From Methanoculleus marisnigri JR1 (GTDB lineage Archaea > Halobacteriota > Methanomicrobia > Methanomicrobiales > Methanoculleaceae), in NCBI RefSeq assembly GCF_000015825.1, contig NC_009051.1, positions 1,482,695 to 1,546,694 of the forward strand: a stretch of 64,000 nt of DNA, given 5' to 3'. The notes beneath the pieces were generated by a model. The model did not search any database. It saw only the letters and a program-made list of their open reading frames with translations, and was not told the origin of the DNA. Position 1 is the first letter of the stretch, and the number at the start of each line of letters is the position of its first letter. Shown in pieces: positions 1-64,000 of this stretch. Position numbers and translations under genes: made by a program.

Positions 1-2224
1 TTGCCACCGCAATCATCGGAGACAGATCCTCGTTCTTCATCAGGTCCGCAGCTTCCCGGAGGCAGAAGTGCAGAGTCTGCCCATATCCAAGGTAATCAGT
101 GAGACCCGGCTCGTATCCCCAGATATGCCGAAGCCTGTAGAAGTAGCCGCACTTCCCGTAGTCCACAATCTCACCGGCAGAGAAGGTACGCAGCTCGTCC
201 GCAGCGCCGCCGGTTGCATAATCATGATCCGGCAGTGTGTCTCTCTGTGAGAGGGGCTCGACGTGAGGCAGATCCTCGATGTCACCCACAAAAGCGCTTC
301 GTCCTTTTCGTCGCCCGTTCATGGACGTGAAGTAACTCACCACGGCCACGTCCTTCGCCCGGGTCAGCGCCACATACATGAGTTTGCGTTCGCTCTCCAG
401 GTCCCCCTCGTACTTCGCCACGTCGAAGAGCTCCGGGGATATGAGCCAGGTTCTCCCCTTGCCCACCATGCTTGACGGGAACCGTTGCCGGACCATGCAG
501 GGCACAAACACCAGCGGCCACTCCAGACCCTTGCTCTGGTGGATCGTCACCAGTTGCACAGCGTCCACGCCACCGATGTCGTCGCCGGTCTGTTCCTCGT
601 ACTTTGAGGACGCGTAGGTGTTCAGGTACCAGCACAGCCCTTTCAGATCGGTCTCCCAGTTCCTGCGCCGTCCCCCAAGCATAATTGCTGTCTCGTAATC
701 CGTAAGGAGCGTGTTGAACCTGCCCAGATTCGCCATGATGACCGCATGGCGTACATCGTCAGGATCGAGCCCGTGGTACCCGAGCAGGACGAGCAGTTCC
801 CCGAAGACTTGAGAGAAGTTATCGTAGGTACTGTTCAGCACCGAGTCCTTCCAACGACGAAGGTTCAGTACATCGGAAGCCTCCAGTGCCAGATCTGGAA
901 TTCCCTGGTTCCAGTTCACCACTGCCTCTTCGAGCAGATCCTCGCCTCGGAGAGCAGGCAACCTTGACCACTTGCCCTGCTGCCAGAACCCATCTTCCCA
1001 CAGCCACGCAAACAACTGCCCTATGCCCAGGATCTCCGGGCGGCGGAACAAGCCCACTTTTCCGCCAACGACAAAGGGTATATCGCGGCGCCTGAACTCA
1101 TCGATGAAGGGGGGCGCCGAGGTGCTCACGCTCCGAAAGAGGAGCGCAATGTCGCTGTAACTGCATTTCTCTTCTCTAACAAGCGCCTGGATCTGATCCG
1201 CAATCCAGTCTACCTCGGTTATATCACTCTGCATCTCTGCCAGATACGCCCCGCCCTGCTCACGGCGAACCGGGTCCATGTGGTCGTAGTGCTGGTCCTC
1301 AAACGTGTCCGAGAACCCGTTAGCCGTCTCGATCACCGCTACGGTCGAACGGCGGTTCTCGGTTATGTGGATGGTGACTGCCTCCGGGTACCGCGTAGTA
1401 AACTCCTCGAAATACTGTTCGTCGGAGCCACGCCACTGGTAAATTGTCTGCCGCGGATCGCCGACAACGAAGATGCTCCCCCCCAGCCCTATCAGCCGGA
1501 TGAGTTCATCCTGTGCGTGATTAATGTCCTGGTACTCGTCAACAATGAGGTATTTTACGTGTTCGGCCACTTCAGGACGGTGCTGCAGGTTCTCCACTGC
1601 AAGCTGCACCATGCGGTTGAAGGTGAGCCGCTTGTGTTGATCCAGTGACGCCTCGTAACGGCGCAGTTTTTCAAGGAATTCTCTGTCTTTCTTTTTCCTT
1701 AGACCCTCTTCCGGGATCATCTCGCCGTAGTAGACATTCAGGGCATTGACGAAATCTTCACAGTTGGTAGCGTAATAACCGGATCTTCCGAGCCCCAGAG
1801 CCCACCCGACCCGCATAAGGTACGCCATCTCCTGTTTTTCATCAAGCACGCCCCAGTCCCCGTACCCGAAGTGCTCCTCCAGAAGACGATAGCAGTAGCC
1901 GTGAATGGTGCCAATGAACATCTCCCCGAGGCGGGCACAGATCTCATCTCCGCCAAGGTGCTTCACACGCTCGTACACACGGCTCTTCATACTCTGTGCT
2001 GCTTTTTCCGTGAACGTGAAAGCGACAATTGCAGACGGCTCTACCTGTTGTACGAGGAGGAGGTAGACGATCCGCCGGGTCAGAGTCTCTGTCTTTCCAG
2101 CCCCTGCGCCTGCAATAATGCGGATGTGAGTGCGATCGCAGAGGACAGCACGCCGTTGTCGATCAGAAAGAGGCCTGGGTTCGTTGAGGATTTTTTCGGT
2201 GAGTTGGTCAGGGGAAAGGGACAT
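1..2224 (-). CDS. UvrD/Rep-family superfamily 1 helicase with C-terminal nuclease-like region (3' end outside window)
   Basis: ATP-dependent 3'-5' DNA helicase likely acting in repair or recombination. The frame is open from an ATG at 2224 to the window edge, about 741 codons, so the C-terminus is missing. Visible helicase motifs: Walker A GAGAGKT (about residues 39-45), TFTEKAA, the Walker B segment VDEYQD (about 235), GDPRQTIYQWRGSD, HQSKGLEW and the motif VI segment YVALTRAK. After the helicase core a segment of the FSAGEIVDYGKCGYFYRLR type resembles the start of the PD-(D/E)XK nuclease domain found in RecB/AddB-like helicases, but its active site would lie beyond base 1. A monofunctional UvrD is the alternative if that domain is absent. 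The following DUF365 gene is divergent. Confidence 0.9.
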   Translation of the reverse strand, partial: MSLSPDQLTEKILNEPRPLSDRQRRAVLCDRTHIRIIAGAGAGKTETLTRRIVYLLLVQQVEPSAIVAFTFTEKAAQSMKSRVYERVKHLGGDEICARLGEMFIGTIHGYCYRLLEEHFGYGDWGVLDEKQEMAYLMRVGWALGLGRSGYYATNCEDFVNALNVYYGEMIPEEGLRKKKDREFLEKLRRYEASLDQHKRLTFNRMVQLAVENLQHRPEVAEHVKYLIVDEYQDINHAQDELIRLIGLGGSIFVVGDPRQTIYQWRGSDEQYFEEFTTRYPEAVTIHITENRRSTVAVIETANGFSDTFEDQHYDHMDPVRREQGGAYLAEMQSDITEVDWIADQIQALVREEKCSYSDIALLFRSVSTSAPPFIDEFRRRDIPFVVGGKVGLFRRPEILGIGQLFAWLWEDGFWQQGKWSRLPALRGEDLLEEAVVNWNQGIPDLALEASDVLNLRRWKDSVLNSTYDNFSQVFGELLVLLGYHGLDPDDVRHAVIMANLGRFNTLLTDYETAIMLGGRRRNWETDLKGLCWYLNTYASSKYEEQTGDDIGGVDAVQLVTIHQSKGLEWPLVFVPCMVRQRFPSSMVGKGRTWLISPELFDVAKYEGDLESERKLMYVALTRAKDVAVVSYFTSMNGRRKGRSAFVGDIEDLPHVEPLSQRDTLPDHDYATGGAADELRTFSAGEIVDYGKCGYFYRLRHIWGYEPGLTDYLGYGQTLHFCLREAADLMKNEDLSPMIAVA

Positions 2225-2371
2225 AATACGTCGTATGAGGGATAGCCGATTACACTATTTATTCGTGCTGATTTTCATTTCTGAGGCATACTATGCCCTT
2301 ACTGAGCGATTCGGCGGTTATTGGTTTCCAAAAGAATATGCGTTATATAGTGCTACCTCCTACACTGAATC

Positions 2372-2800
2372 ATGAGTGAGATCACCGGCGTCACCTTCCC
2401 GGTCCCCAAACACCTCATGTCTCGCTTCTTCAAGGACGGCAAGACCGTCTTCATCAAGCCCGCCACCGTCTTCAAAGAACTCCGGAGCGGCATGATACTC
2501 GTCTTCTACCAGTCTCACGAAGACACCGGCTACGTAGGGGAGGCGACGATCAAGCGGATCGTCATCGACGACGACCCCCTCGCGTTCTTCGAAACCTTCG
2601 GCGATGCGGTCTTCCTCACGAAAGAGGAGGTCAAAGCCTACGCTGAGGGGCAGGAGCGGTGGCAGGGGGTCCGGGTCAGGAAGGAGGCGCCCCGAAAGCG
2701 GCCCTGGATGGCCCTCGAACTTGAGGGTATCCGGAAGTACGATACGGTGAAGAAACCGGAGCGGTTTGTGCCGGTCGGGGGAAGGTATCTGCGGGAGTGA
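2372..2800 (+). CDS. DUF365 family protein
   Basis: A 142-residue protein resembling the archaeal DUF365 family, which is related to PUA/ASCH-like RNA-binding folds; the assignment is from memory of the family and its function is not established. The N-terminal half carries a small beta-rich pattern (VFIKPATVFKELRSGM, then LVFYQSHEDTGYVGEATIKRI), typical of PUA-like barrels, and the C-terminal part is basic. A TATA-like element, gttatata near 2342, lies about 28 bases before the ATG, so the mRNA may be nearly leaderless. It is divergent from the helicase and has no obvious operon partner. Confidence 0.7.
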   Translation: MSEITGVTFPVPKHLMSRFFKDGKTVFIKPATVFKELRSGMILVFYQSHEDTGYVGEATIKRIVIDDDPLAFFETFGDAVFLTKEEVKAYAEGQERWQGVRVRKEAPRKRPWMALELEGIRKYDTVKKPERFVPVGGRYLRE

Positions 2801-2892
2801 AACTCATAGAACTCATAGATGATATCCGAAAATCGATATACCGGACTGAGATTAGTTGCAATCTCGCGCTTCTGATCCCACACCTCTAGGGC

Positions 2893-3291
2893 CTATTCCT
2901 TGGCGAGTTTTTTATGAGGCTGCACGGAGTTGTATGCTGCCTCAAATGCAACAAAGTAATCCGCTATCTCGCCTTGCAAGCGCTTGCAAGTTGAGCATCC
3001 ACAAAACCTGATAGCGAGATCGCCGGTTCCCACACGGTGCATGGCCATATAGCGATAACCAAAGGGTTGTCGTTCGAACTCGCAGGCAAAGATGCTCTCG
3101 ATGTTTTCGGATTTATGAACTGTTTGTGGAGCCTTAAATTCGATGAATTTTTCAAGGTACGTCAGAATTCGTGGTATGTGGATAAGGTTTCCGCATCCAC
3201 CACAGAAAAGTCCCCCACCGATATTGCATTCACCGCAATGAGGACATTTTATCGGGTAATGAAAATACCTCTCGCGATCCATAAGGATCAA
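2893..3291 (-). CDS. Zinc-ribbon hypothetical protein
   Basis: A 132-residue protein with two CxxC pairs near the N-terminus (CPHCGEC and CGGCG, about residues 15-34), forming a probable zinc ribbon, and two more cysteine groups (FCGCSTC, about residues 96-101) that could form a second site. The rest shows no domain I recognise. The C-terminus is basic. It stands alone between the DUF365 gene and a toxin-antitoxin remnant. AT content is higher than in the core genes of the window, in line with an accessory origin. Function unknown. Confidence 0.6.
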   Translation of the reverse strand: MILMDRERYFHYPIKCPHCGECNIGGGLFCGGCGNLIHIPRILTYLEKFIEFKAPQTVHKSENIESIFACEFERQPFGYRYMAMHRVGTGDLAIRFCGCSTCKRLQGEIADYFVAFEAAYNSVQPHKKLAKE

Positions 3292-3451
3292 TCATAGTAG
3301 GGTCAATATCGATGTTGTGGTTATCTTCACTATCACAGGATTGGATACATCCGACAATACGCCATCGACCGGGAAGGATCTCTCCGCCCCTCGCTCACCA
3401 CCAAATTTATCGGTTCTCCCTCCCATCCATTATCTATCAGGTGAAGCGGCT

Positions 3452-3709
3452 ATGACCGATGTTACCATCACCGTCCCCCAGGATATCGTACAGGCGCTTC
3501 GGCTCCCTCCCGACACCGTTGCCGCCGAGTTGCAGCGGGAGCTCGCCGTGGCGCTCTACCAGCGGGGCATCCTCTCCTCCGGGAAGGCGGCGGCGCTGGC
3601 GGAGATGAGCCGGTGGGAGTGGGAGGAACTGCTCGGGGCACGGAAGCTCCCCCGGCATTACGCCGACGAGGACCTCGACCGGGACATTGCCTATGCCGCT
3701 CGCAGTTAG
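3452..3709 (+). CDS. UPF0175 family antitoxin-like protein
   Basis: An 85-residue protein with the UPF0175 pattern: a short beta segment (VTITVPQDIVQALRLP), then helices including ELAVALYQRGILSSGKAAALAEMSRWEWEELL, which is the predicted DNA-binding helix-turn-helix. UPF0175 proteins are commonly encoded just upstream of DUF3368/PIN toxins, as here. The ATG at 3452 is preferred over the upstream in-frame start at 3317 because the family begins at this point and the extra 45 residues are low-complexity. Its stop overlaps the start of the decayed toxin gene, so the pair was once an operon. The antitoxin itself looks intact. Confidence 0.8.
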   Translation: MTDVTITVPQDIVQALRLPPDTVAAELQRELAVALYQRGILSSGKAAALAEMSRWEWEELLGARKLPRHYADEDLDRDIAYAARS

Positions 3710-3890
3710 CAATTCTTCACCGCTCATCCACCTCTCGCTGATCGGCCGTATCAATTTGCTTCGTCGTTTCTCAGAGGTATTCATCCCTCCTGCGGTCTGG
3801 CGGGAGGTCGTGGAACAGGGCGGCAGTCCTTTGAGCAGATCGTCCCGGCTTCGAATAGCCATCCCCCTCGGGTGGCGCCCGGGCCGTTAG
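3693..3890 (+). pseudogene. Truncated DUF3368/PIN-type toxin
   Basis: The first 43 or so residues match the N-terminus of DUF3368 VapC-like toxins: SNSSPLIHLSLIGRINLL followed by FIPPAVWREVVEQG, with the first PIN position occupied by N as usual for DUF3368. Family members run to about 150-160 residues and need acidic residues further on; here the frame becomes unrelated after residue 43 and stops at 3890. No continuation is evident in the other frames before the RhuM gene. It overlaps the 3' end of the UPF0175 antitoxin by 17 bases. Probably a deletion remnant. Confidence 0.65.
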
Positions 3891-4023
3891 GAGAAGGCGT
3901 TTCTCCTGACGGATATGAACGAGGAGTGCATCATGAACCGCCATAGAAGATCCGGGGATCACAGAAGAGAAAGCCCGGCGATCGGCAGGGTCTCCACAAT
4001 ATCGTACGAGCAGGGGTGGAACT

Positions 4024-5100
4024 ATGAGCGGAGATGAAAAGAAACTGATACGGAACAGCACGGTTGAATTTTTGCTATTTACCTCGGCCGCCGGTGAAGA
4101 CTCAATCGAGGTCAGGTACGAGGACGAAACCATCTGGTTAAGCCAGAAGATGATGGCGGCGCTCTTCGATGTGACTGTTCCGACAATAAACGTACACCTG
4201 AAAAACATCTACGAAAGCGGCGAGTTGACCCGTGATGCAACTATTAGAAAATATCTAACAGTTCAAATCGAGGGTGATCGTGAAGTTTCACGGACTCTTG
4301 ACTACTACAACCTTGATGCCATAATCTCGGTTGGGTATCGCGTCAATTCCCGAAGAGCCACCCAGTTCCGTCAGTGGGCGACTCGGGTGTTAACGGAATT
4401 TGCCATTAAAGGATATGTACTTGATAAAAAGCGGATGGAGAACGGTACGTTCCTTGGGGAAGACTACTTCGAGCGCTTGCTGGCGGAAATTCGGGAGATA
4501 CGACTGAGTGAGAGACGATTCTACCAGAAGATCACGGACATATACGCTACAAGCCTCGACTACGACAGGAATGCACCAACAACACGCGAGTTTTTCGCAA
4601 ACGTTCAGAACAAATTACACTTTGCGATACATGGGAATACTGCGGCTGAACTGATAATGGCGCGTGCCGACAGCAGAAAGAAGCATATGGGCCTTAGCAC
4701 CTGGGAAAAAGCCCCTGACGGGAAGATACTCAGAACCGACGTATCGGTTGCGAAGAACTATCTGAACGCAACAGAACTTGAATCGCTCGGAAGAATCGTC
4801 AGCGCCTGGCTTGACCTTGCTGAAGAGCGTGCCAGAAGAAAGATCCCGATGACTATGGAGGATTGGGCAAAACGCCTTGACCGGTTCATTGAGTTCGATG
4901 ATCGCAAACTGCTCGAAGACCGTGGAAAGGTCACAAAAGAGATGGCAAAGGAGTTCGCAGAGAGTGAATTTGAGAAGTACCGGGTTGTTCAGGACAGACT
5001 TTTTGAGAGCGATTTCGACCGGATGCTAAAGGAGGCCGCCCCGCCCGAAGGAGAGGAACAGGATAACAAAAACAATGAGACTACTGGGGACCTGAAATAA
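4024..5100 (+). CDS. RhuM family protein
   Basis: A 358-residue intact member of the RhuM family, named after a Salmonella pathogenicity-island gene and common in genomic islands. Diagnostic stretches are the N-terminal winged-helix-like part (TIWLSQKMMAALFDVTVPTINVHLKNI), DYYNLDAIISVGYRVNS, QFRQWATRVLTEFAIKGYVLDK and the Fic-like helical continuation ending with KYRVVQDRLFESDFDRML. Biochemical function is not known; a toxin or phage-defence role has been suggested for the family. Base composition is clearly more AT-rich than the flanking core genes, which suggests horizontal acquisition. It has no operon partner. Confidence 0.85.
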   Translation: MSGDEKKLIRNSTVEFLLFTSAAGEDSIEVRYEDETIWLSQKMMAALFDVTVPTINVHLKNIYESGELTRDATIRKYLTVQIEGDREVSRTLDYYNLDAIISVGYRVNSRRATQFRQWATRVLTEFAIKGYVLDKKRMENGTFLGEDYFERLLAEIREIRLSERRFYQKITDIYATSLDYDRNAPTTREFFANVQNKLHFAIHGNTAAELIMARADSRKKHMGLSTWEKAPDGKILRTDVSVAKNYLNATELESLGRIVSAWLDLAEERARRKIPMTMEDWAKRLDRFIEFDDRKLLEDRGKVTKEMAKEFAESEFEKYRVVQDRLFESDFDRMLKEAAPPEGEEQDNKNNETTGDLK

Positions 5101-5101
5101 A

Positions 5102-5412
5102 ATATTCCTTGGTGGGCGGCACCGGATAAGAGGAATACTTGATGGGTTATATTCGGAGTGTCCGCTTCCTGATATCAATGTCGGAAATACTGCCGAAGAT
5201 CTGTATATCCGGATATCTGCCGGCTTATCCGTACTTGATGGGTACTTGATCCCGACCCATGGGATCACCTGCATTCGGTTTCCGATAAACGTTGTCGACG
5301 ATAGAACAAGGGCATCGTTCTTCTCCTCAAGCCGGATGGTGAAGTCGTAGGCCTCGTCTCTCCAGACGTTACGCAGATCCGGACGTCGAATCTTTCCTAT
5401 GTCATGATCCCA
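5102..5412 (-). pseudogene. Possible remnant of a DUF4268-like gene
   Basis: On the minus strand the frame from about 5412 downwards reads GKIRRPDLRNVWRDEAYDFT then RLEEKNDALVL, which resembles the opening of DUF4268-type proteins (pattern LREVWKHEAxDFTPWLAExxxLL). There is no usable start codon after the upstream in-frame stop, and the matching region ends after about 40 residues, so a complete gene is not present. Similarity is from memory and short, so this is a weak call. It sits in the AT-rich gap after rhuM with other signs of decay. Confidence 0.3.
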
Positions 5413-5529
5413 TCACATAACGGCAGAGAGGGGAGGTTTTGTGCATTCCACGCACTAAATCCGTTTAAAATTATTCTGGACCGGTATTATGATCCCACTA
5501 TGATCTTAACATGATCCCATTGATCCCAT
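5405..5529 (+). repeat. Four short direct repeats tgatcccat/c in a gene-free gap
   Basis: The motif tgatccca occurs at 5405, 5490, 5512 and 5521; the last two are a perfect head-to-tail pair of the 9-mer tgatcccat. A second direct repeat, tacttgatgggt, occurs at about 5138 and 5232. The gap between rhuM and the HIT gene (5101-5738) otherwise holds only short remnants. Also on the minus strand is a 72-codon open frame at 5553-5771 that I do not recognise. The repeats could be regulatory binding sites or island debris. Confidence 0.45.
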
Positions 5530-5753
5530 CGCGATCCGGCTCTGAGTTCTTGCTATCGCTCTCTCGTTACGTACGTCTGCGAGTGGCCCACGGCCAGCCC
5601 GGTCGTTCCCTCTTTGCGAGAATGCCGATCTGAACCATCGCCGTCGTCGAGAGTCAGGAACCTCTCCCCGCAGAGGAGCATCACCCCAACAGGTTCTCTG
5701 AGCACTCTCTGCAGCGATCTAATCAGTTCCGCAATCTCGTGCAATGTACCCTG

Positions 5754-6083
5754 ATGTTCGGATCTCCCCACCTAATGTTCGGAGCTCGGCTTCGAACAAA
5801 TCGCCCCGGCCACCTCCTCATCATCCCCTACCGCCACGTCGCGGACTTCTTCGACGCGACCGACGCCGAGCTCGCCGCCCTCCTCGCCCTCGTCCGGGAG
5901 GCGAAAACCCTCCTCGACGACCGGTTCCACCCCGACGGCTACAACATCGGCGTGAACGTGAGAAAAGCCGCCGGCCAGACGGTGATGCACCTGCACCTCC
6001 ACGTCATCCCGCGGTATGCCGGCGACGTCAAAGACCCCCGGGGCGGGGTGCGGGGAGCAGTCCCGGAGAAGCGGGTGTATTGA
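5754..6083 (+). CDS. HIT family hydrolase lacking the usual N-terminus
   Basis: Nucleotide-binding HIT protein. From about base 5799 it matches well: GHLLIIPYRHVADFFDAT, then DGYNIGVNVRKAAGQTVMHLHLHVIPRYAGDVKDPRGG and a C-terminal PEKRVY. The catalytic HLHLH motif is present. Normal members are about 135-140 residues and begin with a CxFC-type or equivalent segment that builds part of the nucleotide pocket; here about 25-30 residues are replaced by unrelated sequence, so the gene may be a 5'-truncated relic. A start at GTG 5739 is also possible. A second, smaller HIT remnant lies near 8 kb. Confidence 0.6.
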   Translation: MFGSPHLMFGARLRTNRPGHLLIIPYRHVADFFDATDAELAALLALVREAKTLLDDRFHPDGYNIGVNVRKAAGQTVMHLHLHVIPRYAGDVKDPRGGVRGAVPEKRVY

Positions 6084-6108
6084 AAGAAGAAAAAGATTGT
6101 AGAACCCA

Positions 6109-7053
6109 TCACCAGAAATCCGCGAGCGTCGTCACTCGTGAGGGCGGGTGCTGCATCCTCGCAAAGTGCGGGGAGAGGCCGCCGGGGGATTCGACCGGGA
6201 TCGCCCCGCACGAGACAAGGTGCTGATACCCGGCTACGGCCTTTGCGTCCGAACAGTCAGGCTCCAGGACGTAGACCGGTCGTCCCTGCCGGAACGCCGT
6301 CTCCGCCTGCCGGACGGAACCCCCGGATTTGCCGGTCTCGATGACGACCACACCGTCGGAGAGGCCGCTCGTGATGCGGTTCCTCTCAAGGAACCTGCCT
6401 TTGTGCATCCCCGCAAGGTGTGTGATTTCACCGAGCAGCGAACCCGAACCGGCGATGCTCGCGGCAAGAGTCCGGTTTTCCCCCGGAACAACAACCGTGA
6501 CGTCGCCCGGCAGGACCGCCACCGTCTCGCCTCCGCAGTCGATCGCGGCCGTATGAGCGCAGGCATCCGTCCCGAGAGCAAGCCCGCTCACGACCACGTA
6601 ACCGAGGCGAACCAGAAGATCCACCGTCTCCCGGGCTCTCTCGATACCCGCCCGGGAGATCGTTCTCGTGCCGACGACGGCAACCGCCGGCTTTGCGAGG
6701 GTCTCCTCGCGGCCCACCTGGTAGAGGAGAAAAGGGGGATCCCGAATCCCCAGAAGCCTCCCCGGGTATCCGGCATCAAAGACCGGCAGAATCCGGACGC
6801 CTTTCTGCCTGTAGCCCGTAAGCGTATCGATATAGAACGCAAGAAGACCTTTCTCCCGGATCTCCTCCGCCCGTGCGATGAGCGGGCCGGGATAGGCCCG
6901 ACGGGGCTTCGCACCCGGCTCGAAGGTATCAGCGTAGAGGTCGCGGAGAACCGCCGGGTCACGGAAGTATTCGGCGTACCCCTGCCGCTTCAGGGCCTGA
7001 TTGTCGTTGAGGGCGGCAAGAAAGGCAATCTCCCTGATAGAAAGGTTATCCAT
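6109..7053 (-). CDS. dprA: DprA/Smf-like DNA processing protein
   Basis: A 314-residue Rossmann-fold protein of the DprA family, which in bacteria binds incoming single-stranded DNA and loads RecA. Characteristic stretches: VGTRTISRAGIERARETVDLL, VVSGLALGTDACAHTAAID, GGETVAVLPGDV, FLERNRITSGLSDGVVVIE and SGGSVRQAETAFRQGRPVYVL. The ATG at 7053 is chosen because it overlaps the stop of the upstream comF-like gene by 8 bases (shared ATGGATAA), indicating coupled translation; the longer frame from 7131 would overlap the partner much more. An N-terminal helical domain of about 90 residues precedes the Rossmann part. No C-terminal winged helix is seen. Confidence 0.88.
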   Translation of the reverse strand: MDNLSIREIAFLAALNDNQALKRQGYAEYFRDPAVLRDLYADTFEPGAKPRRAYPGPLIARAEEIREKGLLAFYIDTLTGYRQKGVRILPVFDAGYPGRLLGIRDPPFLLYQVGREETLAKPAVAVVGTRTISRAGIERARETVDLLVRLGYVVVSGLALGTDACAHTAAIDCGGETVAVLPGDVTVVVPGENRTLAASIAGSGSLLGEITHLAGMHKGRFLERNRITSGLSDGVVVIETGKSGGSVRQAETAFRQGRPVYVLEPDCSDAKAVAGYQHLVSCGAIPVESPGGLSPHFARMQHPPSRVTTLADFW

Positions 7054-7741
7054 TGTAACTCCCGAGAATTTCCAGGTGCTTTCGGTTGACCATCCTCCCG
7101 AGGACAAGCGACCAGACCTCACCTGCACCATGCGCCCGCAACACCGCGGCGCACTCCCGCTTTGTCGCCCCGGTGATGCAGGTATCGTCGATCAGGAGAA
7201 CCGACTCGCCATTGAACCGGTACCGACATCCAACATTCCCTGCGATCTCCTTCTCCTTTTCGAGGTGATCAGAGATACTATGCATTGGGCGATATACTTT
7301 ACTCTTATACAGGGCGTCCAGATATCGCATCCCATAGCGGGATGCGACGCCTTCTGCCAGGAGCGCCGGGGGACTGTAGCCTCCGGAGCCTGTACCCCGC
7401 ATAACCGGAACGACAATATCAAACTCCCGGAAGTCCGGGTACTGGTGATCGATCGCATAGAAGAGACATTCCAGGAGCTGCGGGACAAGGGTTTCGTCCG
7501 TCTTCAGCCTCCGGATCTCGCTGCTGAGAACGTCATCAGGAAATTCTTCCTCAAAAAGGTATTTTCCGAACGCCCGGACACGGACGGGAGGGTCGTCTCT
7601 ATCCGGCCTGTTTCTGCATGCCGCACAGCAGGGGAAAGTATCTGCAAAACAGTCAGGGATGGGATTACCGCATACCTGACAATATGGGGGATAGAGGATC
7701 TCAAGTTCCATTCCATCGGATCGGAAAAACGTTCTTTTCAT
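7046..7741 (-). CDS. comF: ComF-like phosphoribosyltransferase-fold protein
   Basis: A 231-residue protein with an N-terminal zinc ribbon (CQVCGNPIPDC, then CCAAC, about residues 21-43) and a C-terminal phosphoribosyltransferase-fold domain whose PRPP-binding loop reads SVLLIDDTCITGAT (about residues 180-193). This is the ComF/GntX arrangement; ComF is needed for DNA uptake in naturally competent bacteria. It is immediately upstream of and overlaps the dprA-like gene, so the two form an operon. What substrate the archaeal protein uses is unknown. Upstream (7742-7766) is short and has no strong TATA box that I can pick. Confidence 0.82.
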   Translation of the reverse strand: MKRTFFRSDGMELEILYPPYCQVCGNPIPDCFADTFPCCAACRNRPDRDDPPVRVRAFGKYLFEEEFPDDVLSSEIRRLKTDETLVPQLLECLFYAIDHQYPDFREFDIVVPVMRGTGSGGYSPPALLAEGVASRYGMRYLDALYKSKVYRPMHSISDHLEKEKEIAGNVGCRYRFNGESVLLIDDTCITGATKRECAAVLRAHGAGEVWSLVLGRMVNRKHLEILGSYNG

Positions 7742-7979
7742 ATTTCATCCTCCTGAACGTTCCGGGGTGACGATCCATCCCCTTTACAGCAATATCGGGA
7801 CGGCTCTTTATATACCTGCGGCCTGCGGCCCGAAAGTGCACGCGAGAAGAGGGGCAACCATCAACGGAAGCGATCTCCCGGAGAATAACCTTGATACGGC
7901 CCGTAGGACGGTTGCAAGGACGATCCAGAAGACCTACCGCTGGCTACCCGTGCCGGTGCGGGAGCTCGATGCCGGTCGG

Positions 7980-8054
7980 GTCTCACCCGACATTTACACC
8001 GGGGACGTGGCGGACCCCCGGGGGGGTGCGATCCCGGAAAGGAGGAGATATTGA
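7980..8054 (+). pseudogene. Remnant of a HIT protein C-terminus
   Basis: The last 24 codons before the stop at 8054 read approximately PDIYTGDVADPRGG then IPERRRY, which parallels the C-terminal IPRYAGDVKDPRGG ... PEKRVY of the HIT protein near 6 kb and of the family in general. The DNA is also similar (gacccccgggg and a shared ending before tattga). No HIT motif or N-terminal part precedes it; the upstream codons of the open frame (from 7767) are not HIT-like. Confidence 0.5.
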
Positions 8055-8191
8055 TGTTGACCATGCCTATCCTCCCCCAAAAAAAGAGGCATATTGACGA
8101 CATGAAGGATTAGTAGTGTTTATCAATAACTTTGAGAGTGACAAGAATTATTAAAACAGGAGATGTATAGCTCTCTGTTAATGTGGAGTCA

Positions 8192-8335
8192 ATGTTTGAA
8201 GTTGGAATTTCAGCGATTATCGCATTGGTGATCCAATTAACATTGGTGATATCGATGAAGATACAGATCGTAACATATGGAGGACCCTTCAGGGTGGAGG
8301 GACGGAAACCTTCGCCTCCAATGTCGCTAATCTGA
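8192..8335 (+). CDS. Possible small membrane peptide
   Basis: A 47-codon frame starting ATG at 8192 with a single hydrophobic helix (ISAIIALVIQLTLVISM, about residues 6-22) followed by a short polar tail. It lies in an AT-rich stretch (8100-8460) between the HIT remnant and the Mrr-like gene that is otherwise without coding signal. No family recognised; it may be the remnant of a larger membrane protein. Confidence 0.25.
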   Translation: MFEVGISAIIALVIQLTLVISMKIQIVTYGGPFRVEGRKPSPPMSLI

Positions 8336-8377
8336 CGTCGATACTTCAAACAGATCCCCACTCTGATCGGTTCGAAT

Positions 8378-8402
8378 GGGGGTTCGAATCCCCCACTCCA
8401 CT
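8378..8402 (+). other. tRNA 3'-end-like fragment (T arm plus acceptor strand)
   Basis: Bases 8378-8394 form a perfect T arm: GGGGG, loop TTCGAAT, CCCCC. They are followed by ACTCCAC, as in the 3' acceptor strand of a tRNA. No D arm or anticodon arm can be built upstream, so it is not a complete tRNA. Such tails are typical of attachment sites left when an element integrates into a tRNA gene. A TATA-like cttatatatg follows at about 8411. Confidence 0.55.
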
Positions 8403-8457
8403 TGAAATCCTTATATATGCAAAGTGAGTTGGGAAACCTCCCTGTGTGTTCCCCCGC

Positions 8458-9381
8458 TCATATTGTCTTCTCCAGCACCCACCCGACCAGCCCCGCATCC
8501 ACGACCATCGCGGAAAGCCGCCGGGGCGGGACCAGCACCACCCCCGAGTCCGGGGGCACTTCGTGTGCCGCCAGGGCGTCGTCGGGGGAGTGGACGACGT
8601 AAAAGAGCTTCCTGAACTCGTCCCGGTTGAACCGGCCGCTATACTCGCAGAACTCGTCAAGAGACGATCTCGACTTCACCTGAACCTGATAGGACTCAGC
8701 GTTGATGGTGTCCTCGAACTCGATGTCCGCAAACTTCATCGTCTCGCCGACGACGCTCCTCCGCCTCCAGCCCGCCCCCGAAAAGACGAGATCGACGAGC
8801 ACCTCGAAGTCCTTCCAGTGCAGGTGCCGGATCAGGGCTTCAGTCCGGCAGACAAGTTCCTCCCGTGCATCAACGACCGCGATGAACTCGGAGGTATGTT
8901 CGCCGTTGATCAGGCGCCTGAGGGTATCGAACGGCCTGACCGTGCAGGACGTGGCCCGGTAGGCCTGCAACTGGGCGATGTTGCCGGGCAGAGTATTTGT
9001 CAGGAGCACCTTTCCCTGAATGTTCCTATCGTGCCAGCCGCCGTCGGCCAGGCGGTATTTGGATACCTCGTCCTCGAGGATCGGGCCGTCCTCGAGCCGG
9101 CACCACCAGAACTTCGAGTCGTAGAACGTGATCCAGACGTCGCCGTGGTTCGAGTTGTGGATTGTTTTCAGGGAGTTGAAGTCGTGGGTGGCAGATCCGG
9201 TATTCTTCACCTTATATCGGATCGCCCTCTCGATGGTCTCCCAGTTCCCCCGGAGGATATCCTCGAGGTCGACGTTGGTCCAGCCGATCCGCATCTTCCC
9301 CTCTTCGATGCTCGACTGCTCCCACTTCCCCCTCTCTCCCAGCTTGATGTAGTAGGCACGATCGAACTCGATCCTCTCCAT
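8458..9381 (-). CDS. Mrr-like restriction endonuclease with N-terminal PUA/EVE-like region
   Basis: A 307-residue protein. The C-terminal part has a restriction-endonuclease fold typical of Mrr_cat: HWKDFEVLVDLVFSGAGWRR, a following acidic D/E-I-E segment (FADIEFEDTI) and the QVQVKSRSS strand, giving the D/E ... QxK catalytic core. The N-terminal 110 residues (AYYIKLGERGKWEQSSIEEG then GDVWITFYDSKFWWCRL) resemble PUA/EVE-like modified-base readers found in type IV restriction enzymes. No methyltransferase gene is nearby, which fits a stand-alone, modification-dependent nuclease. ATG 9381 is preferred over the in-frame start at 9495, because the extra residues are basic and non-conserved in character. 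Confidence 0.75.
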   Translation of the reverse strand: MERIEFDRAYYIKLGERGKWEQSSIEEGKMRIGWTNVDLEDILRGNWETIERAIRYKVKNTGSATHDFNSLKTIHNSNHGDVWITFYDSKFWWCRLEDGPILEDEVSKYRLADGGWHDRNIQGKVLLTNTLPGNIAQLQAYRATSCTVRPFDTLRRLINGEHTSEFIAVVDAREELVCRTEALIRHLHWKDFEVLVDLVFSGAGWRRRSVVGETMKFADIEFEDTINAESYQVQVKSRSSLDEFCEYSGRFNRDEFRKLFYVVHSPDDALAAHEVPPDSGVVLVPPRRLSAMVVDAGLVGWVLEKTI

Positions 9382-9566
9382 GGCCTTCCTCCCCGGAATA
9401 CGAAACGCCAATGGAACCCGACGCTTAAAAACGTGATGTTCCGCTCTCCCGCGGGACGATCGCCGATGGTAAGAAGAGCGGGAAGTCAAATGCATTCACG
9501 GGCGATACGTATACGACACCTAAAAATCCCTGTGCGTTGGATAATCCCGTTTAAGAACAGACAAAA

Positions 9567-9584
9567 TCCATTATTTAAAATGGA
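9567..9584 (+). promoter_or_regulatory. Promoter with small palindrome upstream of the RNase III gene
   Basis: The sequence TCCATT ATTTAA AATGGA forms an inverted repeat with six-base arms around a TATA-like core (ttatttaaaat). It ends 36 bases before the ATG at 9621, close to the expected promoter distance. A repressor site overlapping the TATA box is a plausible reading. Confidence 0.45.
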
Positions 9585-9620
9585 TACACTTATCCGTTCA
9601 TTCATCTCCATATCGCTTCT

Positions 9621-10085
9621 ATGGAACCCGATCTCGAAGAGAGGATCAATTACTCTTTCAAGCAAAAAGATCTCCTCCAGCGTGCCCTGCTCCATCGGTC
9701 GCGTTCGAATGAAGAGCGACAGAAGCAGAAAATCTGCGAGGACCAGGACGCCCTCCGGACGCTGGGCGACGCGGTCCTGAAAACAATATTGTGCGATCTC
9801 CTCATGCGTTCGGGGTACGAGACGAAAGGCGAGATCACCATAAAGAAAAGCACCATTGAACGCCGGCCGTTTCTTGCCGAACTCGGGAGGCGGTTTGATC
9901 TGCAGGATAAAATCCTTGTCGGAGAAGGCGCCAGAATGCAGAAGCATAACGAAGAGCCCAACGTCATTGCCGAGACGCTCGAGGCGATCATCGGGGCGAT
10001 GTACCTGGACGGCGGATACGAGTCGGCAAAGAAGGCCGTCTCCGGATGGTACGAGCCCTACCGGGAAGAGATGCTGAAAGGGTAG
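9621..10085 (+). CDS. Single-domain ribonuclease III
   Basis: A 154-residue RNase III catalytic domain. Helices typical of the family are present: INYSFKQKDLLQRALLHRS, the signature variant ALRTLGDAVLKTILCDLL (about residues 44-61, with catalytic D at the GD step) and the second acidic helix ETLEAIIGAMYLDGGY (about 118-133). There is no double-stranded RNA binding domain, and bacterial RNase III is about 225 residues, so this is a mini-RNase III architecture, uncommon in archaea. It may process structured RNA or act with the candidate RNAs elsewhere. It stands alone with its own promoter. Confidence 0.85.
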   Translation: MEPDLEERINYSFKQKDLLQRALLHRSRSNEERQKQKICEDQDALRTLGDAVLKTILCDLLMRSGYETKGEITIKKSTIERRPFLAELGRRFDLQDKILVGEGARMQKHNEEPNVIAETLEAIIGAMYLDGGYESAKKAVSGWYEPYREEMLKG

Positions 10086-10254
10086 ATACCAGAGGAACGG
10101 CAGGTGGATGGGAAGGGTTCATCCCGATCTTCTCCGATCCGCAGGTAACGGGTGTCGATGTGACGCGGCATCCCCGGGCCGTCGGCCGGAACCCGGCAGA
10201 CGGTCTGATGACGGCCCACACCCCCGAGTCTTCTCTCCCCCGCACCCCGCCGCC

Positions 10255-10701
10255 CTATCCTTCCCGGATCGGAATCTCGACCCCCTGCTCTTCTAAAACC
10301 TTCCTCAGCCGCACCGCCAGCACGCCGTTCCTGAGGGCAGCCGCCGCACCCTCGTCCGTGACCTCCGCGGGAAGGTTCACGACCCGGGTCATCTCGCCGG
10401 ACAGCCGCTCCCTGACGGCGTAGCCTTCCCGTTCTTCCTCCCTCTGTCGGACGGTGATCCGCAGCGTCCGGGGGCCGGTGAGCCGTACCGCGACGTCGCC
10501 GCTCGCCACCCCCGGGAGGTCGGCGACGACCGCGACCTCGTCCTCGAGATCCCGGATATCGACCGGTATCCCCGCACCGCGGATCACGGGCATCATCCGC
10601 TGCCCGGGCGCCGCCATCATCTCGTGGAGCCGCCGGTGCATCCCGCACATCTCCGGGCCGAACGCCCTCCGAAACGGGCACGAGAATTCTTTCTGTTCCA
10701 T
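10255..10701 (-). CDS. Hsp20/alpha-crystallin family small heat shock protein
   Basis: A 148-residue cytoplasmic chaperone that holds unfolding proteins. The alpha-crystallin domain spans about residues 42-140: PVDIRDLEDEVAVVADLPGVA, RITVRQREEEREGYAVRERLSGEMTRVVNLPAEV and the A-x-x-x-NGVLAVRLRK segment that forms the groove-binding strand; the C-terminus carries the short IPI motif (VEIPIREG) used for oligomer assembly. The ATG at 10701 has a Shine-Dalgarno ggagg about 12 bases before it, and a TATA box (ttatatg, 10746-10752 on the minus strand) lies about 50 bases upstream. Confidence 0.9.
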   Translation of the reverse strand: MEQKEFSCPFRRAFGPEMCGMHRRLHEMMAAPGQRMMPVIRGAGIPVDIRDLEDEVAVVADLPGVASGDVAVRLTGPRTLRITVRQREEEREGYAVRERLSGEMTRVVNLPAEVTDEGAAAALRNGVLAVRLRKVLEEQGVEIPIREG

Positions 10702-10745
10702 ACTCTCAACTCCTCCAGGTGTCGTGCAGCCTACATCCTCCCGCT

Positions 10746-10752
10746 CATATAA
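10746..10752 (-). promoter_or_regulatory. TATA box of the hsp20 gene
   Basis: Minus-strand acttatatgag is a good archaeal TATA element. Initiation about 25 bases downstream would leave a leader of roughly 20-25 bases holding the ggagg ribosome binding site. Confidence 0.55.
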
Positions 10753-10902
10753 GTTCTGGGGTCTCCTCCCGGAACCATCGAGGAAGGGCCTCGTCTCCAG
10801 GTTCCCCGGCACGTATTCACGGGCGCCGCATGAACAACCTTTTTCCCAATCACTCCCAACACTTCATCATTCTGCCCGGAGAGCAAGGAGTTGCGAGAGC
10901 GT

Positions 10903-11200
10903 ATGGAGGAGTTCACCGTCGAGGAAGTCGTCGGCTACCAGGTCGAGATCATCCGGGCCAGCGGCGTCAAGACCGGGGCCTCGAGGGGCGGCTGCTCAAC
11001 CCGGGAAACCTCGACTTCGTCATCGCCGCGAGCAACCACATTCCCGATCCGTTCGAGAGGGCCGCGTTCGTGCTCCACGGTATTGCAACAGGGCATCCGT
11101 TCAGGGAAATAAACGGATCGCGTTTCTGCTCGCAGGACTCATCCTGAAGAGGACGCCGGAACGGTATGTCATCGCAAGCTCCGATGCCGGGTGTGCTTGA
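10903..11200 (+). pseudogene. Frameshifted Fic/Doc-type toxin gene
   Basis: Joining three frames gives a recognisable Doc-like Fic protein: MEEFTVEEVVGYQVEII in the first frame up to about 10977, then LLNPGNLDFVIAASNHIPDP and FVLHGIATGHPF in the second, then GNKRIAFLLAGLILKRTPER in the third from about 11107. The assembled HPFxEGNKR segment is the AMP- or phosphate-transferring Fic motif. Two frameshifts break the gene, so it is not functional as read. No Phd antitoxin is seen beside it. Sequencing error at both sites is less likely than decay. Confidence 0.7.
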
Positions 11201-11250
11201 CGATACCTCATCCCGGACTATTGACACCATCAGTCCACAGGTATATTTAA

Positions 11251-11287
11251 GTGGACAAATTATAAATCCAATTTATAATATGTCCAC
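11251..11287. repeat. 37-bp palindrome covering the start codon of the AAA ATPase gene
   Basis: Left arm gtggacaaattataaat (11251-11267), spacer cca, right arm atttataatatgtccac (11271-11287): 16 of 17 positions pair. The right arm includes the ATG at 11280-11282. A TATA-like tatattta (about 11242) stands just before the left arm, so the palindrome spans the transcription and translation start. Additional tccac/gtgga half-sites lie at 11234 and 11282. Confidence 0.8.
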
Positions 11288-12479
11288 AGCAGTACAGGGA
11301 ATGATCCGGCGGGATGCGGAGGCACAGATCCGATCGCTCGCTCTCGGCTTTCCGGCAGTAGCCGTCATCGGCCCCCGCCAGTCGGGAAAGACGACGCTCG
11401 TCCGGTCGGTATTCCCGCAGCTGCCCTACATCTTGCTCGAGGATCCCGACACCCGCGCCTTCGCAGAGGAGGATCCCCGCAGCTTTCTCGCACAGTACGA
11501 AAAGACCGGGGCGGTCCTCGACGAGGTCCAGAGAGTCCCGGAGCTCTTCTCATACCTCCAGGGAGTCCTTGATACGAACCGGAGGCCGGGACGGTTCATC
11601 CTCACCGGATCCCAGAACTTCCTGATGATGGAACGGATATCCCAGTCGCTTGCCGGCCGGGTCGGGATCGTCAAACTCCTCCCCCTCTCGATGGGAGAAC
11701 TTGTCCATGCCGGGATAGGGATTGAACGCTACGAGGATCTCCTCTATGCCGGCCTCTTCCCCCGCCCCTACAGCAGCAGCATTCACCCGCGAGACTTCTA
11801 TTCATCGTATATCCAGACCTACATCGAGCGCGATCTCCGCCTTCTCAAGCAGGTGCAGAACCTCTCGGCGTTCCAGACGTTCATGAAGATGTGCGCCTAC
11901 CGGTCCGGCCAGGTGGTGAACTACTCGTCCCTCGCCCATGACTGCGGCATCACCTACAACACGGCAAAAGAGTGGCTCTCCCTCCTGGAGACGTCGATGC
12001 TGGTCGTCCAGGTCAGGCCGCATCACAAAAACTTCAACAAACGGCTTGTGAAGATGCCGAAGCTCTACTTCACAGACCCCGGCCTTGCCGCACACCTGGC
12101 CGGGATACAGGGTGCCGACGACCTCGGTTACCACCCCCTCAAAGGAGGGCTCTTTGAATCGCTCATCATAACGGAGTTCCTGAAGTTCCGGCTTAACCGG
12201 GGCAAAGAGCCCAACCTCTACTTCTGGCGGGACAAACTCGGGCATGAGATCGACTGCATCATCGAGTATCAGGGGTGGGATCCCGTCCCGGTCGAGATCA
12301 AGTCGGGCAGAACGGCAAGTGCCGACTTCTTTGACGAGATCACGTACTGGAACGGGCTCTCCGGCAACGCCCCGGATCGCTCGTTCGTGGTCTACGGGGG
12401 CGACCAGTCCCAGCGCCGGGCGGCAGGGCAACTGATCGGGTACCGAGATCTAGAGCCGATCCTGCAGTATCTGGAGTGA
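11280..12479 (+). CDS. AAA ATPase with C-terminal DUF4143 (nuclease-like) domain
   Basis: A 399-residue archaeal-type ATPase. Walker A GPRQSGKTTL (about residues 31-40), Walker B with AVLDEVQRVPELF (about 77-89) and the sensor region FILTGSQNFLMM are clear. The C-terminal DUF4143 part contains a winged-helix segment (NYSSLAHDCGITYNTAKEWLSLLETS) and a PD-(D/E)XK-like strand set ending in DCIIEYQ...PVEIKSGRT. Function is unknown; members are frequent, mobile-like paralogues in archaea. ATG 11280 is chosen over 11166 since the family starts near here and the promoter lies between. The start lies inside a 37-bp palindrome. Confidence 0.88.
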   Translation: MSTAVQGMIRRDAEAQIRSLALGFPAVAVIGPRQSGKTTLVRSVFPQLPYILLEDPDTRAFAEEDPRSFLAQYEKTGAVLDEVQRVPELFSYLQGVLDTNRRPGRFILTGSQNFLMMERISQSLAGRVGIVKLLPLSMGELVHAGIGIERYEDLLYAGLFPRPYSSSIHPRDFYSSYIQTYIERDLRLLKQVQNLSAFQTFMKMCAYRSGQVVNYSSLAHDCGITYNTAKEWLSLLETSMLVVQVRPHHKNFNKRLVKMPKLYFTDPGLAAHLAGIQGADDLGYHPLKGGLFESLIITEFLKFRLNRGKEPNLYFWRDKLGHEIDCIIEYQGWDPVPVEIKSGRTASADFFDEITYWNGLSGNAPDRSFVVYGGDQSQRRAAGQLIGYRDLEPILQYLE

Positions 12480-12529
12480 ACGGCACCCCACCGGATCACT
12501 CTTTACCCCCCGGTTCCATACCCTCTCCA

Positions 12530-13186
12530 ATGCCAGACGACCCCGAGATCATCAGGGCGGCCATCCGAAAGGCGCATGAACTCGGCGCAGACGTAGCGGG
12601 CACCGTCCCGGCAAAGAGGCTCGTCGACTGCCCCTCGGCCATCGCGGAAAAACGCCCGGGCTCGCAGGACCGCGGCACCTACATCGTCCTCGGCCTCTCC
12701 CACGACCCGGAGCACCCCGAACTCGACCTCTGGGAAGCGGGCCGGGGGACGCCCGGCGACCGGATCCTCGCGAGGATCGGCAAAGACCTCGTCCGCTGGC
12801 TGCAGGAAGATTACGGAGTCCGCGCCCGCCTCATCCCCTACCGGCTCGAGGACGGCGGGATCTACCTCAAGGACGCGGCCTCTCTGGCGGGGATCGGGCG
12901 GATGGGAAGAAACAACCTCGTCCTCGTCCCGGGCTACGGGCCGCGGGTTCGGTTCCGGGCGGTATGGGCGGATATGGACTGCCCCGAAGAACCATCACCA
13001 GAGGGAGAAGCCCCCTGCGCCGGCTGCGAGGAGTACTGCATCCGCGCCTGCCCGATGGATGCTTTCCCCACCGGCAAATTCAGCCGGGAGCGGTGCCTGG
13101 CGCGGATGGACGCCGACAAGGCCACCGGGAGGGAACGGATCGACCACTGCCGGGCCTGCGAACTCGCCTGCCCCGCCGGAGGGTAG
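12530..13186 (+). CDS. 4Fe-4S protein related to epoxyqueuosine reductase
   Basis: A 218-residue iron-sulfur protein resembling the QueG fold. Two cysteine clusters are seen: CAGCEEYCIRACPMDAF (about residues 161-177) and CRACELACPAGG at the very C-terminus, with an additional C in ERCLARM, enough for two [4Fe-4S] clusters. The segment LAGIGRMGRNNLVLVPGYGPRVRF matches the QueG signature region. True QueG is about 370 residues, so this is a short relative and its substrate cannot be assigned. It follows the ATPase by about 50 bases in the same direction, with no overlap. Confidence 0.75.
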   Translation: MPDDPEIIRAAIRKAHELGADVAGTVPAKRLVDCPSAIAEKRPGSQDRGTYIVLGLSHDPEHPELDLWEAGRGTPGDRILARIGKDLVRWLQEDYGVRARLIPYRLEDGGIYLKDAASLAGIGRMGRNNLVLVPGYGPRVRFRAVWADMDCPEEPSPEGEAPCAGCEEYCIRACPMDAFPTGKFSRERCLARMDADKATGRERIDHCRACELACPAGG

Positions 13187-13275
13187 ACGAGCGGAAGGAA
13201 AACGCTCCGGGAACCGCCTTCCCGGCCGCATCCACGCCGGAAAGAGGGCATAACCGGACGCTCTAGAAGGTTACC

Positions 13276-13437
13276 ATGAACGTGCTCGTGAGAACCCCGG
13301 ACGGGGTTGAAGAAGTCAGGGAAGTCGACTCCGAATGGGTCATCCCCGGCGACGTCCTGGACGACGGCTCGGTCGTCCTCGAACTCCGGGACGAACTCTC
13401 CGACGACGACTACCTGGCGATCGGGCTGTACGACTGA
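13276..13437 (+). CDS. Small acidic hypothetical protein
   Basis: A 53-residue protein starting at ATG 13276 (MNVLVRTPDGVEEVREVDSE, then acidic DDD-rich C-terminus ending IGLYD). Codon third positions are GC-rich like the neighbours, suggesting real coding. No family recognised. It lies between the Fe-S protein and the convergent addA gene. Confidence 0.55.
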   Translation: MNVLVRTPDGVEEVREVDSEWVIPGDVLDDGSVVLELRDELSDDDYLAIGLYD

Positions 13438-13507
13438 GCGGCGAGGCCGCGATGCGGCTCGTTCACGGCACATCTCTTTCGAATTCGCGAAGACACCGCT
13501 CCCGCCG

Positions 13508-16500
13508 TCAAAGACCTTCCTCCTCGATCCCGCTGATCGCACGGGAAATCTCGGCAAAGACCAGATCCTCGTCCACCTCGATCTCCGCCCAGCGGTCGGC
13601 ATCGACGAAATAGAGGTAGGGCGTGACCGGAGCGCTGAGGATCTGGGCGGCGGCGCGATGATAGACCGCCATCTGGATCGCATACTCCCCGGCGTCCCCC
13701 GGCGTCCCGGTCTTGTAGTCGATGAGCATCCAGGTGCCGTTCACCCGCTGCACCAGCCGGTCGATGACCCCCCTGAACGCAAACCCGTTCACCCGGGCCG
13801 AAAACGGCACCTCGCGGTGGTCGCGGACGATCCCCCGCATCAGGGGCGATGCAAGGAACCGGACGTAGAGTTCCTGGTACTCCACAGCCCCGGCAGGGTC
13901 CAGCCCGTACCGCCGCAGCACCGCGGCGGGATCGCGGCCGCGGAAGACCTCGTGGACGACGAGGCCGCGGGTCAGCGCATCCTCCCCGGCGGCGAACACC
14001 GGCAACCGTGACTCCGCCGGGCCGCGGAGGTACGCCTCAAGCTCGCTTGCCGAGTAGACCCGCTCCTTCTTCCCATTGGAAGGAATGCCCGCCGGGACGG
14101 GCGCCGCGGGGACGTCGTCGGGCACCGGCAGGCAGACCGGGACGGTCTCCTGCACGTCGACCGGGATCGCCGCGGGGTCGAGGGTGATCGGGATGCGGAG
14201 CGTCCCGAGGACGGCTTCGCCCCGGGCGTAGACCTCGTCGCAGAGCCCGAGGCAGTGCGCGAGCCAGGCCATCCGGGTCCTGGCGTCGCGGAGGCTCTCC
14301 GGGACCGCGACCGGCATCTCCCCGCAGAGGATGAGGTGATCCTCTGCCCGGGTGACCGCGACGTAGAAGAGCCGTTTGCGCTCCGCCTCCTCCTTCTGCC
14401 GGTATTCGTCCTTGAGAAGCCGGAGGACGGGCGTCTCCTCGCGCTCGTGGTCGTTTGCCGGGTTCGGTATCGAGACGCCGAGCAGCAGCCCGTCCTCCAC
14501 CATGATGGTGCCCCCGCCGGACCGCGGCGTCTCCGCAAGGTCGGGGACGACGACGACCGGGAACTCGAGCCCCTTCGCGGCGTGCACCGTCATGATCGAG
14601 ACCGAGTCCGCGGATGCAAGGTCGAGAGGAGCATCCCCCTCCCGGTCTCCGGCGTCGATGGAGCGGCCGAGTTCCGCGACAAAACCGGCGAGCGTGGAGC
14701 AGTCGGCATCTCTCGCGAGGGCGATCAGCTTTTCGACGTTCGCCGCGGCCTGCTCGCCCCCGGCCATCCCGCCGAAGACGACGAAGATCCCCGACTCGTC
14801 GACGATCCGGCGGAGGAGGCGGGCGGGCGGGAGCCTGCGGGAGAGCGAGAGCCACTCACGGAGGGTCGCCGCCGCGGGCTCCGCCGCGGCCTGCAGCCGC
14901 TCCCAGAGGGAAGCCCCGGGCGCCCGGGCGATATGGAAGAGCCGGGCGTCGGAGAACCCGAAGTAGGGTGAGCGCAGCACGCCGTAGAGCGCCGCGTCGT
15001 CCAGGTTGTTTGCGAGGAACCGGAGGATGTTGTAGAGGTCGTAGACCTCCTGGCGCTCGTAGAACCCGAGACCGGCATGGACGTGGTAGGGAACGCCGTA
15101 GCGGGCGAGCGCCCACTCGTAGTAGGCGAGGTTCGTCCGCCGCTCGAGCAGGACGGCGACGTCGCCGTAGCCTGCCGGCCGGACCTCCCCGTCGCGGGAG
15201 ACCCGCTTCTCTCCCCGCTCGACGAGAGAACGGATCTTCCTTGCCGCCATCTCCGCCTCGGCCCGGCGGCCGGCCGCACGGTCCCTGATCTTCTGGCAGA
15301 GGAGGAGTTCGACCGAACCGGCGTCGTCCCGGCGGAACGCATGCAGCGGTTCGTAGAGGAACTCCCAGGGCCGTCCGGCCTCCGCCATCAGGGCGGAAAA
15401 GACGGCGTTCGTGAACCCGACGACCTCGGGCGTGCTCCGGAAGTTGACGTCGAGCGCGACCGTCTCCCCGCCGAGGTCACGCTCGATCAGGTCGCGGGTA
15501 TGCGAAAACTGCGTCACGTCGGCCTCCCGGAAGAGGTAGATGGACTGTTTCGGGTCGCCGACGACGAACAGGTTCGCGGAATCGCCGAGGAGGGTGCGGA
15601 TGATGGCGATCTGGACGGGATCGGTATCCTGGAACTCGTCGACCAGGATAAACCGGAACCGGCTCCTAAAATGCGTCTCGACGATGTCCCCCCGGTCGCG
15701 AAAGAGCCGGTGGGTGCGGTTCACCAGGTCGTCGAAGTCGAGGGCGTTCATCCGCCGCTTCTCCGCCTCGACCGAGTCGAGGAAGGCCTTAAAGACCACC
15801 CCGAGGTCGCGGAGGAAGTCGAGCGTCGCCCGGGTGAAGGGGTCGGCCGCATCAAGGGTGAGCGAGCAGGCACCCGCGTGATCGGTGAGGCACTGCCTGA
15901 GGACGCCGTAGGCCGCCCGGAGGTTGTCGAGGTCGTCCCCCTCCCAGTTCTTCTTCTGCCCCATGTTCTTGCGGAACCCCGAATTGTCGTGAACCGCGGC
16001 AAGTTCGGCGACCGCGATCTCGCCGGCGAGGCAGGGTTCGACCGCCCGGAGGTAGGCCCCGGCCGGGTCGCGCTCGCCCGGGTAGCGGGCGGCAAGGTCA
16101 CGAAGCGTCTCGATAGAGGGGGCGGCCCGCGAGAGGAAGGCCTCCAGGGCTTCCGTTTGGCACCGCTCCAGGGCCGTCCGCCAGGCGTCGAGCACCTCCT
16201 CCTCGCTCTCCGCGAGCGCGGCAAAGAACGCTTCCGCAGCCCCGCGGCGGGAGTACAGCGCCTCGAGGTAGTTCTTCAGTTCGTAGGCCCCGACGGCCCG
16301 GAGAGCGCCGATCACCGCGTCCCGGCACGCCGTGGGCGGATCACCGTGGATGAGGTCGTCGATCGCCTCCTCGCGGAGCCGGAACGCCTCCCCCTCGTCG
16401 AGGACGGCAAAGGACGGCCCCACGCCGGCCCCGATGGAAAACTCCCGGAGAACCGAGGCGCAGAAGGAGTGGAAGGTCGATACCTTCGCCCACAAAAACT

Positions 16501-16750
16501 CGTCGCGGATCGCGTCCCACCGCTCGCCCTCCTTCTCCGCAATCGCCCGGCGGACCCGGATCTTCATCTCGCCGGCCGCCTTCTCGGTGAAGGTGAGCGC
16601 GAGGATATTGCCGACGCCGACACCGGATTCGAGCAGGCTGAGGTACTTCTGCACCAGGACGTGCGTCTTCCCCGTCCCCGCACCGGCGGTGACGCACTTG
16701 CTCGTCGAGTGGTCGAGCGCGGCCCGCGCCTGGCGTTCAGTCAGTCCCAT
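13508..16750 (-). CDS. addA: AddA/RecB-like helicase-exonuclease
   Basis: A 1080-residue superfamily 1A helicase fused to a nuclease. Motifs: Walker A AGAGTGKTHVL (about residues 22-32), LTFTEKAAGEMK, LVDEFQDTDPVQ, VGDPKQSIYLFREAD, TVHAAKGLEFPVVVVPD and FYVAVTRAEDHLILCG. The C-terminal PD-(D/E)XK domain shows VHEVF, FRGVIDRL (catalytic D) and WMLIDYKTG (D, K) followed by QMAVYHRAA. It is expected to unwind and resect double-strand ends together with the overlapping upstream addB-like gene (14-base overlap). AddAB-like enzymes are mainly bacterial, so archaeal use for end processing is an inference. Confidence 0.88.
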   Translation of the reverse strand: MGLTERQARAALDHSTSKCVTAGAGTGKTHVLVQKYLSLLESGVGVGNILALTFTEKAAGEMKIRVRRAIAEKEGERWDAIRDEFLWAKVSTFHSFCASVLREFSIGAGVGPSFAVLDEGEAFRLREEAIDDLIHGDPPTACRDAVIGALRAVGAYELKNYLEALYSRRGAAEAFFAALAESEEEVLDAWRTALERCQTEALEAFLSRAAPSIETLRDLAARYPGERDPAGAYLRAVEPCLAGEIAVAELAAVHDNSGFRKNMGQKKNWEGDDLDNLRAAYGVLRQCLTDHAGACSLTLDAADPFTRATLDFLRDLGVVFKAFLDSVEAEKRRMNALDFDDLVNRTHRLFRDRGDIVETHFRSRFRFILVDEFQDTDPVQIAIIRTLLGDSANLFVVGDPKQSIYLFREADVTQFSHTRDLIERDLGGETVALDVNFRSTPEVVGFTNAVFSALMAEAGRPWEFLYEPLHAFRRDDAGSVELLLCQKIRDRAAGRRAEAEMAARKIRSLVERGEKRVSRDGEVRPAGYGDVAVLLERRTNLAYYEWALARYGVPYHVHAGLGFYERQEVYDLYNILRFLANNLDDAALYGVLRSPYFGFSDARLFHIARAPGASLWERLQAAAEPAAATLREWLSLSRRLPPARLLRRIVDESGIFVVFGGMAGGEQAAANVEKLIALARDADCSTLAGFVAELGRSIDAGDREGDAPLDLASADSVSIMTVHAAKGLEFPVVVVPDLAETPRSGGGTIMVEDGLLLGVSIPNPANDHEREETPVLRLLKDEYRQKEEAERKRLFYVAVTRAEDHLILCGEMPVAVPESLRDARTRMAWLAHCLGLCDEVYARGEAVLGTLRIPITLDPAAIPVDVQETVPVCLPVPDDVPAAPVPAGIPSNGKKERVYSASELEAYLRGPAESRLPVFAAGEDALTRGLVVHEVFRGRDPAAVLRRYGLDPAGAVEYQELYVRFLASPLMRGIVRDHREVPFSARVNGFAFRGVIDRLVQRVNGTWMLIDYKTGTPGDAGEYAIQMAVYHRAAAQILSAPVTPYLYFVDADRWAEIEVDEDLVFAEISRAISGIEEEGL

Positions 16751-19700
16751 CGGGCATCACCTCCGCGTTGAGCAGCCGCAGGGCGTCGAACCGGCAGACG
16801 GTCTTGAACCCGCAGTACGCCGGGCAGGGGCCGGCGTCCGACCGGGGCGGGAAGCGCCCGCCGCGTATCCCGGCGAGGTAGCGCTTCGTCCAGAAGAGAG
16901 CGGTCTTTACCACCTCGCGGACATCCTCGACGCTGCTCCGTTGCGAGCCGGGGAAGCAGGAGAAGCAGTCCTTTAGCCCCGCGTCCCAGAAGACCGGTTT
17001 GTTCGTGACTTCACCGCGCCGGAGGATGTAGTAGGTGCCCGCGACCCCCTCCCTCCCGGTCAGGGTCTCGACCGCCCGGAGGTAGAGGGGGAGCTGGAGC
17101 GCTTTTCCGGCCTCGATATCCCTGAGCCGGGGATGCGAGGACCCGGTCTTGTAGTCGGTGATCATGAACCGCCCATCGGTCAGCACGTCGACCCGGTCGA
17201 CCCTGCCCCGCAGGCGGATGGTCTCCTCGCCGAGCGGGATCGCGACCGCGTCGGGTATCGATACCGCGTCGACCTCCCCCGGCACCAGCGGGAGGCCGAA
17301 CGAGACCTCGAAGGCGTGCGGGACGAAGCGGGAGGCCGCGACTTCGGCCTCGTGCCGGAGGAACCGCTCGAGCACCCCCTTTCCCGCCGCAGGCGACCCG
17401 AGAAGATGCTCTTTATCCGCGGCCCATGCCGGGGTCTCGAACGTAAACCGGTCCGCCTCCTCCCGGCCGGCGTCGAGGATCCGTCGGAGGGCGTCCGCGT
17501 AGCACGCCCCGGTGACCGGGCCGTTGCCGTCGCACGTCCAGCCGGAGTAGAACCGGTAGGCGATCCGGTGGACGAGGCTCCCCCGCTCCTGTGCCGTCAG
17601 GTCGGGATCCGCCTCGGGCAGCGGCGCAAGACCGAGAACCCGCTCCAGGTAGAACCGGAACGGACAGTCGGCGTAGGTCTCGAGCGCCGTCGGGGAGAAG
17701 ACCGCCCCCTCGCCGAACCGTTCGGCGAGCGCCGCGAGGATCGCCGGGTCGTCATCGAGCATGCCGTCGTAGGGAGAGTCGTAGCCGGCTTTCCGGTGGT
17801 AGTTCTCGATGTTGAGCCGGCGGACGGCCTCGCGGACGGGGATGGGGCACGGCATCCCGACGGGGAACTCCCCGCGGGCGAGGAGGGCCCCGGCCCGCCG
17901 GGCTGCAGCGAGCCCGGAGTCCGGGAAATCATTGCTCCCCCACGTCTCCGGGGAGAACGCTTCGCGAACGGCGTCCACGAAGCCGGAGTGCACCAGCGGC
18001 GTTGCTCCTTCGGCCGCGGGATAACTCAGGTAGACCCGGGTGCGGGCGGAGAGCAGGGCGGCGGTGAAGTAATACCGCTCCTCCCGGAGGATATCCTCTC
18101 TCGACCGGGTTCCAAGGCGCCGGGTCTCGGCGTCGGTGGTGAACGGGAGCCGGGTGGTCAGCCGCGGCATCGTACCCTCGACGAGACCCCCGACGAAGAG
18201 GTAGGGGACGGCGAGGTGCGCAACCTCCCGGACGCCGACCACCCGGACGCCGCCGTTGCTCCGCCGACGGCCTGTCCGGGTTCCGGCGGCAACCTGCGCG
18301 AGCAGGGAGGAGAACTCCGCAAGGGACATCTTCTCGTCCGGCAGCAGCCGGGCGAGGCGTTCGAGCGCCGCGAGGATGCCGGAGAACCCCCCGAGATTCC
18401 GTGCTTCGTCCTCGAGGAGATCGGGATCGCCGTCCTCCGGCATGGCCGGAGCCTGCCACCGCTCGAGGACGGATCGGTAGGCGGCGATATGGCCGGCAAG
18501 CGTCTTCGTCGCTTCGAGCGCCGAGAGATCGGCGAAGAGCTCCCGGACGGTCTTCCGTGCCGACTCGATGGCGGCGACCTTTTCGGCGAGCCGGGACTTT
18601 GCCGATTCCGGGGTGTCCGGCCGTCCTCGCTCCTCACCGGCAGCGCGGGCGAGCGCGGCGAGCCGCTCGTCCCAATTCCCGGCGGTTATCCGGGCCTCCC
18701 GGGAGAAGATGTCGAGCTCGCAGCCGCCGGTGAACGGCAGGTAGGGGGAGGTCGCGAGAGCGACGACGTCCTCCCGCCGGTAACCGCGGGCGGGAACCAT
18801 AGCGACGTCGAGCAGCGCCCGGACAAGCGGCGATGCGGAGAGCGCCCGGCCATCGGACGCGGCGTACGGAACCCCGAAGTCGGGGAAGACCTCCTCCACG
18901 TAAGGCAGCGCTGATGCGAAGTCGGGGAACGCGACCGCGATCTCGTCCGGCCGCACGCCGGCGGCGACCAGATCGCGGATCTCCTGCGCTATCGCCCGGA
19001 CCTCGCCCTCCCGGTCACGCCGCTCTGCGAGACGGACGAACCCGCAGCAGTCAACGGGCTCAGACCGGGAGAAGAGGGCGGCGAGGCGTGAGCGGCGGGT
19101 GTCCGGCGCATCCCCGGATATGACCGCATCCGGGTGCAGCCACTCGCCGTCGTCGGTAAAGATCGCCGGATTTCCGGTGTAGGGGATCGAGTAGTGAAAC
19201 TCCTCCGCAGACTCCCGCAGAGAGAAAAGAAGGTCGCGTTCGAGCGGCATCGGCTCGAAGAGGCCATAGACGAAGACCGTTCGGGGGGGTCGGGCATAAT
19301 GGCTGCCGCCCGCCCGCGGCATCGGCCCGAAGAGACCGTAGATGTAGACCGTCCGGAACCAGCCCGTATCGGCGAGCAGCCGAACCGTACGGGCAAAGAG
19401 CGTGCTCTCGTCGACGAGGTCGTGCTCGTCGAGGAACCGGCGGTAGGCATCGAAGAGACGGGCGATCTCGATGCTTTTGGCGGTCGCGAGATCGCCGAGG
19501 GCGGCCGGGTAATCGACCTTCCGCATGAGGATGACATCAAAAAGGGTCGCGAGGTCGTCGACCGCCCCGGTGCAAAGAAGCGGGTACCTGCCGGCGGCGA
19601 GGATGCGGGCGAGGACGAGCCGGGATTCGGCCCCGGAGATCAGCGTCTCCGACGTCGCATAGTCGAGAAAGACCTTCCGGGCGAACCCGGGAAGGGTCGT

Positions 19701-19886
19701 GACCGCATCGGCGACGACCGGGACGCCTTCTTCCCCGAGGCGGCGGACGATCTCCCGGGCAAGGTGAGAGGTCGGGACGATGAAGACGGTGCCGAACGGG
19801 TCGCGGGCGGCGGCTTTCCGGAACTCCGCGATGAACGCGTCGAGACCTTCTCCGGGCAACTGGCGGTACAGAACGGCGGGGGACAT
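16737..19886 (-). CDS. addB: AddB-like PD-(D/E)XK nuclease with Fe-S cluster cysteines
   Basis: A 1049-residue partner of AddA. The N-terminal half is a degenerate helicase-like region with no GKT Walker A (VFIVPTSHLAREIVRRL). The C-terminal nuclease has RGRVDRVDVL, FMITDYKTGSS and QLPLYLRAVE. Four cysteines fit the Fe-S clasp of AddB/Dna2 nucleases: ADCPFRFYLERVL before the nuclease, and CPAYCGFKTVCRF after it. An internal duplication of about 24 residues occurs near residues 178-213 (TVYIYGLFGPMP and TVFVYGLFEPMP). Its stop region overlaps addA, so the pair is translationally coupled. It is the first gene of the operon. Confidence 0.85.
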   Translation of the reverse strand: MSPAVLYRQLPGEGLDAFIAEFRKAAARDPFGTVFIVPTSHLAREIVRRLGEEGVPVVADAVTTLPGFARKVFLDYATSETLISGAESRLVLARILAAGRYPLLCTGAVDDLATLFDVILMRKVDYPAALGDLATAKSIEIARLFDAYRRFLDEHDLVDESTLFARTVRLLADTGWFRTVYIYGLFGPMPRAGGSHYARPPRTVFVYGLFEPMPLERDLLFSLRESAEEFHYSIPYTGNPAIFTDDGEWLHPDAVISGDAPDTRRSRLAALFSRSEPVDCCGFVRLAERRDREGEVRAIAQEIRDLVAAGVRPDEIAVAFPDFASALPYVEEVFPDFGVPYAASDGRALSASPLVRALLDVAMVPARGYRREDVVALATSPYLPFTGGCELDIFSREARITAGNWDERLAALARAAGEERGRPDTPESAKSRLAEKVAAIESARKTVRELFADLSALEATKTLAGHIAAYRSVLERWQAPAMPEDGDPDLLEDEARNLGGFSGILAALERLARLLPDEKMSLAEFSSLLAQVAAGTRTGRRRSNGGVRVVGVREVAHLAVPYLFVGGLVEGTMPRLTTRLPFTTDAETRRLGTRSREDILREERYYFTAALLSARTRVYLSYPAAEGATPLVHSGFVDAVREAFSPETWGSNDFPDSGLAAARRAGALLARGEFPVGMPCPIPVREAVRRLNIENYHRKAGYDSPYDGMLDDDPAILAALAERFGEGAVFSPTALETYADCPFRFYLERVLGLAPLPEADPDLTAQERGSLVHRIAYRFYSGWTCDGNGPVTGACYADALRRILDAGREEADRFTFETPAWAADKEHLLGSPAAGKGVLERFLRHEAEVAASRFVPHAFEVSFGLPLVPGEVDAVSIPDAVAIPLGEETIRLRGRVDRVDVLTDGRFMITDYKTGSSHPRLRDIEAGKALQLPLYLRAVETLTGREGVAGTYYILRRGEVTNKPVFWDAGLKDCFSCFPGSQRSSVEDVREVVKTALFWTKRYLAGIRGGRFPPRSDAGPCPAYCGFKTVCRFDALRLLNAEVMPDGTD

Positions 19887-20017
19887 CCGGTGATCTTCCT
19901 GAGGAGAGTTTGGGGGTGGAGGAGGGATGAGTGTTGTTATTTGGGTCTGAGAGGAGACCGGGATCGCCCGGATACCCGCGCGGTTTAAGTGCGGGTACAG
20001 AGACCTACTGAACGCTC

Positions 20018-20887
20018 ATGGACACGAACTTCTGCCGCCGCTACACCGGCGACGGCACGCCGCCGTCGAACCGCTGCTGCAGGACATGCCCGGAGGTCGC
20101 CTGCGACCGGCTGTGGCGTCGGGTCCTCGATCTTGCGGAGTCAAACGGCGGAGATCCGGTTCCACTCCCACCGACGCGTGCAGTGCTCTTTCCGAACCCG
20201 AAAAACCCGGATTTCGTCCGGCTGCAGGTCAACTGCCGGTGGGGTCTCCCGAAGGAGGACTTTCTGCACTACGTCGCCACCGGCCACGCGAAGATGGGGC
20301 GGCGAGGGCAGCGCAGCGATCCCCGCGCATCCCCGAGCTGCACCCGCCAGGAGCCGTACGTGCAGGCGATCGTCGAACTGCTCGGTGGGATGGAGATACC
20401 GGAGATACGAGCGGTGCGAGAGGTGCAGAAGGGTGAACCGGGGTACGGCGCCGTCCCCTCAGCCCCAGCCGAACCCGTAAGCCAGCGCCGCGACCAGCAG
20501 AACCATGATCCCATTCCGGAGCATCGTCGAGACGAGCATGATCTCTGTTCCCGTCCGCATCCCGAAAATGGCGACGTAAGAAGAGCCGAGCCAGCGGATG
20601 CTCCGCGTCACGCTCGTAAGCACATTGCCGACGAGGAGCGTGAGGACGATCTGCTGCCAGGTCATATCCCCCGCGGCGAGCAGGGTGGAGGCGACGCTCG
20701 CGCCCGCGACGAAACTGCCGAACTGCGCCGCGATGATGGCGAACCCCTCCGGCGGCACGGGGAATACCGCACCCGCACCCTGCATCAACCCGGCAAGTCG
20801 GTCAAAGACGCCGGCGTTGATGAGGAACGCGACGAGGACGATGGTGGGGACGGTGATCGAGAGCAGGCGCACGAGGGTCTTTTTTGA
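20018..20887 (+). CDS. Cysteine-rich hypothetical protein with antisense C-terminal half
   Basis: The first 145 or so residues look like a real protein: a cysteine-rich start (FCRRYTGDG, CCRTCPEVACDRLW, a possible metal site) and an ordered middle (LPLPPTRAVLFPNPKNPDFV then WGLPKEDFLHYVATGHAKM). After about base 20459 the frame runs through the oppositely oriented membrane-protein gene and becomes low-complexity and charged. Either the natural stop was lost or the true end differs by a frameshift near 20440-20480, where another frame stops at 20480. No family recognised. A TATA-like gtttaag at about 19983 precedes it. Confidence 0.45.
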   Translation: MDTNFCRRYTGDGTPPSNRCCRTCPEVACDRLWRRVLDLAESNGGDPVPLPPTRAVLFPNPKNPDFVRLQVNCRWGLPKEDFLHYVATGHAKMGRRGQRSDPRASPSCTRQEPYVQAIVELLGGMEIPEIRAVREVQKGEPGYGAVPSAPAEPVSQRRDQQNHDPIPEHRRDEHDLCSRPHPENGDVRRAEPADAPRHARKHIADEEREDDLLPGHIPRGEQGGGDARARDETAELRRDDGEPLRRHGEYRTRTLHQPGKSVKDAGVDEERDEDDGGDGDREQAHEGLF

Positions 20888-21415
20888 GGACGTACACGCC
20901 GTCCGTAGCGCCTCCCGGAGCGTGACGACCGGCTCCTCCGCCATTATGACCGGAGTGCATTGGGGGGGAGTGAGGATGGTTCGGCCGATGACCATGATGA
21001 ACGCGGTCTTTGCAAGGCCGACAAGCAGCAGCAGGCCGAAGTAGATGAGGCCGGGGATGCCGAGAAGAGGGATGTAGACCGGGAGAAGATAGCGCCAGTG
21101 CATCACGACCGTCGGAAACGAGTTCATGACGGCCGCGATGATCAGCTCCTTGCGGCTGATGATCTCCTTTGTGTGGTAGTCCACCAGCATGGCGCTCGCA
21201 GCAGGAGGAGAGACGAAGGCCATGAGGAAACTGGTGCCGCACTCCTCCCGCAGGCAGGCGAACGAGGTGAGCGGACGGGAGAGAGCAGCAATCCGCCCGG
21301 CGATATTCAGGGCGACGAGCACCTCGGCGAGGAAGACCCCGGCGATCATCATCGGGACCATCTCGCCGAGCAGGCCGGCAGCGAGTGTCACTGTCTGAAC
21401 GATACCGTCGTACAT
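20459..21415 (-). CDS. Nucleoside-recognition (Gate) domain membrane protein
   Basis: A 318-residue integral membrane protein with about eight hydrophobic segments. It resembles the nucleoside recognition (Gate) family seen in nucleoside and iron transport related proteins: MMIAGVFLAEVLVALN, SFLMAFVSPPAASAML, NSFPTVVMHWRYLLPVY and the second repeat IAAQFGSFVAGASVASTLLAAG. The two-fold repeat suggests an internal pseudo-symmetry. Substrate unknown; some archaeal members are linked with metal or nucleoside transport. Its 3' end overlaps about 430 bases of the opposite cysteine-rich frame. The start is ATG 21415. Confidence 0.8.
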   Translation of the reverse strand: MYDGIVQTVTLAAGLLGEMVPMMIAGVFLAEVLVALNIAGRIAALSRPLTSFACLREECGTSFLMAFVSPPAASAMLVDYHTKEIISRKELIIAAVMNSFPTVVMHWRYLLPVYIPLLGIPGLIYFGLLLLVGLAKTAFIMVIGRTILTPPQCTPVIMAEEPVVTLREALRTACTSSKKTLVRLLSITVPTIVLVAFLINAGVFDRLAGLMQGAGAVFPVPPEGFAIIAAQFGSFVAGASVASTLLAAGDMTWQQIVLTLLVGNVLTSVTRSIRWLGSSYVAIFGMRTGTEIMLVSTMLRNGIMVLLVAALAYGFGWG

Positions 21416-21509
21416 GGCTCCCCCGGGACCGCCCCCTGCGGTAAGAAGAACCTGCGCCTGTACTCTAATAAATAATTGGATTCTTGCCTGGAAATTCCAC
21501 TAAATATGA

Positions 21510-21516
21510 TTTATAA
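21510..21516 (+). promoter_or_regulatory. TATA box before the HD-domain gene leader
   Basis: tttataa in an AT-rich stretch (actaaatatgatttataacaac region). The predicted start about 25 bases downstream falls at the first G of gggatgcc (21541), some 175 bases before the HD gene start at 21717. Confidence 0.5.
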
Positions 21517-21540
21517 CAACATGGGTAGCACTCACGCACG

Positions 21541-21660
21541 GGGATGCCGCCAGGGACACCATGCCCCCGGCCGGGACTCGCGACCGCGGTTGCGTGGAGA
21601 TGAGCTCCACGCGGTTGATATCGTGGACTCGAAGGGCCTGCCCTATGAGGGCACGACCGC
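21541..21660 (+). ncRNA. Structured 5' leader or small RNA upstream of the HD gene
   Basis: Three stems nest into a junction: a closing stem gcggttg (21586-21592) with cgaccgc (21654-21660), one G-U pair; hairpin gcgtggag (21592-21599) with ctccacgc (21605-21612), loop atgag; hairpin gccct (21640-21644) with agggc (21648-21652). A promoter sits about 25 bases upstream and no convincing small protein is encoded. This could be a regulatory leader of the HD gene or an independent RNA. It does not match a riboswitch class that I can name and is not a tRNA. Confidence 0.4.
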
Positions 21661-21716
21661 CAAAACTGCCGACCGAAAAGAAACCGTATTCAACCCCGGA
21701 ACAACAGACGTGTATC

Positions 21717-22313
21717 ATGAACGAAGAGATGGCCGCGATGCTCGATTACGTCAGGGCGGCGCTCCCGGAATCGGGGGCGCACGGGTTCGACCATACGGAG
21801 AGGGTCGTGCGCCTCTGCGAGCGGATCGGCGCTCAGGAGGGAGCGGATATGGCGATCCTCATCCCGGCCGCTCTCTTCCACGATATCGCCCGGCCCCTCG
21901 AGGAGGAGACGGGCGTCCCCCACGAAGAAGAGGGAGCACGGATAGCGGAGTCCTACCTCCGCTCCGTCCGTTATCCCGAGGATTGCATCCCGGCCATCAT
22001 CCACGCCATCCGTGCGCACCGGTACTCCTCGGGTATCGCTCCCGAAACCCCGGAGGCCCGAGTGCTCTCCGACGCGGATAACCTCGACGCGATGGGCACG
22101 ATCGGGATCGCGAGGACGTTTATCCGGGCCGGAGAGCACGGAGGGGGCATCGCGGACGCAACCGGCCACTTCCATGACAAACTGCTGAACCTGAGAGACC
22201 GCATGTACACAACGACCGCCCGGAGCATCGCCGAAGAGAGGCACGCGCTCCTTGTTGCGTTCATTGAAACCCTTGAAGGCGAGATGGGCGCCCGAATCCC
22301 GCCGGAATCGTGA
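21717..22313 (+). CDS. HD-domain metal-dependent phosphohydrolase
   Basis: A 198-residue HD-superfamily hydrolase. Metal ligands are visible: H in GFDHTERV (about residue 26), the HD pair in ALFHDIARPL (about 53-54), two histidines in IIHAIRAHRYS and the distal D in LSDADNLDAMG. These proteins hydrolyse phosphate esters of nucleotides; the substrate cannot be told. The ATG at 21717 (MNEEMAAML) starts the domain; longer frames upstream run through the structured leader. The gene is followed closely by the convergent gdx gene. Confidence 0.88.
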   Translation: MNEEMAAMLDYVRAALPESGAHGFDHTERVVRLCERIGAQEGADMAILIPAALFHDIARPLEEETGVPHEEEGARIAESYLRSVRYPEDCIPAIIHAIRAHRYSSGIAPETPEARVLSDADNLDAMGTIGIARTFIRAGEHGGGIADATGHFHDKLLNLRDRMYTTTARSIAEERHALLVAFIETLEGEMGARIPPES

Positions 22314-22422
22314 TTGCAGAAAGGGCCTCCGGACAACGAGGAGGCTCCCCCCTATTCTCCGGACAACGTCCCGATTCGCGTAGCCTGCGAGAGGGATACC
22401 GTTCGGGCCGGCACGGGCTCCC

Positions 22423-22752
22423 TCACGCATCCGAACAGAACCGCAGCCCCACGATCCCCGATACGATCAGGAGGATGCAGAGGAGGCGGAAGACGCTCCT
22501 TGATTCGCCGAAGAGCACGATCCCGGCGATGACCGTTCCGACCGCCCCGATGCCCGTCCAGACGGCATACGCTGTCCCGAGCGGAAGGCCGGAGAGCGAT
22601 CGCGAGAGGAGGTAGATGCTCCCGGCCATCACGGCGAGGGTCGCCACCGACGGCCAGACCTTTGTGAACCCTTCGGTATACTTGAGGCCGAGCGCCCAGC
22701 CGGTCTCCAGGAGCCCGGCAAAAAACAGGGTAATCCAGGCGGTATTCTGCAT
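22423..22752 (-). CDS. gdx: Small multidrug resistance family transporter, Gdx/SugE-type guanidinium exporter
   Basis: A 109-residue four-helix membrane protein that works as an antiparallel dimer, exporting guanidinium in exchange for protons. It has the SMR hallmark: the catalytic glutamate E14 in [20 protein letters not shown] and the SugE-type stretch [22 protein letters not shown] with GES following. The [11 protein letters not shown] and [13 protein letters not shown] wording favours Gdx/SugE over EmrE. No guanidine riboswitch was recognised upstream (22753-22880). ATG at 22752. Confidence 0.88.
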
Positions 22753-22879
22753 GATTCTTCTCTCATTTGGCCCGGAAAACGTTATACTTTGTCCGGCCGG
22801 AAAACCATACAGACCGTCCGCCTCCGTCACGTTTAACATGGAAGAATGCCCTCCCGGAGATCCAGAGGAGGTATGAAGA

Positions 22880-23107
22880 GTGGTGAAAGTTACCATCGAC
22901 AGGCCGGGATGCACCAGCTGCGAGTCGTGCTGGACGCTCTGCCCGGACGTCTTTGAAGAGGATCCAAACGACGGCCTGAGCTCGATTACGGAGAAGTACC
23001 GGGTCGACGGCAACCCCGCGGAGGGTGAGGTGCCCGACGACCTCGCCGACTGCGCACTGGAGGCCGCCGACGCGTGCCCGGTCGCGGTCATCATCGTGGA
23101 AGACTGA
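22880..23107 (+). CDS. Single-cluster ferredoxin
   Basis: A 75-residue electron carrier. The cluster motif is [15 protein letters not shown] (about residues 11-25), with the distal cysteine in [11 protein letters not shown] near the C-terminus, as in one-cluster [4Fe-4S] ferredoxins of the Desulfovibrio/Thermococcus type. The rest is strongly acidic. GTG starts at 22880 or 22883; a Shine-Dalgarno aggaggt lies about 8-12 bases before. No direct redox partner gene is adjacent. Confidence 0.88.
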
Positions 23108-23182
23108 GATCATCTGGAGGGCGGATAAAGCCGGCCTGGGCCATAGAACACATGACAGTTATTATTCGTGCACCGAGATAAA

Positions 23183-23190
23183 AATATATA
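23183..23190 (+). promoter_or_regulatory. TATA box for a candidate small RNA
   Basis: gagataaaaatatata is a strong purine-BRE plus TATA arrangement. A start about 25 bases downstream (23210-23215) enters a segment with no convincing coding sequence but with ordered stems and a terminator-like hairpin. Confidence 0.55.
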
Positions 23191-23210
23191 CTTTCAGCGC
23201 TACGGGGGAT

Positions 23211-23367
23211 CTTGCCTGAGAGTGAGGTCAACCAGAAGGCACACCATCACATGGTGCAGCGGGTTCACAGGTCAGAACGGTTACGGCCTGCGAACACAAA
23301 AAAACACTGCACCATGAACCGAAATGTGCCCGGGCGTAAGGCCTTGCCTCTCGGGCACCCTGTTTTC
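23211..23367 (+). ncRNA. Candidate structured small RNA with alternative pairing
   Basis: Downstream of a strong TATA box lie nested stems: catggtgcag (23250-23259) pairs perfectly with ctgcaccatg (23307-23316), enclosing gttc/gaac (23263-23266 with 23292-23295) and caggtc/ggcctg (23268-23273 with 23285-23290). The same bases can instead form a local hairpin caccat-cac-atggtg (23242-23256), so two conformations compete. It ends with a GTGCCCG/CGGGCAC hairpin (23326-23332 with 23352-23358) and a short T run, like a terminator. A TTG-started 65-codon frame exists but its composition is not protein-like. Confidence 0.5.
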
Positions 23368-23376
23368 ACCGGCCCG

Positions 23377-23910
23377 TTACCTGCGTGGCCGCGCCACATC
23401 GACGAGTGATCCCATGCCGTCGCTCTTCTGAAGCACCGAGAGGTTCCCGTTCGTCTCGAGGACGATTGCGTGCACGCCCTCGAGGGAGGCGACGCCCTCC
23501 GACCGCAGCGCCTGACGGATCTCGCTCTCGGCAATCCGCTCCCGCCGCATCGCGCCGTGCAGGAACTCTCCCGCGTGGAAGAGGAGGCGGGGCTCCGACT
23601 TGACCGCTTTCTGCACCCCCTCCGACCGGACGGACGACCAGGAGACGGCGTACTGCAGCACGACCAGGATGCCGAGGGCGAGCACCCCCTCTGCAAGCGA
23701 GACGTCTCTTGAGACGATCGTCGAGGCAAGGATCGAGCCGACGGCCACGTTCACGATGAAGTCGAAGGCGTTCATCGACGAGAGCGTCCGCTTCCCCGAG
23801 AGGCGAACGATGATCACGAGAGCCACATACGCGCATACCCCGACGATCAGGACGCGTACCAGGAAAGCAGGGTCGCCAAAAAGGATCTCCTGCAGGAATC
23901 CGTCGCTCAT
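23377..23910 (-). CDS. DUF421 membrane protein (YetF-like)
   Basis: A 177-residue membrane protein with three N-terminal transmembrane helices (FLVRVLIVGVCAYVALVIIV, FDFIVNVAVGSILASTIV, ALGILVVLQYAVSW) and a C-terminal cytosolic DUF421 domain. Family signatures seen: RLSGKRTLSSMNAFDFIV near residues 38-56 and the alternating segment RLLFHAGEFLHGAMRRERIAESEI then VHAIVLETNGNLSVL. Function unknown; some bacterial members are spore or membrane stress proteins. ATG 23910 is preferred to a GTG at 23919. Confidence 0.85.
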   Translation of the reverse strand: MSDGFLQEILFGDPAFLVRVLIVGVCAYVALVIIVRLSGKRTLSSMNAFDFIVNVAVGSILASTIVSRDVSLAEGVLALGILVVLQYAVSWSSVRSEGVQKAVKSEPRLLFHAGEFLHGAMRRERIAESEIRQALRSEGVASLEGVHAIVLETNGNLSVLQKSDGMGSLVDVARPRR

Positions 23911-23976
23911 ACCCCGCACTGCACGGGGGACGGTATAGCACTTTCTGCAGGGGAATGGTCAAAAAAAGAGGGTTAT

Positions 23977-25014
23977 TCAGAGCGCAGGTTTGCCCTTCAG
24001 CGCCTCGACGAGGAGCCGGACCCCCGCCTCGACGTCGGCGGCATCGACCACCTCGACCGGGGAGTGGATGTAGCGGGCGGCGATCGAGAGCGGGATGCTC
24101 GGGATACCGCCCCGCTCCAGGTGGATGATCGTCGCGTCGGTGTTGCCGCCGGTGCCGACCTCGAGCTGGCAGGGGATGTCGTTCTTCTCCGCGGTCTCGC
24201 GGAGCCACGCGGTCATCCTCGGATCGGCCATCAGCCCGCGCCCGCTCGCGCTGACGAGAACCAGGACCGGGCCCTTGCCCATCTCGACGCTCGCGTCCTT
24301 CTTCTCGATCCCGGGGTGGTCGCCGGGAATGGTGACGTCGGTCGCGATCGCGCAGTCGGGGTTTAAGGAGTAGGCGCTCACCTTCGCGCCTTTGAGCCCC
24401 AGCTCCTCCTGGACGGTGAAGACGCCGTAGATCGTGTGCGGGGAGTCCGCCTGCTGCAGCGCCCGGATGAGCATCGCGACACCGACCCGGTTATCGAGCG
24501 CTTTGCCCGTGACGCGGGTGCCGGCAAGGTCCGTGAACTCGCGGTCGATGGTGATCGGGGTGCCGATCTCGATCCCGAGGTTCTTCACCTCCTCCTCGCT
24601 CGTCGCGCCCACGTCGACGAACAGATTCTCGATCTTGATCTCTTTCTTGCGCTCCTCCTCCTTCATGACGTGGGGGGGCTTTGCGCCGAGGACGCCCGGG
24701 ACCGGGCCGTTCTTCCCGTGCAGCACCACCCGCTGGCAGTAGAGCACCGGCCCGTACCAGCCCCCGATGGGGACGACCCGGATGAACCCCTTCTCGTCGA
24801 TGTACTGCACCATCAGGCCGATCTCGTCCATGTGGGCGGCAATCATGATGGAGAAGTCGTCGCCGCGCTTCACGGCAACCAGGTTCCCCATCGTGTCCTC
24901 GCGGAACTCGTCGACCACCCCTGCAAGTTCCGCCCTGACGATATCCCTTATGTTTCCTTCGCTGCTCGAGACGCCGTGGGCGTCGGATAGCTTCCTGAGT
25001 AACTCTTTCACCAT
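23977..25014 (-). CDS. M42 family metallo-aminopeptidase (TET-type)
   Basis: A 345-residue peptidase that probably assembles into a large dodecameric tetrahedral complex and trims short peptides in the cytoplasm. Dinuclear metal-site segments are visible: AAHMDEIGLMV (H, D), ALDNRVG (bridging D), VQEELGLKGAK (catalytic E and metal E), AIATDVTIPGDHPG (D) and the distal H in RYIHSPVEVVD. Length matches the M42 family. It directly follows the aminotransferase gene (7-base gap), suggesting an operon of amino acid metabolism. Confidence 0.92.
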   Translation of the reverse strand: MVKELLRKLSDAHGVSSSEGNIRDIVRAELAGVVDEFREDTMGNLVAVKRGDDFSIMIAAHMDEIGLMVQYIDEKGFIRVVPIGGWYGPVLYCQRVVLHGKNGPVPGVLGAKPPHVMKEEERKKEIKIENLFVDVGATSEEEVKNLGIEIGTPITIDREFTDLAGTRVTGKALDNRVGVAMLIRALQQADSPHTIYGVFTVQEELGLKGAKVSAYSLNPDCAIATDVTIPGDHPGIEKKDASVEMGKGPVLVLVSASGRGLMADPRMTAWLRETAEKNDIPCQLEVGTGGNTDATIIHLERGGIPSIPLSIAARYIHSPVEVVDAADVEAGVRLLVEALKGKPAL

Positions 25015-25021
25015 GCTTCTC

Positions 25022-26143
25022 TCACCCCATCAGTTCCCCGAGCCGCCCGACCGCACGGGAGAGGTTCTCCCGGGAGGTCGCGTAGCTGAAGCGTGCATAT
25101 TCGGGTGCCCTCGTGCCGAACGCCAAACCCGGCACGATGATGACGCCCGCATCGATGGCCTTCTCGATAAGGTTTCGCCCCATCGGGACGAACATGTAGA
25201 ACGCACCTTCCGGCCGGGGGAAATCGAACCCGAGACCGGTCAGCCCGTCGTAGAGGAGGTCGCGCCGGGCGCGGTACTCGTTACGCATCCGCACGACCGG
25301 GTCCTGGTCACCGGTGTACGCGGCGAGCGCGGCATACTGCGATATCGAGGTCGCGCACGCCTGGGCGTACTGGTGCACCTTGAGGAACTCCGGGATGTAG
25401 TCCCCGGGTGCCGCAAGGTAGCCGACCCGCCACCCGGTCATGGCGTAGGTCTTGCTCGCGGCATTGACGGTGATGACGTCGTCGCCGAACCGGGCCGCGC
25501 TGACGTGCTCTTTCTCGTAGATGAAGTGCTCGTAGACCTCGTCGGAGACGACGGTGACGTTACGATCGTTCGCGTACTCCACGAGGGCGCGGATCGACTC
25601 CTCGCTCTCGACGGCGCCCGTCGGGTTCGCGGGAGAGTTCAGGACGAAGAGCCGTGCACCATCCACCTGCTCCTTCGCCCGCTCGACGTCGATGTGCAGG
25701 GACGCGTCGAGCCCGACGCCCTCGGGCTTTCCGCCGGCAATGGTTGCAAGGGCGGCGTAGGAGACGAAACCCGGGTCGGTGAAGAGGACGCGGTCACCCG
25801 GGTCGACGAGCGCCTCCATCACGAGATGGAGCGCCTCGCTTCCCCCCGCCGTGACCAGGATCTGGTCGGGCCGGCAGGTGAGGCTGTTCTCGCGCGCGAG
25901 TTTATCGCAGATAGCCTCCCGGAGTTCCACTATTCCGGTGTTCGGGGTGTACCCCGTTCTTCCCTCCCTGATGGCGGCGATCGCGGCCATCTTGATGTGG
26001 TCGGGGGTATCGAAGTCCGGCTGCCCGATGCCGAGGTTGATCGCGTCCGGCCCTCCGGCTTCGAAGAGCTTGCGGATACCCGACATCTCCACCCCTTTGA
26101 CCCGGTCGGCATACCTGTGTTTGTTCATGATTATCTCACTCAA
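25022..26143 (-). CDS. PLP-dependent class I aminotransferase
   Basis: A 373-residue fold-type I aminotransferase, aspartate-aminotransferase-like. Visible are LGIGQPDFDTPDHI, the substrate-recognition Y and the SPANPTGAVE stretch, VSDEVYEHFIYE, the PLP-lysine site NAASKTYAMTGWRVGYLAAP (lysine in SKT) and the C-terminal ARFSYATSRENL arginine. Substrate specificity cannot be read off. The start ATG (26143) overlaps the stop of the upstream 6-phospho-3-hexuloisomerase by 8 bases; an in-frame internal ATG at 26128 is an alternative start. Confidence 0.92.
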   Translation of the reverse strand: MSEIIMNKHRYADRVKGVEMSGIRKLFEAGGPDAINLGIGQPDFDTPDHIKMAAIAAIREGRTGYTPNTGIVELREAICDKLARENSLTCRPDQILVTAGGSEALHLVMEALVDPGDRVLFTDPGFVSYAALATIAGGKPEGVGLDASLHIDVERAKEQVDGARLFVLNSPANPTGAVESEESIRALVEYANDRNVTVVSDEVYEHFIYEKEHVSAARFGDDVITVNAASKTYAMTGWRVGYLAAPGDYIPEFLKVHQYAQACATSISQYAALAAYTGDQDPVVRMRNEYRARRDLLYDGLTGLGFDFPRPEGAFYMFVPMGRNLIEKAIDAGVIIVPGLAFGTRAPEYARFSYATSRENLSRAVGRLGELMG

Positions 26144-26735
26144 TGTTTGCGTGGCGGCACTGGAGGTCTTCGGGCCGGCACTGGGTGATCTCCATCAGCC
26201 GGGATATGATCGCGTCCGCAAAGACCATCGCGGTCGTCTCGAAGATGGTGCCGAGCGGTGCGAACGATTTGTGCTCGCCCATCATCTGCCGGATCTCGAA
26301 CTCCGCAGACTCGTCGGCCACCTTATCCCGCTGGCTCTCGATGATGACGATACAGTCGGCGATGCGGCCGATCCTCGAGTCTTTCTTCGAGGTGATGAGG
26401 CAGATCCTCCCGCCGATCTCTTTTGCGGTCTCGGAGATATCCGCAACCGTCTTGGTCGCGCCGGACCCGGAGAAGACGATAATGACGTCTCCCGGCTTCA
26501 TGGCCGGGGTCACGGTCTCTCCGACGACGAATGCGGAAAGCCCGAGGTGCATCAGGCGCATGGCAAACGATTTCGCTACGAGCCCGGAGCGCCCGGCGCC
26601 CATGGTGTAGATACGGTTCGCGTTCAGGATCTCGGCGAGGAGCGTATCGATCTCGTCGTCGGACATCACGTCCGCGATCGTCCGGATCTTGGTCGCCATC
26701 AACCGCATCATGTTCTTAACCGGGTGATTTGTCAT
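26136..26735 (-). CDS. hxlB: 6-phospho-3-hexuloisomerase
   Basis: A 199-residue SIS-domain sugar phosphate isomerase, interconverting 3-hexulose 6-phosphate and fructose 6-phosphate. In archaea lacking the oxidative pentose phosphate pathway it supplies ribulose 5-phosphate by running the ribulose monophosphate route backward. SIS signature: IYTMGAGRSGLVAKSFAMRLMHLG (split near residues 36-59), then PGDVIIVFSGSGATKTV and DSRIGRIADCIVII. ATG 26735 (MTNHPVKN) is taken since earlier in-frame starts add disordered sequence. The hexulose-phosphate synthase gene is not in the window. It is coupled to the aminotransferase. Confidence 0.9.
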   Translation of the reverse strand: MTNHPVKNMMRLMATKIRTIADVMSDDEIDTLLAEILNANRIYTMGAGRSGLVAKSFAMRLMHLGLSAFVVGETVTPAMKPGDVIIVFSGSGATKTVADISETAKEIGGRICLITSKKDSRIGRIADCIVIIESQRDKVADESAEFEIRQMMGEHKSFAPLGTIFETTAMVFADAIISRLMEITQCRPEDLQCRHANIE

Positions 26736-27275
26736 CGTAGTTCCGCTGTTAGGTTTTACCAGATCATACATTAGAATATCCCAGACGCTCCGGGACGGGG
26801 GTGGCCGCCCTCTTCCCCCCGGGTTTGCCGGGACCCGGCACAGGAGGGGACGATGATTACCGAAAATGGGGACTACAACCATTATCCCGCAGAGAGGGGA
26901 TCGCGGTTTTCACCCGGCCGCCCGGCGGATTAGATATCGGCGAAATAGGGCAATAAATCAAATATGGGCGCAATAAATCCGCAATATATCATCCATCCAC
27001 CACGGCAGATCGCTTCTGGAGATGCAAAAGGCTATTTTGGATGATCGCAAAATACATACAAAATTCGGCGCGACGCTCCGGCCGCAACAGGGGCATTATG
27101 GCTGTCAGAAATCATTTCTGCAGCACCATATTCCAAATTAGACGCATCATAGCGCAGATGTCGGTAAATTCTCCCAGACAAGGAGCGGATCAGGGATTAC
27201 GCGGGCCTGCCGTTCCCCGCATCGTTATGCGGGAGGGCGCACGGCGGGACCCCGGGGACAACAAGAGGTAACAGG
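26736..27275. other. 540-base intergenic region between hxlB and lhr
   Basis: No convincing gene. The middle (about 26930-27060) is AT-rich, with the sequence caataaatc twice (near 26951 and 26970) and a later palindrome at 27101-27124: gctg t cagaaat c atttctg cagc, in which eleven bases pair on each side. It probably carries the divergent promoters of hxlB and lhr and a binding site for a regulator. Confidence 0.45.
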
Positions 27276-29894
27276 ATGGAGAAGCGGCCGGAAAGGCATT
27301 CGAACGAGGAGATCCTCGGTCTCCTCGACGAGAACGTACGGGAATGGTGCATACGAAGACTGGACGGGCGGCTCACCCCGCCGCAACGGATGGCGGTCCC
27401 GCTCATCCACGAGAGAAAGAACGTCCTCATCTGTTCGCCGACCGGATCGGGAAAGACGCTCTCGGCGTTTCTTGCAATCATCGACGACCTCTTCGTCCGG
27501 GCACGGGCGGGAGCGCTCGAAGACAGCGTCTACTGCCTTTATGTCTCGCCGCTCAAGTCGCTTGCAAACGACATCCACAAGAACCTCAGCCAGCCGCTCG
27601 ACGGAATCGCCGGGATCGCCCGCGAGCGGGGGATCGATCACACGCCGCTCCGACACGCGATCCGGCACGGGGACGTCTCGCGGGCGGATAAGACGAAGAT
27701 GGCGCGAAAACCCCCACACATCCTCAACATCACCCCAGAGACCCTCGGGATCCTCTTAAACTCCCCGAAGTTCCGCGAGAGCCTCCGGACGGTCCGGTGG
27801 GTCGTCGTCGACGAGATCCACTCCCTCGCGGGCTCGAAGCGCGGCGTCCACCTCTCGGTGAGCCTCGAGCGGCTCGAGGAACTGGTGAAGGAGAACGACG
27901 GCGGCTTCACCCGGATCGGGTGCTCGGCGACGATCGAGCCTCTCGCCGAGGTCGGCCGGTTCCTGGTCGGCGCCGGGCGCGAGGTGGAGATCGTCGATAC
28001 CCGGTTCGCGCGGGAGTTCGACCTACAGCTCCTCTGCCCGGTCCCCGATCTCATCGAAACCACCCCCGAAGACCTCGCGCGGCACCTTTACGTGACCATC
28101 CACCGTCTCGTCCAGGAGCACAGCAACACGCTCGTCTTCACGAACACCCGGAACGGCGCCGAACGGATCCTCTACAACCTCCGCGCCCGTTACCCCGAAT
28201 GGTATACGGAGGAGAACACGGGCTGCCACCACGGCTCGATGGGGACGGACGGGAGGCTCTCCGTCGAAGAGCGGCTCAAGTCCGGGAGGGTGAAGGTGGT
28301 GACGACCTCGACGTCGCTCGAACTCGGGGTCGACATGCCTCACGTCGATCTCGTCCTCCAGGTGGGGTCGCCGAAGTCCGTCGCGGCGCTCCTCCAGCGG
28401 GTCGGGCGGGCCGGCCACCGCCTCGGTGAGGTGGTGAAGGGACGGATCGTCGTCCTCGACCGCGACGAACTCGTGGAGTGCGCGGTGATGCTCCGGGAGG
28501 GGCAGAACGGGTTCGTGGACCGGATCCACATCCCGGAGAACTGTCTCGACGTTCTCGCGCAGCATGTCTTCGGGATGGCGCTCGATGGGGAGACGCGGAT
28601 CCAGGGGATGCTCGAGGTGGTCCGCCGGTCGTACTGCTACCGGGACCTCGAGGAGGAGGACCTGATGAGCGTCGTCCGCTACCTCGCCGGGGAGTACGCG
28701 GGACTCGAGGAGCGCCGGATCTACGCGAAGATCTGGCACGACGAGGAGGAAGGGACGGTTCGAAAGCGGGGGCGGAACGCCCGGATGATCTACTTCCAGA
28801 ACTCCGGGACGATCCCGGACGAGTTCTCCTGCGACGTTCTCACCCGGGACGGGGTCTTTGCCGGCAACCTGGACGAGAAGTACCTCGAGCGGATGAACAA
28901 GGGCGACGTCTTCGTCCTCGGCGGGCGGCGCTACCGGTTCGCCTACCGCCGGGGCGGGAAACTCTACGTCGACCCGACGACCGACCGGCCGACGATCCCG
29001 AGCTGGTTCTCCGAAAAACTCCCGCTCTCGTTCGACCTCGGTCTGCACGTCCTCCGGTTCAAGGAGATGATGCTTCGCGCGATGGAGACGGCGGTAACGG
29101 AAGAGATCGTCGTGAACCTCCTCGCCGATTATCCCATCGACGAGAACAGCGCACGGAGCATCTGCGCGATCTTCGAGCAGCAGGTGCTCTATATGGGCGA
29201 CGAAGCCGTCCCGACGTTGAAGCGGATCGTCGTCGAGGAGCAAGTCGACCGGGAGAACCATCGCCGGCTCTACTACTTCATGACCAACTACGGGTTGCGG
29301 TTCAACGACGGGTTCTCCCGGATCGTCGCCTTCACGATCGCCCGGGACGTGACGACGAACGTCTCGGTCGGGATCAGCGATACCGGGTTTCTGGTCTCGA
29401 TCCCGCTCGAGAAGCAGGCCGACCCCGCACGCATCCTCCGGGGTATCCGGGCCGACGAGTGCAACGAGATCCTCAAGGAGGCCGTCGGGGATACCCAGCT
29501 CCTGAAGAGAGTCTTCCGGATCAACGCCGCACGGTCGTTCATGATCCTCCGTAACTACATGGGCAGGCGGAGAAGCGCCCGGCGCCAGCAGGTGAGCGCC
29601 GATATGCTGATCTCGTTTGCCAAACGGCTCGACGGCTTCGCCGTGATGCGGGAGACCTACCGGGAGGTGATCGATGACCGGTTCGAGGCGGAGAACATCC
29701 GGCGGATCGTCGACGGGATCGGTGCCGGTGAGATCGAGGTCGTCCTGACCCGCGCCGCGTCCCCGAGCCCGCTCGCGTTCGGGATCGCGACGCTCGGCGT
29801 CTCCGACGCGGTCTACGCGCAGGACAAACTCTCGATGCTCCGCGAGTTCCAGCGCCGGGTGATGAGCAGCATCGACGGCGAGGCGGCGGCATGA
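27276..29894 (+). CDS. lhr: Lhr-type DEAD/DEAH helicase
   Basis: An 872-residue superfamily 2 helicase of the Lhr-core group, which unwinds DNA and RNA-DNA forks. Q-like motif TPPQRMAVPLI, Walker A CSPTGSGKT (about residues 53-61), VVDEIHSLAG, SATIEP, TSLELGVDMPHVD and RVGRAGH are visible, followed by the winged-helix and core domains characteristic of Lhr (CSI: VDRENHRRLYYF, NFMTNYGLRF-type segment at about 660-680). The start is ATG 27276 with ggtaacagg upstream as a weak ribosome site. Its stop overlaps the start of the metallophosphoesterase gene (ATGA), the usual Lhr-MPE operon arrangement. Confidence 0.93.
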   Translation: MEKRPERHSNEEILGLLDENVREWCIRRLDGRLTPPQRMAVPLIHERKNVLICSPTGSGKTLSAFLAIIDDLFVRARAGALEDSVYCLYVSPLKSLANDIHKNLSQPLDGIAGIARERGIDHTPLRHAIRHGDVSRADKTKMARKPPHILNITPETLGILLNSPKFRESLRTVRWVVVDEIHSLAGSKRGVHLSVSLERLEELVKENDGGFTRIGCSATIEPLAEVGRFLVGAGREVEIVDTRFAREFDLQLLCPVPDLIETTPEDLARHLYVTIHRLVQEHSNTLVFTNTRNGAERILYNLRARYPEWYTEENTGCHHGSMGTDGRLSVEERLKSGRVKVVTTSTSLELGVDMPHVDLVLQVGSPKSVAALLQRVGRAGHRLGEVVKGRIVVLDRDELVECAVMLREGQNGFVDRIHIPENCLDVLAQHVFGMALDGETRIQGMLEVVRRSYCYRDLEEEDLMSVVRYLAGEYAGLEERRIYAKIWHDEEEGTVRKRGRNARMIYFQNSGTIPDEFSCDVLTRDGVFAGNLDEKYLERMNKGDVFVLGGRRYRFAYRRGGKLYVDPTTDRPTIPSWFSEKLPLSFDLGLHVLRFKEMMLRAMETAVTEEIVVNLLADYPIDENSARSICAIFEQQVLYMGDEAVPTLKRIVVEEQVDRENHRRLYYFMTNYGLRFNDGFSRIVAFTIARDVTTNVSVGISDTGFLVSIPLEKQADPARILRGIRADECNEILKEAVGDTQLLKRVFRINAARSFMILRNYMGRRRSARRQQVSADMLISFAKRLDGFAVMRETYREVIDDRFEAENIRRIVDGIGAGEIEVVLTRAASPSPLAFGIATLGVSDAVYAQDKLSMLREFQRRVMSSIDGEAAA

Positions 29895-30607
29895 ACGCGG
29901 TCACGGAGGCCGATCTCCTCTCCCGGTTCGGCTTCTATAAGGGCGCGCTCTACGTCAGGGAGCAGTCTCTCTGCGTTGTCTCCGACGTCCATATCGGACT
30001 TTCCGAGGCGCTCTACCGGCAGGGGCTTCACTTCCCGCTCCACGAGGAGGAGACGCTCCTCGAACGGTTCGAGGCTATCCTCAGCCGGTTCAAGCCTGAG
30101 ATCTTCGTCCTCGACGGGGACATCTTCCACGCCTTCGACCGGGTGAGCCGGGACGTAAAGGAGTCGTTTGAGACGATCCTCGCGACGCTCAAGGCCGGGT
30201 GCGAGGTCGTCCTCGTCCGGGGATCGCACGACGTCATGCTGCCGGCAATCAAAGGAGGGACGGTCGAGCGCTACGACCGCGGCGGCTACACGGTGGTTCA
30301 TGGCGATCAGGCGGTCGACGACCACGGGACGCTCGTCATCGGCCACGATCACCCGGCGATCGAGATCGATATGGCCCGGTTCCCCTGCTTCCTCTACGGG
30401 GAGGGCGTGGTGCGCGGGAACGACATCATCGTATTGCCGGCCTTCAACCCGCTCTCCCCGGGGGTCATGATCAACTACGCAAAGAGCCGGGACTTCCTCT
30501 CCCCCATCCTCCGCCGCGTGGACGCAGGAAGCCTGCAGCCGGTGGTGGAGGTCGACGGCGAGGCGGTCGTCCTCCCGCCGCTCGCCGGCATCCGGCGGTT
30601 TGCGTGA
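29891..30607 (+). CDS. Lhr-associated metallophosphoesterase
   Basis: A 238-residue calcineurin-like phosphoesterase. Metal ligands: VVSDVHIGLSEALY (D, H), VLDGDIFHAFDR (D), VLVRGSHDVML (the GNHD-equivalent, with S for N) , VHGDQA and IGHDHPAIEI (GHxH-equivalent, here HDH). Such MPEs occur next to lhr helicases across archaea and bacteria and are thought to process DNA or RNA ends during repair; the reaction is not settled. It overlaps lhr by 4 bases. The asparagine in the GNHD motif is replaced by serine, which may lower or change activity. Confidence 0.85.
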   Translation: MNAVTEADLLSRFGFYKGALYVREQSLCVVSDVHIGLSEALYRQGLHFPLHEEETLLERFEAILSRFKPEIFVLDGDIFHAFDRVSRDVKESFETILATLKAGCEVVLVRGSHDVMLPAIKGGTVERYDRGGYTVVHGDQAVDDHGTLVIGHDHPAIEIDMARFPCFLYGEGVVRGNDIIVLPAFNPLSPGVMINYAKSRDFLSPILRRVDAGSLQPVVEVDGEAVVLPPLAGIRRFA

Positions 30608-30654
30608 GTAAACCCTATATACCCTCCCCGCCACCCGGAGTCCGGAGATGACTT

Positions 30655-31809
30655 GTGTCACGCCGGACCGTTATCATCCTTGCCGCCGTTGCGGTGATTG
30701 CCCTTCTCGGCATCGCCGTGGCCGTCGTGATGCCGCCGGGCGGCACCACGGGCACCCTGCCGCTCGACACGATCACCCTTCCCGCGGGGTTTGCGATCGA
30801 CGTCTACGCCGGAAACGTTACCGGGGCGCGGTCGATGACCCTCTCGCCGAACGGGACGCTCTTTGTCGGGAGCCGCGGCCCGGGAAACGTCTACGCCATC
30901 CCCGACCGCGACGGCGACGGGAGAGGCGATGAGGTGATCACGATCGCAAGCGGTCTCGACTCCCCGAACGGCGTCGCGTTCCGTAACGGCTCCCTCTACG
31001 TCGCCGAGATCAGCCGCATCCTCCGCTACGACGGGATCGAGGCGAACCTCGATAACCCGCCGGAGCCGGCGGTGGTGAGCGACGCCTTCCCGGACGACGC
31101 ATCGCACGGGTGGAAGTTCATCGCGTTCGGCCCCGACGGGAACCTCTACATCCCCGTGGGCGCCCCCTGCAACGTCTGCGACCCCGAAGACGAGCGGTTC
31201 GGCACCATCTTCCGGATGAGCCCGGACGGAACCGATCTTGAGATCTATGCCCGGGGCATCCGGAACACCGTGGGGTTCGACTGGCACCCCGGGACCGGGG
31301 ATCTCTGGTTCACCGACAACGGCCGCGACTGGCTCGGCGACGACATCCCGCCGGACGAACTCAACCGGGCGCCGGAGAGCGGGATGCACTTCGGGTTCCC
31401 CTACTGTCACGGCGCGGCGATCCCCGACCCGGAGTTCGGGGAGGAGCAGCCGTGCAGTGAATTCACGCCGCCCGAGCAGGAACTCGGCCCGCACGTCGCC
31501 GCGCTCGGGATGCGGTTCTATGACGGCGAGCAGTTCCCGGAAGACTACCGGGAGAGGATCTTCATCGCCGAGCACGGCTCCTGGAACCGGGCGGAGCCGA
31601 TCGGCTACCGGGTGACGATGGTCGAACTCGAGAACAACACGCCCGTCTCCTATGAGGTCTTCGCGGAGGGGTGGCTCCAGGGAGGTGACGCCTGGGGGAG
31701 GCCGGTGGACGTCGAGGTCGCGAACGACGGCTCAATCCTGGTCTCGGACGACCGGGCAAACGCCGTCTACCGGATAACCTACGGAGAGGTCACTTCCCCC
31801 GCCGGATGA
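30655..31809 (+). CDS. Membrane-anchored glucose/sorbosone dehydrogenase-like beta-propeller protein
   Basis: A 384-residue extracellular protein. An N-terminal signal-anchor ([21 protein letters not shown], residues 5-25) precedes a six-bladed beta-propeller of the PQQ-linked glucose/sorbosone dehydrogenase family: [72 protein letters not shown] and [11 protein letters not shown]. The conserved histidine and acid-base histidine positions are present. PQQ is not known to be made in methanogens, so the fold may serve another role. Start is GTG 30655. Its end overlaps the convergent UPF0316 gene by 20 bases. Confidence 0.88.
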
Positions 31810-32389
31810 CCCTCCCGAAGGAGAACGGTGTCGGGCCCGGCACGGTGACCGGGAACGTCCCCTCCGCCGCCCGCCGGATGTCCTCGACCGAGTAGAACGC
31901 CTTGGGGTTGAACTCGTGGATGGCGTCTTCGACGTCGCGCATGTTTTTGCGCTTGACCACCGAGAAGATGACCTTGCCCGGCCCCTGTTTTCCATGGGCG
32001 TCGAGGACGGTCACCCCGTAGCCTGCGGCGCGGAGGTAGTCGATGAGGTTCGTCGCGTCGCGCTGGGTGATGATCCGGATGAGCGCGAGCCCCATCGCCA
32101 GCCGTTCCTCGACGAGCATCCCGATGTAGTTTCCCGTGGCGAACCCGGCCGCGTAGGCGAAGTAGTTGAGAGGGTTCGTGAGGTTCTGAAAGATCTGGCC
32201 GACGGCGACGATCCAGATGAAGATCTCGAAGAATCCAAGGAGCGGCGCGATCACCTTCATCCCGCGGGAGACGAAGATGATCCGCATCGTCCCGATGGTG
32301 ACGTCGCAGATACGCGCGAGAAAGATGAAGACCGGGACGACGACCAGAGAGAAGAACTCCGGGTCGATATCCGGGACGACGCCGAGCAT
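31790..32389 (-). CDS. UPF0316 (DUF5698/DUF2179) membrane protein
   Basis: A 199-residue protein with three transmembrane helices in the first 85 residues ([60 protein letters not shown]) and a C-terminal DUF2179 domain ([26 protein letters not shown] then [22 protein letters not shown]). The combination is that of UPF0316. Function unknown; DUF2179 is suspected to bind nucleotides or small ligands. Convergent with and overlapping the propeller gene by 20 bases. Confidence 0.88.
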
Positions 32390-32775
32390 GGATCATGGTT
32401 GACGAGCAGGTGATATATTATTATCCATACTCAAATATATGTCGGACGAAAAAAATCTCATAAAAGCGATCTTTTAGGATATTCGGCGGAATAACCCGGA
32501 AAACAGGGAACTGTGGTACGCAGATCGCACGCAAGGCCGCGGTATCCGGATCTTCGCCCGTTTCCAAAAAGAATTCCCGCGCCCGGGGTGAGCCGGAAGC
32601 GGCCGGAGACCGGCCCGCCATCCGTACGGGCGCATGTGCATCACGAGATCGTCTCTAACCGAATTCCAACCGCGTTTATGGACGTTTTCAACCAGCAGCC
32701 CGGGCTATGGCCGGAATCACCATGAGATAGCCTTATGGTATTAGGGCCCAATCAGGCACAGTGTGGTGATATACC

Positions 32776-32904
32776 ATGTCGAAATGCTACAGTTGCGGAG
32801 CGGAGATCAACCCGAAGAAGACGCGTTGTCCCAAGTGCGGAGCAAAAGTCGAAGCCGGGACTGGAAAACAACCGGAGGCCGGAGTTGCAAGGGGGCGGCG
32901 ATAA
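32776..32904 (+). CDS. 42-residue zinc-ribbon peptide
   Basis: ATG 32776 opens MSKCYSCGAEINPKKTRCPKCGAK followed by an Arg/Gly tail. Two CxxC pairs 12 residues apart make a classic treble-clef or rubredoxin-like zinc knuckle. A short T-rich terminator (cctttttttatat, about 32930) follows. No partner identified; possibly an RNA- or nucleic-acid-binding helper. Its length puts it below typical gene-finding cut-offs. Confidence 0.55.
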   Translation: MSKCYSCGAEINPKKTRCPKCGAKVEAGTGKQPEAGVARGRR

Positions 32905-32941
32905 AGACTCTCCAAACCCCCTCATCGGACCTTTTTTTATA

Positions 32942-33589
32942 TCATTCCTGTTCTTCTTCCACCCGGTAGCGCGGGGATGTGCGCCACCAGTAGTAGACCT
33001 CGTAGGCCAGCAGCGCGAGCAGCACCGCGCAGGCACCGAAGAAGAAACTCATCACCAGGTCGTGGACGGGCAGCGTCCCGGCGGCATCCACGGCAGGGAC
33101 GGGAGACTGGAGCGTCGAGACGTCCTCCCCGGTGCCGCCGGCGTATTTATCCCCGTTCTCGGTCATCGACCTTGAGACGGGAGTATAGCCGCCGAACGGC
33201 AGCACCGCAGGGAGGATCGACCAGAGCCCGAGGCTTGCGAGGGCGACGATTCCAAAGAGCGTTGCGTACTTCTGCAGCACCGACCGGAGATCGCTTGCCG
33301 GCGACGCGATGATGAGGACCTGGTTCGCAAGGCCGTAGACCTTCACCTCGCGTCCCTTCTCGCTCCATCGGGTCTCCATAACCTCGAGAAGCCCGGCGTC
33401 GAGAAGGTTCTCGATGTGGTAAGAAGCGGTGGTGATGGGGATCTTCATTCGCCGGGCGACCTCCGACGACGTCAGCGGCCCACCGCCGAAGGCCTGGATG
33501 ATCGCGTTTGCCGTCTGGCTCGCCATCGCCCGGGCGATTCTCTGTGCCTTTTCATCGCCCGGCTGGATAACTACAACATCATTCGCCAT
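32942..33589 (-). CDS. Winged-helix transcription regulator with two C-terminal transmembrane helices
   Basis: A 215-residue protein. An ArsR-like winged helix occupies about residues 15-90 (ARAMASQTANAIIQAFGGGPLTSSEVARRMKIPITTASYHIENLLDAGLLEV). Two hydrophobic helices follow, YATLFGIVALASLGLWSILPAVL and VMSFFFGACAVLLALLAYEVYYWW, with a loop of about 55 residues between them. The DNA-binding domain would therefore be tethered to the membrane. The ATG at 33589 overlaps the 3' end of alaS by 11 bases; the longer frame to 33670 would extend deep into alaS and is rejected. Confidence 0.8.
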   Translation of the reverse strand: MANDVVVIQPGDEKAQRIARAMASQTANAIIQAFGGGPLTSSEVARRMKIPITTASYHIENLLDAGLLEVMETRWSEKGREVKVYGLANQVLIIASPASDLRSVLQKYATLFGIVALASLGLWSILPAVLPFGGYTPVSRSMTENGDKYAGGTGEDVSTLQSPVPAVDAAGTLPVHDLVMSFFFGACAVLLALLAYEVYYWWRTSPRYRVEEEQE

Positions 33590-36326
33590 GGAGTGCTTCG
33601 ATAATTCTGTTGCGCCCGTATTCGAGCGCCTCTTCGAGACGGGAGGCGTCCGGACCCGCGCCCTGCGCAAGGTTCGGCTTGCCGCCCCCCTTCCCGCCGA
33701 GGATGCCGCAGACCTCCCGCACGATATCGACGGCGTTCACCGTCGGGGCGCCCGACGTCGCCACCACCTTCACGGTGCCGTCACTTGAGGCAAAGAGCGC
33801 CACGCCGCCCTCGTCGGCGACGGTCGTGGCGAGTGCGACGAGTTCCTTATGGGTCGCATCGAGCGTTCTGACGACGACCCTGACCCCGTCCACAACCTCG
33901 CCGTCGAGATTCTGCATCTCGAGGTCCACCACTTTCTTTTGGAGACGTTCAATCTCCTTCTTCTGTTCCTTCCATTCCGAGAAGAATCTTGCTACCGTCG
34001 CCGGCAGGTTCTCGGGCTGGACGCTCACCATGTCGGCGGACTCCTGGAGGAGGTCGCCCAGGTGCTGCACGGCATGCACGGCGGCGATACCGGCCGCAAA
34101 GACCAGCCGCTCGACGCCGTCCTGGATATGCTCGACGCCGAGGACCCGGATCGGCCCGATCTCACCGGTCGTGCGGACGTGCGTTCCGGCACACGCCTGC
34201 ACGTCGGCGCCGACCTGCACCGTCCTGATCTCCCGGCCCGGCGGGACGCCGCCCTGGTAGAGGCCGAACCCGTACTTCTGTTCGGCCTTCGTCCGCTCCT
34301 CGACGTGGATGTAGACCGGCGTATCGGCCATGACCAGCCGGTTCGCCTCGAGCTCGATCCTCCTGAGTTCATCGGGCGTGATATGTCTGTAGTGCCGGAT
34401 GTCCAGGCGGGAAACCTCGCTTCCCTTCTGGGCGCCCGCCTGGTGCACGTGGACGCCGAGCACCTGCTGGGCGGCATGCAGGAGAACGTGGGTCGCCGTG
34501 TGGTGGCGCATCAGCGACCACCGGCGTTCCTCGTCCACCATGCCCTTCACCCGGTCGCCGCGCATCAGGGGGCCGCCCGTGACCCGGTGGAGGATCACCT
34601 CGCCGAGTTTCACGACCTCCTCCACCCGCACCATGCTCTCGGATGTCACCAGGGTGCCGGTATCGGACGGCTGGCCGCCGCCCTCGGGGTAGAAGAGCGT
34701 CTGGTCCAGCACCGCCATCCCGTCGAAGTAATCCAGCACCATCGCCTCGAACTCGACCTCGTTCGGGAGTTCGTAGTAGAGTTTCTTCGTCGGGGGGAGG
34801 GAAACCGCACGCTCGCGGTAGGCGTCGAGCGGGTCTTCTCCCCTCGCCTCCTTCTGCGCCTCCGAGTGCGTCTCGGCGATCAGCGAGTAGAAGTTGTCGG
34901 GGATCTCCACGACGGCGCCCTCGGCGGCAGCGACCTCCTTCACCATCTCGGGCGGGATGCCGTGCGAGTCGTAGAGGGTGATGACCTCCTCGAGGGGAAC
35001 CCGGGAACTCTTTGCCCTGTAGTTCCGGGCGATCTTCTGGACGATCCGGGCCCCGCGCTCGAGAGTGCTTGCGTACCGCGCCTCCTCGTTCTCCACGATC
35101 TCCCGGACCGCGTCCACGTCCTGCTCGAAGTTCTCGGCGCCCACGACCTGCATCTGTGCTTCGATCAGGTCCGTGAGGGCGTCGTCCATCGAGAGGTCGT
35201 TCATCATCCGGAGCGTCCGACGAAGCACGAGCCGGGCGAGGTAGCCCTCCCGGACATTCGAGGGGACGATGCAGTCCCCGAGCATGTAGGCGAGGCAGCG
35301 GGTGTGGTCGGCGATCGAGTAGACCTTCTCGATCGGAACGACGATCCGTTCGAGCCGTTCGACAGGTACGTCGATCGCCTCGGCGACCTTCCTCCGGAGG
35401 TTGTAGAGGTTCGTCCCGGAGATGTCCATAACCCCGGCGAACCGGGCGCTGAGCCCCATGATCTTCGTGAACTCCGGGTTGTCGAGGAGGTCCTCGAGAC
35501 GGGCCGACCGCATCAGGCGGCTCACCATCTCCGGGAAGACCGCATCGTAGATCGTCGGCGAACCCTTCGAGGCCCAGACGAGCCGCTCAAGGCCGTAGCC
35601 GGTGTCCACGATGTTCAGCCGCATCGGGTAGTAGGGCACCCCGTTCACGTCGACGGGCGGCTGATCGGTCTTCTGCCGCCCGAGGTTCATGAAGACCAGC
35701 GTCGCGACCTCGAGACCGCCGATGAGCACCTCGACGGACGCTCCGGCGTTCCCGCCGCCGTACCACGGGTGCTCCTTGTAGCTGACACGGGCGGGATCGC
35801 CGCCGATGGACTTGATGAACTCGTCACAGAGGGCGACCGTCTGGTCCTTCCAGTAGATCTGCTCCTCCGGGGTGTTGAAGGCGTGGTGCGCCATCATCTC
35901 AAAGAGCGTCAGGTGGCGCCCGGATCTCCCTACCGAGTCGAGGTCGTTTAACCGGATGCAGGGCTGGGAGATGGTCAGCGGGTTCGCCGGCGGGGGAACG
36001 ACCCCGCTCGTGACGAACGGCTGAAAATCGGCGATGGACGCGATGGTGAGGTAGATATCGTCTCTCCACCGGGCGGCTACGGGATATCGTTCGAGGCGTG
36101 TATGACCGTGCCGCTCGAAGAACGAGAGGAACGCCTCCCGCATCTCGCTGACGTTATGAGGTTTGAAGACCGGGTTGCCGATGAAGTTATACGTTACACA
36201 CGGAGCGTCGCCGCAGAACTCTTGTTCGGGGTCCCGGGTCCAGAAGGCCGCCCCGCAACTCTTGCAGACCTTCCGCTCAAACCCTTCGGACCTGAAATAA
36301 TCGAGCGTATATTCTTCCTCGAGCAT
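33579..36326 (-). CDS. alaS: Alanyl-tRNA synthetase (archaeal type)
   Basis: A 915-residue class II synthetase that charges tRNA-Ala with alanine. The archaeal N-terminal zinc module CKSCGAAFWTRDPEQEFCGDAPC is present, then the class II core (GHTRLERYPVAARWRDDIY, QPCIRLNDLDSVGRSGRHLTLFEMM), the editing domain HTATHVLLHAAQQVL with CAGTHVRTTGEIG, and the C-Ala domain ending GGKGGGKPNLAQGAG. Length matches the family. It overlaps the downstream regulator gene by 11 bases, indicating an operon, and is headed by an AT-rich promoter near 36350. Confidence 0.97.
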   Translation of the reverse strand: MLEEEYTLDYFRSEGFERKVCKSCGAAFWTRDPEQEFCGDAPCVTYNFIGNPVFKPHNVSEMREAFLSFFERHGHTRLERYPVAARWRDDIYLTIASIADFQPFVTSGVVPPPANPLTISQPCIRLNDLDSVGRSGRHLTLFEMMAHHAFNTPEEQIYWKDQTVALCDEFIKSIGGDPARVSYKEHPWYGGGNAGASVEVLIGGLEVATLVFMNLGRQKTDQPPVDVNGVPYYPMRLNIVDTGYGLERLVWASKGSPTIYDAVFPEMVSRLMRSARLEDLLDNPEFTKIMGLSARFAGVMDISGTNLYNLRRKVAEAIDVPVERLERIVVPIEKVYSIADHTRCLAYMLGDCIVPSNVREGYLARLVLRRTLRMMNDLSMDDALTDLIEAQMQVVGAENFEQDVDAVREIVENEEARYASTLERGARIVQKIARNYRAKSSRVPLEEVITLYDSHGIPPEMVKEVAAAEGAVVEIPDNFYSLIAETHSEAQKEARGEDPLDAYRERAVSLPPTKKLYYELPNEVEFEAMVLDYFDGMAVLDQTLFYPEGGGQPSDTGTLVTSESMVRVEEVVKLGEVILHRVTGGPLMRGDRVKGMVDEERRWSLMRHHTATHVLLHAAQQVLGVHVHQAGAQKGSEVSRLDIRHYRHITPDELRRIELEANRLVMADTPVYIHVEERTKAEQKYGFGLYQGGVPPGREIRTVQVGADVQACAGTHVRTTGEIGPIRVLGVEHIQDGVERLVFAAGIAAVHAVQHLGDLLQESADMVSVQPENLPATVARFFSEWKEQKKEIERLQKKVVDLEMQNLDGEVVDGVRVVVRTLDATHKELVALATTVADEGGVALFASSDGTVKVVATSGAPTVNAVDIVREVCGILGGKGGGKPNLAQGAGPDASRLEEALEYGRNRIIEALHGE

Positions 36327-36387
36327 TGAAAATCACGCAGCATAATTTGGTATGATTGTGACCGATATAGTTGTTTGTGCAGAGTGT

Positions 36388-36705
36388 TTAAGTTTTCCAG
36401 GTGTCCTGATACCAGAGATCGTAGGATTCATATAACCCCGTCCGCTCGGCGATGCGCACCGCAAGGATGTGCCAGCATTCGCGCCCCCGGAAGAGAAAGT
36501 CGCTGCAGGTGCAGAAGTCCCCTTCGACGATATACTCGCTGCTCCGGCCCACCACAACGAAGAAGTCGAGGTACCGCTTCACCTGCCCCGCATCGACGGC
36601 TTCGAGCGCCTTTTTCCCTCGCTCGCCGTAGACACGCTCGATACAGGCGCGGAACTCCGGCGTCAGCACCCGGTCGCGCTCCATCTTCTGCCAGATACCC
36701 CTCAT
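36388..36705 (-). CDS. SWIM zinc-finger protein
   Basis: A 105-residue protein with the SWIM zinc-binding pattern CxC...CxH: FCTCSDFLFRGRECWHILAV (about residues 63-82). SWIM domains bind DNA or protein; archaeal ones have been compared with the Shu2-type helpers of homologous recombination. A helical N-terminal half (LTPEFRACIERVYGERGKKAL) precedes it. The start overlaps the stop of the Nif3-family gene by 4 bases (ATGA), so the two are co-translated. No transcription terminator seen between it and alaS. Confidence 0.85.
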   Translation of the reverse strand: MRGIWQKMERDRVLTPEFRACIERVYGERGKKALEAVDAGQVKRYLDFFVVVGRSSEYIVEGDFCTCSDFLFRGRECWHILAVRIAERTGLYESYDLWYQDTWKT

Positions 36706-37412
36706 GGAACTACCACTACGTGTGGCGGATCAGGGATATAATCCCACCCCATGCGGGATGCGAGAGCCTCCATGGCCGGGGCCTCGAGTGCGTAGTGAGT
36801 GGACTCCAGGCAGGGGATGGGCGATGCACGGGCAACGCTGTGCTTCAATTCCGCCGAGAGGAACGCTTCCGCCCCGAGACCGGCGGCCTCCAGGATCAGG
36901 TCGGGGTCGAACCCGCTCCCCCCCACGACGGCGAGGCGCCGGATCGTCCCTACCTCGCCGTAAACCCGGATCCCTCCGCCCGGGAGCCGGCGGGCGATCT
37001 CTTCCGCGTCGAGGGAGCAGTCGCCGACGAGGCCGGCGGCCATCCGCTCCACTCCGGTGAAACCGAGCCGGGCCGCGAGGACGTCGTTGACGCCGCCCTC
37101 GGCATGGTCGAAGTTCGTGTGCATGACGTAGAGGTTCATCTCGGCGGCAAGGAGCGTCCGGAGCAGGCGCGACGTCGCCCCCCGGACCGTCGTGACCGGG
37201 CTCCAGAGCGGGGTATGGTGGACGACCAGCATATCCGCGCCGGCACGAGCGGCGGCATCCACCACCTTCTGCGTGGCATCGAGCGCACAGCAGACGGTTC
37301 CGATCTCTTCTCTTCCCTCGACGACGAGACCGATCCTCCCTGCATCGTACTCCTCGGCCAGTTCGGGCGGAGCGACCTGCTCCAGTGCGGCGATGAACCT
37401 CTCGATATCCAT
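36702..37412 (-). CDS. Nif3-like dinuclear metal-centre protein
   Basis: A 236-residue member of the NIF3/DUF34 family that forms a hexameric toroid with a dinuclear metal site. Diagnostic segments: EEYDAGRIGLVVEG near the start, MLVVHHTPLW (HH metal ligands, about residues 63-72), MHTNFDHAEGGVNDVLAARLGF (H, D) and the distal H...E in ESTHYALEAPAMEALA. Biochemical role unsettled; some bacterial members have been called GTP cyclohydrolase type 2-like. It is coupled to the following SWIM gene. A divergent promoter region precedes it. Confidence 0.9.
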   Translation of the reverse strand: MDIERFIAALEQVAPPELAEEYDAGRIGLVVEGREEIGTVCCALDATQKVVDAAARAGADMLVVHHTPLWSPVTTVRGATSRLLRTLLAAEMNLYVMHTNFDHAEGGVNDVLAARLGFTGVERMAAGLVGDCSLDAEEIARRLPGGGIRVYGEVGTIRRLAVVGGSGFDPDLILEAAGLGAEAFLSAELKHSVARASPIPCLESTHYALEAPAMEALASRMGWDYIPDPPHVVVVP

Positions 37413-37649
37413 ACACTACCCCGTATGGATCTCACGGGATAAAAGGGTGAACGAGGACGTCACCGAGCCGCCACCCCCTGCCCCCGGCTCCTCCCGTCGA
37501 ATAAATTTTCATGTTCCGGGAGATTATATTCAAATTTTGAGAGCAAATCTGCGATTATCTTATAAAGGCGGCGAATCAGGACTGGATCGAATAGAAATAA
37601 TTATCTCTAAAAAAACCGAGACACGATCATCGTCTTTCGGAGACAGAAC

Positions 37650-38948
37650 ATGATGAGATCCCTTATCATTGGAATAACGCTCCTCGTTCTCTGCGCCGGC
37701 ATCACCGCCGTATCTGCACTGGGAGGAGATGAAGGATGGTACCGCGTTCACTGCAACGTGGACGGTGCCGACGTCTACTTTGACGGACAGTACAAAGGAA
37801 CCACCTACGGAGGGGCGCTCGACGTCCCGGTCTACACCACCGGGTCGCCCTACAACACCTTCCGGGTAGAGAAGAGCGGCTATCAGTCCTACACCGGCAG
37901 CCTGCCCTCGGACCCTGCAGCCGGCGAGACCGTGGACGTCTACGCGACGCTGCAGCCGGTCGAGACTGCCGGTTCGATCCATGTCACCTCGAGCCCCTCG
38001 GGTTCGGCCGTTTACTTAAACGGGAACTACCGGGGTACTGCACCGCTCACGATCCAGAACCTCGTCCCCGGCACCTACTCGCTTGAGGCCGATCACACGG
38101 GCTACCAGTCCGATTACGCCACCGTCACGGTCAGGGCAGGGCAGCAGTCGAACGTCCAGTTCACCCTGACCCCGATCGAGCAGTACGGCTCGATCAAGGT
38201 CACCTCCAGCCCCTCCGGCGCGTACGTCTACATGGACGGAACCTACAAGGGCCGGACGCCCCTGACGCTCACGAGCGTCTCGGCAAAGAAACATAACATC
38301 GAACTCGATCTCTCCGACTACTACGACTGGAAGTCGAGCGTGACCGTGAGCCCCGGCGTGACCAGTTACGTCAACGCCCACCTGACGTCCGTCCCCTCCG
38401 AGACCACCGGCGCCATCGACGTGGTCTCCTACCCGGCAGGTGCGGACGTCTTCCTCGACGACAAGTACCAGGGCAAGACTCCCGCGGCAGGAGTGTATGC
38501 GATCTCGAACGTCCCGGTCGGCTCCCACACGGTGAGAGTTGCCCTCTCCGGCTACCTGGACTACACGACGTCGGTCATCGTCAGCGGGGCGACCACGAGC
38601 CATGTCACCGCGACGCTCCAGCCCGGCCAGCAGCCGACCTCGACGGGCTCGATCTCGGTCACCTCCTCCCCGTCGGGGGCCGAGGTCTACATCGACAATG
38701 CCTATAAGGGCATCACCCCGCTGACCGTCGACGGCGTTGCCACCGGCACCCACGCGGTCAGGGTGGCGCTTGCAGGCTATGGCGACTGGTCGACCACCGT
38801 TCAGGTCGGTGCCGGAAGCACCGCCTCGGCCTCGGCCTCGCTCTCGCCCGTGCCGACCCAGGCTCCCCACGCGGGCGTGGCGCCCTTTGCCGCGATAGGC
38901 GCGCTCGGCGTCCTCGGGCTCCTCGTCGCGCTGCGCAGGCGGGACTGA
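37650..38948 (+). CDS. Secreted PEGA-repeat surface protein
   Basis: A 432-residue cell-surface protein. A signal peptide (SLIIGITLLVLCAGITAVSA, ending near residue 23) is followed by five PEGA-type repeats of about 70-75 residues, each opening with a stretch like GSIxVTSSPSGAxVYxxGxYKGxTPLT, at about residues 105, 178, 253 and 328 besides a diverged first copy. A C-terminal hydrophobic helix (FAAIGALGVLGLLVAL) with an RRRD tail anchors it to the membrane. PEGA domains are thought to bind sugars or cell-wall polymers. A TATA-like ttataaag (about 37560) and a poly-A/T rich leader precede it. Confidence 0.88.
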   Translation: MMRSLIIGITLLVLCAGITAVSALGGDEGWYRVHCNVDGADVYFDGQYKGTTYGGALDVPVYTTGSPYNTFRVEKSGYQSYTGSLPSDPAAGETVDVYATLQPVETAGSIHVTSSPSGSAVYLNGNYRGTAPLTIQNLVPGTYSLEADHTGYQSDYATVTVRAGQQSNVQFTLTPIEQYGSIKVTSSPSGAYVYMDGTYKGRTPLTLTSVSAKKHNIELDLSDYYDWKSSVTVSPGVTSYVNAHLTSVPSETTGAIDVVSYPAGADVFLDDKYQGKTPAAGVYAISNVPVGSHTVRVALSGYLDYTTSVIVSGATTSHVTATLQPGQQPTSTGSISVTSSPSGAEVYIDNAYKGITPLTVDGVATGTHAVRVALAGYGDWSTTVQVGAGSTASASASLSPVPTQAPHAGVAPFAAIGALGVLGLLVALRRRD

Positions 38949-39094
38949 AACACAAAAAACCCCAATCTTTTTTGAGAAGCGTAAATCTCCCGGATGTTAT
39001 CGATTGACCGTTGCCGGTAAGGTTCCTACCCGGACCATATATTACCTAAAGTAATAATCAACACCTATAAATATTCCAAAATGAATATACGTTC

Positions 39095-40603
39095 ATGGAA
39101 AAGTCCCTCGACCTCATCAATGCCCGGATACGCGACGGTAGTGCACGAGTCGTTACCGCCGAGGAGATGCCGGGCATCGTCGACGAACTGGGAGAGGAAG
39201 GGGCACTGGCGGAGGTCGACGTCGTCACGACCGGGACGTTCGGGGCAATGTGCTCTACCGGTGCCTTCTTCAACTTCGGGCACGCCGACCCCCCCATCCG
39301 GATGGAGCGCGTCTGGCTCAACGATGTGGAAGCATACGCAGGAATCGCGGCGGTCGACGCCTACCTGGGCGCAACCCAGGAGGCAGAATCCAAAGACAGC
39401 CTCTACGGCGGCGCCCACGTCCTCGAGGAACTCGTCGCGGGGGGCACCGTCGAACTGCGGGCGACTTCCCGCGGGACCGACTGCTACCCGCGCCGGAGCA
39501 TCACCACAGAGCTGCTGCTCGAGGACATGAACCAGGCGGTCATGGTCAACCCGAGAAACGCCTTCCAGCGCTACAACGCAGCCTCGAACGCCGCCGAACG
39601 GACACTCAACACCTACATGGGGACGCTCCTCCCGCGGTGCGGCAACGTCTCCTACTCCGGCGCAGGAACCCTCTCGCCGCTCGCAAACGACCCCGGCTTC
39701 CGGGTCATCGGGTGCGGCGTCCCGATCTTCCTTGCCGGGGGAGAGGGCATGATCGTCGGAGAAGGCACCCAGCACTCCGCCGGGGGCGGATTCGGGAACC
39801 TGATGGTGTCCGGGGACATGAAGCAGATGCGCCAGGAGTTCCTGCGCGCCGCGGTGATGAACGGCTACGGCGTGACGATGTACGTCGGTGTCGGCATCCC
39901 GATACCGGTGCTCGATACCGGGATCGTCCGGAGCACCGCGGTGCGGGACGAGGATATCCTGACCGACATAATCGATTTCGGCACGCCGCGGCGTGACCGG
40001 CCGTCGCTTGCGAAGGTCAGTTACGCCGACCTCAAGAGCGGATCGGTCGAGATCGGCGGCGAGACCGTCCGGACGTCGTCGCTCTCCAGCTACCGCCGGG
40101 CCCGGGCGGTCGCGACGGAACTCAAGGACTGGATCGAGCGGGGGAAGATGGAACTTGCGCTCCCCACCCGCCGGATCGACCCGGCAAAACGCTCAAAGCC
40201 CATGCGGGAGACGGCCGTCACCCCCCGCGTCCGCGATATCATGAACCGGCAGGTGATCAGCATCACGGAAGACGAGGAGATCCGGGTGGCGGCAAAGCGG
40301 CTCCTCAAAGACGAAACGAACCACCTCCCGGTCCTCGACGGGAACGGCACGCTGGTCGGGATCATCACCACCTACGATGTCTCGAAGGCGGTGGTGACGG
40401 ACGGGAAACTGCGGCAGGTGAAGGACATCATGACCCGGAACGTGATCAAGACGACGCCCGACGAGCCGGTGGACGTCGCCGCCCGGAAACTGGAGCAGAA
40501 CAATATCAGCGCCCTTCCCGTGGTCGACGCGACGAACCGGGTGGTCGGCATCCTCTCGGCGATCGACCTCGGGAAACTCTTCGGCGGGAGGCGGCGGCGA
40601 TGA
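39095..40603 (+). CDS. hcyS: Homocysteine biosynthesis protein (DUF39 plus two CBS domains)
   Basis: A 502-residue homologue of MA1821 of Methanosarcina acetivorans, which is needed for making homocysteine from sulfide and aspartate semialdehyde. The DUF39 part spans about residues 1-365, with conserved cysteine stretches MCSTGAFFNFGHADPPIRM, GTDCYPRR and VIGCGVPIFLAGGEG. Two CBS domains follow (RDIMNRQVISITEDEEI and KDIMTRNVIKTTPDEPV), as in the DUF39-CBS2 architecture. The stop overlaps the start of the NIL-ferredoxin gene (ATGA). The promoter shows tataaatattcc about 25-30 bases before the start. Confidence 0.92.
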   Translation: MEKSLDLINARIRDGSARVVTAEEMPGIVDELGEEGALAEVDVVTTGTFGAMCSTGAFFNFGHADPPIRMERVWLNDVEAYAGIAAVDAYLGATQEAESKDSLYGGAHVLEELVAGGTVELRATSRGTDCYPRRSITTELLLEDMNQAVMVNPRNAFQRYNAASNAAERTLNTYMGTLLPRCGNVSYSGAGTLSPLANDPGFRVIGCGVPIFLAGGEGMIVGEGTQHSAGGGFGNLMVSGDMKQMRQEFLRAAVMNGYGVTMYVGVGIPIPVLDTGIVRSTAVRDEDILTDIIDFGTPRRDRPSLAKVSYADLKSGSVEIGGETVRTSSLSSYRRARAVATELKDWIERGKMELALPTRRIDPAKRSKPMRETAVTPRVRDIMNRQVISITEDEEIRVAAKRLLKDETNHLPVLDGNGTLVGIITTYDVSKAVVTDGKLRQVKDIMTRNVIKTTPDEPVDVAARKLEQNNISALPVVDATNRVVGILSAIDLGKLFGGRRRR

Positions 40604-40998
40604 AACTCCGGCTGGCGTTCTCCCGGAAAGGGAAAACCGATCCGGGAAGAGAACCGGTGATCGCCCGGGTGGTGAAGGAGACCGGCGTCCTCATCAACGT
40701 CGAGAAGGCCAACATCGACTCGATGGCCGGCGAGATGCTGATCGACGTCCCGGATAAGGACGCCGACCAGGTCCGGCGGCGCCTCGAGGAGATGGGGGTC
40801 ACCGTCCGCGTGATGGAGAACGCCGTCGTCCGCGACGAGGAGGAGTGCGTCGACTGCGGGGCGTGCATCGGCGTCTGCCCCCAGGAGGTCTTCTCGTTCG
40901 ATGCGGAGTGGCGGCTCGTCGTAAGCGCCGAGCGCTGCGTCCTCTGCGGCAAATGCATCCGGGCGTGCCCGCACGGCGCCCTCTCGCAACAGGGATGA
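40600..40998 (+). CDS. hcyF: NIL-domain ferredoxin for homocysteine biosynthesis
   Basis: A 132-residue homologue of M. acetivorans MA1822. An N-terminal NIL domain (about residues 1-75, IARVVKETGVLINVEKANIDSMAGEMLIDVP) precedes two [4Fe-4S] binding motifs: CVDCGACIGVCP and CVLCGKCIRACP. It probably delivers electrons for the reductive step catalysed with the DUF39 partner. It overlaps the preceding gene by 4 bases and the following UPF0280 gene by 4 bases, giving a tightly coupled three-gene operon. Confidence 0.92.
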   Translation: MKLRLAFSRKGKTDPGREPVIARVVKETGVLINVEKANIDSMAGEMLIDVPDKDADQVRRRLEEMGVTVRVMENAVVRDEEECVDCGACIGVCPQEVFSFDAEWRLVVSAERCVLCGKCIRACPHGALSQQG

Positions 40999-41726
40999 TC
41001 AGGGAGCACTTCGAGTTCCGGCAGACGATCACGACGATCCTCGCAGACGATCGTGGGCATATCGAGGCGGCGAAATCCGGCATGCTGGCCGCCCGGCGGG
41101 AGGTCGAGCGGCAGATCGCCGGCGACCCCTATTTTTCGGCAACGCTCGAGCCGTATACTCCAAATAACCCTGCTAACGTCCCGGCCAGCATGGCCCGGGC
41201 CGCCGCGGAGGCCGGGGTCGGGCCGATGGCGGCGGTGGCGGGCGCCATAGCCCGGGCGGGGGTGGAGGCGATGGCCGGGGCCGGCGCGGCGTTCGGCCTC
41301 GTCGACAACGGCGGGGATATTGCTCTCGTAAGCAACCGCGAAGTGAAGATCGGCATCTATGCGGGCGCATCGCCCCTGAGCGGACGATTCGCGTTCCTGA
41401 TCCCTCCGGGTGAGGAGATCCTCGGCATCTGCACCTCGTCGGCGACGGTGGGCCCGTCAATCAGTTTCGGCACCGCCGACGCCGTGACGGTCTTCTCCCC
41501 CGACGTCGCCGCCGCGGACGCCTGGGCGACGGCGATCTGCAACCGGATCACGGCGGACGACACCTCCGTCCTCGATGATCTCCCAAAGACCGGTGTCTTA
41601 GGCGTGCTTGCCGTCATCGGCGACGCGGTCGTCCGATGGGGGGATCTCCCGCCGATCGTGCGGGCAAGGGTGGACGAGCGGCTGATCACCGCCGGCAGCG
41701 ACTGGCAGTATTATGGCAGGAGCTGA
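40995..41726 (+). CDS. UPF0280 (COG2122, ApbE-like) protein
   Basis: A 243-residue protein related to the ApbE fold. Its Methanosarcina homologue MA1715 is reported to make sulfide assimilation into homocysteine efficient. Seen here: HFEFRQTITTILADD, an Ala/Gly-rich helix (AVAGAIARAGVEAMAGAGA), FGLVDNGGDIALVSN (ApbE-like DNGGD motif), SATVGPSISFGTADAVTVFS, and GVLAVIGDAVV. The ATG lies in the stop of the NIL-ferredoxin gene (ATGA). Here the three genes are contiguous, which links them functionally. Confidence 0.88.
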   Translation: MIREHFEFRQTITTILADDRGHIEAAKSGMLAARREVERQIAGDPYFSATLEPYTPNNPANVPASMARAAAEAGVGPMAAVAGAIARAGVEAMAGAGAAFGLVDNGGDIALVSNREVKIGIYAGASPLSGRFAFLIPPGEEILGICTSSATVGPSISFGTADAVTVFSPDVAAADAWATAICNRITADDTSVLDDLPKTGVLGVLAVIGDAVVRWGDLPPIVRARVDERLITAGSDWQYYGRS

Positions 41727-41794
41727 AGAAACCCGCAGGGTTTCTGGCCGATCGCCGGTCTAGTGCGGGTTTCAGTTCGCGCGAAGCCGACGCA

Positions 41795-42187
41795 TCAGAG
41801 GCACTCCTCCATGTAGAGGGCAATCTCTGCGTATGCTTCCGTGCCGCTGAACCGTGCGAGCGTATTCTCCCCGTCGGTGAGGGTGACGACCGGCTCCCCG
41901 CCTTCCATCGAGAAGATCACCTCGTATATATCGACCTCGTCGATGACGAGCCCCCGTGCGAGGTCGGACGCCGCGTGGAGCTGCAGTCGCTCCATCGTCA
42001 GCTCGTCCGGCGTCTCCCGGAAGTAGTAGTAAAAGACCTGGTACGCGTTGAGGAGGTCGGAGGAGAGCAGCGCTCCCCGGGTCTCTTCGTCAAGCGTATC
42101 CAGTATCTTCGCGAGAAGCTCGTCGTCGTCGTCGCTCGCCTCAAAGAGGCTGTCGGCAAGTTCCGCCAGTTCTATATAATCGCCCAT
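41795..42187 (-). CDS. Acidic hypothetical protein
   Basis: A 130-residue, strongly acidic protein. Helical N-terminal half (YIELAELADSLFEASDDDDELLAKILDTLDEETRGALL) and a beta-rich C-terminal half (DEVDIYEVIFSMEGGEPVVTLTDGENTLARFSGTEAY). No family that I can name. ATG 42187 chosen because it begins right after a purine-rich ribosome-site-like stretch; an in-frame earlier start at 42208 is possible. It is convergent with the UPF0280 gene and divergent from the next HTH gene. Confidence 0.55.
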   Translation of the reverse strand: MGDYIELAELADSLFEASDDDDELLAKILDTLDEETRGALLSSDLLNAYQVFYYYFRETPDELTMERLQLHAASDLARGLVIDEVDIYEVIFSMEGGEPVVTLTDGENTLARFSGTEAYAEIALYMEECL

Positions 42188-42305
42188 ACCCTGTTCCCAC
42201 CTGCACATCCAATCTCTCGCACCGGCAAACCGCGCCGATAGCGGCTAACAGAGCCGGAACGGTGCATGAATAACTATATCGGTCTCCCCGGAAAAAAGAA
42301 TAGGT

Positions 42306-42587
42306 GTGCGTGAGGAAGATCTGGACTGGGCCGTATATCATCGAATTCCCAAAACCGACGGCATTACGGTCGAAGGCCTGGTAGCAGCCACCGGATTTGA
42401 GCCCGGTGCGGTGACGGCATCGCTCGAGCGTCTCGAACATCACCTTCTCGTCAGACGGTCGGGGAAGACGGTGCGCCTTCTCTCCATCCAGGAGTCGCTG
42501 ATCGAGTGCCAGTGCCGCCATACCAGAGAAGACCTGCCGTTCGTCATCGAGAACGGCGTAATCCGGGCGACGAGGAGAGAGGAGTGA
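42306..42587 (+). CDS. Small winged-helix protein
   Basis: A 93-residue protein with a winged-helix fold pattern: [53 protein letters not shown], in which helices 2 and 3 form the DNA-recognition unit. Its start is GTG 42306. It ends just before the trm56 start, and the genes follow each other closely in the same direction, so it may be the first gene of the trm56 operon. Specific target unknown. Confidence 0.7.
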
Positions 42588-42592
42588 GCGGC

Positions 42593-43117
42593 ATGCCCGA
42601 AGTAGCCGTGCTCCGGATAGGTCACCGGCCCGAACGCGACCAGCGGGTGACGACCCACGTCGGGCTCGCGGCGCGGGCGCTCGGTGCCCGGGGGATGTAC
42701 CTCGCCGCAGACGACCCCGGTGTCGCTCTGAGCATAACGGACGTAGCCTCCCGGTGGGGAGGAGACTTTTTCATCGAAAACGACGTGAAGTGGCGGCGGT
42801 GCATCCAGGACTGGAAGGCTGCCGGCGGCAAGGTCGCCCACCTTACGATGTACGGGCTCCGGATGACCGACGTCATCGACGATATCCGCACAGAGGAGCG
42901 GGTGCTCGTCGTGGTGGGGGCGGAGAAGGTGCCGGGCGACATCTACGGGCTCGCCGACTACAACGTCTCGGTGACCACCCAGCCTCACTCCGAGATATCG
43001 AGCCTCGCTCTCTTCCTCGACCACCTCTTCGAGGGGAAGGAGCTCAACCGGGAGTACCCGGACGCGAAGATCCGGATCGAGCCGACCAAGGTCGGAAAGA
43101 AGACGGTGGAGCGGTGA
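42593..43117 (+). CDS. trm56: tRNA (cytidine(56)-2'-O)-methyltransferase
   Basis: A 174-residue archaeal SPOUT-class methyltransferase that methylates the 2'-OH of C56 in the T loop of tRNAs using S-adenosylmethionine. Family stretches: [26 protein letters not shown] at the start, [60 protein letters not shown] (knot and cofactor loop). ATG 42593 is taken; a GTG nine bases earlier is possible. The stop overlaps the GTG start of the ATP-grasp gene (GTGA). Confidence 0.93.
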
Positions 43118-44187
43118 AGGGCCGGGTTCTGGTTGCGGGGTTCGCCACGCGGCACGTGGCACAATCGGCCCGCCGGGCCGGCTACACGGTCTACGCCGTC
43201 GACCACTTCTGCGACCAGGACCTCGGCTGGTACACGGAGGACTGTCTCTCGTTCGACGAACTCGACGAACTCCCGGGGAAGATCGCCGAATTCGCCATCC
43301 GCCATCCGGTCGACGCGCTGGTCGTCGCCTCGGGCGCCGAGACTATCGTGACGGCGATCCCGCTCTGCGGCACGCCGCCCGCGAAGGTGGAGCGGTTCCT
43401 CGACAAACTGGAGATCCAGCGGTTCTTCGAGGGGCTGGACGTGCCCGTTCCGCCGCTCGCCGCCGGCTGCTACCCGGCGATGATCAAACCGCGCCGGGGC
43501 GCCGGGGGATGGAGGAATGCGGTCGTGAGAGCGGAGGAGGAACTCCGCCGGTGGGAGGAGACCTGGCCGGACATACCCTATATCGCGCAGGCTCTCGTCG
43601 ACGGGATTCCGTCGAGCGTCTCCTGCGTCGCGGACGGCCGCCGTGCGCGCGCCATCGCGGTCAACCGGCAGATCCTCCGTGGCGGGGGGGAATCCGCGCA
43701 CGGGTTTGCCGGGTCGGTCACCCCGTTCTCCCATCCCCTTGCCGGGGAGATGATCGCGGCGGCGGAGCGGATTGCCGCCGCAAGCGGGTGCGTGGGCTCA
43801 ATCGGGATCGATTTCGTGGTCGGGGAGAAGCCCTGGGCAATCGAGATCAACCCCCGGTTCCAGGCCACCCTGGACACCGTCGAGATGGCGACCCAGAAGA
43901 GTGTCTTTGCCATGCACATGAACGCCTGCCGCGGGGTGATCCCGGCGGCGGTGCCCGCGCCGCGGCAGGTTGCGGTCAGGCGGATCCTCTTTGCCGACCG
44001 GGATATGCGGCTCGATGCCGACCTCGCGAGCCTTGCGCCCCGCGTCGCCGATATACCCTGGCCGGGAACCGAGTTCGAGGAGGGGCACGCCGTCGCGAGC
44101 ATCTACGGCTGCGGCGAGACGGAAGAGGAGGCGTACGCCGACCTCGAGAGGAACACCGCGGCCGTCCGAAGGCTGATCGGCCAATGA
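43114..44187 (+). CDS. ATP-grasp domain protein (COG2232-like)
   Basis: A 357-residue ATP-grasp ligase-type protein of a group common in methanogens and of unknown substrate. Seen: N-terminal Rossmann-like preATP-grasp part ([29 protein letters not shown]), [16 protein letters not shown] (ATP-binding lysine and Gly-rich loop), [48 protein letters not shown] (metal-binding E and N). Start GTG 43114 overlaps trm56 by 4 bases. It may modify a cofactor or protein; the function should not be guessed further. Confidence 0.85.
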
Positions 44188-44255
44188 GCCCGCCTTCCGG
44201 AGACGGGAAAAGTGAATTAAAGGTTAAGAGCAGAGTATGGTAGACATCGATGCGG

Positions 44256-44263
44256 TATATATA
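44256..44263 (+). promoter_or_regulatory. TATA box of the tfe-HD operon
   Basis: tatatata within gcggtatatatactc is a strong archaeal TATA element, 39 bases before the ATG at 44302, leaving a leader of roughly 12-15 bases. Confidence 0.6.
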
Positions 44264-44301
44264 CTCTTATACGTTTATCCAATTATGGGAGAGATTTGAC
44301 C

Positions 44302-44823
44302 ATGGTATCCGTCACTGAACTGTTGGACGATCCGGCAATCAATGCCTATATCCTGCGCATGATCGGGGAGGAGGGAATCGAACTTCTCAGGCGGTTCCCC
44401 GAAGGAGGAGAGCACAGTGACGAGGAACTTGCCGAGATGACCGGGGTCAACCTCAACACCGTCCGCCACACCCTTTATACGCTCTACGAGAGGCGCCTCG
44501 CCGAGTACCGGCGACTGAAGAACACCGAGACCGGCTGGCTCACCTACCTCTGGCACCTCCGCCTCGACCGTGTCCACGACGTGCTCGAAGAGCAGGTCCG
44601 GGACGCGCTCGAGCACCTCGACGCCCGGCTCGCCTACGAGGAGAAGAACGACTTCTACATGTGCAGGAACTGCAGCGTCGTCTACACCTTCACGGACGCG
44701 GCGAACTGGAACTTCGAGTGTCCGAACTGCGAGGAGATGCTCGAACATTTCGACAACGAACTCATCGCCGTCGCTCTCAGGAAGAGAATCGACAGGATCA
44801 AGGAGAGCCTCGGGAGTGCGTGA
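44302..44823 (+). CDS. tfe: Transcription factor E, alpha subunit
   Basis: A 173-residue archaeal TFE, homologous to the alpha subunit of TFIIE, which stabilises open promoter complexes of RNA polymerase. An N-terminal extended winged helix ([56 protein letters not shown]) is followed by a coiled linker and the zinc ribbon [25 protein letters not shown]. The gene ends in an overlap with the GTG start of an HD protein, so both are expressed together. Start is ATG 44302. Confidence 0.96.
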
Positions 44824-45301
44824 AGAGGACTGCATCGGTCTTCTCAGGCGGGCAGGGTGTTCCGGCGGGGTCATCGCACACTGCCGGGCGGTGCGCGACC
44901 TTGCGCTCGCTTACGCGTCCGATCCCCTCATAAACCGCGACCTGGTCGAGACCGGCGCCCTCCTCCACGATATCGGCCGGGGGGTGACGCACGACCTCTG
45001 CCACACCGAAGCGGGCGGCGAGATATGCCGGTCGTTCGATCTCGACGAGGCAGTCGCCGCCATCGTCGAGCGGCACATCGGGGCCGGGCTGACGGCCGAC
45101 GAGGCTTCGCTCCTGGGCCTTACCCCGCGCGACTGCATGCCCCGGACGCTCGAGGAGAAGATCGTCGCCCACGCGGATAACCTGGTGAAAGGAACCCGCG
45201 TCATCGCGCTCGAAGAGCGGCTGCAGCACGCAATCGCCCTTCCGCGGAGGCAGAGGAAACGGATCCGCAGGCTCGCGCAGGAGATGGAACTCTTCAGATA
45301 A
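44816..45301 (+). CDS. HDIG-type HD-domain protein
   Basis: A 161-residue HD-superfamily phosphohydrolase. Metal-binding residues: H in [13 protein letters not shown], the HDIG pair in [21 protein letters not shown] in VERHIGAGL and D in [13 protein letters not shown]. Catalytic HD is complete. The GTG start at 44816 lies 8 bases inside tfe, and no ATG alternative begins the domain in full. The 3' end overlaps the convergent ACT-domain gene by 8 bases. Substrate unknown. Confidence 0.88.
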
Positions 45302-45797
45302 CCAGCCGTTTTACCTGCGGAAGAGCCCGCATATCTTCGTAGACCGACGCCGGGATCCGTGGTTCGTCGACGATCATCACGAGTCTGGGCTCCTCCGCGA
45401 GGTAGGGGTCGGTGACGAAGATCTGGCGGATGGAGAGGTTGTGCTCGACGAGGACTTCCACCGCCGCGCCGACGATCCCTTTCTGGTGCGCGTCCTTGGG
45501 GTAGAGCGTGATGACCGAGAGGCCGAGGGCCTCGGCGACCCGGGTGAGGTCGGGCGCGGCCCGCATCCGGAGAAAAACCTCCCGGAGTTCGGGATTCTCG
45601 AGGATGCGGCGGGCGGTGGCGTCGACGACTCTCCGGTCGGTCTCGATCGCCCTGCCGATGTGCGTCGCGGGGATCTCGATCCCGTTGCAGACGATGCGCC
45701 CCTCTTCGTTGATGCCGAACCCGTTCTCCAGCAGAAACCGGACTACCCTGCCCTGGGACGGCGAATCGGCAAACTCCCGTGAGATGTCAGCCCACAT
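45294..45797 (-). CDS. ACT-domain regulator of amino acid metabolism (COG2150-like)
   Basis: A 167-residue regulator. N-terminal helical part (FADSPSQGRVVRFLLENGFGINEEGRIVCNGIEIPATHIGRAIETDRRVVDATARRIL) contains a possible helix-turn-helix; the C-terminal ACT domain begins near SVITLYPKDAHQKGIVGAAVEVLVEHNLSIRQIFVTDPYL, where amino acid binding would occur. The ATG at 45797 (MWADISREF) is preferred over an upstream start at 45959 since the extra residues are Pro/Arg-rich. Target genes cannot be identified from here. Confidence 0.85.
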   Translation of the reverse strand: MWADISREFADSPSQGRVVRFLLENGFGINEEGRIVCNGIEIPATHIGRAIETDRRVVDATARRILENPELREVFLRMRAAPDLTRVAEALGLSVITLYPKDAHQKGIVGAAVEVLVEHNLSIRQIFVTDPYLAEEPRLVMIVDEPRIPASVYEDMRALPQVKRLVI

Positions 45798-45975
45798 GCG
45801 GGAGCGTTGGATCCGGGCGCATAAATACACATCGAAGGCGGTTCCGGTGCGCTGGAGTACAGGTATAGCAGGAGGGATCCGGCCGGGAAACGGCTCCCCG
45901 TCCCGCGCCCGCGGGAGCCCGGGTTCCGGCAGAGCAAGATATTTCTGGTTGCAGCGCATTGTATAGAGAAGAACA

Positions 45976-46061
45976 GGCGAGGGTTGCCAAGCCAGGTCAA
46001 AGGCGCCAGGTTGAGGGCCTGGTCTCGTAGGAGTTCGTGAGTTCGAATCTCACCCCTCGCA
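45976..46061 (+). tRNA. tRNA-Leu (anticodon GAG)
   Basis: A full cloverleaf with the long variable arm expected of leucine tRNA. The acceptor stem GCGAGGG (45976-45982) pairs with CCCTCGC at the 3' end, discriminator A at 46061; the anticodon arm is CCAGG-TTGAGGG-CCTGG with anticodon GAG; the T arm reads TGTGAGTTCGAATCTCAC-like with TTCGAAT loop. The CCA end is not encoded. It lies between the ACT regulator and a PAS fragment gene, with no intron visible. Confidence 0.95.
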
Positions 46062-46270
46062 TTTAGTTGGGCCATATTCTCTCCGTTTTCAAGTTCTCCG
46101 ATTATTTTAGCCGTTCCTGCCGGATCGAGATCCCCCGGCGCACAAGACGGACGGGCTGCCCGGCAGGCAGACGATTATATACTGTCCATGATGTTATCCC
46201 GTGGAGAACCCTGCACGAGGATCTCCTGCTACTCGGCCGACGGTGATCCTGCCGGACAGGGCTGGGCCGT

Positions 46271-46789
46271 ATGCAGACCACTGAGCCGGACATGGAGGTG
46301 CGACCCGAGATACTGCAGATACTTGATGCCATGGAGGATGCCGCCATCCTCGCCGATTCCGGCATGAACGTCCGCACCATCACCGCTTCCATGGAGCGCC
46401 TCGCCGGGATCTCCGCCGATGACGCCCGCGGTGCGGATGCGGCCCGCATCGTCGCCGATCAGGTCCTCCCGGAAGCGGATAGGGACCAGAGGGAGCGGAT
46501 CCTCTCGATGCTCGAGAACCGCACCGGGTCTGAGGAGATCACGGCGAAGGCGCCGGCGACCGTGCTCGGGACCACGCCTCAAGCGGACGTCCTGCAAAGC
46601 CGCACCAATCCCGATCCGGTCCTCCTTCGGCGGGTGGAGGAGACGGTGGCGCGGGACCATCTGAAATCGTTTAATCGGTCTGTCAATCGTAGGTCATCGG
46701 TTGCACATTCTCAAGACACCTATGACTCCGCATGCGGATTCCGGGTCCTAGATAACAGGCAAAAATGTGGGAGCCGAAGATCAGGTTAG
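46271..46789 (+). CDS. Probable 3'-degraded PAS-domain protein
   Basis: A 172-residue open frame. The first 95 or so residues resemble a PAS sensor start (ILQILDAMEDAAILADSGMNVRTITASMERLAGIS). After about residue 125 the sequence is Ser/Arg-rich and not domain-like, and no output domain exists. It may be the broken N-terminus of a signalling kinase or chemotaxis-type protein. It lies next to the tRNA-Leu gene, a common site of insertion and deletion. Treat as a possible pseudogene. Confidence 0.4.
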   Translation: MQTTEPDMEVRPEILQILDAMEDAAILADSGMNVRTITASMERLAGISADDARGADAARIVADQVLPEADRDQRERILSMLENRTGSEEITAKAPATVLGTTPQADVLQSRTNPDPVLLRRVEETVARDHLKSFNRSVNRRSSVAHSQDTYDSACGFRVLDNRQKCGSRRSG

Positions 46790-46854
46790 AATCGCTCTGA
46801 TGTTTCTTGGGGTGCGGATGTCAGTGCCGGCACCAACCGTTGGCGCTAGCCTGC

Positions 46855-48834
46855 TCAACGGGTTTGCGAGGCAGGTTTCAGTGTGAGCTTGAACGCCGCG
46901 CCTTCATCCGGGCGGCCCGTCACCCGGTCCTCGGCCCAGATCGTCCCGCCGTATCGCTCGACCAGGATCTTCACCAGATAGAGTCCAAGTCCCTTGCCGA
47001 CGCCGCGTTTCTTCATTTCGTAGCAGTGGAAAATCCCATTTTTATCATCGTTCGGGATACCAGGGCCGGTATCTTCGACTGACACCCGGACGAACCCATC
47101 ATTCTCTTCGATCCGGATGGCGATCTCGACGTCAGGACCGCCGAACTTGACGGCATTGCTGATAAGGTTGTCAAAGACCACAGGGAGAAGGTCGTCCGCC
47201 TGAACCTGGTAGGTTGTCCCGTTATAGAGGAAGATACTGGTGGGATAGTCGCTCATCACCCCCCGGACTGCGGCATCAAGGTCCGTTGGTTTGAGCTCGG
47301 TTTTTGTCCGATGGATCCGGCGGATGGTAGAGACGATGCCCAGGATCTCTATGCTCTTCTGGACGCTGCGCTGCAGTTTTTTCGCGTATCCGGCTGCCTC
47401 TCCGTCAAGGGACTCGATGAGCAGGTCGGCATAAAGGTTCGAGACGTTCTCGGTGTTGCCGATATCGTGGGTAAGGATGTCCAGGTAGAGGTTCGCCTCC
47501 CGGTTCGCGACCTCCAGATCGCCGTGGAGCAGGCCCAGATTCTCGGCGTATCGCTGAAACGCTTCCTCGGCCCGCTTCCGCTCGGTGATGTCCCGGAAGA
47601 GGACCATCACCGAAGGCAGGTTTTCGTACAGAATGGGGGTAGCAACAACCTCAACATCGACTACCTGACCGTCGAGCCTCACAAACCTCTCTGCGCGCAG
47701 GGGCACGGTCGTACCCTTCTCCCTCATCTCGCGGTAACGTCCCCTGAATACTTCGTGGTCGTCCGGGTGGACAAACTGGAGGACCGGTTTGCCGACGAGA
47801 TCCTCCCGCCTTTCTGCCCCGAAAAGAGTGACACAGGGAGGATTGGCGTAGACGACGTTACCCCGGCAGTGGACCGCGATCGGTTCCGGCGCAAGTTCCA
47901 CGAGGTTCCGGTACTTCTCCTCGCTCTCCTGCAAGGCCGCTTCAGCCTGTTTCCAGTCGGTGATATCGATTCCGATACCTCCAACATACCTCTTCGCGGA
48001 CGCGTCCTTGAAGGGAAACTTGCAAGCCCACCAGTAGGTAATGCCTCCTTTCGGGTTGGGCATCTCTTCCACGACTTCAATAGCACTGTCTGCCTTGAGG
48101 ACGGTTTGGTCGTTCTTCCAGAGTTGTTCGGCGACATACAAAGGCCATAACTCAAAGTCCGTCTTACCGCGCAAGTCTCCCTGTCGACGATTAAAATGAC
48201 TCTCGTCGAATTTGTTCAAGTATATGTAGCGCCCCTGTTCGTCCTTCATGAATGCAACTGCGGGGCTGTTGTCCATGAACGCTGTGAACCGTTCCTCACT
48301 TTCCCGGAGGGCTTCCTCGGCCCGCTTCCGCTCGGTGATGTCCTCGGCGGCGATACTGATCGCGATGACGCGTCCCTGATTATCGGTTACCGGCCGCCAG
48401 GACTCGTTCCAGTGCCTCTGCTCCCCGGGTTGTGCCGGTGTTTCCCCCCGTACCTCAATATCAAGCGCGGGTTTCCCCGTCGCGACAACCGCCCGGGCGA
48501 GCTCTTCAGCCGCATCCGCAAGGTCCGGCACCAGCTCGCGGACTCTCTTGCCGATGTGCTCCTCGACGGAGAACCCGTCCATCTCCGCGAACCGTTGATT
48601 GACATGCAGGTACCGGGTATCCGTGCCGAGCAGACACAGACCAACCGGCGCCGAGGCGTAGATCATCTCGATCTGGCGGAGTTCTGCGTTTTCACGCCGA
48701 AGCGCGTCATTCTCTTCCCTGAGCTCTGCAGTCCGCTCGCGGATGAGTTGTTCGACTTCGCCGGCGTTGTCCTGCTTCTCGTCGCGGCCGGTGAGACTGG
48801 TTCGCTTCTCCGTGGTACCTGGGGATGTGGACAT
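46855..48834 (-). CDS. Multi-PAS histidine kinase
   Basis: A 659-residue soluble sensor kinase. An N-terminal coiled coil (LIRERTAELREENDALRRENAELR) leads into three PAS/PAC units (about residues 50-165, 175-300 and 305-430), each ending in an AAEDITERKRAEEALRESEE-type linker. The dimerisation helix with LDILTHDIGN carries the phospho-accepting histidine, and the ATPase domain shows FDNLISNAVKF, VEDTGPGIPND and GKGLGLYLVKILVERYGG. No transmembrane segment, no receiver domain and no response-regulator gene adjacent. Ligand unknown. The repeated PAS linkers are near-identical DNA (near 47565 and 48315). Confidence 0.92.
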   Translation of the reverse strand: MSTSPGTTEKRTSLTGRDEKQDNAGEVEQLIRERTAELREENDALRRENAELRQIEMIYASAPVGLCLLGTDTRYLHVNQRFAEMDGFSVEEHIGKRVRELVPDLADAAEELARAVVATGKPALDIEVRGETPAQPGEQRHWNESWRPVTDNQGRVIAISIAAEDITERKRAEEALRESEERFTAFMDNSPAVAFMKDEQGRYIYLNKFDESHFNRRQGDLRGKTDFELWPLYVAEQLWKNDQTVLKADSAIEVVEEMPNPKGGITYWWACKFPFKDASAKRYVGGIGIDITDWKQAEAALQESEEKYRNLVELAPEPIAVHCRGNVVYANPPCVTLFGAERREDLVGKPVLQFVHPDDHEVFRGRYREMREKGTTVPLRAERFVRLDGQVVDVEVVATPILYENLPSVMVLFRDITERKRAEEAFQRYAENLGLLHGDLEVANREANLYLDILTHDIGNTENVSNLYADLLIESLDGEAAGYAKKLQRSVQKSIEILGIVSTIRRIHRTKTELKPTDLDAAVRGVMSDYPTSIFLYNGTTYQVQADDLLPVVFDNLISNAVKFGGPDVEIAIRIEENDGFVRVSVEDTGPGIPNDDKNGIFHCYEMKKRGVGKGLGLYLVKILVERYGGTIWAEDRVTGRPDEGAAFKLTLKPASQTR

Positions 48835-49042
48835 TAGAAAAAGAAACTCCGGTTAAAAGTATGCAAGTGAATTTACTCAGGCTATAATAACTGTAACGGA
48901 AAGACCTGCCGGCCATGCAGGGTTCGATTTTCACGACCGATCCAGACACTTCTCCGGCAGGTATTTCATCATCCCGATGCGTAATATCGAATAACGAGCA
49001 TGTTCGTACACCAACCGCCCGGCATTCGGGGAGACGCCCGCC

Positions 49043-49573
49043 ATGGCATGTAGGTGCTGCCAGTGCGGCAGCTGCTGCAGCAACATGAGAAACGTCCACA
49101 CGGTCATCGAAGAGCGCGGCAACTACACCTTCGTCGTGTACAACGCCTACAGCGGGGACGTGAAGGAGGTTCGGGTCGACCCGGACAAGATCGCCCTCTT
49201 CGAGGATGCGAGCAGCATCGCGGAACTGCCGGACGCATGCCCCTTCCTGAGATTCGAAACCCCCGGGGATTCTCCTGCTCCGTCCCATGGGAACGTCGCA
49301 TTCGACGGGAAGAAGGGAAAGGCATGGTGCACGGTCCACCTGACACGCCCCGAGATCTGCCGCGATTACTGCTGCTGGCGTCTTCTCATCCTCGATCCAC
49401 AGGGCAGAAGAGCCGGGCGCGTGATGTACCAAACAACGTTCCTCCCGGACACCGACGAACTCGGCCGGCTCTGGGAGGAGGTGCAGCCGACATTGAACGG
49501 GCTCTCCGGCACGGAATGGGATGACGCCGTCATCAGTTGTCTTACGGCAGCCGGATACCGTGTTCGCCGGTAA
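49043..49573 (+). CDS. YkgJ-type cysteine cluster protein
   Basis: A 176-residue protein with conserved cysteines that likely bind zinc or iron: CRCCQCGSCCSNM at the N-terminus (residues 3-12) and HLTRPEICRDYCCWRLLI in the middle, plus ACPFL near residue 65. It belongs to the YkgJ/CxxCxxCC family, often annotated as Fe-S oxidoreductase, of unknown function. It stands between two divergent operons, with an AT-rich promoter in the 208-base gap before it. Confidence 0.78.
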   Translation: MACRCCQCGSCCSNMRNVHTVIEERGNYTFVVYNAYSGDVKEVRVDPDKIALFEDASSIAELPDACPFLRFETPGDSPAPSHGNVAFDGKKGKAWCTVHLTRPEICRDYCCWRLLILDPQGRRAGRVMYQTTFLPDTDELGRLWEEVQPTLNGLSGTEWDDAVISCLTAAGYRVRR

Positions 49574-49603
49574 GTAAGACTCAAAAAAAGAGGGCCGATA
49601 CCC

Positions 49604-50995
49604 CTATTCTTCTCCGGGACGGAAATCCGTCATCCCCATCTTATCGTCGAGCCAGTCGAACTTGGCACCAAACGATTGCGCGAACGCCCGAAGCTGGCAG
49701 TGCGACCCGGCACCGTAGTCGTCGGAGAAGACCATCAGTTCCCGCTCGCAGGTGAGGTGGTCGTAGAGTGCCGTTGCCTGCGCCCCGTCGGGGTCGAAGT
49801 GGTCGACCGCACCGGCACAAACCAGCGTGGGGCAGCGTATCTCTTCGGCAACCCCGACGAGTGAAAAGTCCATCCATTTCGCCCAGAACCGTGCCGGCGA
49901 ACCGGCGTTGAAGACGAACATCCCGTTCTCGTTCAGCCATCGGGTGCCGGTATCATGGGCCATGGCGCCGCGGATGGCATCGTTGAACTCGACCGGATCC
50001 GTCTGCAGCCACTCCTGCAGCTCAATCTCCGTCAGGTTCGCGACCCCGCCGGCCTCTAGGTTCGCGAGGAGATTCAGTCCGACATCGTAGGTGCCGCCGT
50101 CCGCGATCAGCGCCGTGATCCGGGGCTCGTATGCAGCACCGCGGGGGGCGAGGTAACCCCCGAGCGAGATCCCCCAGAGTGCAATCCGGTCTTCGTCGAC
50201 GTCGGGCCGGCTTACCGCATAGTCCACGACGGGCCCGATCACGTTCTCCCAGTCGTGACGGAACGGGATATGCCGGACCCGTATCACTTCGCCCTGGCCC
50301 GGCCCCTCGAACGTCAGGACGTTATATCCGCGCTTGATCCCCTCCATTGCATACGGATGGAGTTCCTCCTGGCAGCCGTCAAAACCGGTCTGGACGATGA
50401 GGAGCGGCCGGGGTTTGCCGGAGTCGTCGACCGCATAGAAGTAACCCGGCAACGTGGTATTCCCGTACGGGACGGCGACGATCTCGTACGGAACGACGTC
50501 GAGTGCGAGCGCATCGCGAAATGATTCCCGACTCTTCCCCCAGGTCTCCACGATGCGAGGATCGGTGGCGTTGCCGTGCAGGAAGAACTCGGCCGTGCGG
50601 TAATACGTCGCGGCCCGGTAGTACGCTTCCATTGCGGTGATCCTGTGCCCGGCGGCGAGACTCTCGTCGCCCACTGCCCTGAAGTTGTCCGCGGTCCTGT
50701 TCCATTCGCAGTACCAGCTCTCGAAGTCTCCTTCTTTGATCCGGGACGCAGTGGCCAGGCACTCGCCGACATCGGCCTCGCCCGAATACGATGCGCCGAG
50801 TGTCCGCTGGAGCTCGAAAGCAAACTCCCGGTCCGTAAACACGAGCGCCGGGCATTCGGCGGCAGGTGCCGCAACCGCAGTGGGGAGAGGTGATTCCGGC
50901 GATTGCTCGCCGGTCGCGCTGCAGCCTGCAGAAATGACAGCAAAAATTGTGATAGACAGAGTTATCGCAACAATTAAGGCTCTGTTGGGTTTCAC
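49604..50995 (-). CDS. Lipoprotein alpha/beta hydrolase (FrsA-like)
   Basis: A 463-residue extracytoplasmic esterase-like protein. A lipobox (VISAGCSATG, cysteine near residue 25) follows a hydrophobic signal. The first 130 residues carry an unknown domain (AMEAYYRAATYYRTAEFFL), then a DUF1100/FrsA-type hydrolase: GYFYAVDDSGKPRPLLIVQTGFDG, nucleophile elbow GISLGGYLAP, DHFDPDG (acid) and GSHCQLRA (histidine). These complete a plausible Ser-Asp-His triad. Natural substrate unknown. Confidence 0.85.
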   Translation of the reverse strand: MKPNRALIVAITLSITIFAVISAGCSATGEQSPESPLPTAVAAPAAECPALVFTDREFAFELQRTLGASYSGEADVGECLATASRIKEGDFESWYCEWNRTADNFRAVGDESLAAGHRITAMEAYYRAATYYRTAEFFLHGNATDPRIVETWGKSRESFRDALALDVVPYEIVAVPYGNTTLPGYFYAVDDSGKPRPLLIVQTGFDGCQEELHPYAMEGIKRGYNVLTFEGPGQGEVIRVRHIPFRHDWENVIGPVVDYAVSRPDVDEDRIALWGISLGGYLAPRGAAYEPRITALIADGGTYDVGLNLLANLEAGGVANLTEIELQEWLQTDPVEFNDAIRGAMAHDTGTRWLNENGMFVFNAGSPARFWAKWMDFSLVGVAEEIRCPTLVCAGAVDHFDPDGAQATALYDHLTCERELMVFSDDYGAGSHCQLRAFAQSFGAKFDWLDDKMGMTDFRPGEE

Positions 50996-51131
50996 GGTGG
51001 ATCATAGGAGGATCACATAACCGGAGAGATAATGGTTGCGAAATAGCGTGACACCGGATATGAGGAAGCGGCATCTTTCGCAACCAACCCGCTAAAAACC
51101 CGTAAACGACAGGAAAAGAGTCCGGGCCGGC

Positions 51132-54100
51132 CTACAGGTCGCCGGTCTCATTTTCAGTCCGTGCCCGGATCCTCTCCACCGCGTTCTCGGCGGCTTTCCG
51201 GGCATACCAGTCCTCGTCGTCGAAGATGCCCTCGAGGGACGCAATCGCCCGTGCATCCCCGATCTCGGCGAGCACGTCCGCCACACGTTTCCGGACATCG
51301 CCGTCCGGGTCGTCGAGTGCGGCTACGACCGGCTCCATCGCAGGGGCTCCTATGGCGACGATTGCCGCTGCGGCCTCCCGCCGAACGCTGTAGTAGTCGT
51401 CGTGGAGGAGGTTCATGAGCCCCGGAACCGCACGCGGGTCGCCGATCTCCCCGAGGACTTTCGCCGCCCGCCGCCGGATACTGTCGTCGCGGTCGTCGAG
51501 CACCGCGAACAGCGGTTCGACCGCGATCGGTCCCGCCCGGGCGAGATCACCCCATCGTTCCTTTGCGATCAGGTAGACGACCGCCTCCTCTCCCGTTGCG
51601 GGCGACCATTCCAGGCGGTCGAGAGCGTCCGCGACCCCGGCACGGACACGGAAATGCTCGTCCGTGAGCGCACCGGGGAGCAGACGGCACGCCGGCTCGC
51701 CGATCAGGACGAGCGCCGCCACCGCGCTCTTCCGGGACGCGTCGTTCCCGTCCCTGAGGACGCGCAGGAGCGGCCTGACCGCCGGCTCGCCCATCATGCC
51801 GAGCGCCCGCACCACGACGCGCCCCAGGCGCCAGTCATCCTGCAGGAGCGCATCGGTCAGCGGTTCGATGGCCGCCGGGTTCCCGATCTTGCCGAGCGTC
51901 GCGGCCGCTCCCATCCTGATTGCCGGGGGAGCGGCGCGGAGCGCCCGGACCAGCGGTTCGACGGCCGGATCGCCGATACCGACGAGAGCCCGCGCCGCAC
52001 CCAGGCGGATCTGCCAGTCGCGGTCCTGGAGTGCGTCGATGAGCGGGATGACCGCCGGTTCGCCGATCATCTTGAGCGCTTCGACTGCCTTTCTCTGCGT
52101 GCCGTCCTGCTCTGTCCGGAGTTCGTAGATCAGCCTCGCGACTGCAGGCCCCCCGATCATCCCGAGCGCACGTGCCGCACCTACCTGGACCGCGCTGTCG
52201 GGATCGTTGAGCGTCCGGATCAGCGGTTCGACCGCACCGGGCCCGATCCCGGCGACGGAAGCCCACTGCTCCTTCGCGATCAGGTACCAGACGGTCTCGC
52301 TTTCGGTCTGCGGCTCCCATCCGGCTCTGCCGAGAACCTCGGCCGCACCCAGCCGGACCAGGTAGCGTTCATCGTTGAGCGCCTGCGTAAGCAGATCGAC
52401 GACCGGGTCCCCGAATCGGGTGAGGGCATCGATCGCCCCGAGCCTGAGGGTATCGTCGGGATGCCCCAGCGCCCCGATGAGCGGGGGCGCAGCCGCTTCC
52501 CCGAGACCGGCGAGCACATCTCCCGCCCGCTGCCGGATCAGGGCGTCGTCGTTCCCGAGCGCCTCGACCAGCGCATCGAAGGACGCCTCCCCCATCGCCT
52601 CGAATATCCCGGCTGCCGTCTGCCCGATCTCGGGATGCCCGAGAACCGGGACGAGCGCACCGGCTGCGGGTCTCCCGATCCTGACCAGCACGCCGGCGGC
52701 CGTTTTGCGGAGCCGGGTCTTGTCCAGGGCCTCGATCAGCGGTTCCACCGCCGGTTCGCCGATCCTGACAAGCGTCTCTTCCGCCGGTTCGCGGAGCGCC
52801 TTTCTGCCGAGCAGGCGGATCAGGGAGGGGACCGCAGGAGCGCCGATGCCGACCAGCGCCTCCATCGCCCCGGCCTGCACCGCCTCATCGAGGTCGCCGA
52901 GCCGTGCCGTCAGGAGATCGACGGCAGGAGCACCGAGCTCCACGATCTCCGCCCATCGCTGCAGCGCGATCAGGTAGACGATCTCCTCCTCTGCCCCCCC
53001 TTCGGGAGCCCACTCGAGTTTCTCGAGGACCCTTGCGGCTCCCATCCGGATCGACGAATTCTCGCCGTCGAGTGCCCCGGCAAGCGGTTCGAGTGCCGGA
53101 TCGCCGATCCCGGTGAGAGCGGCCGTCGCTCCCGCCTGCCCGTCGCCCTCCTCGCCGAGGAGGGGGATGAGGGCGTCTACCGCGGGCGCACCGATCCCGA
53201 TCAGGGCGTCGACGGCCTTCCGGTGAAGGCGGTCCTCGCCGGTCCTGACGAATTCGACGATAGCCGGAACCGCTTCGGGCGTCCCGAGCCTGCCCAGAAC
53301 CTCGACGGCGTTCTCCCGGGCGGCCCCGGCCCCATCTTCGAGCACCTCGAGAACGGGCGCCACGGCCGGTTCTCCGATGGCAACGAGCGCATCCGCCGCC
53401 ACCGGGGCGACGGTCTCGTCGGCGAGGGCATCCACGAGCGGGCCTAGCGCCGCCGGATCGCCGATCTCGCCGAGTGTCGCCGCAGCCTCGCAGCGTATAC
53501 GGTCGTCGTCGCCGTTGAGCGTCCGGATCAGCGGCTCGACGGCCGGCGGGCCCATCCGGGCAAGTTCCATCCACTCCTCCCGGGCAATCAGGTACCATGC
53601 CCGCTCGGTGTCGTTCCAGGGTTCCCAGTTCATCCTGCCGAGAATTTCGGCTACCCGGGACCGGATACGGGACTGCCCGGACGTCAGCGACTGGATCAGG
53701 GCCGGCACCGCCGGCTCGCCGAGCGCACCGAGAACGTTCCGAAGCGTTTCCTGTGCCTCCCCGTCCGTGGAGTCCAGGGCACGGATGCACGCCTCCGCCG
53801 CCGGTTCGCCGATCTTCACCAGGGCCGCCGCCGCCGTTCCGCGGAGGGAGGGGACAGAGAGCATACCGATGAGCGGTTCGACCGCAGGAGAACCGATCTC
53901 CGTGAGCGCCATGGCCGCCAGCGGGCGGATATCATCGTCCGCCTCGTGTAGAAACTCGACCAGGGGATCGACCGCGGCTCCGCCGATCTCCCCGAGAGTC
54001 CGGGCGGCGTTCCACCACACCTCCCTGTCGGGGGACTTCAGGATGCGGATGAGGGGTTCGACCGCAGTTTCCCCGTAATCCGCGACATCGAGCCACGCTT

Positions 54101-55370
54101 CGTCGGCGACGAGGTAGCGTATCGCGCCGGCGTCGTCGGGGGCCTTCCACCCGAGTTCCCGGAGAACGGAGGCCGCCGACCTCCGGATGCTCCGCTCAGG
54201 CGCACAGAGAGCCTCGATAAGGGAGGGGATTGCCTCGTCGCCGATCTCCCGGAGCGCGTAGCGGGCACCGAACTGCACCTCGCCGTCATCGCCGGCAAGT
54301 GCCGCGATGAGAGGCGGCACGGCGGGACTCCCGATACGCACGAGCGTGGCTGCCGCCCCGATCTGCGCCGTACTGTCCCCGAGCGCAGCAATCAGCGCAG
54401 GGATCGAATCCTCCCCGATCAGGGCGAGGGCTTCGGCGACGCACCACCGCTGCCGGTCGTCCGCAAGAGCGAGGGCCCGAACCAGGGGTTCTACGGCGTC
54501 TGCCCCACGTTCTGCGATGGCCCCGACGGCACGGCCGCGAACCCCGGCATCGTCACTGCCGAGGTCGTCGATGAGCGACTCGATCGGGCGTTCATCGCTC
54601 CCGGCGGCCACGGGCGCCGGCTCTTCCTCTTCTGGATCGAGTTCGGCGATCCCGGGCGAGGAGGCGTCATCGTCGAACTCGAGAATCTGCATGAGTTCTT
54701 CGTCGCTGAGGGAGCCGGGATACGGGGCAGGCAGGTCGTCGGAAGCAAGCGACGGCGGTTCATCCGGGAGAGAAAAGTCAGGGAAGACTCCTTCAGCCTC
54801 TGCTCCCTCCGCCGGGACGGGAGCATCGATCTCGTCCGGGGAGGCGAAGTCCACGGGAGGCTCTGCCGGGGAAGGGGCGGCAGCCGTCCCGTCCGGCGAA
54901 ACGAGAACATCGAACCGCTGGAGGGCATCGGGGACATTCTCAAGCCTCACAAGGACGCTCGTCCTATCGTCGGCCGGGACATGCCCGTCCCGGGGTGCCT
55001 CGACGGACACACCGGCAACCCGGGGTTTTGGGTCGTCCTCTTCATCGCTCTCTTCGACGTCTCTCTTTATCCAGTGCCTGATAAGCGAAGAGCCGTTCGG
55101 TCCGAAGAGCCCGGGCAGAGCCACGATGGGGCATACGGATTCAATCGCCGGCATACCCGGCATCCCCGCACCGGACAGGAGGAGAAGGCATATGATCCCG
55201 AAGATTGCGCAGATCAGGTAACGTAACGTCTGAGACGGCGAACGGTTGTCACCGGGTCCGGGCACGCACCCGCCCGCAGATACCGGCAACACCATCATTA
55301 CATCGCGGATTCCGGCTGCCGGATCGGCGGATTGGCTGTCCGGGAATGCTCGTCGGGCCTCGATGCACAT
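51132..55370 (-). CDS. Giant membrane-anchored HEAT-repeat (PBS-lyase-type) protein
   Basis: A 1412-residue protein with one N-terminal transmembrane helix (LICAIFGIICLLLLSG, about residues 52-67), an acidic disordered linker to about residue 250, and then uninterrupted HEAT repeats of about 31 residues to the C-terminus. Repeat wording is GxPAVxPLIxAL...VRxxAAxALGxIG. Superimposed is a larger unit: a motif of the type WxP...YLIAKExW recurs near residues 417, 590, 800, 1028 and 1268. It is predicted to be a long solenoid scaffold. No fused enzyme domain is seen. Transcription starts close to ATG 55370. Confidence 0.88.
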   Translation of the reverse strand: MCIEARRAFPDSQSADPAAGIRDVMMVLPVSAGGCVPGPGDNRSPSQTLRYLICAIFGIICLLLLSGAGMPGMPAIESVCPIVALPGLFGPNGSSLIRHWIKRDVEESDEEDDPKPRVAGVSVEAPRDGHVPADDRTSVLVRLENVPDALQRFDVLVSPDGTAAAPSPAEPPVDFASPDEIDAPVPAEGAEAEGVFPDFSLPDEPPSLASDDLPAPYPGSLSDEELMQILEFDDDASSPGIAELDPEEEEPAPVAAGSDERPIESLIDDLGSDDAGVRGRAVGAIAERGADAVEPLVRALALADDRQRWCVAEALALIGEDSIPALIAALGDSTAQIGAAATLVRIGSPAVPPLIAALAGDDGEVQFGARYALREIGDEAIPSLIEALCAPERSIRRSAASVLRELGWKAPDDAGAIRYLVADEAWLDVADYGETAVEPLIRILKSPDREVWWNAARTLGEIGGAAVDPLVEFLHEADDDIRPLAAMALTEIGSPAVEPLIGMLSVPSLRGTAAAALVKIGEPAAEACIRALDSTDGEAQETLRNVLGALGEPAVPALIQSLTSGQSRIRSRVAEILGRMNWEPWNDTERAWYLIAREEWMELARMGPPAVEPLIRTLNGDDDRIRCEAAATLGEIGDPAALGPLVDALADETVAPVAADALVAIGEPAVAPVLEVLEDGAGAARENAVEVLGRLGTPEAVPAIVEFVRTGEDRLHRKAVDALIGIGAPAVDALIPLLGEEGDGQAGATAALTGIGDPALEPLAGALDGENSSIRMGAARVLEKLEWAPEGGAEEEIVYLIALQRWAEIVELGAPAVDLLTARLGDLDEAVQAGAMEALVGIGAPAVPSLIRLLGRKALREPAEETLVRIGEPAVEPLIEALDKTRLRKTAAGVLVRIGRPAAGALVPVLGHPEIGQTAAGIFEAMGEASFDALVEALGNDDALIRQRAGDVLAGLGEAAAPPLIGALGHPDDTLRLGAIDALTRFGDPVVDLLTQALNDERYLVRLGAAEVLGRAGWEPQTESETVWYLIAKEQWASVAGIGPGAVEPLIRTLNDPDSAVQVGAARALGMIGGPAVARLIYELRTEQDGTQRKAVEALKMIGEPAVIPLIDALQDRDWQIRLGAARALVGIGDPAVEPLVRALRAAPPAIRMGAAATLGKIGNPAAIEPLTDALLQDDWRLGRVVVRALGMMGEPAVRPLLRVLRDGNDASRKSAVAALVLIGEPACRLLPGALTDEHFRVRAGVADALDRLEWSPATGEEAVVYLIAKERWGDLARAGPIAVEPLFAVLDDRDDSIRRRAAKVLGEIGDPRAVPGLMNLLHDDYYSVRREAAAAIVAIGAPAMEPVVAALDDPDGDVRKRVADVLAEIGDARAIASLEGIFDDEDWYARKAAENAVERIRARTENETGDL

Positions 55371-55435
55371 AATGAAAACTATACGTCTAAAAATTAAATA
55401 TGTTTGTTTCTCTTGCCGGGAAAATAAAAAAAATC

Positions 55436-55444
55436 TTTATATAT
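55436..55444 (+). promoter_or_regulatory. TATA box for a candidate non-coding RNA
   Basis: tttatatat preceded by an A-rich stretch (aaaataaaaaaaatc). A start about 25 bases on falls near 55465, at the left edge of a GC-rich, structured segment that has no protein gene on the plus strand. Confidence 0.5.
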
Positions 55445-55465
55445 CACCTGTTTCAGGAACGAATA

Positions 55466-55690
55466 TTAGCTTCCCGGGCCCCGGGGTTCCCGGGCAGCGC
55501 CCGCACCGCACCGGTGAGGCGTACCCGGCGGCGGTCACGGATGCGGTGCAGCAAGGACCGTAAGCCTGCCATGGATAACCGCCCGGCGGCTGAGGCCCCT
55601 GCATCATTGCAGCGCCGTGACCAACCAACCGCTACTTGCGGCATAACGGGGACCGCCATAGGTGTGCGGCCTTGCTGACGAATGAACCCA
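55466..55690 (+). ncRNA. Candidate structured non-coding RNA
   Basis: The segment from about 55466 to the end of the convergent DUF6573 gene is GC-rich and pairs well. Stems include gcaccgca (55503-55510) with tgcggtgc (55542-55549), the inner ccg(g)tga/tcacgg, and a ctgca-tcat-tgcag hairpin near 55600. An upstream strong TATA box points into it, and neither strand offers protein-like coding. It matches no RNA family I can name with confidence; it is neither an obvious SRP nor RNase P RNA. The 3' end is uncertain. Confidence 0.4.
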
Positions 55691-55721
55691 TCGACGCCCG
55701 AATAAAACCCCAAACAGCCGA

Positions 55722-56327
55722 TCAGAACCCTTCGTTCATGATCCGGTCGAGTTCCGAGCGCTTGATCCGCCAGGATCCCCCGCACTTGACCGCCGGAATC
55801 CGCTCCTCCCGTATGAACTCACGGATCCGGCCGGGGGTGAAGTTCAGGGTCGAGGCTACGTCCTCGACGGTGAGCATTGCGTCGCCTGCGGTACGGTGGT
55901 GGTCGCACCCGATCGTCTCCCAGTTCTCGTCCGGCAGCATGATGGTGATGACCGGTTCACCGTCGTCCCCGGGGGAGACCGCGGCCTTGAAGGTCAGTGT
56001 GGGAACAAGGCCGTTCTGGTAGAGGCTGACCTGAAACTCGAACTCCCCCTCGGTCATCGTGCAGGCTTTGTCCCTGAACGCATGAAGGGTGTCCCAGAGG
56101 TTCTCCGTAACGGTCTCCTGCGGGATGTTCGGGAACGGAACCATGCTCTGTGCGGCCCGTTCCGAGACGGCAAGGGGATACATGATCCCCAGATCCCTTC
56201 CCATCCGGGTGATCTCTACCAGATCGCCGTCATCGATGGCGTCCTGCCGTGTCTTCCTCTGCTGCTCCGGGTCGGCCAGCCCCCAGACGTCTTCCGGTTT
56301 CCGCAATCGCACTCTTCGTATCTCCAT
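55722..56327 (-). CDS. DUF6573-like protein with C-terminal excisionase-type HTH
   Basis: A 201-residue protein. The first 130 residues resemble DUF6573 (IDDGDLVEITRMGRDLGIMYPLAVSERAAQS then LWDTLHAFRDKA and FQVSLYQNGLVPTLTFKAAV), a family often found in plasmids and other mobile elements. The last 55 residues form a MerR/excisionase-like helix-turn-helix (LTVEDVASTLNFTPGRIREFIREERIPAVKCGGSWRIKRSELDRIM). The combination suggests a DNA-binding regulator. It is convergent with the candidate RNA transcript. Confidence 0.7.
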   Translation of the reverse strand: MEIRRVRLRKPEDVWGLADPEQQRKTRQDAIDDGDLVEITRMGRDLGIMYPLAVSERAAQSMVPFPNIPQETVTENLWDTLHAFRDKACTMTEGEFEFQVSLYQNGLVPTLTFKAAVSPGDDGEPVITIMLPDENWETIGCDHHRTAGDAMLTVEDVASTLNFTPGRIREFIREERIPAVKCGGSWRIKRSELDRIMNEGF

Positions 56328-56605
56328 GGGTCATATCTCTCCAGGTAATTTCGCGCTCTACTATACCACTATAGGGATATCGATCATAAAATATTTGCCA
56401 AATATTTTGGGGTATTTTCCGATTTGTTCCGCGTTAAAGGCTTATTCAGGAGGCCCCGTGAGTGAAATGACGCCATGAGCCGGCAAGAACCGTCATGCAA
56501 CTCCAGGGGAAGCGGATACAGGGCCAATAATCCAAAAATTATGAAGGACGTGGTGCGGAATACCGGCTGCAGACCCCGATCCCGGGAGAGCCGCTCCGAC
56601 AAAGC

Positions 56606-56612
56606 CTATATA
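56606..56612 (+). promoter_or_regulatory. TATA box of the CARF-PIN-HAD operon
   Basis: ctatata, 24-30 bases before the GTG at 56636 and only 9 before the GTG at 56621. The spacing suggests a leaderless transcript starting at the GTG of 56636. Confidence 0.55.
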
Positions 56613-56635
56613 GCATCAGGGTGAGTCTTGAAGCA

Positions 56636-57148
56636 GTGAACGACCCCGTGACACCCGCCTCCGGCGATGCCTACATAGCACTTCTCGGACGCTCGACATG
56701 GGCGCTCGTCAACGCTTACCACGCAGTCCTGCACGAGAAGGGGTTGCGCCCCGAACGGGTCATCATCGTCACCGAAGAACCCTATGCGCGGGAAGCATCG
56801 ATCGCCGCCGAAGCGATTGGAACCGTCTCGGAGGGATACGGGTTCGCCCCCGCGATCAAAACAGAGATCCTGCCCGAAGCAGACTTCGTACGGGCCGGAC
56901 AGACGATCCGGTCGCTTGCGGGGGATCTCATCCGGCAGGGATTCGACGTGGCGATCGACATCACCTCGGGCAGGAAAGTCACGGTCGCCGGGGCGCTCAT
57001 CGCGGTCTCGGTCGCGGGGCTCGATATCCGGCACATCTATTATCTCGCCATGAAGAGCACCGACGACGTCGCAAAACCCTACATGATGATCCCACACCAG
57101 ATCCAGCAGATCCGGGATATCATGGAAGATGCGGGGGCGAGAGAATGA
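56636..57148 (+). CDS. Stand-alone CARF-like (Rossmann-fold) sensor domain protein
   Basis: A small protein of about 170 residues with the CARF pattern: GDAYIALLGRSTWALVNAYHAVL, RVIIVTEEPYAREASIAAEAI, then DVAIDITSGRKVTVAGALIAVSVAGLDIRHIYYLA. The DITSGRK segment corresponds to the conserved (D/N)(I/L)T(G/S)GxK ligand loop that binds cyclic oligoadenylates in CRISPR type III ancillary proteins. There is no effector domain fused. The stop overlaps the start of the PIN-like nuclease (ATGA). GTG 56621 is an upstream in-frame alternative. The assignment is from motif pattern only. Confidence 0.7.
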   Translation: MNDPVTPASGDAYIALLGRSTWALVNAYHAVLHEKGLRPERVIIVTEEPYAREASIAAEAIGTVSEGYGFAPAIKTEILPEADFVRAGQTIRSLAGDLIRQGFDVAIDITSGRKVTVAGALIAVSVAGLDIRHIYYLAMKSTDDVAKPYMMIPHQIQQIRDIMEDAGARE

Positions 57149-58152
57149 ACGATACGGTCATCAGGGAGGGCGAACTGCAGGTTCTCATCAACAGCCTCGA
57201 AGAGATCCGCGTTACTTATCCGCTCTACGAGGGCGAGATCATGGTCGCACGTCCCGAAGGAACCGGGTTTTCGCTCGAACTGCCTGCGTCCCGCGAGACC
57301 TTCCAGGACTGGCTCGCCGAATACGAGCCGATCGCCGGCGAACTTCCCTCCTACGCCGATCTCCAGGAGTGCATGTTCGCAAGCGGGATCGCCCGGTACG
57401 TGAACCAGACCGCCTTTGAATCGATGCTCGCGTCTTACGGGCAGCTCAAGAAAGCCGTCTTCTTCGGCCTGGATACGAACCTTTTCTACCACGGGTTTGC
57501 ATCGAACAACCCCCGGATAGATCACGCCTCCTACCTGATCGTCGATACCGTCCGGGACGAGATCACGTATGCCATCAACCGCAAGTACCCGGCAAAGACG
57601 ATCGGGGAGATGACGACGCAGGCGCCCGTCTGCCGGGAATACATCGCGGAACTCGAGAACAAACGGATGAAACGGTCGAGGAAAGCGGCGTATCTCGCGC
57701 TGAAAGAGTACCGCACCATCCGCGACCGGGCGACGGAGATTGCAGCGCCGGGCCCGCATACGCACCTCTCAGAGGAGAACGACCATAACATCGTCCGGGC
57801 GCTCAGAAGGTTCGAAGAAGAGCGGTACGCTCTCCCGGTTCTCCTGACCGCCGACATCTACATGGCCGACCTCTGCATGGCCGAGGGGCTCGAGTACTTC
57901 TACTTCGACCGCCCATATAGACAGGAGGCAACAATCTGCACGGCGCAGGCGTTCCGGCGGCTGCTCTTCAACATCGCCGCCGTCTTCGGGTTCGTCGACT
58001 GCAACGGCATCGCGATCTTCGGGGAGTACGGCGGGAAGGGCAACGACCTCGACGAACTGAAGGTCCGTTTCCGGGACGACGAAGCGTACCGTGCATTCAT
58101 GAGGGAACTCAAGATATGCAGAAACCTGACGGCACTCGGCATAACGCGGTAG
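57145..58152 (+). CDS. PIN-like nuclease domain protein
   Basis: A 335-residue protein. Residues 105-260 carry the PIN layout: VFFGLDTNLFYHGF (first acidic D110), TVRDEITYAIN (D138/E139), SEENDHNIVRALRRFEE (D213) and PVLLTADIYMADLCMAEGLEYFYFD (D237, the VLxTxD..A..A motif). Large N- and C-terminal extensions (1-100 and 260-335) are unrecognised. PIN domains cut RNA with acidic metal-binding residues. Coupled 4-base overlap with the CARF-like gene suggests the sensor controls it. It overlaps the HAD gene by 37 bases. Confidence 0.7.
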   Translation: MNDTVIREGELQVLINSLEEIRVTYPLYEGEIMVARPEGTGFSLELPASRETFQDWLAEYEPIAGELPSYADLQECMFASGIARYVNQTAFESMLASYGQLKKAVFFGLDTNLFYHGFASNNPRIDHASYLIVDTVRDEITYAINRKYPAKTIGEMTTQAPVCREYIAELENKRMKRSRKAAYLALKEYRTIRDRATEIAAPGPHTHLSEENDHNIVRALRRFEEERYALPVLLTADIYMADLCMAEGLEYFYFDRPYRQEATICTAQAFRRLLFNIAAVFGFVDCNGIAIFGEYGGKGNDLDELKVRFRDDEAYRAFMRELKICRNLTALGITR

Positions 58153-58811
58153 AGGCGGTCCTCTGCGACATGGACAACACCCTCTTCGACCTTGTCGGAG
58201 CGATGCGGGAGGCGTGCCGGTGCGTGGTCGACTATCTCGGAACCGGCGACCCGGAAGCGCTCTTTTCGCAATTTCTCCGGGGAATTCACGGGTTCGAGGA
58301 TCACGAGAACATACGCGACTACATGAGCGAACTCGGGGTCTATGAGCCCGGAACGTTCGAGGTCTGCTGCCGCACCTACGAGGACGTGAAACTCGGTCTG
58401 GTCGAAGCCTACCCGGGCGTCGAGGAGACGCTCCGGGGCCTCCGGGACGCCGGGATCTCTCTCGCGGTCGTGACCGACGCGGAGGCGCCCCAGGCACGCC
58501 GGCGGCTCGATAAGACCGGGCTCATCGACTACTTCGAGACCGTGGTGACCCCGGAGGTCTCGGGCAGGCGAAAACCGGAGCCCGACTCCCTCCTCTACGC
58601 TCTCCAGCGGCTCGATGCCTCCCCGGCGCGGGCGATGATGGTGGGCGACAGCCTGATTCGCGATATCGCGCCCGGGAGGCATCTCGGGATGGTGACCGCG
58701 TTCGCCGCCTACGGCGACTGGCGCGACGGCAGCCCGGCAGATGTACAGGCCGATATCGTTCTGGCCGAGTTCGCCGAACTCGCGGGCCACGTGGGCATTA
58801 CGGGCCGGTGA
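58116..58811 (+). CDS. HAD-family phosphatase
   Basis: A 231-residue haloacid-dehalogenase-type hydrolase, class with a helical cap. Motif I LCDMDNTLFD (D-x-D, about residues 17-22), motif II VVTDAEA (T near residue 121), motif III with K in RKPEPDS, and motif IV VGDSLIRDI. All four are intact. It overlaps the PIN-like gene by 37 bases on a different frame, so it is likely co-transcribed. It could dephosphorylate a small metabolite or nucleotide; there is no sequence clue to which. Convergent with marker protein 8. Confidence 0.88.
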   Translation: MQKPDGTRHNAVEAVLCDMDNTLFDLVGAMREACRCVVDYLGTGDPEALFSQFLRGIHGFEDHENIRDYMSELGVYEPGTFEVCCRTYEDVKLGLVEAYPGVEETLRGLRDAGISLAVVTDAEAPQARRRLDKTGLIDYFETVVTPEVSGRRKPEPDSLLYALQRLDASPARAMMVGDSLIRDIAPGRHLGMVTAFAAYGDWRDGSPADVQADIVLAEFAELAGHVGITGR

Positions 58812-59669
58812 TCAGCGGAGCGGCGAGGGCGATTGCGATCCCGGCACCGGGAGGCGCGCTCCGTGGACGATGACCTGCTGATCGGTCTCCGCGACTTTCC
58901 CGAGGATGACTGCCTTCCCTGCGGCCGTCATCGCGAAGACCGGGATCGACGTCCCCGCCTGCAGGAGCGCGGTCTTCGCCGCCTCCTCCCGGACGTAACG
59001 CGAGGCGCAGGCGGTGAGGAGATCAGCCGACCGGGCCATCAGCGCGGCGTCCTCCCGTGAGATCCCGGTCGTATGGACGGCGACGATCACGGCACCGGGG
59101 AAACGCTCCCGGATAGCCGCTGCTTCGGCGGCAACGGCGGTGGTCACGGCTATCCGGCGGTGGCCGAGTTCTGCCGCCAGGGCGACGCCGGCGGCCTGAT
59201 CGATCGCGGCGGTTGCCGGATCGAGGACGACGCCCCCGTTCTCCTCGATCCGCGCGATCACCTCGCGGATCGGGCTCGTCTTCACGAGCCCCGACATCCG
59301 GCCGCCGATTCCCTGGATGAGGGCGGGGTTCGTCGCAACAAGCGTCCCCGCCCCGTCGGAGGCGATCACCGCGGCGTCGAGGTCTCCCCGGCGGACGGCG
59401 CTGCTCAGGAGTTCCGACGCCCCGAAGAGAACGAAGTCCGGCCCGGCGAGGACCTCGCGCTCCGGCGTGCACATCCCGAACGATCGAATCCGTTCCTCGA
59501 TATTCTTCCGTATCTCCTCCGTCGTCATCTCCTTGACCGGGAAGGCGAACCGCCGTGCCAGCGGGCAGTCCTCTATCTGCGGCGTCCCGACCTCGACCAC
59601 CCGGCCGTTCCGGATCACGACCAGGCATCTGCCGGCGGCCTCTACGATATGCTCGTCACGGTCGCTCAT
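58812..59669 (-). CDS. Methanogenesis marker protein 8 (DUF2099)
   Basis: A 285-residue protein of the DUF2099 family, restricted almost wholly to methanogens and linked with methanogenesis by phyletic pattern. Family wording: HIVEAAGRCLVVIRNGRVVEVG, IRSFGMCTPEREVLAGPDFVLFGASE, AAVIASDGAGTLVATNPALIQGIGGRMSGLVKTSPI and ITTAVAAEAAAIRERFPGA. The FGMCT cysteine is a candidate metal ligand. Its biochemical role is not firmly settled. ATG 59669. It ends one base from the HAD gene stop, convergently. Confidence 0.92.
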   Translation of the reverse strand: MSDRDEHIVEAAGRCLVVIRNGRVVEVGTPQIEDCPLARRFAFPVKEMTTEEIRKNIEERIRSFGMCTPEREVLAGPDFVLFGASELLSSAVRRGDLDAAVIASDGAGTLVATNPALIQGIGGRMSGLVKTSPIREVIARIEENGGVVLDPATAAIDQAAGVALAAELGHRRIAVTTAVAAEAAAIRERFPGAVIVAVHTTGISREDAALMARSADLLTACASRYVREEAAKTALLQAGTSIPVFAMTAAGKAVILGKVAETDQQVIVHGARLPVPGSQSPSPLR

Positions 59670-59803
59670 GAAAAAAAGTAGAACCGGCAGGGGAATAAGG
59701 GTGCCTCCCCCCGACCCCGGGGTAAACTCTTATCAGATGAATCCACCATGAAATTGTAGGCAATTCATGATACGCTTACAGCATCAAGGCGGGGTGAGGG
59801 GAG

Positions 59804-59962
59804 ATGGGCAGGATCTGTAGCCCGTTCGTCGTGATCGAGTGCAGCCGGGAGTGCGGTTTCTCCCGGCTCTACAACGAGCCCACCGAGGAGCAGAGCCGGG
59901 AGATAACCGATACGAAGACATGCCCCGCCTGCGGCGCCCCCGTCCGGCGAAGGCTCTTTTAA
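59804..59962 (+). CDS. Small zinc-ribbon protein
   Basis: A 52-residue protein: MGRICSPFVVIECSRECGFSR then CPACGAPVRRRLF. Cysteines at C5, C13, C17 and the C-terminal CPACG form a putative zinc-binding set. It is directly upstream of the DUF1624 gene (9-base gap) in the same direction. No family that I can name. Confidence 0.55.
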   Translation: MGRICSPFVVIECSRECGFSRLYNEPTEEQSREITDTKTCPACGAPVRRRLF

Positions 59963-59971
59963 CGGAGAATC

Positions 59972-60721
59972 ATGCCGGGAGAGCGTTACTGGGAGATCGA
60001 CCTCGCCCGGGGCGTCGCCGTCGTGACGATGATCGTCTTCCACTCGGCCTTCGACCTCAACTTCTTCGGCGTCCTGCCGCTCAACGTCTCCGGCGGATTC
60101 CTCCGGACGCTCGCCTACCTGACCGCATCGACGTTCATCTTCCTCGTCGGGCTCTCCTTCACCATCAGTTACGCCAGAGCCGCACGACGGCTCGATGGAC
60201 GCGGCCTCGCGCTCAAGTACGTCCGGCGCGGCCTCACTATCTTCGGCTACGGCCTCATCATCACCGCCGTCACCCGGCTCTTGCTGCCGAACGTCTACAT
60301 CGTCTTCGGCATCCTGCACTTCATCGGGCTTGCGATCCTGCTCGCGCCGCTCTTCGTCCGGCTCGATCCGGAGAAACTCATCATCACGAGCATCGCCTGC
60401 CTCATCGCCGGCTACGCGGCAAGCCTCGTCTCCGGCCCGTGGCCGCTCCTCTGGCTTGGTATCCGCCCCGAATCATTTTCAAGCCTCGATTACGTCCCGC
60501 TCCTCCCCTGGTTCGGCCTCGTCCTGGTCGGGATGGCCTGCGGCCGTCTCTTCTACCCGGACGGAAAACGGAACATCTCAATCCCGGTTGCGGAACCGGC
60601 GTTTGCCCGGCCGCTCGAGTTCCTGGGCCGGCACTCGCTCGTCATCTACTTCCTGCACCAGCCGGTCGTCCTGCTCCTGATCGCGGTGCTGGCGCCGGGG
60701 GCGGTGACGTGGTTTTGGTGA
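59972..60721 (+). CDS. DUF1624 / HGSNAT-like membrane acyltransferase
   Basis: A 249-residue membrane protein with about seven hydrophobic helices. The start has the family hallmark WEIDLARGVAVVTMIVFHSAFDLNFF, with histidine in FHSAFD, followed by ASTFIFLVGLSFTISYARA, LHFIGLAILLAPLFV and HSLVIYFLHQPVVLLLI near the C-terminus. DUF1624 proteins are distantly related to heparan alpha-glucosaminide N-acetyltransferase; acyl transfer to a cell-surface glycan is a reasonable but unproven role. Possibly co-expressed with the small zinc-ribbon gene. Confidence 0.82.
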   Translation: MPGERYWEIDLARGVAVVTMIVFHSAFDLNFFGVLPLNVSGGFLRTLAYLTASTFIFLVGLSFTISYARAARRLDGRGLALKYVRRGLTIFGYGLIITAVTRLLLPNVYIVFGILHFIGLAILLAPLFVRLDPEKLIITSIACLIAGYAASLVSGPWPLLWLGIRPESFSSLDYVPLLPWFGLVLVGMACGRLFYPDGKRNISIPVAEPAFARPLEFLGRHSLVIYFLHQPVVLLLIAVLAPGAVTWFW

Positions 60722-60790
60722 GAAAAGACGAGGGGAACAGACGAGACTTTATTATTACGTGGACATCGAGGGGGGAACTCAAGATACTCC

Positions 60791-60825
<35 letters not shown>

Positions 60826-60939
60826 GAGAAACGGCACTCTGATGAGTAGGGGGCTTCGGTTGCAAGTGTTAACCTTGAAGACGAGGAAAAAGCCCGGTAC
60901 ACTGGACCGTGGGGACATCGCGTTTGGGGGGTGGGGACA

Positions 60940-61110
60940 AAGGGGAGTGCGAGCGTAGCGAGCATGAGAAACTCGAAGAGTTTCGAGGGGGGCGCGCCCC
61001 CCTCAAAGGTCTTCGGCCTTCTCGTGCTCCGTTCCTGTCGGAACATCGCACTCCCCGTCAGCCCCTCCCCAGTGGCGATAAGCGATGTTCCGGCAGGAAC
61101 GGAGCTGGAG
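60940..61110. repeat. Cluster of intergenic palindromes
   Basis: Contains gaaactc-gaa-gagtttc (60968-60984), an exact 20-base palindrome (60985-61004: gaggggggcg and its complement), aaggtc/ggcctt (61006-61020) and a 24-base inverted repeat (61026-61049 with 61082-61105, 23 of 24 matching) separated by 32 bases. No gene is seen from 60722 to 61294. The pattern resembles dispersed extragenic palindromic elements of archaeal genomes and would fold as RNA. Confidence 0.8.
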
Positions 61111-61294
61111 CACCGAAGGTGCGATATCCACTGGAAAGCCGTGTACGGGATTGTACGATGTTCAGAAGGGAAAGCACTTTACAGAAACTGAGTCCAAGCA
61201 CCGTAGGAACGGCCTTCGAGAAGATTTCAAATTTCGGACCGCGATCAAAAAGGGTTGGGAGTATCTTCAGGGGGTGTTCCCTTCAACTGTCCTC

Positions 61295-62953
61295 TCACTC
61301 CTCAAACAGCGGCACGTCCGTAAACGCCCCGACGTCGAAGACCCCGCGCTCCGTGACCCGGACCTCGGGGATGACCGTCAGCGCGAGGAACGAGAGGTAC
61401 ATGAAGGGATTCGCGATCGCGCCGAGCCGCCGGGCATGCTCCTCGAGGGCCGCAAGCCGCCGCACGACCTCGTCGTAGGGAAGGGCCGACATCAGCCCGG
61501 CGCACTCGAGCGGGAGCGCGGTTATATCGTCTCCGGAGACGACCGCGAGCCCCCCGCCGAGCCGGACCACCTCGGCGACGGCACGGACGATGTCGGCGTC
61601 GCCGGCCCCGACCGCGACGATGTTGTGGGAGTCGTGGGAGACCGACCCGGCAATCGCTCCTTCCTGCAGGTGAAAGCCGTGCACGAGCCCGACACCGGAT
61701 CCGGTCGCCCGGTAGCGATCGATGACGACCGCTTTGAGGATGTCGCGGTCGAGGTCCGGGATCCCGGCGGCGTCGACCGGGTAGCGCAGGTCCCGGGTCG
61801 TGATCTGGCCGGGCACGATCTCGATCACCCGCGCCTCCCCCCGTCCAGTTATCCGGATATCGCCGGGTTCCGGCACGCGGGCGTGCATGGGAGACTTCGG
61901 GCAGGCAGGGGGCAGGTAGCCGGCGTCGACCACCTCGACACCGCGCTTGAACGTCCGCAGAACGCGGAAGCGGTCGGGGTCGTCGGCAACGCAGAAGTCG
62001 GCAAGCCTTCCCGGAGCAAGGGCGCCCCGGTCATGGAGCCCGAACCGTCCGGCGGCGGAGAGCGTGGCCATCCGGAGCGCCTGCTCGACCTCGAGTCCGC
62101 CTGAGACCGCTTTTCTCACGCAGTCATCGATATGCCCCTCCCCGGCGAGCATGTCGGCGTGCCGGTCGTCGGTGGCAAAACAGCACCGCGGCGCCGTGCA
62201 GGCGTCGACAAGCGGGAGGAGGTCGTGGAGATTTCGCTCCGTCGAGCCCTCCCGGATCATAACATACATCCCCCGGAGGAGTTTCTCCCGCGCCTCCGGA
62301 AGCGCTGTACACTCGTGGTCGCTCTGGACGCCGGCATAGATGTAGGCGTTCAGGTCCTTTCCCGAGAGGAACGGCGCGTGACCGTCGACGACCTCGAAGA
62401 GATCCATCTTCGCCCGGAGGTCCTCGTCGCCGAAGAGGACGCCGGGAACGTTCATCACTTCGGCAAGCCCGACGACCCCCTCCCTGCCCCGAAACCGTGC
62501 AAGGTCGGCGGCCGTGAGCACGGCGCCGCCCGCGTCAAACGGCGTTGCCGGGACACAGGACGGGAGCATGACCAGGATATCGAGCGGCGTCCGCGCTCCT
62601 TGGGCAAGCATGTAGTCGATCCCCGGCGCCCCGCAGACGTTTGCTATCTCGTGGGGGTCGGCGATCACCGTCGTCGTGCCGTGCGCGAGAACGAGCCGGG
62701 CGTACTCCGCCGGCGCGAGGAGCGAACTCTCGATGTGGACGTGAGCGTCGATCAGCCCGGGCACCACGTAAGCGCCCGAGAGGTCGTACTCCCGCGTCCC
62801 CCGGTACTCCCCGAAGCCGATGATGCGGCCGTCCTTCACGCCGAAGTCCACGCGCTCCCAGGAGCACGCGAAGGGATTGAAGACCTCAGCCCCGGAGAAA
62901 ACGGCATCCGCGGGTTCGATCCCCCGCGCCGCCGCGAGTCCCGCCGGGATCAG
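61295..62953 (-). CDS. ade: Adenine deaminase with apparent CTG start
   Basis: An amidohydrolase of about 552 residues converting adenine to hypoxanthine and ammonia. Metal-binding VVPGLIDAHVHIESSLL, DPHEIANVCG, FATDDRHADMLAGEGHIDDCV, VGSVSHDSHNIVAVG-type segments and DDITALPLECAG are seen. The frame has no ATG, GTG or TTG where the protein should begin. A CTG at 62953 sits 6 bases after a perfect Shine-Dalgarno ggaggt and overlaps the upstream lipoprotein stop (CTGA), giving the usual length. Another reading is a sequencing error at the start codon. Translationally coupled to the lipoprotein gene. Confidence 0.88.
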   Translation of the reverse strand: MIPAGLAAARGIEPADAVFSGAEVFNPFACSWERVDFGVKDGRIIGFGEYRGTREYDLSGAYVVPGLIDAHVHIESSLLAPAEYARLVLAHGTTTVIADPHEIANVCGAPGIDYMLAQGARTPLDILVMLPSCVPATPFDAGGAVLTAADLARFRGREGVVGLAEVMNVPGVLFGDEDLRAKMDLFEVVDGHAPFLSGKDLNAYIYAGVQSDHECTALPEAREKLLRGMYVMIREGSTERNLHDLLPLVDACTAPRCCFATDDRHADMLAGEGHIDDCVRKAVSGGLEVEQALRMATLSAAGRFGLHDRGALAPGRLADFCVADDPDRFRVLRTFKRGVEVVDAGYLPPACPKSPMHARVPEPGDIRITGRGEARVIEIVPGQITTRDLRYPVDAAGIPDLDRDILKAVVIDRYRATGSGVGLVHGFHLQEGAIAGSVSHDSHNIVAVGAGDADIVRAVAEVVRLGGGLAVVSGDDITALPLECAGLMSALPYDEVVRRLAALEEHARRLGAIANPFMYLSFLALTVIPEVRVTERGVFDVGAFTDVPLFEE

Positions 62954-63309
62954 GCTGTTACCTCCAGGTCGCGGATGACGGATGCTCTCCGCTCGTTGCC
63001 GACGAATACGGTCAGAAAGCCCTTGTATGAGCCGGGCTGCAGGTCTACCCGGATCGTGTATTTGTTCTCCCCCGTAACAAGGTCGATATACCGCGCTTCG
63101 GAGAAGGCCTCGCGCTGTTCGAGCGCGCCCACCTCCATGATCGTAACCTGGAGCACGGCATTCTCGACGGGCTCGCCGGCGTTCTCCACATGGACCTGCA
63201 GGGCGTCCCCGCTGTAGGTCACCTCCCCAAACGACGTGGAGAGGCATCCGGCAGCCCCGGCAAGGGCGGCAAGGGCCAGTATCAGAAGGATCGTATATAT
63301 TCTGGACAT
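62950..63309 (-). CDS. Small lipoprotein
   Basis: A 119-residue secreted lipoprotein: signal MSRIYTILLILALAALAGAAG then C of the lipobox (AAGCLST, about residue 22), followed by an Ig-like beta sandwich (EVTYSGDALQVHVENAGEPVENAVLQVTIMEVG, then YTIRVDLQPGSYKGFLTVFVGNERRASVI). The domain resembles archaeal extracellular FxLD/CARDB-type modules. ATG 63309 is the start matching the signal. It overlaps the adenine deaminase start by four bases. Confidence 0.75.
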   Translation of the reverse strand: MSRIYTILLILALAALAGAAGCLSTSFGEVTYSGDALQVHVENAGEPVENAVLQVTIMEVGALEQREAFSEARYIDLVTGENKYTIRVDLQPGSYKGFLTVFVGNERRASVIRDLEVTA

Positions 63310-63712
63310 TCGCTCGGAGAAACGGAGAGCCGCACGCCGTGCCGGCGCAAGCACGGCCGTATGACCCCTCCGGTTCTCCAGATTCACCTCCACTCTATTC
63401 ATTCAGAATTTTGGTTGCTATTATTAAAATATTGTGAAAAAAACGGAGATTGCAAGGTTTCGTATTCCGGGCTCGATACCGGAGGACGCGGTCCGGGATT
63501 CGCCCGGACTCGTAGAGGCCGTGCAGCCGCACGTCCGGGTTCGTTCTCTGCGGGGGACCGGAGAGGGAGGGATGCACCGGACCGGGCGGCGCGTCGCCGG
63601 GAGGAAGTCACACCTGCGGATTACCGTGGATAAAATCGGAAAATCGCCAGAATAACGGCGATTCTTCCGGGAGCAATATTTAATATACATTCATTATTAT
63701 ATTTTAATCATA
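63310..63712. other. Intergenic region with a GC-rich core flanked by AT-rich promoters
   Basis: Bases 63440-63655 are GC-rich and lie between AT-rich segments on either side. A GTG-started frame of 73 codons (63434-63655) is not convincing as a protein. On the right, aatatttaatatac (about 63676) precedes the next gene; on the left an AT run (attattaaaatattg) faces the lipoprotein operon. A small RNA is possible but I have no firm structure. Confidence 0.3.
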
Positions 63713-64000
63713 ATGAGCGAGGCCGACCGCAATTCCCGCCTGTACCGGATATTTTGGGAACTTCAGGAGAAGGGGTTGATTGACCGCAGGAGGAGGCTGG
63801 TGAGATGCCCCCTCACCGTCTCCATGCGGGGATGCCCGGCACTCAACTGCATCCGCTACCGGCCTTCATTCTACGAGAGAAACCTCTCGGGGGCAAGCGA
63901 CGACGCGCTCCGGTTCGTGCTGCTCCACGAAGAGGGGCACGTAAGGAAGGGCTCTTCTCTTCTCTCAGCCCTTCCGGCCTTCCCGGTTCTCCTGTTCCTC
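63713..64000 (+). CDS. M48/M56-type metallopeptidase (3' end outside window)
   Basis: The visible 96 residues contain the zinc-protease motif HEEGH (FVLLHEEGHVRKGSS, near residues 72-76) followed by a hydrophobic start of a membrane helix (LLSALPAFPVLLFL). Short N-terminal cytosolic part with cysteines RGCPALNC. The pattern fits M48/M56-like membrane peptidases; the C-terminal zinc ligand lies outside. ATG 63713 with a TATA-like element about 35 bases upstream. Confidence 0.7.
   Translation, partial: MSEADRNSRLYRIFWELQEKGLIDRRRRLVRCPLTVSMRGCPALNCIRYRPSFYERNLSGASDDALRFVLLHEEGHVRKGSSLLSALPAFPVLLFL

Follow-up and report, generated by a model that had tools for sequence, protein, structure and literature searches.

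A modular, free-standing structured RNA predicted in the methanogen order Methanomicrobiales

Positions 23213-23366 of the window (the 64-kb stretch analysed here, part of a single archaeal chromosome of 2,478,101 bp) almost certainly encode a free-standing non-coding RNA. Comparison with its homologues establishes, at the level of sequence, the gene with its promoter motif, its helices, its modularity and its spread; the gene is predicted to be transcribed. The RNA is widespread in a major methanogen order, is backed by base-pair-level evidence and follows a clear modular logic. To our knowledge, few free-acting conserved structured RNAs of archaea are known beyond rRNA, tRNA, RNase P, SRP and the modification guides. 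A search of Rfam 15 (4227 models, gathering and relaxed thresholds) with the 64-kb window and 13 loci of distant homologues yielded no relevant match, the best sub-threshold score in the region being 15.8 bits on the opposite strand, where 45.5 bits are required. A literature search likewise found no description of the RNA. As far as these searches reach, the family is apparently undescribed.

The RNA gene and its predicted fold

The locus is intergenic, between a ferredoxin gene and a DUF421/YetF-like gene, and comprises the following features:

22880-23107, plus strand: ferredoxin gene, single 4Fe-4S cluster (PF13459, 1.2e-16; also PF13370; synteny; co-loss)
23159-23167, plus strand: conserved promoter motif TTATTATTC, A/T-rich, 5' of the TATA box (supported by the alignment and by the A/T profile near -55)
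23182-23190, plus strand: TATA box AAATATATA, centred about 26 nt 5' of the RNA start
23213-23366, plus strand: predicted non-coding RNA, single-module form, about 154 nt (5' end predicted by TATA spacing, 3' end placed at the U-run)
23213-23222, plus strand: helix P1, 5' strand TGCCTGAGAG (98.6% of cells paired; four pairs with double-sided changes)
23238-23243, plus strand: helix P2, 5' strand GGCACA (double-sided changes in 6/6 pairs)
23242-23256, plus strand: local hairpin CACCAT-CAC-ATGGTG, competing with the long-range fold and at most a folding intermediate
23250-23259, plus strand: helix P3, 5' strand CATGGTGCAG (6/10 pairs with double-sided changes)
23263-23273, plus strand: helix P4, 5' strand (9/11 pairs with double-sided changes)
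23278-23282, plus strand: apical loop CGGTT, possible pseudoknot partner of 23317-23321
23285-23295, plus strand: helix P4, 3' strand (covariation)
23296-23306, plus strand: A-rich strand joining P4 to P3, GACAAAGAC-like in distant homologues
23307-23316, plus strand: helix P3, 3' strand CTGCACCATG (covariation)
23317-23321, plus strand: AACCG, possible pseudoknot partner of the apical loop (CCGA nearly invariant)
23325-23330, plus strand: helix P2, 3' strand TGTGCC (covariation)
23348-23357, plus strand: helix P1, 3' strand CTCTCGGGCA (covariation)
23363-23366, plus strand: U-run 3' of P1, probable termination site; most homologues have a U-rich tail
23377-23919, minus strand: DUF421/YetF-like gene (PF04239), convergent with the RNA and no constant partner

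An earlier note on this DNA had proposed a small RNA gene with a TATA element and no convincing coding frame, and all three points hold: the gene is conserved in genus and order, has a covarying structure and carries its own TATA box. Among 36 homologues, 97-100% have A or T at positions -27 to -24, which places the TATA box at a fixed distance; together with the U-run, the box is conserved in homologues across differing gene contexts. Of 135 insertions and deletions that separate the homologues from the window sequence, 131 have lengths not divisible by three, so the region is not coding; no reading frame stays open across the homologue set. Own promoter motif, covarying structure and lack of a reading frame are the features of a free-standing structured non-coding RNA. 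The TTATTATTC-like motif about 55 bp 5' of the RNA start is a candidate activator site.

The predicted fold has an energy of -71.6 kcal/mol (z -4.23), which none of 200 dinucleotide shuffles equalled. Among the 36 homologues, 92.1% of alignment cells pair, a value that drops to 28-46% when partners are slid by one to three columns. Paired cells are favoured here because the homologues were aligned to the model, so double-sided changes provide the stronger evidence; they occur in 25 of the 37 pairs, as compared to 12.9 +- 2.0 in shuffles (0/500 reach 25). Covariation proves the predicted set of four nested helices, P1-P4, and the RNA has passed the refuting test named in the earlier note, a search for compensatory changes. 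For instance, P1 reads GCCUGAGAG:CUCUCGGGC in the window and GCCUCAGAG:CUCUGGGGC in L063, and P2 changes from GGCACA:UGUGCC in the window to GGUGCA:UGCACC in L076 and GUUCUG:CAGAAC in L063. Conserved unpaired letters cluster in loops (CGGY, AAAGAC, CCGAA). The 10-base perfect pairing of CATGGTGCAG (23250-23259) with CTGCACCATG (23307-23316) that the earlier note had singled out is P3, and the stem nested inside it is P4 (23263-23273 with 23285-23295). The long pairing is thus real, but it is only one of four nested helices, and P1 and P2 had been overlooked. Similarly, the elements of the proposed terminator hairpin, TGCC-TCTCG-GGCA and a T run, are present near 23345-23366, but the hairpin consumes the 3' strand of P1, and P1 followed by the U-run is the supported arrangement of the 3' end. 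At alignment column 54 (window 23254), the middle of P3 contains a mismatch, mostly A.C, in 25 of the 36 homologues and a G-C pair in the window; the A of this mismatch could pair within the local hairpin.

This local hairpin, present at 23242-23256, was the basis for regarding the RNA as bistable, that is, as a regulatory RNA that switches between the hairpin and the long-range fold. In most congeners the sequence permits either folding, and in the nascent chain the hairpin belongs to the best fold until about 23312. Forcing it in the full-length RNA costs 11 kcal/mol, however, and its pairs have a probability of about 1e-7. In a bistable switch both folds are expected to covary; P1-P4 do, whereas the hairpin shows two double-sided pairs against 1.0 in shuffles, 104 of 500 of which score as high. 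The strand shared by both folds tracks P2: where it changes, for instance from G to A in alignment column 40, the change is matched in the 3' strand of P2 and breaks the hairpin. Beyond the genus, homologues either lack the hairpin or have it in broken form, and in L059, L060, L062 and L063 it is weakened or lost. Mutually exclusive folds are hence not upheld, and a switch of this kind is scarcely tenable. As the hairpin is stable in the nascent chain before the 3' strand of P3 exists, it may form briefly during transcription as a folding intermediate.

A pseudoknot between the apical loop and AACCG is suggested by complementarity: in the 36 single-module homologues, 91% of cells pair in CGGU(U):(A)ACCG, and relatives have a CGGC loop with a GCCG partner. 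Covariation above shuffles was not detected in this single-module set. One two-sided change, CAGC:GCUG in L091, was found by eye and is an anecdote only.

Modular architecture and distribution

The RNA class is modular, with one, two or three module copies per predicted molecule. A module spans about 100 nt and consists of the P3-P4 hairpin, the CGGY loop and CCGA. In Methanoregulaceae and two further families, it is repeated two to three times in one RNA with a common end stem; these multi-module RNAs measure about 300-350 nt, with modules spaced about 100 nt apart and a TATA box upstream. The end stem of L081 (GCCUCAGAGGGG : UCCUCCUGGGGC) is of the same type as P1; the P1 strands picked by script in L082-L087 are unreliable. 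An alignment of 44 modules exhibits double-sided changes in 24/24 pairs. Its members were selected partly by the loop motif, so that loop conservation is biased in this set and the helices much less. The module model R3 typically finds three matches per RNA in genera of Methanoregulaceae and a single match in the genus to which the window belongs, and these RNAs offer a natural series of one, two and three modules for studying how repeated RNA modules work. Tandem or multiple RNA genes occur in genus g19 and in G029. In G097 (L060 and L061) and G096 (L059), two tandem RNA genes, divergent paralogues, are located 3' of the ferredoxin gene. G097 harbors a third RNA gene elsewhere, and the tandem and extra copies each possess their own TATA box.

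Repetition of structured units is known from several RNA classes. A decoy RNA of the CsrB/RsmZ type contains several copies of a protein-binding hairpin module, and their number varies among species; the modules described here differ in being archaeal two-helix units of about 100 nt with a common end stem. In archaeal H/ACA guide RNAs, hairpins with internal loops are arranged in tandem, one to three per RNA. The P3/P4 loop has no two-sided pocket of the H/ACA kind: in the modules found by a folding scan, its short strand measures 2-5 nt and its long strand 8-15 nt. With 1-5 nt on one side, the internal loop is too asymmetric for a guide pocket, and here the end stem closes the whole RNA. The STAXI motif consists of two to three tandem structured, possibly pseudoknotted units (PMC2864571) and resembles the present RNA in its tandem copies; no Rfam match was obtained in the window or the homologous loci, and the gene context differs. 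The euryarchaeal motif flpD (RF01737), listed in the same work (PMC2864571), is an Rfam family and does not match.

Within the genus, BLASTN retrieved matches in 22 of 34 other genomes, with one locus each and two in G029; a weak match in G058 was discarded as a 33-nt chance match. The covariance model R1, built from 24 sequences, detects the RNA in 28 of the 35 congeners, the genome of origin among them (98-167 bits). It extends to another genus of the family (G096 and G097, two to three genes per genome), to a further genus (G036) and to another family (G043). Model R2 scores 89 bits in G036 and 82 bits in G043, a rise that is expected since both are in its seed. R3 matches 80 of 231 Methanomicrobiales genomes, representing 15 of 40 genera; several of the matched genomes also contributed seed sequences. 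Outside the order, R3 found nothing credible in 393 sampled genomes of the phylum; two matches there, with E-values of 0.01-0.02, are consistent with chance. Reverse-strand model matches of up to 34 bits were set aside as reflecting the palindromy of the rod. A 22-base module pattern run over the genomes of 84,980 species returned 17 stretches, all assigned to Methanomicrobiales groups or Euryarchaeota, and public records of homologous loci are from Methanolinea, Methanoregulaceae and Methanomicrobiales. Judging from these searches, the RNA family is specific to the order Methanomicrobiales. The RNA is missing from some near-complete congeners and is therefore not essential everywhere.

Neighboring genes

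The ferredoxin gene was found close upstream of the RNA at every examined locus of the genus, at a distance of about 100-120 bp, and is probably outside the RNA's transcript. Seven congeners lack the RNA; the ferredoxin match is absent from six of them and present in one, G022. In the latter (L116:1420-1500, minus strand), the ferredoxin gene is followed only by an apparent RNA 3' end and U-run, resembling a deletion scar. The sequence there ends in ACCCGATCCCCGGGCATTCCTGTTTT and resembles the RNA 3' end when compared by eye, so that a deletion seems to have removed the RNA and left a remnant behind, possibly in a draft assembly. In G029, the ferredoxin-RNA pair is present twice within 4 kb (L071:6378-6871 and 10227-10705).

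The constant ferredoxin neighbor, the joint duplication and the joint absence from six genomes would fit a riboswitch-like element that acts in cis, in the leader or 3' UTR of a neighboring gene. Against this stand its own TATA box, the convergent downstream gene in the window and unrelated neighbors in other families. The RNA of L063 adjoins an A-type ATPase subunit gene, and that of L081 a sodium/solute symporter gene and a 2-thiouracil-desulfurase/DUF1722 gene. Since neighbors differ elsewhere, the ferredoxin link is a trait of this family of organisms and not of the RNA class. A riboswitch or cis-leader would keep a constant 5' UTR position before one gene family; here the neighbors vary by family, and a cis-acting role is very improbable. 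The earlier note had placed the RNA upstream of the DUF421 gene. Because that gene is encoded on the minus strand (23377-23919), the two are convergent, and in several congeners the synteny check did not find DUF421 near the RNA; the association is incidental.

Proposed role and candidate partners

The best overall explanation, which we consider about as likely to be right as wrong, is that of a free-standing structured RNA whose modules dock a protein in trans. RNA polymerase would start just 5' of P1 at the gene's own TATA promoter and stop at the U-run. The transcript would then fold as a rod, in which P1 closes the ends, P2 and P3 come next with asymmetric internal loops, and a CGGY loop caps P4. 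Each module is proposed to serve as a docking site for a protein, and the RNA would accordingly be a trans-acting scaffold or decoy, with binding sites gained by added modules or gene copies. Taken by itself, the protein-docking mechanism is tentative, its chances lying at or a little below even, and it is weakened because the conserved loops would equally suit pairing with target RNAs.

Such pairing is the essence of another reading, according to which the RNA is a trans-acting sRNA whose conserved loops pair with mRNAs and alter their stability or translation. The single-stranded A-rich and CGGY/CCGA loops would fit this role, and an archaeal precedent exists in sRNA154 of Methanosarcina, described as a trans-acting base-pairing sRNA (PMC5867862). 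The Methanosarcina mazei sRNA154 and sRNA162 resemble the present RNA as intergenic, free-standing, structured archaeal RNAs of one lineage (PMC5867862); compared by description, the RNA reported here differs in its four covarying helices and one to three tandem modules. Conservation of all helices and repetition of structured modules exceed what seed pairing needs, and a base-pairing sRNA is thus an unlikely reading, if one still to be reckoned with.

For protein docking, one candidate partner is encoded beside the RNA in two families, that of G039 (nine genomes) and that of G107: a divergently oriented RNase III-domain gene (L089:6237-6908, plus strand; L110:1568-2239, minus strand; L109:2302-2982, plus strand), with a start codon an estimated 70-80 bp from the RNA 5' end. 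Of the RNase III signature the protein retains GDA and EA, and by eye it resembles Mini-III; it might bind or cut the modules. RNase III domains were detected in 60 of the 61 genomes searched in the order, often several per genome; among 14 control genomes, bacteria alone matched. In most other genomes that carry the RNA, orthologues of the neighbor are missing or not linked to it, which makes the protein a lead only. In the genome of origin the orthologue is far from the RNA, several RNA-bearing congeners have fragments or weak relatives only, and none was found in the Methanoregulaceae genera with three-module RNAs. A universal partner of this type is unsupported across genera, and a partnership with an RNase III-type protein is improbable. 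The wider proposal of an order-wide RNA-protein machine with no counterpart elsewhere, in which one to three pseudoknotted modules (CGGY with RCCG 3' of P3) would each bind one putative, possibly RNase III-like, protein, is doubtful. With the covariance models and named loci in hand, tests of expression, partners and deletion could begin immediately.

In G099 and G052, the RNase III-domain gene is present with a broken frame. The window itself encodes a short RNase III-domain protein of 154 aa at 9621-10085 on the plus strand (PF14622, 1.6e-23; PF00636, 7e-15).
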